A program made the position numbers and the translations under genes. 36,478 nt of DNA, from positions 1 through 36,478 of the IMG/VR virus record IMGVR_UViG_3300032116_012984; one strand, 5' to 3'. Positions 1 to 36,478 of this stretch are shown in pieces. Numbering within the stretch: position 1 is the first letter of the stretch; each line of letters starts with the position of its first letter. The DNA comes from a virus. The notes beneath the pieces were generated by a model. That model had not been told where the DNA came from and ran no database searches. It saw only the letters and a program-made list of their open reading frames with translations.

Positions 1-1
1 A

Positions 2-727
2 CGCACACAGATCATGTTTGCCGATGTGGAGTGGTTGGGCGTGGGCTCGGTGCGTGTGGGTTTTGTAATCGACGGCGCCTATGTTAACTGTCACATATTC
101 AATCACGCCAACCAATCGGGCAACACTAAGGTCTACATGACCACGGCCACCTTGCCCATACGCTATGAAATAACCAACACTGGCGCTGTCGCCGGCGACA
201 GCATGATGACACAGATCTGTAGCACAGTGATCTCTGAAGGTGGATTCCAACTGAGTGGATCAGGCAATCCTCGAGCAGCCAGCCATGCATTGGGCACTCC
301 AGTGCGGTTGCCCAATGATCAGAGTTTTAAACCAGTGATTGCCATCCGCCTCAAAAGCACCAATCTCAATGCCGTGGTCATACCCATAAACTACAGCTTG
401 GTACCTGTGGCTGCCAGCATATTTCAATATCGCATCTATAAAAAAGCCATCACATCAGGTGGAACATGGACGGATTCGGCCGCCGACAGTTCAGTGCAAT
501 ACAACCTCGCTCCCACAGCCTTGGTGTCAGGCGACATTGCTGAACAGTCGTTCATAAACTCAACCAACCAAAGCACAGGATCACCCACACAGGAAATATT
601 CACATTTGAATATCAACTGGAGCGAGAGCCTTTTACTGGCACACCATACGAGTATGTGATTACCATGGCCACAATCGGAACCAACCAAGACGTATATGCC
701 AGCGTAGAATGGCAGGAGATAACATAA
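2..727 (+). CDS. Probable virion structural protein, 5' truncated
   Basis: The reading frame is open from the window edge, so the first visible ATG at position 14 may be internal and the true start is probably upstream. The visible part is about 240 residues, rich in Thr, Ser, Asn, Ala and Val, with few charged residues, no membrane segment and no enzyme motif. This beta-rich composition fits a tail, fibre or capsid-decoration protein, but I do not recognise the family. Its stop overlaps the ATG of the next gene (TAATG), so the two are probably translated together. Structural role is inferred from composition and from the nearby terminase. Confidence 0.5.
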   Translation, partial: RTQIMFADVEWLGVGSVRVGFVIDGAYVNCHIFNHANQSGNTKVYMTTATLPIRYEITNTGAVAGDSMMTQICSTVISEGGFQLSGSGNPRAASHALGTPVRLPNDQSFKPVIAIRLKSTNLNAVVIPINYSLVPVAASIFQYRIYKKAITSGGTWTDSAADSSVQYNLAPTALVSGDIAEQSFINSTNQSTGSPTQEIFTFEYQLEREPFTGTPYEYVITMATIGTNQDVYASVEWQEIT

Positions 728-1431
728 TGAAAAAGTTATTGTTAGTATTATTGTTTACTCCGCTGGCAGCATGGGCACAGATCAACGCTCAATGTCCACA
801 GTTTACTAGCCATGGCACACCTGCTTATCAAGCACAGCCCGGCGATCAAGAACTGTGTAGAACAAACTATGCTGTAATACATCGTTGTTCAGTCAAAGCT
901 CCTGTGGCAGTGTTTGAACATTTAACTGTGGCTTCAATGACAGGTCCTGCCAAACGCAAAGACAACTTCCGTCCTGATCCTGATGTGCATGAACAATGTC
1001 GTGCCACACTGGCAGACTATGCCACCGTGGGACGTACACACGATCGCGGTCACATGGCACCAGCTGGGAACAACACAACCAATGATCAAATCATGAGCGA
1101 GAGTTTCTTCTTGTCAAACATGGTAGCGCAAGTGGCCAACAACAACCGTGGCATTTGGAAGCAGTTGGAAACATGGGAACGTGATTGGGCCAGCAAAGGT
1201 GGTGACTTCTACATCATCTCAGGTGGTATATTTGATCCTGGTCATCCTGTCACAGGCAACAACCTAGGCATACCCACACGTCTATACAAAGTCATACACG
1301 AAAAAACATCAGGGCAGACCATGGCCTACCTAATGCCCAATGCTCCTCTACCCGTGGCGGATTTGCCCAAGTATCAAGTGCCTCTACCAGCAGTAGAAGA
1401 GGCCACTGGCATGCGTTTTCCTTTTAAATAA
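727..1431 (+). CDS. DNA/RNA non-specific endonuclease (NUC family) with signal peptide
   Basis: A 234-residue protein. It starts at the ATG overlapping the upstream stop, which places a classic signal peptide at the N-terminus: two Lys, a Leu/Val-rich core and an AWA|Q cleavage site near residue 17. The NUC active-site motif DRGH is at about 106-109 (catalytic His 109), and the metal-binding Asn and Glu expected in Serratia-type nucleases appear in the NNNRGIWKQLE stretch (about 138-148). The family hydrolyses DNA and RNA with a single bound Mg2+. Export to the periplasm or medium is predicted, unlike the cytoplasmic nucleases normally used by T4-like phages. It may clear extracellular or competitor DNA, or be virion-associated; that role is inference. 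Several Cys residues fit disulphides after export. Confidence 0.85.
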   Translation: MKKLLLVLLFTPLAAWAQINAQCPQFTSHGTPAYQAQPGDQELCRTNYAVIHRCSVKAPVAVFEHLTVASMTGPAKRKDNFRPDPDVHEQCRATLADYATVGRTHDRGHMAPAGNNTTNDQIMSESFFLSNMVAQVANNNRGIWKQLETWERDWASKGGDFYIISGGIFDPGHPVTGNNLGIPTRLYKVIHEKTSGQTMAYLMPNAPLPVADLPKYQVPLPAVEEATGMRFPFK

Positions 1432-1960
1432 CTTTGGATTTTGATTCTTTGAGACCCAGGTAAGCATTCCAGCTGGGATGACGAACACCTGTATAAGTGC
1501 TTTTCACTGAATTGACCAAGGCCCAGTAATTGGGTTTCACTGGAGTTTTGTTTGGCCTCCAGATCTTTGATCCTTTTTCAGCATTGCACTCTTTACATGC
1601 TGTGACACAATTTTCCCAACTGGTAACACCACCGTGACTACGAGGTAGCACATGGTCTATGGTTAGTTCTCGACCGTTGAAAGTGTCATCACAGTATTGG
1701 CAAGTAAACAGATCACGTAGATATAGATTTTGTCTACTGAACCGCATGCCTCCGTTTTTACCAAAACCTCGTTTGGTCACGGCCACAGCGGGTACACGCA
1801 TCTCTAGTCGAGCACTGCGTACAGTCCAATCATCATACCATTCCAGCACTTGGATTTTGTCCAGGAAGAACAGCTTGATAGCAGTTTGCCAATCTATGGT
1901 TGAAAGTGGCAAGTAGTTGACCGGTTGATAGTCCGGTGCTAATATTAGCGTATCGCTCAT
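1424..1960 (-). CDS. HNH endonuclease (McrA-like, two CxxC pairs)
   Basis: A 178-residue protein. The HNH core has CxxC at 87-90, the catalytic Asp-His at 102-103 (TIDHVLPRSHGG), Asn 117 and a second CxxC at 122-125, which together form a zinc-stabilised beta-beta-alpha-metal nuclease. The first 80 residues form a separate N-terminal domain seen in many free-standing phage and bacterial HNH proteins. I chose the ATG at 1960 because the protein then starts at the conserved-looking MSDTLILAPDYQP and lies just after a late-promoter box (CATAAATA); a start further upstream would run through that promoter. The 3' end overlaps the upstream nuclease gene by 8 bp, tail to tail. It could be a packaging-associated nuclease, since the terminase is divergent and adjacent, or a homing enzyme; context does not decide. 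Confidence 0.85.
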   Translation of the reverse strand: MSDTLILAPDYQPVNYLPLSTIDWQTAIKLFFLDKIQVLEWYDDWTVRSARLEMRVPAVAVTKRGFGKNGGMRFSRQNLYLRDLFTCQYCDDTFNGRELTIDHVLPRSHGGVTSWENCVTACKECNAEKGSKIWRPNKTPVKPNYWALVNSVKSTYTGVRHPSWNAYLGLKESKSKVI

Positions 1961-1965
1961 AAGAA

Positions 1966-1973
1966 TATTTATG
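1966..1973 (-). promoter_or_regulatory. T4-like late promoter for HNH gene
   Basis: The minus strand reads CATAAATA, one base off the T4 late consensus TATAAATA. The ATG of the HNH gene follows after 5 nt, so a T4-type start site (about the sixth base after the box) falls on the start codon. No Shine-Dalgarno is present. Confidence 0.65.
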
Positions 1974-1998
1974 TGTGTATATTTTGGTAAGTAATTGT

Positions 1999-3564
1999 AT
2001 GTCAAAGAGTTTAGAAGGTGTACTGGTAAAAGCCCCGCATAGGCGGCATCCTTATACCGAACAACAAATAGATGAATTTGTGGCTTGCGCTGATCCTGTA
2101 ATGGGTCCGCAATACTTCATGAGTCATTTCTTCTACATCCAACATCCCTTGCATGGCAAGATGTTGTACCAGCCCTATGAATTCCAAGATCGACTGATAG
2201 AAACATATCACAATTATAGATTCTCTATCTCCATGATGCCTAGGCAAACGGGTAAATCGACTTCGGCCGCAGGCTATCTTTTGTGGTATGCTATGTTTGT
2301 GCCAGACTCCACAATCCTTGTGGCCGCACACAAGTATTTGGGTGCGCAGGAGATCATGCAACGTGTACGCTATGCCTATGAAGCCTGCCCAGATCACATC
2401 CGAGCTGGTGTGACAAGTTATAACAAAGGAAGCATAGAGTTTGACAACGGCAGTCGAATAGTAGCACAAACCACTACAGAAAACACAGGTCGTGGTATGT
2501 CAATTACACTCCTATACTGTGACGAGTTTGCATTCGTGCGACCCACCATAGCCAAAGAGTTCTGGACTTCCATTACCCCCACACTGTCAACAGGTGGTAA
2601 AGCAATCATAACATCAACACCCAACTCAGACGAAGATCAGTTTGCGTTGATCTGGAAGATGGCCAACAAGCTGGAAGATGAATACGGCAATCCCACAGAA
2701 ATGGGACAGAACGGATTCCGTGCTTTCCGTGCATTCTGGAGAGAGCATCCTGACAGAGACGATGCTTGGGCGTCACAACAACGTGCCATACTGGGCGAAG
2801 AACGTTTCCGCAGAGAAATGGACTGTGAATTCATCATTGACGATGAAACCTTGATTGCTCCTACCAAACTGATTGATCTAACATCGCAGGATCCTTTGTA
2901 CAAAACAGGACAGGTGCGTTGGTTCAAACGGCCACAACCGGGTAACATATATGCAGTGGCTCTTGACCCTAGTCTAGGCACAGGAGGAGATCCTGCGGCC
3001 ATACAGGTGTATGAAGCCAACACCACTGAGCAAGTAGCAGAATGGCGGCACAATAGAACTGATATTCCAAGCCAAGTACGCATTCTTGCCGACGTTTGCC
3101 GACACATCAACGAGTCTGTAAAAGATTCAAAAAGCATCTACTTCACTGTAGAAAACAATACCATTGGAGAAGCCGCACTGATATCCATAGCAGAATACGG
3201 GGAAGAAAACATACAAGGCTACTTCCTCAGCGAGCCCAACGGCGGTAGTGGCCGCAGATATCGCAAAGGATTCAACACCACAAATAGGCCCAAACTAGCG
3301 GCCTGCGCCAAACTGAAAAACTTGATAGAAACAGGTCGTATGAAAATACATTCTGCCAGTTTAATAACCGAACTCAAGAGCTTTATTGCACACGGTGCAG
3401 GATATGCCGCAAAAGTGGGCGAAACAGACGATCTTGTCATGGCCACAATCCTAGCAGTGCGCATGATGCAACTGCTACAGAGCTATCATGCAGAGTTAGA
3501 CACACAACTGCGCGATCACAGCGATAACATGATAGAACCCATGCCCTTTGTTGCTGTATTCTAA
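1999..3564 (+). CDS. 17: Large terminase subunit (gp17-like packaging ATPase-nuclease)
   Basis: A 521-residue protein, somewhat shorter than T4 gp17 (610). The N-terminal ATPase has a Walker A-type P-loop at about 80-88 (MPRQTGKST), Walker B LLYCDE at 171-176 with catalytic Glu 176, and a coupling motif TSTPNS at about 205-210. The C-terminal RNase H-fold nuclease shows its first Asp in ALDPSLGTGGD (about 321-331), a central Glu in FTVEN, and a late Asp in ETDDLVMATI. It cuts concatemeric DNA and pumps it into the prohead. I chose ATG 1999 over the in-frame GTG at 1975 because there is no ribosome site before the GTG; only a weak GGTAAG precedes the ATG. The small terminase subunit is not in this window. 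Confidence 0.96.
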   Translation: MSKSLEGVLVKAPHRRHPYTEQQIDEFVACADPVMGPQYFMSHFFYIQHPLHGKMLYQPYEFQDRLIETYHNYRFSISMMPRQTGKSTSAAGYLLWYAMFVPDSTILVAAHKYLGAQEIMQRVRYAYEACPDHIRAGVTSYNKGSIEFDNGSRIVAQTTTENTGRGMSITLLYCDEFAFVRPTIAKEFWTSITPTLSTGGKAIITSTPNSDEDQFALIWKMANKLEDEYGNPTEMGQNGFRAFRAFWREHPDRDDAWASQQRAILGEERFRREMDCEFIIDDETLIAPTKLIDLTSQDPLYKTGQVRWFKRPQPGNIYAVALDPSLGTGGDPAAIQVYEANTTEQVAEWRHNRTDIPSQVRILADVCRHINESVKDSKSIYFTVENNTIGEAALISIAEYGEENIQGYFLSEPNGGSGRRYRKGFNTTNRPKLAACAKLKNLIETGRMKIHSASLITELKSFIAHGAGYAAKVGETDDLVMATILAVRMMQLLQSYHAELDTQLRDHSDNMIEPMPFVAVF

Positions 3565-3570
3565 TAAATA
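3563..3570 (+). promoter_or_regulatory. T4-like late promoter overlapping terminase stop
   Basis: AATAAATA, whose first two bases belong to the terminase TAA stop codon. The ATG of the next gene follows after 7 nt with no Shine-Dalgarno. Confidence 0.6.
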
Positions 3571-3577
3571 CTAAACT

Positions 3578-4984
3578 ATGAGTCAATCCAACACAGCCTC
3601 CCAACAACTTTACGATTTGCTAGTCAGCAGAGATTTTGATCCAGAAGCCTTGGATGCTACAGGCAAACCTGCAGACGATCCTGCTGATGCTGAAATCATC
3701 AGCTTTGACTACAAAACCGATGAGAAAAACTACGGTGCTGTGGTATTGGTGCTGGACGGTGACAACAACTTAGATATCTACTTTGGCGACAACATGGGTC
3801 GCGCCATGGAAGGCGATGACCGCAGTGAGTGGTACGATTTCCTTTACCTTGTGCGTATGTTTGCCAAGCGTAACTTGCTGACATTCAGCCTTAAAAATCT
3901 ATCCAGACTCAAATACAACATGAAGACCATGGCTGCTGTAAAAGAAAGTATCTTTGAAGGCTACTACGGATCTCGTAAAATCAGCTACAGCGACCAACCG
4001 CAGAAAACAAGACTGCGTATCAAACACAGCAAAGACCTTGAAGAAGGTGAAGCACGATATCGCAACATTGAAAGCATCTATGTTGAAAATGCACAAGGCG
4101 AAAGATTCAAAGTACCTAGTCGTAGTTTGATGCACGGTCGTATGATAGCACGACATGTGGCCGAAGGTGGCAATCCCTACGATGCCTTTGGCCAGCATAT
4201 CAACGAAATGGTCGAAGAGATGCACACATTGGCAAACTTTGTGAGAGCATCCAAAAACAAGAACTACGATGGCGATGCCAATCACATGGTAGAGTCTGCC
4301 ATACGTCATTACTCTGAACTCAAAGCCAAGGCCAAACGCATGATTGGACGCCGTGGCTATCATGAAGCACGTGAACAGTTTGATCCTGCAGAGATTACTC
4401 CAGTGAACGAAGCAGTAGAGACCATTAGAGAATTATTTGTACAACACACATTGGATCCTCGCATAGAACACGCATTGCCACTGTTGGCAAAACTACAAGA
4501 AGCACCAATGAAAGAAGCTGATCAATTTGCATCTTGGGCAGACAACATCATGGAAGGCACCTGGGCATTACCAGAAACTCCAGAATCAGTTAAAAAATTA
4601 CAAGACCTAATGAGCAAAGATCTCATTGTTGGTCCCGATGCTACCAATGCCACAGAACAATTATATGATCTAGTGGGTGATGATGTGTTGTTTGATATCC
4701 TGGAAGAGATTGCAGAAATCAATCCTGACGCCAATGTCTGGGATGACGCTCGTGTACAACGACGTTTTGACGAACTAGGTATCCCCATGGCAGATATCAC
4801 TGATCAAGCAGACTTTGACAACAGCTATGACGCTGATAACACAGACACACAACAAGTAAAAGAAAGTTCATGCAACATGACTCGTGAAGGAACAGAGTGT
4901 CCTGTGCATGGCATGAACGAGTGTGGCATGTACGAACACAAAACTGAGCTAGAAAGAATTAGATCACTCGCCGCAGTACAATGA
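3578..4984 (+). CDS. Conserved phage protein of unknown function with C-terminal Cys/His cluster
   Basis: A 468-residue acidic protein that I cannot assign to a function. The first 110 residues contain an alternating hydrophobic stretch (YGAVVLVLDGDNNLDIYFG) and a WYDFLYLVRMFAKRNLL segment. The middle is helical and charged, with MHGRMIARHV and HYSELKAKAKRMIGRRGYHEAR. The C-terminus carries C432-x8-C441-x2-H444-x4-C449-x4-H454, a plausible zinc-binding knuckle. It lies directly after the terminase behind its own late-promoter box, so it is probably made late and may be a virion or assembly protein; that is inference. It overlaps the next gene by ATGA. Confidence 0.8.
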   Translation: MSQSNTASQQLYDLLVSRDFDPEALDATGKPADDPADAEIISFDYKTDEKNYGAVVLVLDGDNNLDIYFGDNMGRAMEGDDRSEWYDFLYLVRMFAKRNLLTFSLKNLSRLKYNMKTMAAVKESIFEGYYGSRKISYSDQPQKTRLRIKHSKDLEEGEARYRNIESIYVENAQGERFKVPSRSLMHGRMIARHVAEGGNPYDAFGQHINEMVEEMHTLANFVRASKNKNYDGDANHMVESAIRHYSELKAKAKRMIGRRGYHEAREQFDPAEITPVNEAVETIRELFVQHTLDPRIEHALPLLAKLQEAPMKEADQFASWADNIMEGTWALPETPESVKKLQDLMSKDLIVGPDATNATEQLYDLVGDDVLFDILEEIAEINPDANVWDDARVQRRFDELGIPMADITDQADFDNSYDADNTDTQQVKESSCNMTREGTECPVHGMNECGMYEHKTELERIRSLAAVQ

Positions 4985-5556
4985 ACTGTTATCGCGTAAA
5001 TTCTCAGCTTTGGCTCACTGACAATTTTTTCTCTCCAGAACGTTTTGCGGAGATTAAAAATCTCTATCGCAACAATCGTGTGCCATTTACCATGCAGTAC
5101 GACAACAGATTGTTGACACCTTGGGACTCCACTCCTGAACTACAACAAATAGTACAACAACAAACCGATCAAATATCAAACATAGTAGGGCAACCGTTGT
5201 CACCGCAGGTGGCCTACGTCAGTATTGATCTAGCTGGCAGTTCAATCATGATGCACAGACTACATCCTGACATCTATGTACAGGTACAGATAGTGTTGGG
5301 CGAGACTTCAAATGCCATGATGGATTTTGCTTTTTGTCACGAAACCGAAGTAAATCAAACTTCGCAAGTAGATTATCAACCCAATCGTCGACTCACTAGG
5401 CATGATGTAGACATAGCACATTATCGTCCCAATGCCGCTTCAATCTATGTCAATCAACCTCGTGGATTTGTGGGCATGCTTGGAAGAGTTCCGGATAACA
5501 CAGTTAGAGAAGTTCTGGTGCTCAGTTACACACGTTGTACTGAAACACAACACTAG
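4981..5556 (+). CDS. 2OG-Fe(II) oxygenase-like protein, probably catalytically degenerate
   Basis: A 191-residue protein. It opens with a segment resembling prolyl-4-hydroxylase-type oxygenases (LWLTDNFFSPERFAEIKNLY, 10-29) and has an HxD at His95-Pro-Asp97. The distal half (about 157-183) has an Arg (176) before VLVLSY in the place of the 2-oxoglutarate anchor, but no His where the third iron ligand is expected (RGFVGMLGR). It may therefore be inactive or use another ligand. The N-terminal segment and HxD spacing resemble the minus-strand gene that converges on it, suggesting an inverted paralogous pair. It overlaps the upstream gene by ATGA and the convergent gene by 35 bp. The family call is moderate. 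Confidence 0.55.
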   Translation: MNCYRVNSQLWLTDNFFSPERFAEIKNLYRNNRVPFTMQYDNRLLTPWDSTPELQQIVQQQTDQISNIVGQPLSPQVAYVSIDLAGSSIMMHRLHPDIYVQVQIVLGETSNAMMDFAFCHETEVNQTSQVDYQPNRRLTRHDVDIAHYRPNAASIYVNQPRGFVGMLGRVPDNTVREVLVLSYTRCTETQH

Positions 5557-6085
5557 TTCTAGTCCCTGATCCTTGTATTACCTGATGCAGTTTTGAATCC
5601 ACATTGAGGTTGATATAGCCGTGATTTGGTTTTATTGCAATTTCATATGCAGGATCAACGTGCATGAATTCAACACCGTGGCAGGGTTGATCTGATCCAG
5701 AATGCACATCCACATACACTTGATAGGTCACAACAATGTCTAGGGAATCTGAGTGTGGCTGACAACCAAAGTTAGGCAGATCCAGCCAGTACTTCACAAT
5801 CATAAGGTTGAGATCTTTTCCGGTGAGCTTGTTGAGTTCAGGAATAATGTCCAACCCAATCTGTTGTAAACGATTGTAATCCGTTCCGGGTTTCAACCAT
5901 AATCTATGATGTGGCCTAGTGACTTCAAATTCGTTGCCTTCGTTGATCACAATGTCTTGTAACCATTTCAATGTGTCGGAAGAGAAGCACTGATCTATTT
6001 CCCAACAGTTTGGAGCCACTGATTTGACTAAACTGATTTCGTCATATATCTTGACTTGCTGTGCAGATGTGTTATACTGTGTCAT
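5522..6085 (-). CDS. 2OG-Fe(II) oxygenase-like protein with intact metal triad
   Basis: A 187-residue protein. The predicted iron ligands are His111-x-Asp113 and His167, with Arg176 as the 2-oxoglutarate anchor (HQVIQGSGTRTSVVFQY), the usual double-stranded beta-helix layout of prolyl-4-hydroxylase-like enzymes. Such enzymes hydroxylate protein side chains, nucleobases or small molecules; the substrate here is unknown. I chose ATG 6085 because a late-promoter box (CTTAAATA) ends 7 nt before it; a start at 6124 would place the promoter inside the gene. Its 3' end overlaps the convergent degenerate paralogue by 35 bp. Confidence 0.7.
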   Translation of the reverse strand: MTQYNTSAQQVKIYDEISLVKSVAPNCWEIDQCFSSDTLKWLQDIVINEGNEFEVTRPHHRLWLKPGTDYNRLQQIGLDIIPELNKLTGKDLNLMIVKYWLDLPNFGCQPHSDSLDIVVTYQVYVDVHSGSDQPCHGVEFMHVDPAYEIAIKPNHGYINLNVDSKLHQVIQGSGTRTSVVFQYNVCN

Positions 6086-6092
6086 ATGCTGA

Positions 6093-6100
6093 TATTTAAG
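6093..6100 (-). promoter_or_regulatory. T4-like late promoter for minus-strand oxygenase gene
   Basis: The minus strand reads CTTAAATA, followed by 7 nt and the ATG at 6085. No ribosome-binding site is visible, so the predicted leader is about 2 nt. Confidence 0.6.
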
Positions 6101-6134
6101 TGCGTAACTCAAAAGTCTAAACAAAAATTACCTT

Positions 6135-6163
6135 TTGACGTTGACATGCTAAATATCTATGCT
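6135..6163 (+). promoter_or_regulatory. sigma70 promoter for gp32, overlapping a late box
   Basis: TTGACG (6135-6140), a 17-bp spacer, and TATGCT (6158-6163). A late-type CTAAATA box lies inside the spacer at 6149-6155. The gene could thus be read early by host polymerase and again by the late machinery. The leader is about 62 nt and contains a small hairpin TATGC-aag-GCATA (6179-6191) and an AU-rich stretch before the Shine-Dalgarno. Confidence 0.7.
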
Positions 6164-6231
6164 ACACTCAGTTGGGTGTATGCAAGGCATATATAGGCAA
6201 TTTAAAATTTCTTGAAAGGACAATTTCTATT

Positions 6232-7221
6232 ATGGCATCATTATCTGAAATCCGCGCTAGACTGCAAGCCGCAGAGTCTAACAAAGGCGGTAATCAACAA
6301 GCAGGCGGCGACAACGCAATTTACCCCCATTGGAATATCGCAGAAGGCGCAAGTGCAACACTTCGTTTCCTTCCTGACGGTGATTCAAAGAACACTTTCT
6401 TCTGGGTAGAACGTGCAATGATCAAACTTCCATTCAACGGCATCAAAGGCGAAATGGACTCTAAACAAGTTCAAGTTCAAGTTCCTTGCGTTGAGATGTG
6501 GGGCGAGGCTTGCCCAATCCTAGCAGAAGTACGCACATGGTTCAAAGACAAAGCTCTTGAAGACATGGGTCGTAAGTATTGGAAAAAGCGTAGCTACATC
6601 ATGCAAGGCTTTGTTCGTGAGAACCCACTTGCTGATGACAAGAATCCTGAAAATCCAATTCGCCGATTCATCATTGGCCCTCAGATTTTCCAAACAATCA
6701 AATCAGCACTCATGGATCCAGAATTGGAAGAGTTGCCAACTGATTTGATGCGTGGTCTGGATTTCCGTATCACCAAGACATCAAAAGGTGGATACGCAGA
6801 CTACTCCACAAGTAAATGGGCTCGTAAGGAAAGTGCATTGACTGAAGCAGAACAAGCCGGAATTGAAGCTCATGGTTTGTTTACGCTCTCCGACTTCCTT
6901 CCTAAGAAACCATCAGAGGCTGAACTCAAAGTTATCAAAGAAATGTTTGAAGCTTCAGTGGATGGCAAACCTTACGATCCTGACCGTTGGGGTGCGTACT
7001 TCCGCCCTGCTGGTGTGTCGGCTCCGCAAGGTTCTTCCGCAGGCTCTGAAACTGTAGCAGAACAAGCCGCACCAGTGGCCAAGGCCGCGCCTGTTTCTTC
7101 TACCAGCTCGTTTGATGAAGAAGACGATGCACCGGCTGCCACAGCACCGGTTGAAGCCAAACCAACTCAGAAGGCTGAGGACATTTTGGCAATGATTCGC
7201 GCTCGTCAGAACAAGCAGTAA
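6232..7221 (+). CDS. 32: Single-stranded DNA-binding protein gp32
   Basis: A 329-residue protein. The core matches T4-like gp32: WNIAEGASATLRFLPDG (34-50), FFWVERAMIKLPFNG (56-70), a Cys pair at 86 and 94, FVRENPLADDKNPENPIRRF (about 127-146) and DFRITKTSKGGYADY. It coats replication and recombination intermediates and recruits UvsX, UvsY, primase and helicase. The C-terminus has the expected acidic segment (SSFDEEDDAP), then a basic tail. The T4 zinc site is His-Cys-Cys-Cys with a CxxC; here there is only C-x7-C with no CxxC, so zinc binding is doubtful. ATG 6232 is supported by GAAAGGA at 6214-6220. Confidence 0.95.
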   Translation: MASLSEIRARLQAAESNKGGNQQAGGDNAIYPHWNIAEGASATLRFLPDGDSKNTFFWVERAMIKLPFNGIKGEMDSKQVQVQVPCVEMWGEACPILAEVRTWFKDKALEDMGRKYWKKRSYIMQGFVRENPLADDKNPENPIRRFIIGPQIFQTIKSALMDPELEELPTDLMRGLDFRITKTSKGGYADYSTSKWARKESALTEAEQAGIEAHGLFTLSDFLPKKPSEAELKVIKEMFEASVDGKPYDPDRWGAYFRPAGVSAPQGSSAGSETVAEQAAPVAKAAPVSSTSSFDEEDDAPAATAPVEAKPTQKAEDILAMIRARQNKQ

Positions 7222-7226
7222 ACATC

Positions 7227-7234
7227 TGTAAATA
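7227..7234 (+). promoter_or_regulatory. Possible late promoter between gp32 and radical-SAM gene
   Basis: TGTAAATA, just after the gp32 stop and immediately before the hairpin at 7236-7260. A T4-type start (about 7240) would fall inside the 5' arm of that hairpin, so late transcripts would lack the complete stem. The match to the consensus is weaker than at other sites. Confidence 0.4.
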
Positions 7235-7235
7235 A

Positions 7236-7260
7236 CGCCACAAGGTTAATTCTTGTGGCG
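7236..7260 (+). terminator. Hairpin after gp32, possible terminator
   Basis: A perfect 9-bp stem CGCCACAAG (7236-7244), a 7-nt loop and CTTGTGGCG (7252-7260), followed by a moderately U-rich stretch (tttactaatttt). It may end the gp32 transcript or protect its 3' end. The U tract is interrupted, so termination may be partial. Confidence 0.6.
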
Positions 7261-7273
7261 TTTACTAATTTTA

Positions 7274-8875
7274 ATGACCTTATTACATTCAAAAGATCTA
7301 CTCAAACATGTAGAGTCAGCATACGCATACAAGGTAATTGGAGTAGTTGATCTTGATTGGTTAAGTAGTCAACCAAGATATGTGTTATACCAATTACTAA
7401 GACAATGGTACAAATCGGCCTACGACAACAATGAAAGAATTGTGTTGTTTAGTCGCGATAGAGTGTCATTTCAAATGCTGACACATATCCAGAAGTGTGC
7501 ATCACTGATAGACATTTCTAATTTTTTTATTTTGATATGTAGCCCAGAATTTTCTAATGAAGATTTTGAATTAGTTAGAACACAACATTCTTGTGATGAA
7601 TGTGTGTTTTCATCCTTGCACATAAACTTTCAAGATAATTTGACTCATGCACAACTCAATACTAATTTTGAACTACCAGATAGTTTTTGTTTTAGTCCTT
7701 GGGCACATTTGGAAATAGCCAGTAACGGTGAATTCAAACCTTGTTGCGTCTACAAAGAATCAATCACTACCAGCAATGGAATACCCTACAACATCAATTC
7801 ACACTCAGTGGCCGAAGTGTATAACAGTGATTACTCAAAACAACTTCGTCAACAATTTTTGTCAGGCAACAAACCTGTAGGATGCCAAAATTGTTGGTAT
7901 AAAGAACAACATGGTGGCAAATCCAATCGAATGTGGACAACTGATCATTTAGGTAGCCGCGCCCACTGTTTGCACGTGGAACAAGATCAATTATCTAATC
8001 TAATCAGCTTGGACATCAAGATGGGAAACTTGTGTAATTTTAAATGTAGGATTTGTGGCCCAGACGGTAGCTCAAGAATCGCAGAAGAGCGTGCAAAGCA
8101 TTTTGAATTTAAGACTGATTTAAAACTGCTCAATCAACAAGGACAATGGGTTGAAAACCAAAAAATTTGGAAAATGTTTGAAAATTTAGGCAGTCAATTG
8201 GTTAACGTTGATTTTTATGGTGGGGAACCTTTTTTGATTCGTCAACATGAAGTCTTTTTGGACTTTCTTATCAAACATAACTATGCCAAGAACATCAGAC
8301 TTCATTACAACTCCAATGGTTCAATTTATCCGACTCATTTGATTGATAAATGGCAATGGTTCCGTCAGGTAGACATCGCCTTTAGTATAGATAACATAGG
8401 TACAAGATTTGAACTCGAGCGTGGAGGAAATTGGAAAAAAGTAGAAGAAAACTTAGACAATTTTCTTCGCTCAAAACTCCCTAACATGATTTTAAGTGTG
8501 TACCCTACAGTCAGCATACAAAATGTATATTATTTGGATCAACTAATTGCATGGTTTGAAACTAAAAATTTTAATGCATTGGTATGGAATCTACTTGAAG
8601 ATCCAAAATATCTCAGCGTCATAAACATGAATCAAGACTTGACTAAATTGGTGTTAAAAAAATTACAAACAATCGATAATGATAAATTGGAAAAATACAA
8701 TTTAAAATCAATAATTGAATTGTTGAAAAAGCAAAAACATTCATCAAACTCGATTGACCAACTGGCAGAATATATGTTAAAATTAGACAATATCAGAAAT
8801 CAAAAATTTTATGAAACACACAGCGAAATAGCCGACATCATCTACAAAGGAAAAAATCATGGGCAAACCATTTGA
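7274..8875 (+). CDS. Radical SAM protein 1 with N-terminal Cys-rich (twitch/SPASM-like) domain
   Basis: A 533-residue protein. The radical-SAM cluster motif CNFKCRIC (CxxxCxxC, about 254-261) is followed by GPDGSSR, and the SAM-binding GGEP lies in FYGGEPFLI. Upstream is a second Cys set, FCFSPW at 138-143, PCC at 156-158 and CQNC at 204-207, of the kind that binds an auxiliary iron-sulphur cluster in twitch/SPASM enzymes. The first 130 residues are an extra domain absent from the two paralogues in this window. The substrate is unknown; relatives modify peptides, sugars or nucleosides by radical chemistry. I chose ATG 7274 over the upstream TTG, which lies in the hairpin. No Shine-Dalgarno precedes it. 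It overlaps uvsX by 17 bp. The gene is more AT-rich than its neighbours. Confidence 0.85.
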   Translation: MTLLHSKDLLKHVESAYAYKVIGVVDLDWLSSQPRYVLYQLLRQWYKSAYDNNERIVLFSRDRVSFQMLTHIQKCASLIDISNFFILICSPEFSNEDFELVRTQHSCDECVFSSLHINFQDNLTHAQLNTNFELPDSFCFSPWAHLEIASNGEFKPCCVYKESITTSNGIPYNINSHSVAEVYNSDYSKQLRQQFLSGNKPVGCQNCWYKEQHGGKSNRMWTTDHLGSRAHCLHVEQDQLSNLISLDIKMGNLCNFKCRICGPDGSSRIAEERAKHFEFKTDLKLLNQQGQWVENQKIWKMFENLGSQLVNVDFYGGEPFLIRQHEVFLDFLIKHNYAKNIRLHYNSNGSIYPTHLIDKWQWFRQVDIAFSIDNIGTRFELERGGNWKKVEENLDNFLRSKLPNMILSVYPTVSIQNVYYLDQLIAWFETKNFNALVWNLLEDPKYLSVINMNQDLTKLVLKKLQTIDNDKLEKYNLKSIIELLKKQKHSSNSIDQLAEYMLKLDNIRNQKFYETHSEIADIIYKGKNHGQTI

Positions 8876-9917
8876 CGTATCAAAATTCCGCAAGGAAATT
8901 ACCAAGAGTATCGACGGTTTGTCGATTGGGTTCAACGATCCCACAGACTGGATCTCTACAGGCAACTATGCTTTAAATTATCTTATCTCAGGAGACTTTA
9001 ACAAAGGTATTCCTTTGGGCAAGGTCACTGTGTTTGCTGGTGAATCGGGTGCAGGTAAGAGCTATATCTGTTCAGGCAACATCGCCAGGAACGCACAACA
9101 ACAAGGTATCTTTGTTGTGTTGATTGACAGTGAAAACGCCTTGGACGAAGATTGGCTCAAGGCCTTGGGTGTGGACACGTCAGAAAGCAAACTGCTTAAA
9201 TTAAGCATGGCCATGATTGACGATGTGGCCAAGACCATTTCAACATTTATGGCCGACTATAAAGCATTACCAGATGGTGAACGCCCCAAGGTCATGTTTA
9301 TCATTGACAGCTTGGGCATGTTGTTGACACCCACAGACGTAAATCAGTTTGATGCAGGCGAAATGAAAGGCGACTTGGGTCGTAAACCCAAAGCACTCAC
9401 AGCACTGGTTCGTAACTGTGTAAACATGTTTGGTAGTTACAATGTAGGCTTGGTATGTACAAATCATACCTATGCGTCACAGGACATGTTTGATCCTGAT
9501 GACAAGATCTCCGGTGGACAAGGCTTTATCTATGCAAGCTCAATTGTTGTTGCTATGAAAAAGATGAAGCTCAAAGAAGATGAAGATGGCAACAAGATTT
9601 CAGAAGTCATGGGTATCCGTGCTGGCTGTAAGGTAATGAAAACACGCTATGCCAAACCTTTTGAAGGCGTGCAGGTCAAGATTCCTTATGAAACAGGCAT
9701 GAATCCCTACAGCGGTCTTGTAGACTTGGCCGAAAAGAAAGGCCTGTTAAAGAAAGATGGTAACCGACTGATGTTTGTTACTTCGGATGGTGAGATCATC
9801 AAACAGTTCCGCAAGGCCTGGGAGTCAAACGAAGAAGGTTGTTTGGACAAGGTCATGGCTGACTTTGCAAATCAGAAGGAAACAGTAAGTACTGAAGATA
9901 CAGCCACGGAGGAATAA
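8859..9917 (+). CDS. uvsX: UvsX recombinase (RecA-like)
   Basis: A 352-residue protein. Walker A is GESGAGKS at 61-68, followed by LIDSENALDEDW, and the Walker B region is VMFIIDSLGML. The stretch GLVCTNHTYASQDMF and the glycine-rich DKISGGQG segment match T4-like UvsX rather than bacterial RecA. It forms filaments on ssDNA and catalyses strand exchange for recombination-dependent replication with gp32 and UvsY. AAAGG (8846-8850) supports ATG 8859. It starts within the end of the radical-SAM gene, and a third oxygenase-like gene separates it from uvsY. Confidence 0.96.
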   Translation: MGKPFDVSKFRKEITKSIDGLSIGFNDPTDWISTGNYALNYLISGDFNKGIPLGKVTVFAGESGAGKSYICSGNIARNAQQQGIFVVLIDSENALDEDWLKALGVDTSESKLLKLSMAMIDDVAKTISTFMADYKALPDGERPKVMFIIDSLGMLLTPTDVNQFDAGEMKGDLGRKPKALTALVRNCVNMFGSYNVGLVCTNHTYASQDMFDPDDKISGGQGFIYASSIVVAMKKMKLKEDEDGNKISEVMGIRAGCKVMKTRYAKPFEGVQVKIPYETGMNPYSGLVDLAEKKGLLKKDGNRLMFVTSDGEIIKQFRKAWESNEEGCLDKVMADFANQKETVSTEDTATEE

Positions 9918-9920
9918 CGG

Positions 9921-10490
9921 ATGCCTCAGTACCACCAAATGGTTGATATTCAAATCCAACATGATTGGACAAAGACCATGGATGTTACTCGCAAAGTGTT
10001 ATCTTTAAAAGATTCTGTGGAACAAAGCACAGAGTTTGGATACAGTGATCATTATGATCTAGGACAGCTAGGTAACATCAGCGATCATCGGTTGAGCGAA
10101 TCGTGGTATAGAATTTCGAGTCAACTAATTCGAAACACTATGCCATGGTTGCCTTTGCTACTTGATGTTCTCAAAGATCTTGGGCCGGACCACGGAGACA
10201 TCAGTTATCTTTCTGGCGACGCCGGAGTACATATTGATCAAAAGACCACTCCGTCGGCGTTGAATTATATTTTTTATAATACCGACCCTGATGCATATAC
10301 ATGGATCCAAGATGAGTCGGGCTACGAAGAAGTTTATCCTAGCATTATAAATACCTCTGTAATTTTAAACGCACATGTACCACACGGTATAAAAAATAAC
10401 GGAGATCGATGGGCACTGAGTATTCATTTCAATGCTGATTATGAAACAACAAAACAGTGGTTTGATCGAAATCCCTTGCTCAAAATTTAA
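9921..10490 (+). CDS. 2OG-Fe(II) oxygenase-like protein (uvsX-uvsY interval)
   Basis: A 189-residue protein. Candidate iron ligands are His104-x-Asp106 (AGVHIDQKT) and His155 (HVPHGIKNN), with Arg163 (GDRWALSIHF) as the likely 2-oxoglutarate anchor, in the order and spacing of aspartyl/prolyl-hydroxylase-type folds. The substrate is unknown. It begins 3 nt after uvsX with a strong GGAGGAA ribosome site inside the uvsX end, so it is probably co-expressed with the recombination genes. It is not closely similar by eye to the oxygenase pair at 5-6 kb. A perfect TATAAATA lies inside the gene at 10346-10353. Confidence 0.65.
   Translation: MPQYHQMVDIQIQHDWTKTMDVTRKVLSLKDSVEQSTEFGYSDHYDLGQLGNISDHRLSESWYRISSQLIRNTMPWLPLLLDVLKDLGPDHGDISYLSGDAGVHIDQKTTPSALNYIFYNTDPDAYTWIQDESGYEEVYPSIINTSVILNAHVPHGIKNNGDRWALSIHFNADYETTKQWFDRNPLLKI
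10346..10353 (+). promoter_or_regulatory. Possible intragenic late promoter
   Basis: A perfect TATAAATA inside the oxygenase gene, about 160 nt upstream of the small acidic gene, uvsY and the start of the glycan island. It encodes in-frame residues, so it may be coincidence. Confidence 0.35.
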
Positions 10491-10513
10491 CAGTAAAATA
10501 ATAAGGAGTCATG

Positions 10514-10753
10514 ATGTCGGTAGAATTAGTAAAAGAAACATGGATTGAATTAAAACGCTATATCAATTCAGTAGATCGTAACGAAGCCGCAGAAACAATA
10601 GTTGCCATTCTCATCGACAATGATGTTGACGCTGATGAAATCAAATCTGTTTTCAAAGGGGATGGGGATATCAAACGTGCATTGGCCGACTATCTCAAAG
10701 AAGAAGAAGAGCTTGAGGAAGAGGAAGAAGACGAATACGACGACGAGTATTGA
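10514..10753 (+). CDS. Small very acidic protein upstream of uvsY
   Basis: A 79-residue protein with a short helical N-terminal domain and a C-terminus made almost entirely of Glu, Asp and Tyr (from about residue 62). No enzyme motif is visible. The acidic tail could mimic DNA or contact a basic partner, as acidic tails of phage recombination proteins do; this is inference. Two ATGs follow each other at 10511 and 10514; AAGGAG (10503-10508) is better spaced for the second. It lies between the uvsX cluster and uvsY and was probably kept for a role in the same process. Confidence 0.75.
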   Translation: MSVELVKETWIELKRYINSVDRNEAAETIVAILIDNDVDADEIKSVFKGDGDIKRALADYLKEEEELEEEEEDEYDDEY

Positions 10754-10789
10754 TGAAACAACTATTTTTCAAATTAGAAAAAGGACAGT

Positions 10790-11242
10790 ATGTGGTATAG
10801 TCGAGTAGTAGCAAATCTAGGAGCGATACCCGATTTCATAGCACACTATGAACGTGAGCTGGATGGAGCTCGACGAGAATGCCGAATTGGTGGCATGGTA
10901 GAACACAACATCAAAGAGCTTCCCGGTATCACCGAACATCGATTTAATCAACTACAAGAGATAGAAGCCATACTGAACTATCTCAATATCCAACTACGCA
11001 AGATCCGTAGACGTCATTTTCAAAAGTATCTAGAAGGCTATGCCCGTGCTTTAACGTCAAGAGATGCCGAAAAGTATGTGGATGGCGAAGACGAAGTCAT
11101 AGACTTTGAAACCATTATCAACGAAGTTGCGTTACTGCGTAATAAGTGGCTGGGCATAATGAAGGGCCTTGATACCAAACAATGGCAGATGGGCCATATA
11201 GTTCGGCTGCGTACAGCAGGCATGGAAGACATACAAGTTTAA
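10790..11242 (+). CDS. uvsY: UvsY recombination mediator
   Basis: A 150-residue protein, close to T4 UvsY (137). Its central basic helix LNIQLRKIRRRHFQKYLEG and the following ALTSRDAEKYVDGEDEVID resemble T4-like phage UvsY proteins. UvsY loads UvsX onto gp32-covered ssDNA as a ring-shaped oligomer. AAGGA at 10781-10785 supports ATG 10790. The position shortly after uvsX agrees with the call. It ends one base before the first glycan-island gene, without a visible terminator. Confidence 0.85.
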   Translation: MWYSRVVANLGAIPDFIAHYERELDGARRECRIGGMVEHNIKELPGITEHRFNQLQEIEAILNYLNIQLRKIRRRHFQKYLEGYARALTSRDAEKYVDGEDEVIDFETIINEVALLRNKWLGIMKGLDTKQWQMGHIVRLRTAGMEDIQV

Positions 11243-11243
11243 C

Positions 11244-12266
11244 ATGCATCGTGCAAGACTGCAGGACAATTTTATTTTTTACGACGCATGGAGAGATCTA
11301 CCATCAGAAATCCTGCGATCAACAGACATCAACGAAACAGTCATCAATGATCTAACAATGTTAGGATTGACTGTTGATGATATTAAAAAGTACACCTGGG
11401 TCATTGACTTAAAACCCGAAGGCATTGATCACAGTGATATCAATCATCTGTTTGTGTTTTTGACTTCCCAAGGGCTATTGCCATCACAGTTTCGTGTGGC
11501 GTTTAGTTCGGTGGTGGATACAAGTCAATTGCCATATCCAGCAATTTGCTTACCCACGCGGTTGATATACAACGGCAACTGGTTTATGCATTTAGAGCAC
11601 TATCATGTCAACTGGGAAGAGCTAGAGATCACACACAAGTTAGTATGTCTCATGCGTAGACCAAGTATATCTCGAGGTAATATAGCAAAGAGATTATTAT
11701 CCAAGTTTCACAAAGATGAACTTATAATGACTTTTGGGACCAATGGGGTTGAGCCCAGCGATGATATTAAAAAGCTCGTCTGGCCACAACCGTATCCTAT
11801 GATTGTGGATCGCCCAATGGCGGATCAAGTTTTTCAGCACAGAATAGATCATGACTTCTTTTATAGAGCACCTGTGAATCTTGTAGTGGAAAGCTCTAGT
11901 CAACTTGATCCTAATACATGGCGCAGTATTTTTATCACAGAAAAAACATTTAAAGCCATGGCTTGGTATCAGTTTCCATTGTGGTATGCAGTTCCTGGCC
12001 TAGTTGATCAAGTAAGAAACATGGGATTTGATGTGTTTGATGATGTGTTTCAAAATCACAGCTATGATCAAATTCAAGATCCTTGGGTAAGAATGACACA
12101 GGTAATATTGTTGGCTAGACAAGTTTGTAATTTAGATTTAGTGGAATTGAGGAAGCAACATTGGCATCGCCTTCAAAATAATGCTGAGTTGATAAAAGAG
12201 ATACATACAACAGCTATTAGCCAACACACAGAAAAATTGGACGAATTGATTTATGGCAACTTTTAA
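11244..12266 (+). CDS. Putative glycosyltransferase (GT10/fucosyltransferase-like C-terminus)
   Basis: A 340-residue protein. The best marker is the segment FITEKTFKAMAWYQFPLWY (about 231-249) followed by VPGLVDQVRNMGFDVFDD, which resembles the nucleotide-sugar-binding part of GT10-like enzymes (SEKxFKxxxxxxxP...LxxxGF). The N-terminal 200 residues have no motif I can name. It would transfer a sugar to a glycan or protein acceptor; donor and acceptor are unknown. It starts one base after uvsY and overlaps the next methyltransferase gene by 14 bp, so it opens the glycan island. There is no strong ribosome site, which suggests coupling to uvsY. Confidence 0.55.
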   Translation: MHRARLQDNFIFYDAWRDLPSEILRSTDINETVINDLTMLGLTVDDIKKYTWVIDLKPEGIDHSDINHLFVFLTSQGLLPSQFRVAFSSVVDTSQLPYPAICLPTRLIYNGNWFMHLEHYHVNWEELEITHKLVCLMRRPSISRGNIAKRLLSKFHKDELIMTFGTNGVEPSDDIKKLVWPQPYPMIVDRPMADQVFQHRIDHDFFYRAPVNLVVESSSQLDPNTWRSIFITEKTFKAMAWYQFPLWYAVPGLVDQVRNMGFDVFDDVFQNHSYDQIQDPWVRMTQVILLARQVCNLDLVELRKQHWHRLQNNAELIKEIHTTAISQHTEKLDELIYGNF

Positions 12267-13011
12267 AAATTCTCAGGACAGTCATGAGCATAGTTTAAGA
12301 ACGCTCAATGATCTATACGAACATGACGATTTTATGGAAAGTGTTGGTCGTGTTGTAGATCTTGGTTGCGGCTCAGATGCTTTAGATTTACAATGGTGGG
12401 CCAATCGTACCACTAGAGATGATGATCCTATCCCGTTGAACATACAGTGCGTGGGCATAGATCAAATTGACGGTATTGGACGAGAAGCAAGAGAGCTTAA
12501 GATAGCATATCAGCGCAGTGACTTAGAAACCATAACTCAAACCAAACGTCCTTTTGATATAGTATGGTGCCATGACACTTTCCAGTACATGACCAATCCT
12601 TTACAGGTTTTAAAAAATTGGAGAGGCCTATGTGCTCAAAATGGTATGTTTGTATTGATCGTGCCACAGACTACCAATATGGAATTCAATCGACAGGCAT
12701 TTGATCAACAGTCTGGTTGTTATTACAATCACACCATGGTCAGCTTGATACACATGTTGGCGGTCTCAGGGTGGGACTGCCGTTCGGGCTTCTTTAAAAA
12801 ACAGCCAAACGATCCTTGGTTACATGCTATAGTGTACAAAAGCGATCAAGAACCCAGCGATCCTAGAAATTCATCCTGGTACAGCCTGGCAGAAAAAGGC
12901 TTGTTGCCTGCTTCTGCTGAAGAATCAATCAACAAATATGGCTACTTACGACAGCATGATCTTGTATTACCATGGATTGATAAAAGCCTATCCTGGATGG
13001 GACATCAGTAA
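12253..13011 (+). CDS. Class I SAM-dependent methyltransferase
   Basis: A 252-residue protein. Motif I is VVDLGCGSDALD (about 33-44), followed by an acidic binding loop CVGIDQIDG. The post-I/motif II region is PFDIVWCHDTFQYMTNPLQVLKNW, typical of Methyltransf_11-type small-molecule or sugar methylases. The C-terminal part carries a QHDLVLPW segment of unknown meaning. It lies within the glycan island and overlaps the upstream glycosyltransferase, so methylation of a sugar or nucleotide-sugar is the likeliest role; this is inference. Confidence 0.8.
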   Translation: MATFKNSQDSHEHSLRTLNDLYEHDDFMESVGRVVDLGCGSDALDLQWWANRTTRDDDPIPLNIQCVGIDQIDGIGREARELKIAYQRSDLETITQTKRPFDIVWCHDTFQYMTNPLQVLKNWRGLCAQNGMFVLIVPQTTNMEFNRQAFDQQSGCYYNHTMVSLIHMLAVSGWDCRSGFFKKQPNDPWLHAIVYKSDQEPSDPRNSSWYSLAEKGLLPASAEESINKYGYLRQHDLVLPWIDKSLSWMGHQ

Positions 13012-13036
13012 TACAGCAACCGTAATATGTGCCTAT

Positions 13037-13044
13037 TATAAATA
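13037..13044 (+). promoter_or_regulatory. Perfect T4-like late promoter for cytidylyltransferase gene
   Basis: TATAAATA, then 5 nt, then the ATG at 13050. T4-type initiation would start on the A of the ATG, giving a leaderless mRNA. No Shine-Dalgarno is present. Confidence 0.75.
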
Positions 13045-13049
13045 TGCAC

Positions 13050-13814
13050 ATGAATAAAATCGTATTAGTCACAGGTGGGTTTGATCCCATACATTCAGGC
13101 CACATCGCGTATTTCAAAGCAGCCAAAACCCTAGGCGACATTCTCATAGTTGGATTGAACTCCGACGAATGGCTTGAGCGTAAAAAAGGCCGAGCATTCA
13201 TGCCGTGGAATGAACGGTTATGTGTTATAAACAATCTTGCAATGGTAGATGAAGTTTATACATTCAACGATGACGATGGATCAGCCAAACACTTCATACA
13301 GCAAGTCAGGGCCCATTACCCCACAGCAGAGTTAATATTTGCCAATGGCGGGGATCGCACAGATAAAAATATTCCAGAAATGGATGTTGTAGACTCCAAT
13401 CTTAAGTTTGTGTTTGGAGTGGGTGGATACGACAAAGCCAATTCCAGTAGCTGGATCTTGGAAGAATGGCGAGCACCCAAGACGGAACGTGCCTGGGGCT
13501 ACTATCGTGTGCTACACGAACCTAACTCACAGGTCAAGCTCAAAGAACTCACAGTGGATCCTGGCAAAACACTCAGCATGCAACGTCACGAAGACCGCGG
13601 TGAACTTTGGTTTGTCAGCGAAGGTGAAGCCACTCTGTACACCATAAACAGAAAATCAGACGCAGAGCTACATGGTCGCTACACAAAAAATCAAATGATA
13701 GTGATCAATCGCAGAGAATGGCATCAATTGGCCAACGAAGGCACAGAACCGTTAAAAGTGATAGAAATACAGTACGGCGATCGTTGCGAAGAAACTGACA
13801 TAGAACGAAAATGA
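13050..13814 (+). CDS. Cytidylyltransferase-like nucleotidyltransferase fused to mannose-6-P isomerase-type cupin
   Basis: A 254-residue two-domain protein. Residues 1-145 form a RfaE-II/TagD-like nucleotidyltransferase: GGFDPIHSGH at 9-18 contains the HxGH catalytic motif, and NSSSWI stands where these enzymes have ISSTxI. Residues about 150-250 form a cupin like the C-terminal domain of type II phosphomannose isomerase/GDP-mannose pyrophosphorylase (AWGYYRVL, then MQRHEDRGELWFVSEGEA with metal-binding His and Glu). Together they would activate a sugar phosphate and isomerise or bind a sugar, supplying a donor to the glycosyltransferases around it. ATG 13050 was chosen because the promoter box ends 5 nt before it. 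It overlaps the next gene by ATGA. Confidence 0.8.
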   Translation: MNKIVLVTGGFDPIHSGHIAYFKAAKTLGDILIVGLNSDEWLERKKGRAFMPWNERLCVINNLAMVDEVYTFNDDDGSAKHFIQQVRAHYPTAELIFANGGDRTDKNIPEMDVVDSNLKFVFGVGGYDKANSSSWILEEWRAPKTERAWGYYRVLHEPNSQVKLKELTVDPGKTLSMQRHEDRGELWFVSEGEATLYTINRKSDAELHGRYTKNQMIVINRREWHQLANEGTEPLKVIEIQYGDRCEETDIERK

Positions 13815-14500
13815 ACGACATCATTCCTATCTTCGTGGGCTATGATCCTAGAGAAGCCATAGCTTATCATACCTGTGTAAATTCAATCATACGACATGCT
13901 ACCCGTCCAGTGGCCATACATCCTGTGGCATTGAACTTATTCAAAGACTACGATGAAACACATACCGACGGTAGCAATCATTTCATCTACACTAGATTTC
14001 TAGTTCCGCATCTCATGAACTGGCATGGCTGGGCCATCTTTATCGATGGTGACATGATTGTGCGTGATGACATTACTAAACTGTGGAACTTGCGAGAAAT
14101 GGACAAAGATGTCATGGTAGTCAAACACGACTACAAGACTCGTATGCCCGTCAAATACTTAGGAGCAAAAAATGAAGACTATCCTCGAAAAAATTGGAGT
14201 AGTGTTATTCTGTGGAATTGTAGTAGCTTTCCTAACCGGCGACTTACTCCCGAATTCGTCCAACAATCCACCGGCAGTGAGCTCCACCGCTTCTCGTGGA
14301 TAGACGATGAGCGTATTGGTGAACTACCACCAGAATGGAACTGGTTAGATGTTGAATACGAACAAAATCCTCAAGCAAAACTAGTACATTACACACTAGG
14401 AACACCGTGCTTTCATGAGTTTTCTACCCAGGGCAACTTTGCCGATGAGTGGCACCGCGAACGTATTCTCACAGAGTACTGTCAGCAACGAATCAACTAA
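13811..14500 (+). CDS. GT-A glycosyltransferase (DGD motif)
   Basis: A 229-residue protein. It begins with a Rossmann-like strand and YDPREAIAYHTCVNSI, and carries the metal/nucleotide-sugar motif IFIDGDMIV with DGD at 79-81, as in GT8-like enzymes. WIDDERIGELPPEWNWLD and the C-terminal VHYTLGTPCF fit the acceptor side of the same fold. It is coupled to the cytidylyltransferase gene by ATGA, suggesting that it uses that gene's product. Its stop overlaps the convergent minus-strand glycosyltransferase by 4 bp. Confidence 0.8.
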   Translation: MNDIIPIFVGYDPREAIAYHTCVNSIIRHATRPVAIHPVALNLFKDYDETHTDGSNHFIYTRFLVPHLMNWHGWAIFIDGDMIVRDDITKLWNLREMDKDVMVVKHDYKTRMPVKYLGAKNEDYPRKNWSSVILWNCSSFPNRRLTPEFVQQSTGSELHRFSWIDDERIGELPPEWNWLDVEYEQNPQAKLVHYTLGTPCFHEFSTQGNFADEWHRERILTEYCQQRIN

Positions 14501-15138
14501 ATCCAGTGCTGTTGCACCAATGGATGATAGCCCATGGTGCTAGGCTTTTGTGATACTTTTCTAAACATCAACATTTTTATTTGACTGAGATCTCTATGTG
14601 CATCTTTGTAGTTGGCAATGTGAAACCACTCCGCAGGGCAATGATCAGTTAACACAGTGTGTTGAGCATGCTCGCTAATAATAGCTTGATCACCATACAA
14701 AGGCGGAACACTGTACAATGATTGCCAATGGCTCAATGGCTCACCGATAAATGTGTTCCAAAGATAACTATGGTCTCCTTGCCAATACATGAACGCACTG
14801 GAATGTATATTTTTGTCTGCTTCAATCCACATCACAAAGGATTGATGTTGAATACGTTCAATTATATCATCAATGTTGCCACAAATCACAGTGTCTAGAT
14901 CTATGTACACAGTGGGTCCTGACAGCAATCCAGGTTTGAACATTTGCATTTTTGACCAAAATCCATGATCCCCAGATTGTAATTCAATTCGTTCACAGTT
15001 GACCTCACAGTCACTAAAACAAATAAAACGATGTGGTTGTGTTAGATTACGTTGTACACCGCGTTGTAGTTTGTCAACCCAGACAGCATCGTATCCTACC
15101 TTCCCACCTTGCCGTAACACACATACAACGTTAAGCAT
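14497..15138 (-). CDS. GT-A glycosyltransferase (DLD motif)
   Basis: A 213-residue protein. The GT-A signature is VYIDLDTVICGNID with DLD at 80-82, preceded by GFWSKMQMFKPG. The ending QHWI and the DLDTVI block match those of the plus-strand gene at 19615, so the two are paralogues. It is the last gene of a three-gene minus-strand operon (two methyltransferases, then this) whose promoter is the palindromic late box at 16239-16252. It overlaps the preceding methyltransferase by 8 bp. Confidence 0.8.
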   Translation of the reverse strand: MLNVVCVLRQGGKVGYDAVWVDKLQRGVQRNLTQPHRFICFSDCEVNCERIELQSGDHGFWSKMQMFKPGLLSGPTVYIDLDTVICGNIDDIIERIQHQSFVMWIEADKNIHSSAFMYWQGDHSYLWNTFIGEPLSHWQSLYSVPPLYGDQAIISEHAQHTVLTDHCPAEWFHIANYKDAHRDLSQIKMLMFRKVSQKPSTMGYHPLVQQHWI

Positions 15139-15670
15139 AACGTTCCAACACCAGTAGCCCAGATCCGCGATTGCAGTGTTCTATAATATGCCATTCATGA
15201 TTGTGATGCAAAAATACAATCACAGCTTCAAACACTCCGGGCCACTCAGTGGGATCGTGAAGCACAATATACTTTTGAGCATGACAAGCATGACGGTCTA
15301 GCTCTGCTAGACAATGCTGTTTGGTATGTACAGTGTCAATAAACAGTAAGTCACAGGGTTCAATGTCTATTTCTAAACTGTTGGCTATGGCAAACTCAAA
15401 GTCAGTGCCATTGAGTTCAGCACAGTGTTTCAATTCGTCTAGCACAGTTAAGTTAGCATTGGTGATATCATAGCTTCGTAGTTTTTTTGGATTTCCGGCA
15501 AGCCAGGCACAGGTACTGAGTCCAGTATAAACTCCAAACTCTACTATGCTGTCAACTTGACTGGCATACTTCTTATAAGTGTCAAATCTAGTTGGGCTGT
15601 CGCCTAACCATTTGGTAGGATGTATTTTTAATTCAACAAAGTCTTGTTGAAGTTCTTGTAGTGTTCTCAT
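15131..15670 (-). CDS. Class I methyltransferase (Methyltransf_24/CmcI-like)
   Basis: A 179-residue protein. Motif I is SIVEFGVYTGLSTCAWL, followed by the acidic loop SYDIT and the family-typical LLFIDTVHTKQHCLAELDRH, then IVLHDP. These match the group of small methyltransferases/cephalosporin-hydroxylase-like proteins that often accompany surface-polysaccharide genes. The start overlaps the upstream stop by ATGA, and the end overlaps the glycosyltransferase by 8 bp, so the three are translationally coupled. Substrate unknown; a sugar hydroxyl is plausible. Confidence 0.75.
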   Translation of the reverse strand: MRTLQELQQDFVELKIHPTKWLGDSPTRFDTYKKYASQVDSIVEFGVYTGLSTCAWLAGNPKKLRSYDITNANLTVLDELKHCAELNGTDFEFAIANSLEIDIEPCDLLFIDTVHTKQHCLAELDRHACHAQKYIVLHDPTEWPGVFEAVIVFLHHNHEWHIIEHCNRGSGLLVLERYA

Positions 15671-16212
15671 TGTTTTCTTAACCAGTATACACCCAGCTTG
15701 CTTTTTTGGCTTTTACGATACGAGTCAAATACATAGTGCCCCCAAGTATCCATAACTTCATCGTGACTCCAGTCATCTTTGACATGTGCTTCGTGAGGGT
15801 TTTCATAGGCATGTTCGTCCTGCGGCATGTGTCTGATGGGGATGCTCACAATCAGTGTGTCTGCTACAGAAAGAATACGGTCAACCAAGGCAACAGCATC
15901 CGTTTTGGTCATATGTTCTAGTACATCACCTGCAATGACCACACTGGGATTTAATTCGTTCCAGTTCACAGTTCTCACATCTTGGTTTAGCACACGAGTA
16001 TACCGGCTTTCCAACTGAAATTCTTCAATGTATGGTTTCCAAATTTCTACACCGATCCAGGTTGCATTTGTGCAACACCCAGCTTCTTCTTTGATCAATT
16101 TGATATAGGTGCCTGACCCAGGGCCAATATCCACCACTGTGGTAATTTTTGATTCGTTGCTTTGAAACCATGCTAGAGTTTCGGCTTTGCCTGATTTGAG
16201 ACTGAATGACAT
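15667..16212 (-). CDS. Class I SAM-dependent methyltransferase
   Basis: A 181-residue protein. Motif I is TVVDIGPGSGTYIKL, the acidic loop is IGVEIW, and motif II is SVVIAGDVLEHMTKTDA, followed by LIVSIPIRH. The ATG at 16212 has a clear AAGGA ribosome site; a longer start at 16329 would run through the promoter palindrome and the opposite gene. It is the first gene of the minus-strand methyltransferase-methyltransferase-glycosyltransferase operon. The predicted leader from the late promoter is about 27 nt, so this late gene is not leaderless. Confidence 0.8.
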   Translation of the reverse strand: MSFSLKSGKAETLAWFQSNESKITTVVDIGPGSGTYIKLIKEEAGCCTNATWIGVEIWKPYIEEFQLESRYTRVLNQDVRTVNWNELNPSVVIAGDVLEHMTKTDAVALVDRILSVADTLIVSIPIRHMPQDEHAYENPHEAHVKDDWSHDEVMDTWGHYVFDSYRKSQKSKLGVYWLRKQ

Positions 16213-16238
16213 TTGTTTTCCTTGGTAGTGTGGTATGC

Positions 16239-16252
16239 TATAAATATTTATA
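16239..16252. promoter_or_regulatory. Palindromic bidirectional late promoter
   Basis: TATAAATATTTATA is a perfect 14-bp palindrome that presents a complete TATAAATA box on each strand. It lies between the divergent methyltransferase operon (ATG 16212) and the GT25 gene (ATG 16268). Confidence 0.75.
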
Positions 16253-16267
16253 TACATATATAAACCA

Positions 16268-17089
16268 ATGAAAGCCTTTATCATCCATCTTCCAGACCGT
16301 CCGCACAGTGTTGCGCACTCGGCCAGCATGTTAAAAACACTGCAATCCTACAACATTGATGCCGAACTGTTTGAAGGAATACGAGGAGATGTAGCAGTAA
16401 AATTGGCACAACGAGCCGGCAAAGTTCTGTATCCTTACAGCATAAAGAACAGACAGCTGGATGACAAAGATATCAAAGAACTCATACGACCTGAACTCTA
16501 CGAAGACTTTAAAAAACGCTATCAATACAAGATCATTGAACGCAAACCAATAGGTGAGGCTCACATAGGAAAGCTCAGTCGGCCAGGAGTGGTGGGATGT
16601 TTCTACAGTCATTACGCACTGTGGAAAAAATGCATAGATCTCAACGAACCCATTATGATTTTTGAGGATGATGTAAAGTTTTACAGAGAATACCGTCCAG
16701 TGGAGTTTGATGGAGTGTTGATTTTGAGTCTAGGCAAAAGTAGTTTTTTATCTGACCCACAAAAAACTTATCTAGAGAATCCTACAGGGGTACCACGCAG
16801 TCGCCCCTGGCAAAATTTCAGTATGCCTGGCGCCAGTGGATATTTGATCAAACCTGACGCTGCCTTGGGATTGACCAAGTTCTATCGTCCTTACTGGTAT
16901 CCAGCAGACAATGCAATCAATCAGTTTATTACTCCTATACAGATACATACCTATCTCATGGGCCGTAATACCTTGCCCGAAGAAGGCAACATATCAATGA
17001 CCAAGAGCAAGGACTGGGCTGCCACCTTAAACAGCACTGTGGTCAACAGTGACTACACTGACGACTTTGAATCTGGGTCGGCTCAATGA
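16268..17089 (+). CDS. Glycosyltransferase family 25 (LPS-type)
   Basis: A 273-residue protein. The N-terminal FIIHLPDRP and AELFEGIRG (33-40), the middle GCFYSHYALWKKCID (about 110-124) and PIMIFEDDVKF with EDD at 133-135 are the standard GT25 blocks. The family adds galactose or other hexoses to lipo-oligosaccharide, or glucosylates protein hydroxylysine. The position in a phage glycan island suggests modification of host LPS or of a virion protein. It is coupled to the next gene by ATGA. Its transcript probably starts at the palindromic late promoter, with a leader of about 16 nt. Confidence 0.85.
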   Translation: MKAFIIHLPDRPHSVAHSASMLKTLQSYNIDAELFEGIRGDVAVKLAQRAGKVLYPYSIKNRQLDDKDIKELIRPELYEDFKKRYQYKIIERKPIGEAHIGKLSRPGVVGCFYSHYALWKKCIDLNEPIMIFEDDVKFYREYRPVEFDGVLILSLGKSSFLSDPQKTYLENPTGVPRSRPWQNFSMPGASGYLIKPDAALGLTKFYRPYWYPADNAINQFITPIQIHTYLMGRNTLPEEGNISMTKSKDWAATLNSTVVNSDYTDDFESGSAQ

Positions 17090-18009
17090 AAGTGGGTATT
17101 TTTTATAATTCCATTAGAAATCCGGCCAAGTTCTCCAACAAGGTGGATCTCATGGATAATTTCAAAGCTGGAGTATTGGCCAATGGAGACGAAGTTGTTG
17201 ATTATCATAACAATCAACTGCCTGACCAAGACCTAGATGCAGGCTTTGTATTGGGCTACACCCTGGAAGAAAATTTTCGACGAAAAATAATTGACATACT
17301 ACGTGCAAAAAAAGTTCCACAGATCTTTGTTGACAGCAACATACTGCACTATGCACGTAAAGAACATGAATGGCACAGATATAGTTTGAACAGTGTTTAC
17401 CCTAATGATGGAGTTTACTTGTTTGGTGCCATGGATCCTGACAAATGGGCCACATACAGTCAGTGGCATGGCGTTGAATTACAACCTTGGAGACAACAAG
17501 GACAGCACATTTTGATATTGTGTCAACGACCCAAGGGTTGGAATATGTTTGGCAATGATCAAGATCATTGGTTGGAAAAAACCATTGACAAGATCAGAAA
17601 GATTGACGTCAAGCGACACATTGTGATTAGAATGCATCCTGGCGATGGCTCTAGATTTAAACAAATTGACAAACTAAACAAACGCTATCCTCACAAAACT
17701 TCTCGAATCTCAATTTCCACAAATGAAAACATACGTGACGACTTGATCAATTGCTGGTGCGTGGTGGGTTATAATTCTACACCCAATGTGGTCAGCGTGA
17801 TCGAAGGAGTTCCGGCCTACATTGAAGATCCCTTGCACAGCTGGGCCGCCGATGTTGCATTCTCAAATTTAAATGATATTGTTGCTCCACCTATGCCAGA
17901 TCGAACTGAATGGATCAACAAAATTGCCAATATACACTGGTCAAATCAAGAAGTACGCACAGGAAAACTCTGGGCCAGTATCAAACAGTATATTTCTGTT
18001 TCTCGTTGA
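17086..18009 (+). CDS. Putative GT-B / capsule-synthesis-like glycosyltransferase
   Basis: A 307-residue protein without a motif that settles its function. HIVIRMHPGDG and the following WCVVGYNSTPNVVSVIEGVPAYI resemble the donor-binding half of GT-B enzymes of the capsule-synthesis (KpsC/KpsS-like) type, which have an HP motif and a conserved xNSxxxxEA block. The gene at 18797 has both blocks in equivalent places, so the two look paralogous. It is coupled to GT25 by ATGA; its 3' end overlaps the convergent glycosyltransferase by 29 bp. The N-terminal half contains a conserved-looking FVDSNILHYAR. Confidence 0.55.
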   Translation: MKVGIFYNSIRNPAKFSNKVDLMDNFKAGVLANGDEVVDYHNNQLPDQDLDAGFVLGYTLEENFRRKIIDILRAKKVPQIFVDSNILHYARKEHEWHRYSLNSVYPNDGVYLFGAMDPDKWATYSQWHGVELQPWRQQGQHILILCQRPKGWNMFGNDQDHWLEKTIDKIRKIDVKRHIVIRMHPGDGSRFKQIDKLNKRYPHKTSRISISTNENIRDDLINCWCVVGYNSTPNVVSVIEGVPAYIEDPLHSWAADVAFSNLNDIVAPPMPDRTEWINKIANIHWSNQEVRTGKLWASIKQYISVSR

Positions 18010-18778
18010 CAAAAATTTCTAGTTCTTTTCTGGTACCCTTGGCGGTCCAAACACAGCTATGTGGTTGCATTTCCCAGTCAATGAGTTCGGTGGGCAGTTG
18101 ACTCCATCGATAATTTGGCACTATATGATCCAACACGTCCTGATCAATGCCCCAGTGAATTTGATCATGTTCTATGGCCTGAGCAAGTTCAGCGGAGTAG
18201 TTTTGCAAGAATTGATATCCCAAATTGGTTCCTGGCAAAAATATACCCCCGGCTAAAAATCTAGCTTTTTTCCCTTCAATATGCCGTATGCCAAAGTCTG
18301 ACAGGGTTGACATCATGGGTATCGGAGATCTGACCAGGGCATCAATGTCCATGGCAAATACACAATCCATTGGTTGCATGAGTTGTGCTAACCGTATAAA
18401 TCTTGCACATGCAAAATAGGTTCGCTGTATGCGTTGTTGAACGCTGACATCTTTGCCTTTTTTCATAGCAGTGTGTATTCTTTTGTATCGGTCATTAAGC
18501 ACAGGATCAGCGGGAGGATTTTGCCAAGGTGCGGCAGCGGCGTCAAACAAGTTCAACGGAACTTCTTCAAAAGTAACACTGACTCTTGACTGCGATCTAC
18601 AGTATTGTATCTGTTCAGCAGTGGGATTATACAAGTGTAGGTGTAATCCGTGTGCGGTGTTGGTTTGCACACTGCGAATCAGTGCAGGGCCAAAGTCTTT
18701 AAAATATTCCTGATCGCCGGCGGCATATAAGAAAAATCCAGACTGGGCGAGATTTCCCTTTAGTGGTGGTATAATCAT
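17981..18778 (-). CDS. GT-A glycosyltransferase (DID motif)
   Basis: A 265-residue protein. CVFAMDIDALVRSPI carries the DxD metal motif (DID, 144-146), preceded by YFACARFIRLAQLMQP, a helix found before the DxD in GT8/GT24-like enzymes. HWGIDQDVL downstream fits the GDQDxxN-type acceptor block. The start at 18778 follows the late box by 7 nt without a Shine-Dalgarno; the longer version to 18832 would contain the palindromic promoter and the opposite start. It is a single-gene minus-strand cassette. Confidence 0.75.
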   Translation of the reverse strand: MIIPPLKGNLAQSGFFLYAAGDQEYFKDFGPALIRSVQTNTAHGLHLHLYNPTAEQIQYCRSQSRVSVTFEEVPLNLFDAAAAPWQNPPADPVLNDRYKRIHTAMKKGKDVSVQQRIQRTYFACARFIRLAQLMQPMDCVFAMDIDALVRSPIPMMSTLSDFGIRHIEGKKARFLAGGIFLPGTNLGYQFLQNYSAELAQAIEHDQIHWGIDQDVLDHIVPNYRWSQLPTELIDWEMQPHSCVWTAKGTRKELEIFVNEKQKYTV

Positions 18779-18779
18779 A

Positions 18780-18793
18780 GTTAAATATTTAAC
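18780..18793. promoter_or_regulatory. Palindromic bidirectional late promoter
   Basis: GTTAAATATTTAAC is a 14-bp perfect palindrome with a TTAAATA box on each strand. The minus-strand ATG (18778) is 7 nt and the plus-strand ATG (18797) 9 nt from the respective box, so both mRNAs would be nearly leaderless. Confidence 0.7.
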
Positions 18794-18796
18794 CTT

Positions 18797-19654
18797 ATGC
18801 GTGTAGCCTACTTTCCAAATCAATGTGCTCAAAACAGCGTTCCTGTCATGCAGGCCATGTTGGATAGTCTACGACATGCTGGCCATACCGTTGAACAAAA
18901 CAGTTATGATTGTGATGCTGCCATTATATGGTCGGTGTTATGGGCAGGCAGAATGACAGCCAATCAGGCAGTATGGTCGCACTATAGAAGTTTGGGTCGA
19001 CCAGTTATTATCATAGACATAGGTGCTTTGTATCGCGGTGAAACTTGGAAGATAGCTGTAAATTCTATCACTGCCAACGGCTATTACGGACATACAGAAA
19101 ACTTGGATTGGGATCGTCCTCGTAAGTTAGGCATTAGCATAGCATTGAATTTTAGTACCAACCCCAGGATAATCATTGCCGCACAACATGCCCGCAGTCA
19201 GCAGGTAGTGGGTTTAGTCAGCGTGGAATCGTGGGTGGTTGAGCAAGTTGAACGACTGCGCACATTCACTGATCGTCCTATTGTGGTGCGTCCACATCCT
19301 CGCAGTTCTTTAAATTGGGCTGGGCTGGTACACTTGCCCAAGGATGTCGTGATAGAGAAACCTGTTAAGGTGGCCAACACCTATGACAGCTACAACTTGG
19401 CCTTTGATTGCCATGCCATGGTCAACTACAATTCAGGTCCAGGCATACAGGCCGCACTTGCTGGCACTAGACCCATAGTAGATCAATCCAGTTTGGCCTG
19501 GCCGGTAAGTATACAACTAGCAGATATTGATAAATCATACGACGTAGATAGAGATCAATGGTTGACAGAAATCTGTCACACAGAATACACAGTAGAAGAA
19601 ATCAAACAAGGAATATGGTTAAAAAGAATACAGCCGGCACTATCCCTGAAGTAG
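18797..19654 (+). CDS. Putative GT-B / capsule-synthesis-like glycosyltransferase
   Basis: A 285-residue protein. IVVRPHPRSSLNW and AMVNYNSGPGIQAALAGTRPIV resemble the HPR and NSGxxxEAL blocks of capsule-synthesis-type GT-B proteins and align by eye with the gene at 17086. The first half (CDAAIIWSVLWAGRM, VIIIDIGALYRG) looks like a Rossmann domain. It starts 9 nt after the palindromic late promoter, with no ribosome site, and its 3' end overlaps the following glycosyltransferase by 40 bp. Donor and acceptor unknown. Confidence 0.6.
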   Translation: MRVAYFPNQCAQNSVPVMQAMLDSLRHAGHTVEQNSYDCDAAIIWSVLWAGRMTANQAVWSHYRSLGRPVIIIDIGALYRGETWKIAVNSITANGYYGHTENLDWDRPRKLGISIALNFSTNPRIIIAAQHARSQQVVGLVSVESWVVEQVERLRTFTDRPIVVRPHPRSSLNWAGLVHLPKDVVIEKPVKVANTYDSYNLAFDCHAMVNYNSGPGIQAALAGTRPIVDQSSLAWPVSIQLADIDKSYDVDRDQWLTEICHTEYTVEEIKQGIWLKRIQPALSLK

Positions 19655-20358
19655 TAGATTGTGCATGCCTCATACACGATGTACAGTATGGATGGGAGTA
19701 TGTTGATCGTCTTTATAATAGTTTGTGCCGCAATCTCACCCCCAAGGTTCGCATGCACGTTTATACTGAACGGCATAGGATCGTGCCAGCACACATGATA
19801 CATCACGAATTACAGGAATGGGTCGGTATCCGCGGACCCAAACGATCATGGTGGTATAAGATACAGTTGTTTGACGCACGACATCATCAAGGGCCCATGA
19901 TGTATTTTGATCTTGACACAGTGATCGTGGATAATATTGATTGGATTTGGCAGTTGCCCACGGACCGTTTTTGGGCAGTACGAGATTTTAAATATCTGTT
20001 CCGCCCGGGCAAACAAGTTATCAATAGTTCCGTGATGTGGTTTGATCCTGCACAATGGAATCGTGTTTACCAAGAGTTTGACCCCGAAGATGTGTCCAAG
20101 CGCCGCGGTGCCTGGCATGGAGACCAGGACTTTATACAGGAAAAAATACCTCCCAGCAGAGTGGGTTATCTTGATATCAACCGTGTAAAAAGCTGGCGTT
20201 GGGAACTGCAGGAAGGTGGGTATAATTTTGCCACCAAAAAACACAAAAATACAGGAGCCCCTGCTCATATATCTTCACCGGCCAGCGTACTAGTTTTCCA
20301 CGGAAATCCCAAACCGCACGAAGTTACAGATCCTGCAATACTACAACATTGGATATGA
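19615..20358 (+). CDS. GT-A glycosyltransferase (DLD motif), paralogue of 14497-15138
   Basis: A 247-residue protein. MYFDLDTVIVDNIDW has the DxD motif at 99-101 and is preceded by WWYKIQLF, as in the paralogue at 14497-15138; both proteins also end in QHWI. WHGDQDFIQEKI is the typical acceptor-side block. ATG 19615 is supported by AAGGA 3-7 nt upstream and is preferred to 19558, which would lie deeper inside the previous gene. It is the last gene of the glycan island; the next gene has its own late promoter a few bases downstream. Confidence 0.8.
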   Translation: MVKKNTAGTIPEVVDCACLIHDVQYGWEYVDRLYNSLCRNLTPKVRMHVYTERHRIVPAHMIHHELQEWVGIRGPKRSWWYKIQLFDARHHQGPMMYFDLDTVIVDNIDWIWQLPTDRFWAVRDFKYLFRPGKQVINSSVMWFDPAQWNRVYQEFDPEDVSKRRGAWHGDQDFIQEKIPPSRVGYLDINRVKSWRWELQEGGYNFATKKHKNTGAPAHISSPASVLVFHGNPKPHEVTDPAILQHWI

Positions 20359-20362
20359 CAAG

Positions 20363-20369
20363 CTAAATA
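20363..20369 (+). promoter_or_regulatory. Late promoter for the 20485 gene
   Basis: CTAAATA immediately after the glycan-island stop codon. T4-type initiation would begin near 20375, giving a leader of about 110 nt. Confidence 0.6.
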
Positions 20370-20374
20370 TAACG

Positions 20375-20484
20375 ACACTTGTGGACGCAGTTACAAGTTA
20401 AAAACAATCATTTCCGGGTGCGCTAAGATAAAAACGAGGGCCAACCTAACACTGCGGGACTTAGCAAAATAAAAGGACAAAAAA
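20375..20484 (+). promoter_or_regulatory. Structured 5' leader
   Basis: The predicted leader starts with a hairpin ACTTGT (20377-20382) / ACAAGT (20393-20398) almost at its 5' end. A second pairing is GCTAAG (20422-20427) with CTTAGC (20460-20465), ending just before the AAAGGA ribosome site. A 5'-terminal hairpin is known to stabilise bacterial and phage mRNAs. No known riboswitch class is recognised. Confidence 0.5.
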
Positions 20485-21012
20485 ATGTCAAGACAAATTC
20501 AATTTATAGGACAAAATTGTGCAACCCCCTCGGCTGCCACGATCCTAATAGATGGCACCCAGGTTTTCAGCGGACAAGTGGGATCAGGACAGCCATTAAA
20601 TGCAGATATCACATTTGCCACAGTGACTTTGGATAGCGCACCAGCTAATACACAGTCTACAGTGTCAGTCAGCGTGGCAGTAACCAGTGGTATCCTACGT
20701 GTAGGGTCCATGGTAGCCGACACTGGCGGTTCTGCATCATGGGCCGGTAATGCCAGCCCGTTAACAAACGATCAAAAAGCTATTGTCGGATTGCTGGTGG
20801 ATGAGACAGGCAACTTTTACAGTGCCGGAGTTGAGCGAAGCAACATCCTTATCAACGGGTCTGCTCCAGAATATCCTGCCACACCGGTGGGATTTGATCC
20901 AGGTCCAGTAGACGCCCCAGACTGGAATGGTTGGTGTTTTGAAATCGGCGCAGGTGAAACGCTCACTTGCACCGTGACAATACCACCCACTGGTGTCAAC
21001 AAGTTTATCTAA
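20485..21012 (+). CDS. Small probable structural or decoration protein
   Basis: A 175-residue protein, rich in Gly, Ala, Thr, Ser and Val, with an alternating beta pattern and almost no Lys. No enzyme motif, signal peptide or membrane segment is visible. It has a late promoter, a long structured leader, AAAGGA and its own strong terminator, so it is a single-gene late unit of the kind expected for an abundant virion component such as a capsid decoration or fibre protein. PDWNGWCFEIGAGETLTC near the C-terminus could be a carbohydrate-binding or oligomer contact, but this is speculation. The family is not recognised. Confidence 0.6.
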   Translation: MSRQIQFIGQNCATPSAATILIDGTQVFSGQVGSGQPLNADITFATVTLDSAPANTQSTVSVSVAVTSGILRVGSMVADTGGSASWAGNASPLTNDQKAIVGLLVDETGNFYSAGVERSNILINGSAPEYPATPVGFDPGPVDAPDWNGWCFEIGAGETLTCTVTIPPTGVNKFI

Positions 21013-21030
21013 ATCAAGTTGACATAGACA

Positions 21031-21057
21031 AAAGGGCTAGAAATAGCCCTTTTTTTA
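21031..21057 (+). terminator. Intrinsic terminator
   Basis: Stem AGGGCTA (21033-21039), loop GAAA, stem TAGCCCT (21044-21050), then a run of T. This strong terminator ends the 20485 transcript and isolates the early promoters that follow. Confidence 0.9.
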
Positions 21058-21058
21058 T

Positions 21059-21176
21059 GGTTGACCAGAAATTCTTTTTCCTACATAATACAAGAATACT
21101 AAATTATAGCAGAATATGCGGTGTGGCAAAAAAACAACACTAAAAACCCACAAAAACACAGGGGTTGACCAGAAAT
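21059..21176 (+). repeat. 14-bp direct repeat carrying -35 elements
   Basis: GGTTGACCAGAAAT occurs at 21059-21072 and 21163-21176, 104 bp apart. Each copy holds the TTGACC -35 box of a sigma70 promoter, which suggests promoter duplication. Confidence 0.8.
21061..21089 (+). promoter_or_regulatory. sigma70 promoter 1 (AAA+ gene)
   Basis: TTGACC (21061-21066), a 17-bp spacer, CATAAT (21084-21089). It is the farthest of three promoters in tandem. Confidence 0.65.
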
Positions 21177-21193
21177 AGCCATTTTGCTATAAT
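21165..21193 (+). promoter_or_regulatory. sigma70 promoter 2 (AAA+ gene)
   Basis: TTGACC (21165-21170), a 17-bp spacer, TATAAT (21188-21193), a perfect -10 box. It is the strongest match of the three. Confidence 0.8.
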
Positions 21194-21234
21194 AATGGTA
21201 TAGTAAGTAAGAAATTGTAGCAAACGGTTCCAAG

Positions 21235-21263
21235 TTGACACAAAAAGAGAACCCGCATACAAT
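21235..21263 (+). promoter_or_regulatory. sigma70 promoter 3 (AAA+ gene)
   Basis: TTGACA (21235-21240), a perfect -35 box, a 17-bp spacer, TACAAT (21258-21263). The predicted leader to the AAA+ gene is about 28 nt. Confidence 0.75.
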
Positions 21264-21297
21264 ATTGTTTTGTAACGTCATTTTAGGAGCAGACTAA

Positions 21298-22320
21298 ATG
21301 AGCACAGTTCGTATCATTCGCGGTGTATATCGCAACCAACCCATCGTCAACGCTACTTTTGCGTTGGTGAAAGATTTTCAAACCAGTGGCAAGGGCAATT
21401 TTGTTACCGTGGCCAATGGTGACTATTTTCCAGGATTTCCAGAAGAAATCCGTGTGAAAGTTGACAGTATCAATGACATTGAATTTGTAGATGGAGAGCC
21501 CATGGGCAAAGTAGACAAGGTAGTTGAGTTTAAAAAGCCTGTCCGAGTAGAGACCGATGAAGAAATCATGGAAAGAATTGAACAACGATTCAACATTCTT
21601 GACGACATGACCAAGGCCGCTATTGCTGGCGACATCCGTGCAATGATTGTGGTTGGCCCTCCTGGCGTGGGCAAATCCTACGGTGTTGAATTTCAGCTAG
21701 AAAAGGCTGGATTGTTTGATCAATTGTCAGGCCGCAAAATCAAGTATGAAGTGATCAAAGGTGCAATGACTCCCATTGGTTTGTACTGCACCCTGTATCG
21801 ACATTCAGATCGCAACAGCGTCTTGGTGTTTGACGACTGTGACTCTGTGTTCCAGGATGACGTGGCGTTGAACATTTTGAAAGCCGCACTAGATTCGGGC
21901 AAGAAGCGTAGAATTTGCTGGAACTCGGACTCGGCTATGTTGCGTCGTGAAGGTGTGCCAGATACTTTTGAATTCAAGGGTTCGGCAATCTTCATCACCA
22001 ATTTGAAGTTTGAAAACCTCAAGTCAAAGAAACTGCAAGACCACCTTGAAGCCTTGCAGAGTCGTTGTCACTTCCTGGACCTGACTCTGGACACCATGCG
22101 TGACAAGATTCTACGCATCAAGCAGATCTTCCGCAAAGGTGACTTGTTCCAGGACTATGACTTTACACCTGAACAGGGCGACGAGATTCTCAACTTCATG
22201 GACGAGAACAAAGAACGACTCCGCGAAATGAGCCTGCGTATGGCTCTGAAGATTGCGGACTTGACCAAAGTGAGCTCCAACTGGAGAGCACTAGCCGAAA
22301 ATACTGTCATGAAACATTGA
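21298..22320 (+). CDS. AAA+ ATPase of T4-like phages (not clearly gp44)
   Basis: A 340-residue protein. The first 100 residues form a separate domain. The AAA+ core has Walker A GPPGVGKS at 120-127, Walker B VLVFDDCD at 175-182, a sensor-1-like IFITN (231-235) and SRC at 255-257. The SRC motif is also found in clamp loaders, but the DDCD box (not DEFD/DExx), the large N-terminal domain and the absence of a neighbouring gp62 or gp45 argue against a plain gp44. It is probably a remodelling ATPase used early in infection. AGGAG (21285-21289) supports the start, and three sigma70 promoters and two flanking terminators make it a strongly expressed single-gene early unit. Confidence 0.75.
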   Translation: MSTVRIIRGVYRNQPIVNATFALVKDFQTSGKGNFVTVANGDYFPGFPEEIRVKVDSINDIEFVDGEPMGKVDKVVEFKKPVRVETDEEIMERIEQRFNILDDMTKAAIAGDIRAMIVVGPPGVGKSYGVEFQLEKAGLFDQLSGRKIKYEVIKGAMTPIGLYCTLYRHSDRNSVLVFDDCDSVFQDDVALNILKAALDSGKKRRICWNSDSAMLRREGVPDTFEFKGSAIFITNLKFENLKSKKLQDHLEALQSRCHFLDLTLDTMRDKILRIKQIFRKGDLFQDYDFTPEQGDEILNFMDENKERLREMSLRMALKIADLTKVSSNWRALAENTVMKH

Positions 22321-22331
22321 CAGTATTAGTT

Positions 22332-22366
22332 GGGACGTCATCAATAGTCTAGCTCCTAGACGTTCC
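22332..22366 (+). other. Hairpin between AAA+ gene and terminator
   Basis: GGGACGTC (22332-22339) can pair with GACGTTCC (22359-22366) with one G-U pair, around a 19-nt loop. It lies just before the intrinsic terminator and may protect the mRNA 3' end. No function is known. Confidence 0.45.
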
Positions 22367-22376
22367 AATTTTGACA

Positions 22377-22407
22377 CAGGCACCTCTAAAAAGGTGCCTG
22401 TTTTTTT
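22377..22407 (+). terminator. Intrinsic terminator after AAA+ gene
   Basis: A perfect 9-bp stem CAGGCACCT (22377-22385), loop CTAAAA, AGGTGCCTG (22392-22400), then seven T. The last two T of the tract are also the first bases of the next promoter's -35 box. Confidence 0.92.
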
Positions 22408-22435
22408 GACTTTGTTTTACTAAGTATGCTATACT
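22406..22435 (+). promoter_or_regulatory. sigma70 promoter giving a leaderless radical-SAM mRNA
   Basis: TTGACT (22406-22411), an 18-bp spacer, TATACT (22430-22435). Transcription should start about 7 nt later, at about 22442, on the ATG at 22441. There is no Shine-Dalgarno. Confidence 0.65.
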
Positions 22436-22440
22436 AAATT

Positions 22441-23568
22441 ATGCCTTTTTGCTATTCACCATGGACCAATATTGACATCAGCCCAACAGGCGATGTGACT
22501 CCTTGTTGCAAATTCCGAACAAACCACTACACTCAAAAATTTAATATACAAAATAGCTCAATACACGAGTATGCTAACAGTGAGTTTATTGCAGAGATCA
22601 AGCAACAGTTCAAACAAGGCGAATGGCCAGCTGGTTGCGAGCGATGCAAAATAGAAGAAGATAACAGCATCGAAAGCAAACGAATATTAGATTACACCAG
22701 ATGGAAAGAACATTACGACAATTATGATTTGGAAAGCAACCAGTTCATAACATCTAGCATAGCATTTGGTAACACTTGCAATCTTAAATGCATAACTTGT
22801 GGCCCACATTCATCCAGTCGGTGGCAAAAGGAATACTTTGATCTTTATCAAATTGATGTTCCGCACCACAAGTTCTACAAAAATAATTTTGTCACAGACT
22901 TTGTAGAACATGCACCACACATGATCCATGTTGACATACCGGGTGGCGAACCTTTTCTAAGCGGCACTAAAGAACAGCAAGATTTATTGAATTATTACAT
23001 CAACACTGGCCGAGCAAAAGAGATTTCATTACACTATACTACCAACGGAACTATATTTCCTGATGAAACTTGGTGGAGGCTGTGGAAGCACTTTAAAGAA
23101 ATTGATTTGCAACTGAGCATTGACGGTGTTGGCGACCGATATGAATACATTCGATACCCAGCTATCTGGAATGAACTAACTGACAATGTTGTTCAATATA
23201 TTGATAAAGAAAAACAGTTAGACAATGTCAGACTCAGTGTGAGTCATACCGTGAGTGCCTATAATATTTACTACCTTGACGAATTTGTTTCTTGGTGTTA
23301 TACTATGGGTTTGCCCAGGCCCTGGCTCGGGCGTGTACACAATCCCGTTCATATGAGACCCACAGTCTGGCCCTTGGAAGTTTGCAAAAGCATAGCCAAT
23401 CATCTAAATACAAGTAGTCATGATGATGTACGGGTGTGGGCAGAGCTTGTGACAACCGAAAACGACAGCAAACATTTCGAAACATTTCAGAACAAGATGC
23501 AACAGCACGATCAATATCGCGGACTTGATTTTAACAAAACTTTTCCTGAACTGACCAAATATCTATGA
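22441..23568 (+). CDS. Radical SAM protein 2 with N-terminal twitch/SPASM-like Cys set
   Basis: A 375-residue protein. The N-terminal Cys set FCYSPW (3-8), PCC (21-23) and CERC (66-69) would bind an auxiliary iron-sulphur cluster. The radical-SAM motif CNLKCITC (CxxxCxxC, 113-120) is followed by GPHSSSR, and the SAM-binding GGEP is at 168-171. LSIDGVGDRYEYIRYP is the usual strand-4/5 segment. It has the same architecture as the genes at 7274 and 33819 but lacks the 130-residue N-terminal extension of the first. The product starts directly at the conserved motif, so ATG 22441 is secure in spite of having no ribosome site. Coupled to uvsW by ATGA. Substrate unknown. Confidence 0.88.
   Translation: MPFCYSPWTNIDISPTGDVTPCCKFRTNHYTQKFNIQNSSIHEYANSEFIAEIKQQFKQGEWPAGCERCKIEEDNSIESKRILDYTRWKEHYDNYDLESNQFITSSIAFGNTCNLKCITCGPHSSSRWQKEYFDLYQIDVPHHKFYKNNFVTDFVEHAPHMIHVDIPGGEPFLSGTKEQQDLLNYYINTGRAKEISLHYTTNGTIFPDETWWRLWKHFKEIDLQLSIDGVGDRYEYIRYPAIWNELTDNVVQYIDKEKQLDNVRLSVSHTVSAYNIYYLDEFVSWCYTMGLPRPWLGRVHNPVHMRPTVWPLEVCKSIANHLNTSSHDDVRVWAELVTTENDSKHFETFQNKMQQHDQYRGLDFNKTFPELTKYL
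23404..23410 (+). promoter_or_regulatory. Possible intragenic late promoter for uvsW
   Basis: CTAAATA inside the radical-SAM gene, about 155 nt before uvsW. In T4, uvsW is made late, so a late promoter here is plausible, but one 7-bp match inside coding sequence is weak evidence. Confidence 0.3.
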
Positions 23569-25034
23569 GAACAGCTACAATTATAATCCGTGATGAAGTT
23601 AATATCAAGATTGAAGGGCTTGAGTTAGATGCCCGCAGATCCTTGGTTAATAAATTTAAATACGATGTTCCTTACGCTCGTTATCTTCCAGCAGTACGAT
23701 TGGGCCGATGGGACGGCAAGGTCAGTTACTTTCAGTTGGGTGGTAGCACTTATGTAAATCTCCTACCTGAGATCATCCCCATTCTTGAAGAGTACGACTA
23801 CGACATTGAACTGGATGATCAGCGAGAATATTCTACTACATTTGAATTCCAACAAGTAGCCGAAGACACGTTTAAAGATATCGTCTGGCCCAAAGGGCAT
23901 CCGCAGGCTGGCGAGCCCATCATGTTGCGTGACTATCAAGTGGATATCGTCAACAACTTCTTGACTAACCCACAGTGCCTACAAGAAGTGGCCACTGGTG
24001 CAGGTAAAACAATTATGACAGCCGCACTGAGTCATGCAGTCACACCCTATGGACGTAGCATAGTTATCGTGCCCAACAAGAGTCTTGTTACGCAAACAGA
24101 ACGAGACTACATCAACATGGGATTAGATGTAGGTGTGTTCTTTGGCGACCGTAAAGAGTTTGGTCGCATGCATACTATTTGTACCTGGCAGAGCCTAAAC
24201 GTGTTGCTCAAGAACACAAAGAATCAATCAGCAGAGATCACCATTGGCGAATTTCTTGAAGGTGTGGTGTGTGTGATAGTAGACGAAGTACACATGGCCA
24301 AAGCCGATGCATTGAAAACCTTGCTCACAGGTGTAATGGCGCAAGTGCCAATTCGCTGGGGATTGACCGGTACTATACCCAAAGAAGACTTTGAGTTTCA
24401 AGCCATACATGTCAGCCTTGGACCTGTGGTAAGCCGTTTGGCTGCCGCTGAGTTACAGGATAAAGGTGTGTTGGCACAGTGCCATGTGAACATTGTACAG
24501 TTGGTAGACCATGTAGAATACAACAACTATCAATCAGAGCTCAAGTATCTACTAGAAGAATCTGGTCGATTGGATACCATGGCCAGCCTAATACGGCAGG
24601 TCAATGAAACAGGCAACACCTTGGTGCTAGTAGATCGTATTACAGCAGGTCAAGAACTAGTCAAACGACTGGGCGATCGTGCAGTATTTGTATCAGGCGC
24701 CACCAAAGCAAAGGACAGACAGGATGAATATGACGAAGTGGCTGAGGCTACCGATAAAATTATTGTTGCTACCTATGGTGTGGCTGCTGTTGGTATTAAC
24801 ATTCCTCGTATTTTCAATCTGGTGCTTGTGGAACCCGGAAAGAGCTTTGTCCGAGTTATACAATCGATTGGGCGAGGTATTAGAAAAGCAGAAGACAAAG
24901 ACCATGTACAAATCTGGGACATCACTTCCACCTGCAAGTTCGCAAAAAGACACTTGACCAAACGCAAACAGTTTTACAAAGAAGCAAGGTATCCTTTCAC
25001 ACATGAAAAACTGGAGTGGATGACTCTTGGGTAA
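23565..25034 (+). CDS. uvsW: UvsW recombination helicase
   Basis: A 489-residue SF2 helicase, close to T4 UvsW (503). An N-terminal domain (1-110) precedes the RDYQVDIVN Q-like motif (122-130), Walker A ATGAGKT (143-149), the DEVH box in VIVDEVHMAKADAL, GLTGT (motif III) and the C-terminal VIQSIGRGIRKAE (motif VI). It unwinds R-loops and D-loops and drives branch migration, shifting replication from origin-dependent to recombination-dependent mode. Translation is coupled to the radical-SAM gene by ATGA, and its end overlaps the following methyltransferase. Confidence 0.95.
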   Translation: MRTATIIIRDEVNIKIEGLELDARRSLVNKFKYDVPYARYLPAVRLGRWDGKVSYFQLGGSTYVNLLPEIIPILEEYDYDIELDDQREYSTTFEFQQVAEDTFKDIVWPKGHPQAGEPIMLRDYQVDIVNNFLTNPQCLQEVATGAGKTIMTAALSHAVTPYGRSIVIVPNKSLVTQTERDYINMGLDVGVFFGDRKEFGRMHTICTWQSLNVLLKNTKNQSAEITIGEFLEGVVCVIVDEVHMAKADALKTLLTGVMAQVPIRWGLTGTIPKEDFEFQAIHVSLGPVVSRLAAAELQDKGVLAQCHVNIVQLVDHVEYNNYQSELKYLLEESGRLDTMASLIRQVNETGNTLVLVDRITAGQELVKRLGDRAVFVSGATKAKDRQDEYDEVAEATDKIIVATYGVAAVGINIPRIFNLVLVEPGKSFVRVIQSIGRGIRKAEDKDHVQIWDITSTCKFAKRHLTKRKQFYKEARYPFTHEKLEWMTLG

Positions 25035-25632
25035 ATTGTACCAACAAGTAGGACAACACCTTTTGGGCAAGTTCCCTGGTGAGGTCATTGTAGAGATTGG
25101 TAGCGATCGTTGGGAAGGTAGCAGTGCGTACTTTGCAGATCTGGCCAACACACATGATATGAAATTTATTTCTGTAGATCTCGACGAAACCGCACGACAA
25201 CGACTGAAAAAAACAATTCCAATAGAGCACTCGCATTTGGTTGAATTTGTACAGGCCGAGGGCACTGCCTGGACCCAAAGTTATCAAGATTCTAAAATAC
25301 GAGTGCTGTATCTTGATAACTTTGACTGGGATTGGCGCACAGATCGTAAGCAGGCCATGATACAGGATCAAATACAATGGTACCAGTCAAGAGGCATTGT
25401 TATGAACAACATAAATTCTCAAACAGCACACATCACTCAGATGGTTAACTTGTTACCTCATTTGAGCCAGAGATGCGTGGTCTGTGTAGATGATACCTAT
25501 GAATACAATGGAGTGTTTATAGGCAAAGGTGGTGCAGTGGTTCCTTACTTATTGGGGCAAGGATTTGCTATATTAGCGGCCGAAGATTATGGTGTAATAT
25601 TAGGTCGCGGCTACAAAAATTATATTGTATAA
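25027..25632 (+). CDS. Class I SAM-dependent methyltransferase-like protein
   Basis: A 201-residue protein. VIVEIGSDRWEGSSAYF is a motif I-like loop, FISVDLDETARQRL the acidic loop, and IRVLYLDNFDWDW stands where the family carries its conserved FIDxxH-type strand. VVCVDDTYEYNG matches the late strand of CmcI/Methyltransf_24-like proteins. The only start before a blocking TGA is TTG 25027, inside the end of uvsW, with GGAG upstream. The next gene overlaps by TAATG. Methyl acceptor unknown; catalytic competence not certain. Confidence 0.65.
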   Translation: MGKLYQQVGQHLLGKFPGEVIVEIGSDRWEGSSAYFADLANTHDMKFISVDLDETARQRLKKTIPIEHSHLVEFVQAEGTAWTQSYQDSKIRVLYLDNFDWDWRTDRKQAMIQDQIQWYQSRGIVMNNINSQTAHITQMVNLLPHLSQRCVVCVDDTYEYNGVFIGKGGAVVPYLLGQGFAILAAEDYGVILGRGYKNYIV

Positions 25633-26141
25633 TGGATACTATGAAAATATTGACTCTAGACAACACAGCTTATGATTTGGATACTTTGCCCGAAGAGGTA
25701 GATGACATGAGATTTGCTATCCTGGATAATTCTGATCCCAGCGATCCAGACTATCACTACATTCCGCTGATCTTTTTAGAAAGTTTTAATTCACCAGCCC
25801 TGGTGTTACAGATTGGCGAGTATAAAATACGCATGCCCATTGATTGGCAAATACTCATTGGCGAACCTGATCTTGGTGATCTAGAAATGTTACCACTGAC
25901 GTCAATCAATGATCGAGGATTCAAAGCATTTCAATTCAACCCATTGACCAGCTTCCGCCCCAGTTTTCTTGACATAGAAATTGTGGATGTCTATCACGAC
26001 GTGGCTTGGTATGCCCCCAAACTTAAGAATGGTCAGATATTGTGTATTCCACTTAACAATGATCCAGAACCTGATTGTGTGTACTTTGTCAAAGACATTT
26101 CTAGGAACTGTGAAGTCATTGATTACAACAAAGCATGGTAA
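25632..26141 (+). CDS. Conserved phage protein of unknown function
   Basis: A 169-residue acidic protein without a recognised motif. The most regular part is PLTSINDRGFKAFQFNPLTSF (split by loops) followed by FLDIEIVDVYHDVAWYAPKLKNGQILCIPL, a beta-rich module that looks like a conserved phage domain. It lies between uvsW and the probable gp62 and is coupled to both by TAATG overlaps, so a role in replication or late-transcription coupling is possible but unproven. An alternative start is ATG 25641, which has a slightly better ribosome site. Confidence 0.7.
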   Translation: MDTMKILTLDNTAYDLDTLPEEVDDMRFAILDNSDPSDPDYHYIPLIFLESFNSPALVLQIGEYKIRMPIDWQILIGEPDLGDLEMLPLTSINDRGFKAFQFNPLTSFRPSFLDIEIVDVYHDVAWYAPKLKNGQILCIPLNNDPEPDCVYFVKDISRNCEVIDYNKAW

Positions 26142-26587
26142 TGGAAAAACTATCAATACAAAATGAGATGACGCAGTTCGATCAAAAGAATCGCAAATTC
26201 TACGACAGTCTCACTGACGAAGAACGCAAAAAGTTTTCAAACTATCTCATGATACGTTGGGGCTCGGCTGTGCATGGATCCTCAGAATTGCAAGAGTTTT
26301 ATCTTATCTCCACCAATGAAAGATTAAACAAACACTTCTTTGCCATAAACAAACACCCCAAGCTACAATGGTTAGCCGCTACAGCAGTGAGCCCTGGCAT
26401 GGGCACACACCGTCATCAATGGATCGCCCCCAAGAAAAAAGAAGCAGGTAGCAATGAAGTCAAGAAGTTTTTGTTAGAACAGTTTCCTGCAATGAAAATA
26501 TCAGACATCGAAACGCTGGCCAACTTTGTAACAAAAAAAGACATCAAGGAGTATCAACGTGAGCACGGCCACACAGACAAAGACTGA
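26141..26587 (+). CDS. 62: Probable clamp-loader small subunit (gp62 / phage clamp A-like)
   Basis: A 148-residue, mostly helical, basic protein. The pattern FSNYLMIRWGSAV, then FYLISTNERLNKHFF, then HPKLQWLAATAVSPGMG and HRHQWI resembles, from memory, the small clamp-loader subunit of distant T4-like phages (a surface Trp/Met core and a WxAxxxSPGxG block). With gp44 it would load the gp45 sliding clamp. Two starts are possible: ATG 26135, or ATG 26141 overlapping the upstream stop (TAATG), which I prefer. The gene lies among replication genes, which agrees. gp44 and gp45 are not seen in this window. Confidence 0.55.
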   Translation: MEKLSIQNEMTQFDQKNRKFYDSLTDEERKKFSNYLMIRWGSAVHGSSELQEFYLISTNERLNKHFFAINKHPKLQWLAATAVSPGMGTHRHQWIAPKKKEAGSNEVKKFLLEQFPAMKISDIETLANFVTKKDIKEYQREHGHTDKD

Positions 26588-27257
26588 CTATGTGTGTCAG
26601 TACTGCGAGAAATCGTTCCAGCGAGAAACCAGTCTTGCTGTGCATGTGTGCGAACAAAAACAACGTTATCAAAGTCAAACGGATCGTGGAGTGCAACTTG
26701 GGCTACAGGCGTATCTACGGTTTTACACAATGACTCAAGGCAGTGCCAAGCTCAAAACTTTTGATGACTTTGCTCGTAGTCCTTACTATCGTGCTTTTGT
26801 TAAATTTGGACGTCACTGTGTGGCTATCAATGCTGTAAACACTGCAAGGTTCATTGATTGGGTAGTGGAAAAAAATAAAAAGATTGATCACTGGTGTCGT
26901 GATGCAACCTATACAGAATATCTCACAGACTATCTTCGCCGGGAATCAGTGACAGATGCACTGACTAGAGCAATAGAATATTCGATCAAGTGGAATGAAA
27001 CACATGACCATCCTTCTCACGACTTCTTGCGGTTTGGCAATGACAACACCATAGCTTATGCTGTCAGCACTGGACGTATCAGTGCCTGGGTACTGTATAA
27101 CTGTGAAAGTGGGCAGGGGTGGTTAGAAAACATGGATCCTGATCAAAGCAAAATTGTGTGGCCTTGGATTGATCCTGAATTCTGGCAGAAAAAGTTTCGC
27201 GACTATCCAGCAGATCAGGAGTATGCCAAAGAGATGCTAAAGAAAGCAGGCTGGTAA
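26559..27257 (+). CDS. C2H2 zinc-finger phage protein, function unknown
   Basis: A 232-residue protein. The N-terminus has one C2H2-type finger: YVCQYCEKSFQRETSLAVHVC, with the CxxC and the downstream His-Val-Cys forming a CCHC variant. The remaining 190 residues are aromatic-rich (FGRHCVAINAVN, FIDWVVEKNKKIDHW, GRISAWVLYNC) with no named domain. It starts at GTG 26559, supported by AAGGAG 7 nt upstream and lying inside the end of the probable gp62 gene. A replication accessory role, for example helicase loading, is suggested only by position. It overlaps the next gene by TAATG. Confidence 0.75.
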   Translation: MSTATQTKTDYVCQYCEKSFQRETSLAVHVCEQKQRYQSQTDRGVQLGLQAYLRFYTMTQGSAKLKTFDDFARSPYYRAFVKFGRHCVAINAVNTARFIDWVVEKNKKIDHWCRDATYTEYLTDYLRRESVTDALTRAIEYSIKWNETHDHPSHDFLRFGNDNTIAYAVSTGRISAWVLYNCESGQGWLENMDPDQSKIVWPWIDPEFWQKKFRDYPADQEYAKEMLKKAGW

Positions 27258-27826
27258 TGAGCGCAGATATTGACATTGACTTGGCTGATAGAGATATCAT
27301 ACTAAAGTTAATAAAACATATACCAGCAAGACAAGACAACGACGGGCAGAGTCGTTTGCATAACTCTGGAATCTATGTCACAGCAATACCCAGAGATCCG
27401 TTGTTAAACTGCTCCAGTGTAGATTATCGTGAAGCAGAACAACGTGGGTACTTCAAGATTGATCTGCTGAATATGAGCGTTTATAAACTCGTACAAGATC
27501 CTGTGCATTATGAACAAATGTTGGCACAGGAACCTCCATGGCAACGACTATGGATGGACCAACCCTGGGCCTCTCAGTTGGTACACGTGGGCAACTATGT
27601 GGATTTGTTGGCTTCAATGAAGCCAGACTCTATACCCAGGATGGCTGCTTTTATATCTATCATCCGTCCAGGCAAAGCACACTTGCAAAACAAGCCCTGG
27701 ACAGAAGTATTTGAATCAGTGTGGGATGGTGATGACAGCAGAGGATATACATTCAAAAAAGCACATGCCATCAGCTATGCATCTTTGGTGGCCTTGCACA
27801 TGAATCTACTCGACTCTACGCACTAG
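27257..27826 (+). CDS. Miniature DNA polymerase III alpha (DnaE)-like protein
   Basis: A 189-residue protein whose motifs follow the palm and fingers of bacterial PolIII alpha in order. DIDIDLADRD (4-13) matches PDFDVDF...RD, giving two catalytic Asp (6 and 8). HNSGIYVT (35-42) matches HAGGVVI. GYFKIDLLNMSVYKL (64-78) matches LVKFDFLGLRTL, giving the third Asp (69). FISIIRPGK (132-140) matches LVALFRPGP. FKKAHAISYASLV (166-178) matches FNKSHSAAYALVS. PHP, thumb, OB and tau-binding regions are absent, so it is about one sixth of DnaE. T4-like phages replicate with a B-family gp43, so this is not the obvious replicase. It may be a repair polymerase, a fragment with a new role, or a non-catalytic relic. 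Confidence 0.65.
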   Translation: MSADIDIDLADRDIILKLIKHIPARQDNDGQSRLHNSGIYVTAIPRDPLLNCSSVDYREAEQRGYFKIDLLNMSVYKLVQDPVHYEQMLAQEPPWQRLWMDQPWASQLVHVGNYVDLLASMKPDSIPRMAAFISIIRPGKAHLQNKPWTEVFESVWDGDDSRGYTFKKAHAISYASLVALHMNLLDSTH

Positions 27827-28183
27827 AGTTATTGATTTACGTTTGCTTTTTTTGCGGGCTATGTCAGCCAGGCTCGTGGCAGGACCATGCAATATTTCCA
27901 GATCTTTATTGACAAAAGTACGCAAATAAGGACGGAAAATCTCCCAATCAGCCTTTAAAAATATGTTTATTGGTATGCTACGATTGCTTTCCCACCACCA
28001 TTGATTGGCCAGCTCTAGAAATAGTTTTTTAAGCTCTGCGTGTTGTATATTTCCAAAGTCGTAGATAGTTGTGACCGCATCATCGCGATTTTGCACCACG
28101 CCTATGTACTCATTGCCAGCGTAGGTGCAGAAAGTGATAAAAGGGTAGCGTTCTGCTATTTTAGCGAAGATTTCTGTGCCCAT
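27806..28183 (-). CDS. Conserved phage protein of unknown function
   Basis: A 125-residue protein of mixed alpha/beta character. ITFCTYAGNEYIGVVQNRDDAVTT looks like a small beta-sheet domain, followed by LKKLFLELANQWWWESNRSIPINIFL and a basic C-terminal tail (KKSKRKS). No catalytic motif. It is a one-gene minus-strand cassette whose 3' end overlaps the mini-DnaE gene by 21 bp. The ATG (28183) overlaps the plus-strand late promoter box, and its own likely promoter (28224-28231) lies inside the opposite gene. Confidence 0.7.
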   Translation of the reverse strand: MGTEIFAKIAERYPFITFCTYAGNEYIGVVQNRDDAVTTIYDFGNIQHAELKKLFLELANQWWWESNRSIPINIFLKADWEIFRPYLRTFVNKDLEILHGPATSLADIARKKSKRKSITLVRRVE

Positions 28184-28188
28184 AAATA
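28181..28188 (+). promoter_or_regulatory. Late promoter for structural gene, overlapping the opposite start codon
   Basis: CATAAATA; its first three bases are the complement of the ATG of the minus-strand gene. AGAGGAAA follows, then the ATG at 28206. Confidence 0.65.
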
Positions 28189-28205
28189 TCTAGAGGAAAT
28201 TATAA

Positions 28206-29207
28206 ATGTATTCAACCACTGCCTATTTATATCAGCAAAAGCAACAGGTATTATTGATTGATACCTCAGGTGTGGGTGACACATTCAAACGGAGGTGGCA
28301 ACCTGTGTACGCAAAAAATTTAAAGATACATCGTGGCGTGGACAACGTCATATTATTTGAGTTTGTTAATCAAGATGAGAAACCTGTAAACATTTCAGGC
28401 AGTACCATCACTTTCAGACTGATCAGCACCAATGGTGACATACTGTTGTTGAGCAAAGATTTGGAAATCCTGAGTGCCACCACAGGACGAGCCAAAGTTA
28501 CCCTGCTCAGCACCGAACTGGATACTGTAGATGCACAGCCGGTGGGATGGAGCTTGGATCGTAACACCGTGACCAGTGAACTGTACGAGCCTGTGTTTAC
28601 CAATGCCTACTCCGGCGGTCGCGGCACAGCAGATGTTGTGGATTCTGTGTATCCTGCATTTGTGCCCAGCGAAATAATGACTGTGCCCACACAACCAGAA
28701 ATCAGTGCCAGCAACCCCAACCGCAATCACACTTCTGCTGTGTATGTACAAGGTCGCCCCCTGGTTACATTCCAGATGACATTTGATAACTTTTCGGGCA
28801 ACGTCAAAGCCCAGGGATCAAGTACACAGTTAGGCCCATGGTACGATATAGGCAATCAAAAACAATACATCAATCAGCTCAAGCGTGATTACTTCAATGT
28901 AGAAGGTTACCATAACTACATTCGTTTTGAAGTCAATCAATATGGTTACAAGGCCAAGGTTGGCAATGTGCTGGTCAGCGGCGGCAACGTGACCAACGTT
29001 ACCATAAACAATCAAGGCAGCGAGTGGATTTCTACACCATTTCCAAACATTGACATTGTGGGCGAAGGTACTGGTGCCACTGCCTATGCCACTGCATCAG
29101 CTGGCACACTATCGGGTGCTGTGGTAGTCACAGCCGGTGAAGGCTATGTCAACAATCCCAACGCCGCAGTCAACAACGGGTTCATTACATCAATCGCTTA
29201 TAGATAA
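28206..29207 (+). CDS. Probable tail/baseplate structural protein
   Basis: A 333-residue protein. The first 110 residues (FKRRWQPVYAKNLKIHRG, FEFVNQDEKPVNISGSTITFRL) resemble the N-terminal domain of BppU-type upper baseplate proteins, which form a beta-sandwich around the tail. The centre contains a beta-rich region with VTFQMTFDNFSG. The C-terminal 90 residues are Gly/Ala/Thr-rich (GEGTGATAYATASAGTLSG), as in virion fibres and knobs. It has its own late promoter and an AGAGGAAA ribosome site, fitting a structural gene. The exact position in the virion is not known. Confidence 0.6.
   Translation: MYSTTAYLYQQKQQVLLIDTSGVGDTFKRRWQPVYAKNLKIHRGVDNVILFEFVNQDEKPVNISGSTITFRLISTNGDILLLSKDLEILSATTGRAKVTLLSTELDTVDAQPVGWSLDRNTVTSELYEPVFTNAYSGGRGTADVVDSVYPAFVPSEIMTVPTQPEISASNPNRNHTSAVYVQGRPLVTFQMTFDNFSGNVKAQGSSTQLGPWYDIGNQKQYINQLKRDYFNVEGYHNYIRFEVNQYGYKAKVGNVLVSGGNVTNVTINNQGSEWISTPFPNIDIVGEGTGATAYATASAGTLSGAVVVTAGEGYVNNPNAAVNNGFITSIAYR
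28224..28231 (-). promoter_or_regulatory. Perfect late promoter for minus-strand gene, inside opposite ORF
   Basis: The minus strand reads TATAAATA. It lies within codons 7-9 of the plus-strand structural gene and 40 nt before the minus-strand ATG at 28183. Confidence 0.55.
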
Positions 29208-29262
29208 TTAAAAATCTCATTTCAGACATTCATAAATTATAAAAGTCAGACAAGGATGTCAA

Positions 29263-29997
29263 ATGAAAAAATTTAAAAGAGTGGTGGTATTGGGTTGTAG
29301 CTGTGCATTTGGGGCTGAATTAGAAGATCCGTTGTCGCATGCAGAAAAAGATTCTGGCATACAATATCTTAAAAACAAAGAGTATCGACTAAATCATGTT
29401 TATGGAAAACTAGTAGCTGATTATCTTGGCGCTGAATTAGACATGTTTGCATGCCCAGCAGCCAGCATAGGTCATATGAGATGGCAAGCACAAAACTGGT
29501 TGGAACAAACTCCGGATATCTCAGACAGTTTGATACTGGCTGGAATTACTGGCACCAGCAGAGAAAGTTGGTTCTTTGCAGATTATGCAACCAGTTTTCA
29601 ACAGGCCGATGCTAGTTTTAACAAACACGTACATAATCTTTCAATCAATCACCATTACATTGATGAAAGACTTGACCCGCAATGGGTAGAACTCTATAAA
29701 AAATGGTTGATGCTCAGCCACTGTGATGAATGGGAGCGGTATAACTTTCAACAAACTGTGCTGTTTCTTGATGGCATTGCCAAGCTCTACGATATTGATG
29801 CATTGCATTTTTATATGTTACCCAATCAATATACTTCTAACAGCAAAAACTTCTGGAACTCTACTGACATACTGACTAAACTAAAAAAATTGGATCAACA
29901 AAATTTACTGTTCATGCCTGGTGAGCACCCAACAGAAGCAGGGCATGAGTTGATTGCTCAATGGATAATTGAAGAACTCAAACGTAGATATGATTAA
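29263..29997 (+). CDS. SGNH/GDSL-like hydrolase 1
   Basis: A 244-residue protein. The block I Ser lies in VVVLGCSCAFGAEL (about 8-21), where GDS is replaced by GCS. PAASIGHMRW is the block II-like Gly/Asn region, GITGTSRESW replaces GxND, and the C-terminal EHPTEAGHELIA holds the block V His. The family removes acyl groups from sugars, lipids or peptidoglycan. With acyl-modified glycans expected near glycosyltransferases, O-acetyl removal is a guess. AAGGA 9-13 nt upstream supports ATG 29263. It overlaps its paralogue by 8 bp. Confidence 0.65.
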   Translation: MKKFKRVVVLGCSCAFGAELEDPLSHAEKDSGIQYLKNKEYRLNHVYGKLVADYLGAELDMFACPAASIGHMRWQAQNWLEQTPDISDSLILAGITGTSRESWFFADYATSFQQADASFNKHVHNLSINHHYIDERLDPQWVELYKKWLMLSHCDEWERYNFQQTVLFLDGIAKLYDIDALHFYMLPNQYTSNSKNFWNSTDILTKLKKLDQQNLLFMPGEHPTEAGHELIAQWIIEELKRRYD

Positions 29998-30727
29998 AAA
30001 AGTTGTGGCATTTGGCTGTAGTTGGACCTATGGCGACGAGCTTGTGGCTCCTGAATTTCGCAATCTGAGCGAAGCTGAATTCCGTGATCATTACGATGAA
30101 AATAGGCCCTACAGACTAGATAATTGTTATGCTGGCTTAATAGCCAAGCATTATGGACTGGAACTGGACAACATGGCTTTTCCGGGTTCAAGTTTAGAAA
30201 GCATGCGCTGGAACCTGATGTGGTATCTGCGCAATGGCATGCCCACGGACGATGTAATTTTTGTGGTGGGGTTAACTGATGCCGCAAGACAAAGTTGGTT
30301 TAATCCCTTGCATGAAATCAGCCGTAAAGACCCGCAATGGAATCGGCACATGCACGGAACCTGGCTCACCCAACCAAATCCTGACATCGACGATAACTGG
30401 TTCCGATTACAAAAATTATGGTTGGGCATGAGCTATCATCGCGAGTGGGCAGAATACAATTTCCAACAAACAATAAATCTATTTGATCAAGCCCAAAGTC
30501 GTTATGGCATACCCGTGGTTCAATTTTCTGTGCTGGAAAATCGATATGGAGTAACTGCACCTAGCCTTATCTATTCTGGAACCAATTTCCGAGACATACT
30601 GGTCCAAAAGAGACGAGATCTAAATGTGGAACCTTTTGCTGGTGGAGGACATCCCAATGAAAAAGGCCATCAACTCATAGCAGATCACTTGATTGAACAC
30701 ATAAAGTATGCTAAAATGCTAGTGTGA
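29990..30727 (+). CDS. SGNH/GDSL-like hydrolase 2
   Basis: A 245-residue paralogue of the preceding gene. Equivalent blocks are VVAFGCSWTYGDEL, FPGSSLESMRWN, VVGLTDAARQSWF and GGHPNEKGHQLIADHL; both proteins also share YRL(N/D)xxYxxLIA near residue 40 and EW(E/A)xYNFQQT in the middle. It begins inside the last codons of the upstream paralogue, as in a recent tandem duplication. It ends in a GTGA overlap with the primase gene. I chose ATG 29990 (MIKKVV) over 29969, to line up with the paralogue's first strand. Confidence 0.65.
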   Translation: MIKKVVAFGCSWTYGDELVAPEFRNLSEAEFRDHYDENRPYRLDNCYAGLIAKHYGLELDNMAFPGSSLESMRWNLMWYLRNGMPTDDVIFVVGLTDAARQSWFNPLHEISRKDPQWNRHMHGTWLTQPNPDIDDNWFRLQKLWLGMSYHREWAEYNFQQTINLFDQAQSRYGIPVVQFSVLENRYGVTAPSLIYSGTNFRDILVQKRRDLNVEPFAGGGHPNEKGHQLIADHLIEHIKYAKMLV

Positions 30728-31683
30728 TAGACATACTTTCTTACTTGCCGGCAAAACGCAAAAGTACCAGTTCGGGCTGGGTCAGCTTCAACGCACCCTG
30801 TTGTGTACACAATGGAGAGAGTGCAGATCGTCGACAGCGTGGTGGTATCAAAATCACAAATCAAGACTGGAGCTATCACTGTTTCAACTGCGGGTTCACT
30901 GCCAGCTTTGTGTTGGGCCGTAACTTATCGTTTAAAGCCAGAAAGCTACTGGGTTGGCTCAATGTAGATCGCAATGAAATTGAACGTATCAATCTTGAAA
31001 GTCTCAAGCACAAGAACATTGAAGGCATACTCAATGATAGACAACAAGTGGTGCAACGATTACAAGGTATCGAATTTGAAGATCGTGACTTGCCAGCAGA
31101 TACACAACCACTAAATGAATCAGCTGTGGAATATCTCAATGCTCGTGGTATACCCACAGACTATCCACTGTTTTATAAAACCATGCCTAGGCCAGGCATT
31201 GTAATTCCTTTCACACATGATGGTCAAGTGGTAGGACATACCACTAGATTCCTAGATGATAGAACGCCCAAGTACATACAAGACATACAACCGGGCTATG
31301 TGTTTGGCACAGACCTGCAACAAGACAGCTGGCAGCATGTGCTGGTCATGGAAGGTGTATTTGATGCATTGTGTGTTGGTGGCCTGGCTGTGTTACACGC
31401 TGAAATCAATGATGCACAGGTGCGCTTGATACGATCATTGGAACGAGAAGTCACTGTGGTTCCAGATCATGATGAAGCCGGAATGAAACTGGTTGATCGT
31501 GCCCTGGAACTGGGCTGGGCAGTGAGCATGCCCAACTGGCCCGCAGATGTCAAAGACGTTAATGATGCTGTTCGACGCTATGGCAAGGCAGCAACTATGT
31601 TGAGCATATTTGAATCTAGAAACACCAGTCGCATTCGTATAGAAATGGCCAAGAAGAATTTGTTAAGGAAACTCAATGTCTAA
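30724..31683 (+). CDS. 61: DNA primase (gp61-like)
   Basis: A 319-residue protein, near T4 gp61 (342). The N-terminal zinc site is C26-C27-x-H29 with CFNC at 53-56 (YHCFNCGF). The Toprim catalytic region is VLVMEGVFDA with Glu 209, followed by VVPDHDEAGMKL (DHD at 247-249). It makes RNA primers for lagging-strand synthesis with gp41. It starts at GTG 30724, overlapping the upstream stop (GTGA), an unusual start codon in this window. The SGNH gene that follows overlaps by 8 bp, separating primase from helicase. Confidence 0.92.
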   Translation: MIDILSYLPAKRKSTSSGWVSFNAPCCVHNGESADRRQRGGIKITNQDWSYHCFNCGFTASFVLGRNLSFKARKLLGWLNVDRNEIERINLESLKHKNIEGILNDRQQVVQRLQGIEFEDRDLPADTQPLNESAVEYLNARGIPTDYPLFYKTMPRPGIVIPFTHDGQVVGHTTRFLDDRTPKYIQDIQPGYVFGTDLQQDSWQHVLVMEGVFDALCVGGLAVLHAEINDAQVRLIRSLEREVTVVPDHDEAGMKLVDRALELGWAVSMPNWPADVKDVNDAVRRYGKAATMLSIFESRNTSRIRIEMAKKNLLRKLNV

Positions 31684-32386
31684 GTTATACATTTTTGGAG
31701 ATAGCTATAGCACACCAGGATTCTGCGTCGAGCCCAAAGACTCGTGGTGGGGACTGTTGGCCAACAAACTTAACATTGAAGGTGTTGAAAACTTTAGTTG
31801 GCCCGGCAACAACATAGACAGTATTGCGCATATCATTGTTGCCAACGCAAATTTATTTAACCAGGATGATTACATAGTCATTGGTGTGCCGCCTATTGAG
31901 CGACTCACTGTGTTTGAAAATGATGCTACATCAAAACTGTATACCAAGTTTGACAATAAGTTACACGAAGTAGCAAAACCACAAGTTCCTTGTCATGGCG
32001 GACTAAAACAATTGACTCGCCACCAGCTTGGTAGACAAGAAATTGATCAGTGGAATCGCAGTTGGCAAGAAGCACAGATACTACGTCAACTAATAACTTT
32101 GATTGCGTATCTAGAAAAAATTACCAACCGTATACTGATACTAAACTTGTCTGAGCCCTTTCAGCCAATCACAGGATGGGTCACTCTGAATAGTGTACAA
32201 AAACAAGCATACAGCGATCCACGAATACTGATAGATCATGATACTTACTATTCTGTGAACTACAACGTAAATCAACCAGCAGATTTTGAAACTCATGCTT
32301 GGTTTGGTCATCAGGGCGCGGCAGGTAATCACCATTGGTTCGTCACGTCGCTATTGCCCAAACTAAAAGAGATAAAATGGATTTAA
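31676..32386 (+). CDS. SGNH-like hydrolase 3, divergent
   Basis: A 236-residue protein. LYIFGDSYSTPGF is an intact GDS block I with catalytic Ser, FSWPGNNIDSIAH is block II-like, and IVIGVPPIERL replaces block III. The C-terminal His-rich HAWFGHQGAAGNHHWF is a candidate for the catalytic His region. It is less similar to hydrolases 1 and 2 than they are to each other. AAGGA supports ATG 31676 inside the end of the primase gene. A role on glycans or lipids is inferred from the family only. Confidence 0.65.
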   Translation: MSKLYIFGDSYSTPGFCVEPKDSWWGLLANKLNIEGVENFSWPGNNIDSIAHIIVANANLFNQDDYIVIGVPPIERLTVFENDATSKLYTKFDNKLHEVAKPQVPCHGGLKQLTRHQLGRQEIDQWNRSWQEAQILRQLITLIAYLEKITNRILILNLSEPFQPITGWVTLNSVQKQAYSDPRILIDHDTYYSVNYNVNQPADFETHAWFGHQGAAGNHHWFVTSLLPKLKEIKWI

Positions 32387-32435
32387 AAATCACAGCCTCA
32401 AAGATTAAACTCATAGATACAACGAGAGAACACAC

Positions 32436-33845
32436 ATGAAAGACTATTCAGTAGAAGTACAACGACTATTCTTAGAGATCATAATGCAAGACGCACAGAG
32501 TTTTGTGCGAGTGCAAAATATCTACAACGAAGAAAACTTTGATCGTAGCCTGCGTTCAGCGGCTAAGTTTATAAAAGAACATGCGGACAATCATAAGACT
32601 CTGCCAGATCGCAGACAGGTATCGGCTGTTACTAATATTTCCTTACAAGAGATTCCAGATTTAAATGACGGTCACCTTGACTGGTTTATGGAAGAGTTTG
32701 AAGCATTCACCCGTAGACAAGAACTAGAACGTGCTATTCTTAAGTCGGCAGACTTGCTGGAAAAAGGCAATTTTGATCCTGTAGAGAAACTGATCAAAGA
32801 TGCAGTACAAATTAGTTTGACCAAAGATCTAGGAACAGATTACTTTGACGATCCACGCAGTCGACTTATGGCGCTGAAAAACAACAATGGGCAAAACTCC
32901 ACAGGTTGGCCTGCCTTGGATCGATTGTTGTACGGTGGATTTAATCGTGGCGAACTACAGATTTTTGCTGGTGGTTCGGGCTCGGGCAAGAGTTTGTTCA
33001 TGCAGAACCTGGCAGTGAACTGGGCACAGGCCGGACTCAATGGCTGTTATCTCACCCTGGAACTCAGTGAAGGTTTGTGTAGTATGCGTATTGACTCCAT
33101 GATGACCAATACATCCAGCAAGGAAATCTTCAAAGACATTGACACAGTGGAAATGAAAGTGAAGATGATGCAGAAGAAGTCCGGGGCTTTACAAATCAAG
33201 TACATGCCAGCCCAATCAACTGTAAATGACATTCGTGCATACTTAAAAGAACTGCAAGTTAAAACAGGCAAGCGTGTGGACTTTTTGTGTGTGGACTACT
33301 TAGACTTGATCATGCCTGTGAGCGCCAAAGTCAGTCCCAATGACTTGTTTGTCAAAGACAAGTATGTTTCGGAAGAACTGCGTAACTTGGCCAAGGAGCT
33401 CAATGTGTTGTTTGTCACAGCTAGTCAGTTGAACCGTGCGGCCGTGGAAGAAATTGAATTTGACCACAGTCATATATCAGGCGGTATTTCAAAGATCAAC
33501 ACAGCAGACAACGTGTTTGGTATCTTTACATCAAGAGCCATGCGTGAACGTGGGCGTTATCAGATACAGTTAATGAAAACTCGATCCAGTGCAGGAGTAG
33601 GACAAAAGGTTGACTTAGAGTTTGATCTTGAAAGTCTGCGCATCAGAGACCTCGGCGAGGATCAGCAACAGAGTTCGGGTTTTGTCAAGAAGCCCAGCAT
33701 CTATGATTCTATCAAAGCTCGTAGTCAAGTAGCGGTAAAATCTGATGAAACCATAGATGATGACACCGGCGAAGTGGCCAAGATATCAGCATCAATAGAC
33801 AGTTCAAAATTAAAAGACTTACTCAAACAAGTCAAGACCAATTAA
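32436..33845 (+). CDS. 41: Replicative DNA helicase (gp41-like, DnaB fold)
   Basis: A 469-residue protein, near T4 gp41 (475). The N-terminal helical domain (1-150) precedes the RecA-like core with Walker A GGSGSGKS at 179-186, then LTLELSEGLCSMRIDSMMT, a Walker B-like FLCVDYLDLIMP, FVTASQLNRAA and the late arginine-containing LMKTRSSAGVG. It is the hexameric 5'-3' helicase of the fork and works with primase gp61 to form the primosome. ATG 32436 follows GAGAG. Its stop overlaps the convergent radical-SAM gene by 27 bp. Confidence 0.95.
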   Translation: MKDYSVEVQRLFLEIIMQDAQSFVRVQNIYNEENFDRSLRSAAKFIKEHADNHKTLPDRRQVSAVTNISLQEIPDLNDGHLDWFMEEFEAFTRRQELERAILKSADLLEKGNFDPVEKLIKDAVQISLTKDLGTDYFDDPRSRLMALKNNNGQNSTGWPALDRLLYGGFNRGELQIFAGGSGSGKSLFMQNLAVNWAQAGLNGCYLTLELSEGLCSMRIDSMMTNTSSKEIFKDIDTVEMKVKMMQKKSGALQIKYMPAQSTVNDIRAYLKELQVKTGKRVDFLCVDYLDLIMPVSAKVSPNDLFVKDKYVSEELRNLAKELNVLFVTASQLNRAAVEEIEFDHSHISGGISKINTADNVFGIFTSRAMRERGRYQIQLMKTRSSAGVGQKVDLEFDLESLRIRDLGEDQQQSSGFVKKPSIYDSIKARSQVAVKSDETIDDDTGEVAKISASIDSSKLKDLLKQVKTN

Positions 33846-34901
33846 ATCACACAACTCAGGTAGGTAGTTTTTGATACTGATACCTTTGAGATTGTCTTGT
33901 CTTTTTATCTGTTTTAAAAATTCTTCAAAATTGCTTTGATCAGTTTCACTGTGGACTTCACCTATATAGGTATCGTAGTCCACAGGATTGAGAACTGTTT
34001 TTAAATGTTGTTTGACATGAACAGGCAATGCACGTGGCTGTAACCATGCTGGATGATAGATGGGATTGTTGGCATATTCTATTTTTTGTTCCGCAAACCA
34101 AGCCACAGTTTGATTGTGATACAACACATTGAGATTGCTCAGTGTATAATTTGCTGAAACAAACGTAGTAAGTTCTCGGAAAAACTTTAAATTTGGTTCT
34201 AACAAAGACCAATCCAATGGATATCGCACATATTCAAACACAGGCCCAGTACCATCAATGCTGACGCAAAAATTAAGATTTTTAAATTTTGACAAAATCT
34301 TTTTATATTCGTCCGACAGAGCCACGCTGCCATTGGTCACCATGCTGATAAAGCATCGATCATTGCCCAGTTCCAGCAAGCGTTCTAATACTTGGAAATT
34401 CTTTTTTTCATACAAGGGTTCGCCGCCCAACAGAGTCAAGGTCACCAAGCTGGAGAAATCTATTTCACTGTAGACCTTGTCAAGATCAATGAATTGATAT
34501 TTCTTCATGCCTAATTTGGGATTTTCTTTGTAATCCAATTTTGCCCAACTGCTACTAGCTCCTGCGTTACAACTCACACAAGCGGCATTACAAGTGTAAC
34601 TGGTCATCATCTTGAGCATCAAGGTTTTTTCCAGCCCTTGTGCGGCGTCCTGTTTGATAAACTGCAAATCTCTATCCCAATACCAATCCAGAGCGGCATT
34701 TTTTAACTGTCGATCACTGGTCAGCCCTTGATCTTCGAGATTCCAGCATTTCTGGCATTCCGCAGGGCGTTTGCCCGCGAGCATTTCCTGCTGTATTTTT
34801 TTGATATCATACTGCTTGGGCAATAGACAACAGTGAGTATCAATGCGATTAGTCCAGTTTAATTCCCGTCCAAACCAAGGTAAAACACAAAAATTGTTCA
34901 T
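33819..34901 (-). CDS. Radical SAM protein 3 with N-terminal twitch/SPASM-like Cys set
   Basis: A 360-residue protein. The N-terminal Cys set is FCVLPW (4-9), CC at 24-25 and CQKC at 49-52. The radical-SAM motif is CNAACVSC (104-111), followed by NAGASSSW. GGEPLYEKKNF is the SAM-binding segment, and FCVSIDGTGPVFEYVRYP matches the equivalent block of radical-SAM protein 2. Its end (LKGISIKNYLPEL) also resembles the end of protein 2 (YRGLDFNKTFPEL). It is a minus-strand cassette with its own late promoter 4 nt before the ATG and no ribosome site. Substrate unknown. Confidence 0.88.
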   Translation of the reverse strand: MNNFCVLPWFGRELNWTNRIDTHCCLLPKQYDIKKIQQEMLAGKRPAECQKCWNLEDQGLTSDRQLKNAALDWYWDRDLQFIKQDAAQGLEKTLMLKMMTSYTCNAACVSCNAGASSSWAKLDYKENPKLGMKKYQFIDLDKVYSEIDFSSLVTLTLLGGEPLYEKKNFQVLERLLELGNDRCFISMVTNGSVALSDEYKKILSKFKNLNFCVSIDGTGPVFEYVRYPLDWSLLEPNLKFFRELTTFVSANYTLSNLNVLYHNQTVAWFAEQKIEYANNPIYHPAWLQPRALPVHVKQHLKTVLNPVDYDTYIGEVHSETDQSNFEEFLKQIKRQDNLKGISIKNYLPELCDLIGLDLFE

Positions 34902-34905
34902 GATC

Positions 34906-34913
34906 TATTTACG
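34906..34913 (-). promoter_or_regulatory. Late promoter for radical-SAM gene 3
   Basis: The minus strand reads CGTAAATA, then 4 nt, then ATG at 34901. This is the shortest promoter-to-start distance in the window, and no ribosome site is present. Confidence 0.6.
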
Positions 34914-34932
34914 GGATTACATACACCACATC

Positions 34933-34940
34933 GATAAATA
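34933..34940 (+). promoter_or_regulatory. Late promoter for the 34961 gene
   Basis: GATAAATA, 20 nt before the ATG at 34961, leaving room for a short leader with AAAGG and AGGA elements. Confidence 0.6.
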
Positions 34941-34960
34941 TATTACAAAGGTTTAGGATC

Positions 34961-35209
34961 ATGCAAAAAAAGACCCGTAGTATATTAGAAGAACTGGATG
35001 CCATGTACATCGATCGCGATCGCAGACACGTGATCGAAAATCGTGCCAGCAATATCATTGCCAGCGCCATACGACTACTAGAGCAGATCGAACAGACCTA
35101 CGATGTTGAGCAGTCTGAAAATCTACAACGAAAGTTGATCAACGCCATAAAGATGCGTGATCCATCAAAATTCACACGCACAGTAAGGCGCACTGATGAA
35201 AATTCATGA
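34961..35209 (+). CDS. Small helical protein of unknown function
   Basis: An 82-residue, strongly charged, alpha-helical protein with a heptad-like pattern in IIASAIRLLEQIEQTYDVEQSEN (two segments), suggesting a short coiled coil or dimer, and a basic C-terminus. No enzyme motif. It has its own late promoter and an AGGA ribosome site, and overlaps the next gene by 14 bp. Late expression and coupling to the nucleotidyltransferase-like gene suggest the two act together, possibly in virion assembly; this is inference. Confidence 0.75.
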   Translation: MQKKTRSILEELDAMYIDRDRRHVIENRASNIIASAIRLLEQIEQTYDVEQSENLQRKLINAIKMRDPSKFTRTVRRTDENS

Positions 35210-36478
35210 TATATTTCGAGAAGGGCTACTGTCAGATTTACGAGCGATCGGACAAACAGCTCAGCGTGATGTTTGGGGCGGCCCACAGCCTGCAGAGCTA
35301 GGCCGGGATCCCAGGCAATGGGCACAGGCCATATCCAAAGCTGCCGCAGGAGCCCGCCAAAATGCTAATGTATTGCCCATAGCCGATACTTTCACCAAGG
35401 CCTGGGACACATTGGCTCGTAAAATCAATGATTCCAAGGGCCCTGGCGAAGCCATGGATCTAGCAGAATATCAAAAAACATTTGCGGCCTGGTTGGCTCG
35501 TGAAACAAAGACCAAACCCAACATGGCACAGATACAGGCCATGATCACAGCCACCGACCCAAAATTGGTGCGAGACTACATGGTTGCACATTTTATTCCT
35601 CAGTATCAACGAGTCATGACCAATCCAGTGTACACCATACCCGATGGTCACCGAGAAAAAGGCATATTCATTGCGGCCAATGGGCAACGGTCTGAAGTTG
35701 AGTACGAGTGGGATTCTACCACCGCTGCCTTTGTGGATCCTGTGACAGGAGACCGAGCCGGTGCACGACAGATGTCAAGCATGATAGCATCCGCCATGGA
35801 AAAAGTCACAAGAGGTTCCGCCCAACCCGAAGTTGACATGGATGATCTTGGTCGTGCCGGAGTCTCTGAAAGTCAAACTTTGCGACGTGCTATGTTGGCA
35901 GAAGGTGGCAATGTGTTTAAGGATGCTGATGGCAACCCAATGACACAGCGTATCAATCAAAGCGACATTCCAGCCACTGTGATGTGGTTAGAACAACTGA
36001 TTGGCATAGACTTGCCACGAGAACGTTGGTTAGGGTCAACAGGCAAAGTTCCTACATCGGGCGATCTTGACATTGCCATTGATGCCAATGAAATCTCCAA
36101 AGAACAAATGGCCGCACGTCTCACACAGTGGGCGCAGAGTCACGGACTTGATCCAAAGCAATATGTAAAAAAAGCAGGAGAAGTACATCTACGCACACCC
36201 ATAGCTGGTGATCCCAAACGTGGATTTGTGCAAACAGACTTTATGTTCTTGCCCAATGTTGACTGGGGAACATTCTTCTACAATCAAGGCGCTGACACTG
36301 CTTACAAAGGGCTGGTACGTGCTGTGTTAATGAGTAGCATAGCCAAAACCGTGGGCCTTAAAGTTGGTATCAACGGTATGTTTGACCGCAAAACCAACAA
36401 GCTATTGAGTCAAGATCCTGATGCAGTGGCCAAGGCCATACTGAACAAACGAGCCACACGCAAAGACCTGTCCACAGT
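35196..36478 (+). CDS. Nucleotidyltransferase (Pol beta-like)-motif phage protein, 3' truncated
   Basis: At least 427 residues; the frame stays open to the window end. The C-terminal part has GST (280-282), then GDLDIAID with two metal-type Asp (290 and 292), and a later QTDFMFLPN supplying a third Asp (348). This is the hG[GS]...DxD...D pattern of the Pol beta nucleotidyltransferase superfamily. The first 270 residues are a large domain rich in Ala, Gln, Asp and Met with no motif I recognise. It may transfer a nucleotide to a protein or RNA, or be a structural protein that kept the fold. TAAGG upstream supports ATG 35196, which lies inside the preceding gene. Confidence 0.6.
   Translation, partial: MKIHDIFREGLLSDLRAIGQTAQRDVWGGPQPAELGRDPRQWAQAISKAAAGARQNANVLPIADTFTKAWDTLARKINDSKGPGEAMDLAEYQKTFAAWLARETKTKPNMAQIQAMITATDPKLVRDYMVAHFIPQYQRVMTNPVYTIPDGHREKGIFIAANGQRSEVEYEWDSTTAAFVDPVTGDRAGARQMSSMIASAMEKVTRGSAQPEVDMDDLGRAGVSESQTLRRAMLAEGGNVFKDADGNPMTQRINQSDIPATVMWLEQLIGIDLPRERWLGSTGKVPTSGDLDIAIDANEISKEQMAARLTQWAQSHGLDPKQYVKKAGEVHLRTPIAGDPKRGFVQTDFMFLPNVDWGTFFYNQGADTAYKGLVRAVLMSSIAKTVGLKVGINGMFDRKTNKLLSQDPDAVAKAILNKRATRKDLST

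Follow-up and report, generated by a model that had tools for sequence, protein, structure and literature searches.

The DNA analyzed here (the window) spans an entire virus record of IMG/VR, 36,478 bases long, and represents a fragment of an uncultured, T4-like jumbo phage. It encodes UvsX, UvsY, a single-strand binding protein, terminase, helicase, and primase, and its UvsX shares 65-70% identity with the UvsX proteins of jumbo phages such as Phosso, Atu_ph07, and GAP32. Some relatives of the locus described below lie on contigs of 300-349 kb. The genomes of this clade are metagenomic records whose start codons were assigned by simple rules, and a search of bacterial genomes gave no host for the clade, its one relative having 49% identity and lying on a short contig. 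At the locus, a gene for a glycosyltransferase of family 25 (GT25) diverges from a three-gene operon, and the DNA between them contains a palindrome, termed site 1:

14497-15138, minus strand: glycosyltransferase (phrog_1962, E 3e-22)
15131-15670, minus strand: second methyltransferase (PF13578)
15667-16212, minus strand: methyltransferase (phrog_4752; Methyltransf_25 below the cut-off; homologs begin at 16212)
16219-16223, minus strand: Shine-Dalgarno sequence AAGGA of this methyltransferase (CCTT conserved in the alignment of relatives)
16239-16252, strandless: perfect 14-bp palindrome TATAAATATTTATA, identical to its reverse complement and without a second copy in the window
16241-16250, strandless: core TAAATATTTA, two overlapping putative late-promoter boxes, invariant in nine distinct palindrome-type methyltransferase/GT25 intergenic regions (L304 differs)
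16241-16246, plus strand: TAAATA box for GT25, with the ATG 27 nt on and a start predicted from T4 spacing at about 16252
16245-16250, minus strand: TAAATA box for the methyltransferase operon, with the ATG 38 nt on and a start predicted from T4 spacing at about 16239
16268-17089, plus strand: GT25 (PF01755, E 4e-17), without a recognizable Shine-Dalgarno sequence

The methyltransferase-methyltransferase-glycosyltransferase operon on the minus strand, which an earlier note had read from the bare sequence, is borne out by PHROG and Pfam matches. A start of its first gene at 16329, which would give the longest open reading frame and an overlap with GT25, was rejected, since the homologs and the Shine-Dalgarno sequence point to the ATG at 16212. 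The same note had described an exact palindrome between the divergent operons, and indeed the T4 late-promoter consensus TATAAATA can be read on both strands of it, at 16239-16246 (plus) and at 16245-16252 (minus). The 14-bp sequence remains a single copy in the window even if two mismatches are allowed, and no exact copy arose in 100 dinucleotide shuffles of the window. The 10-bp core is present twice, compared to 0.05 copies expected.

In this clade, the late box is TAAATA alone, and any base (A, C, G, or T) may precede it. In the 349- and 300-kb relatives, ATAAATA, CTAAATA, GTAAATA, TTAAATA, TAAATAT, and similar heptamers are enriched upstream of genes, each about 10- to 20-fold. TAAATA peaks 10-40 nt before start codons, whereas the opposite-strand hexamer, taken as a control, has no peak; 10-14 nt before open reading frames counted from their first ATG, it is the commonest of all hexamers, with AAAGGA behind. 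The TAA stop codon of an upstream gene accounts for 19 of 107 sites with TAAATA before an ATG and was dropped as an explanation. Logos of the 8-14 bases preceding the box revealed no second conserved block. A second class of motifs enriched upstream of genes, GGTTGAC and TGCTATAAT, looks like ordinary sigma70 promoters. As for other phages, CTAAATA is reported as a late-promoter variant in Aeh1 (PMC1524935; PMC2988020), and the late box of S-PM2 is NATAAATA (PMC2984593). A gp55-type late sigma factor (phrog_234, E ~1e-24) is encoded in five clade genomes (G014, G004, G011, G018, and G005), and none was seen in the window fragment; PF04542 missed the clade's gene, which phrog_234 picked up.

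Conservation of the full 14-bp symmetry, which the earlier note had named as a check of its reading, did not hold among the relatives: it is retained only by the near-identical records L002, L003, and L024, and most relatives read (A/G)CTAAATATTTATATAC at site 1. The core, in contrast, is invariant in nine of the ten distinct records with this divergent methyltransferase/GT25 pair; in the tenth, L304, both boxes are kept face to face, with neither overlap nor palindrome. That conservation is confined to 10 bp is explained by the clade's box, TAAATA with any base before it. Hence, of the proposal that each strand carries a full promoter, the part that stands is a late-type box conserved on both strands, reduced to the TAAATA core. 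The CTAAATA of the relatives was also considered as a lost plus-strand promoter, a reading that was abandoned because the k-mer census places CTAAATA fully within the box class. The core is embedded in a 16-column invariant block, TAAATATTTATATACA, and the remaining intergenic DNA varies in sequence and length. This block reaches further upstream on the minus side (TATACA) than on the plus side, and the minus promoter may therefore be the stronger one; since GT25 has no recognizable Shine-Dalgarno sequence, strong expression from the plus side is only putative.

The surroundings of GT25 in other genomes bear on the plus-strand box. A sense TAAATA lies 24-30 nt before the GT25 start codon in all 19 distinct contexts in which the gene is divergent and in none of the 21 distinct records in which it follows a gene on the same strand; thus, the box appears exactly when a promoter is needed. 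Homologous sites and records share descent, so that these counts overstate the independent evidence, and we press no P value. In ten distinct records (L361, L362, L364, L365, L372, L374, L379, L382, L383, and L390), GT25 diverges from another gene, always with face-to-face boxes of the form TAAATA-N11/12-TATTTA, whose two predicted starts would nearly coincide.

The second copy of the core belongs to another perfect palindrome, site 2, which also lies between divergent genes:

17981-18778, minus strand: divergent gene left of site 2, 265 aa, with its ATG 13 nt after the box and no PHROG match
18780-18793, strandless: second perfect 14-bp palindrome GTTAAATATTTAAC with the same core, between divergent start codons 19 bp apart
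18797-19654, plus strand: gene right of site 2, 285 aa, with its ATG 15 nt after the box

Homologs of site 2 were collected via the plus-strand gene, without reference to the palindrome. The exact core was found in 17 of 18 distinct upstream regions with the same kind of divergent neighbor, and the eighteenth (L209) reads TAAATATATTTA, in which both hexamers are kept. G016 reads GGGTAAATATTTACCC at this position. In G014 and G004, the boxes have a back-to-back layout and lie about 12-13 nt from the ATG of their respective genes, which argues that what is conserved is the provision of each gene with a box at a fixed distance. A palindrome appears to arise where two divergent starts are close. 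Where homologs of the 18797 gene have another left neighbor (L210-L223 and similar records), they keep only the minus-strand box and have a GTGATC start. Outside the 16241 and 18780 sites, there is no genome-wide excess of TAAATATTTA, and the window's clade has no copy of the reversed palindrome that served as a control. Among other isolated T4-like phages, no clear divergent use of the palindrome was found, most matches lying upstream of a single gene or within coding sequence; a match in Atu_ph07 (L194) may be in divergent use.

In sum, our data make it likely that site 1 is a T4-type bidirectional late promoter, with activity in both directions, start sites, and mutual exclusion predicted from sequence, and a shared two-way late promoter is well supported by the comparison of relatives. 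In our model, a gp55-like late sigma factor together with the host RNA polymerase would recognize a TAAATA box some 10 bp ahead of the start. Since the core would offer this box on both strands with an overlap of 2 bp, the same stretch of DNA could be opened in either direction. RNAs would then start on opposite strands about 11-13 bp apart, as predicted from T4 spacing, one leading into GT25 and the other into the methyltransferase-methyltransferase-glycosyltransferase operon. By their geometry, the overlapping boxes should exclude two holoenzymes at once; a single polymerase would be bound at a time, each genome copy would take one direction per initiation, and both operons would be expressed across many genome copies. 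Selection would act to give each divergent gene a box at a permitted distance from its start codon, and the palindrome would be the most compact solution and not itself a selected feature. Indeed, symmetry is probably not under selection, since L304 and site 2 of G014 and G004 keep the boxes without a palindrome. The polarity of late activation in T4 depends on which strand is nicked, via the orientation of the clamp (PMC2988020); we offer as a hypothesis that the same might choose the direction at site 1.

A different reading is that the promoter serves the methyltransferase operon in one direction only and that the plus half arose incidentally from the AT-rich DNA that follows the box. The Shine-Dalgarno sequence and the longer invariant block, both on the minus side, fit this reading, as does the finding that T4 late promoters are AT-rich downstream of the box (PMC2988020). 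However, TTTA follows 22 of the 778 TAAATA boxes in 1.73 Mb, which include only 11 palindromes, so that TTTA after the box is not generally needed, whereas it is present at all nine distinct palindrome-type sites. Furthermore, the sense box of GT25 is found in every divergent context, including the arrangement with a different neighbor, and never in a co-directional one. We therefore regard the one-way reading as unlikely. Less weight still can be given to the palindrome as the operator of a dimeric regulator instead of a promoter pair, although its symmetry is perfect and extends to the outer arms (GT..AC at site 2, GGG..CCC in G016): the symmetry is broken or respaced in L209, L304, and site 2 of G014 and G004 while the hexamers are kept, and the lone hexamer is spread upstream of many genes, which renders an operator very improbable. 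That the palindrome forces the two operons to fire in strict alternation, as the earlier note had proposed, we consider scarcely credible, because the exclusion expected from geometry (and stated for E. coli bidirectional promoters, which compete only under strong activation and not at basal activity; PMC12825309) sets no order at one DNA copy, the genome should be present in many copies late in infection, and L304 has the same gene pair with boxes that do not overlap.

Site 2 drew attention to a further property of these phages, the distance between box and start codon. Measured from the first T of TAAATA, it is bimodal, with 152 pairs at 10-14 nt, 15 at 15-20 nt, and 156 at 21-34 nt, and a Shine-Dalgarno-like sequence precedes 1% (1/152), 13%, and 62% of the genes in these classes, respectively. 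About one-third of the box-linked genes thus have their ATG 10-14 nt past the box, close to the expected +1; the T4 late box occupies -13 to -6 (PMC1524935), which places +1 at position 11. The base directly before the ATG is a pyrimidine in 95% of the genes at a distance of 11, and the consensus directly before the ATG is ACT at a distance of 13. Short spacing without a Shine-Dalgarno sequence is kept in 155 of 186 ortholog comparisons among four genomes. The major capsid gene has a normal Shine-Dalgarno sequence and no adjacent box. Leaderless promoters, each with its start, are predicted at five places in the window:

1958-1971, minus strand: box 1971, ATG 1960
3565-3580, plus strand: box 3565, ATG 3578
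6083-6098, minus strand: box 6098, ATG 6085
13039-13052, plus strand: box 13039, ATG 13050
34899-34911, minus strand: box 34911, ATG 34901

Whole-genome counts of TAAATA-N4-8-ATG versus TAAATA-N10-14-ATG are 37/5, 36/5, 38/11, and 44/11 in clade genomes, compared to 21/24 in T4, 20/27 in GAP32, 10/9 in KVP40, 11/19 in S-PM2, and 41/30 in Atu_ph07 (control, 65). The short-spacing peak is absent from T4 and nine other isolated phages, with HTVC008M (NC_020484) as a possible exception; its counts of 27/16 (control, 17) may reflect a mild excess, the only such case outside the clade. Judged from the spacing, many late mRNAs of these phages are probably leaderless. The combined proposal, that about one-third of the box-linked late genes give leaderless mRNAs whose +1 falls on the AUG or no more than a few nucleotides away and that, where divergent starts lie about 19 bp apart, the boxes are fused into one palindrome with leaderless or nearly leaderless products in both directions, is one that we favor somewhat over its negation. 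We found no earlier report of a leaderless late pattern in the openly licensed literature. If confirmed, it would imply AUG-first initiation for many late genes in a large phage group, and it would raise the questions of which host is involved and whether its ribosomes are changed.

Two-way promoters are known for the bacterial housekeeping sigma factor, and site 1 would be one that works with a phage late sigma factor; if true, it would provide a simple natural substrate for studying how late transcription receives its polarity from the sliding clamp. Like the T4 late promoter (gp55 sigma, gp33, and gp45 clamp; consensus as above), the promoters of the clade have an AT box about one turn before the predicted start, no -35 element is seen, and a gp55 homolog is encoded. 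Unlike in T4, the core is cut to TAAATA with the preceding bases free, box pairs of divergent genes overlap or stand face to face, and about one-third of the linked genes begin at or beside the predicted +1. The CTAAATA of Aeh1 has the same core preceded by C, as in most relatives at site 1, whereas all four bases precede the core in the window's clade. A symmetric box serving both strands is shared with the bidirectional sigma70 promoters known from bacteria (PMC10268837; PMC12825309; Warman et al. 2021), which have a symmetric -10 box, divergent starts 7-25 bp apart, and mutually exclusive polymerases; site 1 differs in that the box is of the phage late-sigma type and 2 bp of the 6-bp box overlap, and site 2 in that both predicted products are leaderless or nearly so. 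Finally, the leaderless genes of Deinococcus-Thermus (PMC12340547) also have a -10 box directly before the start codon, but those are host promoters, whereas the promoters described here would be phage late promoters read by a gp55-type sigma factor.
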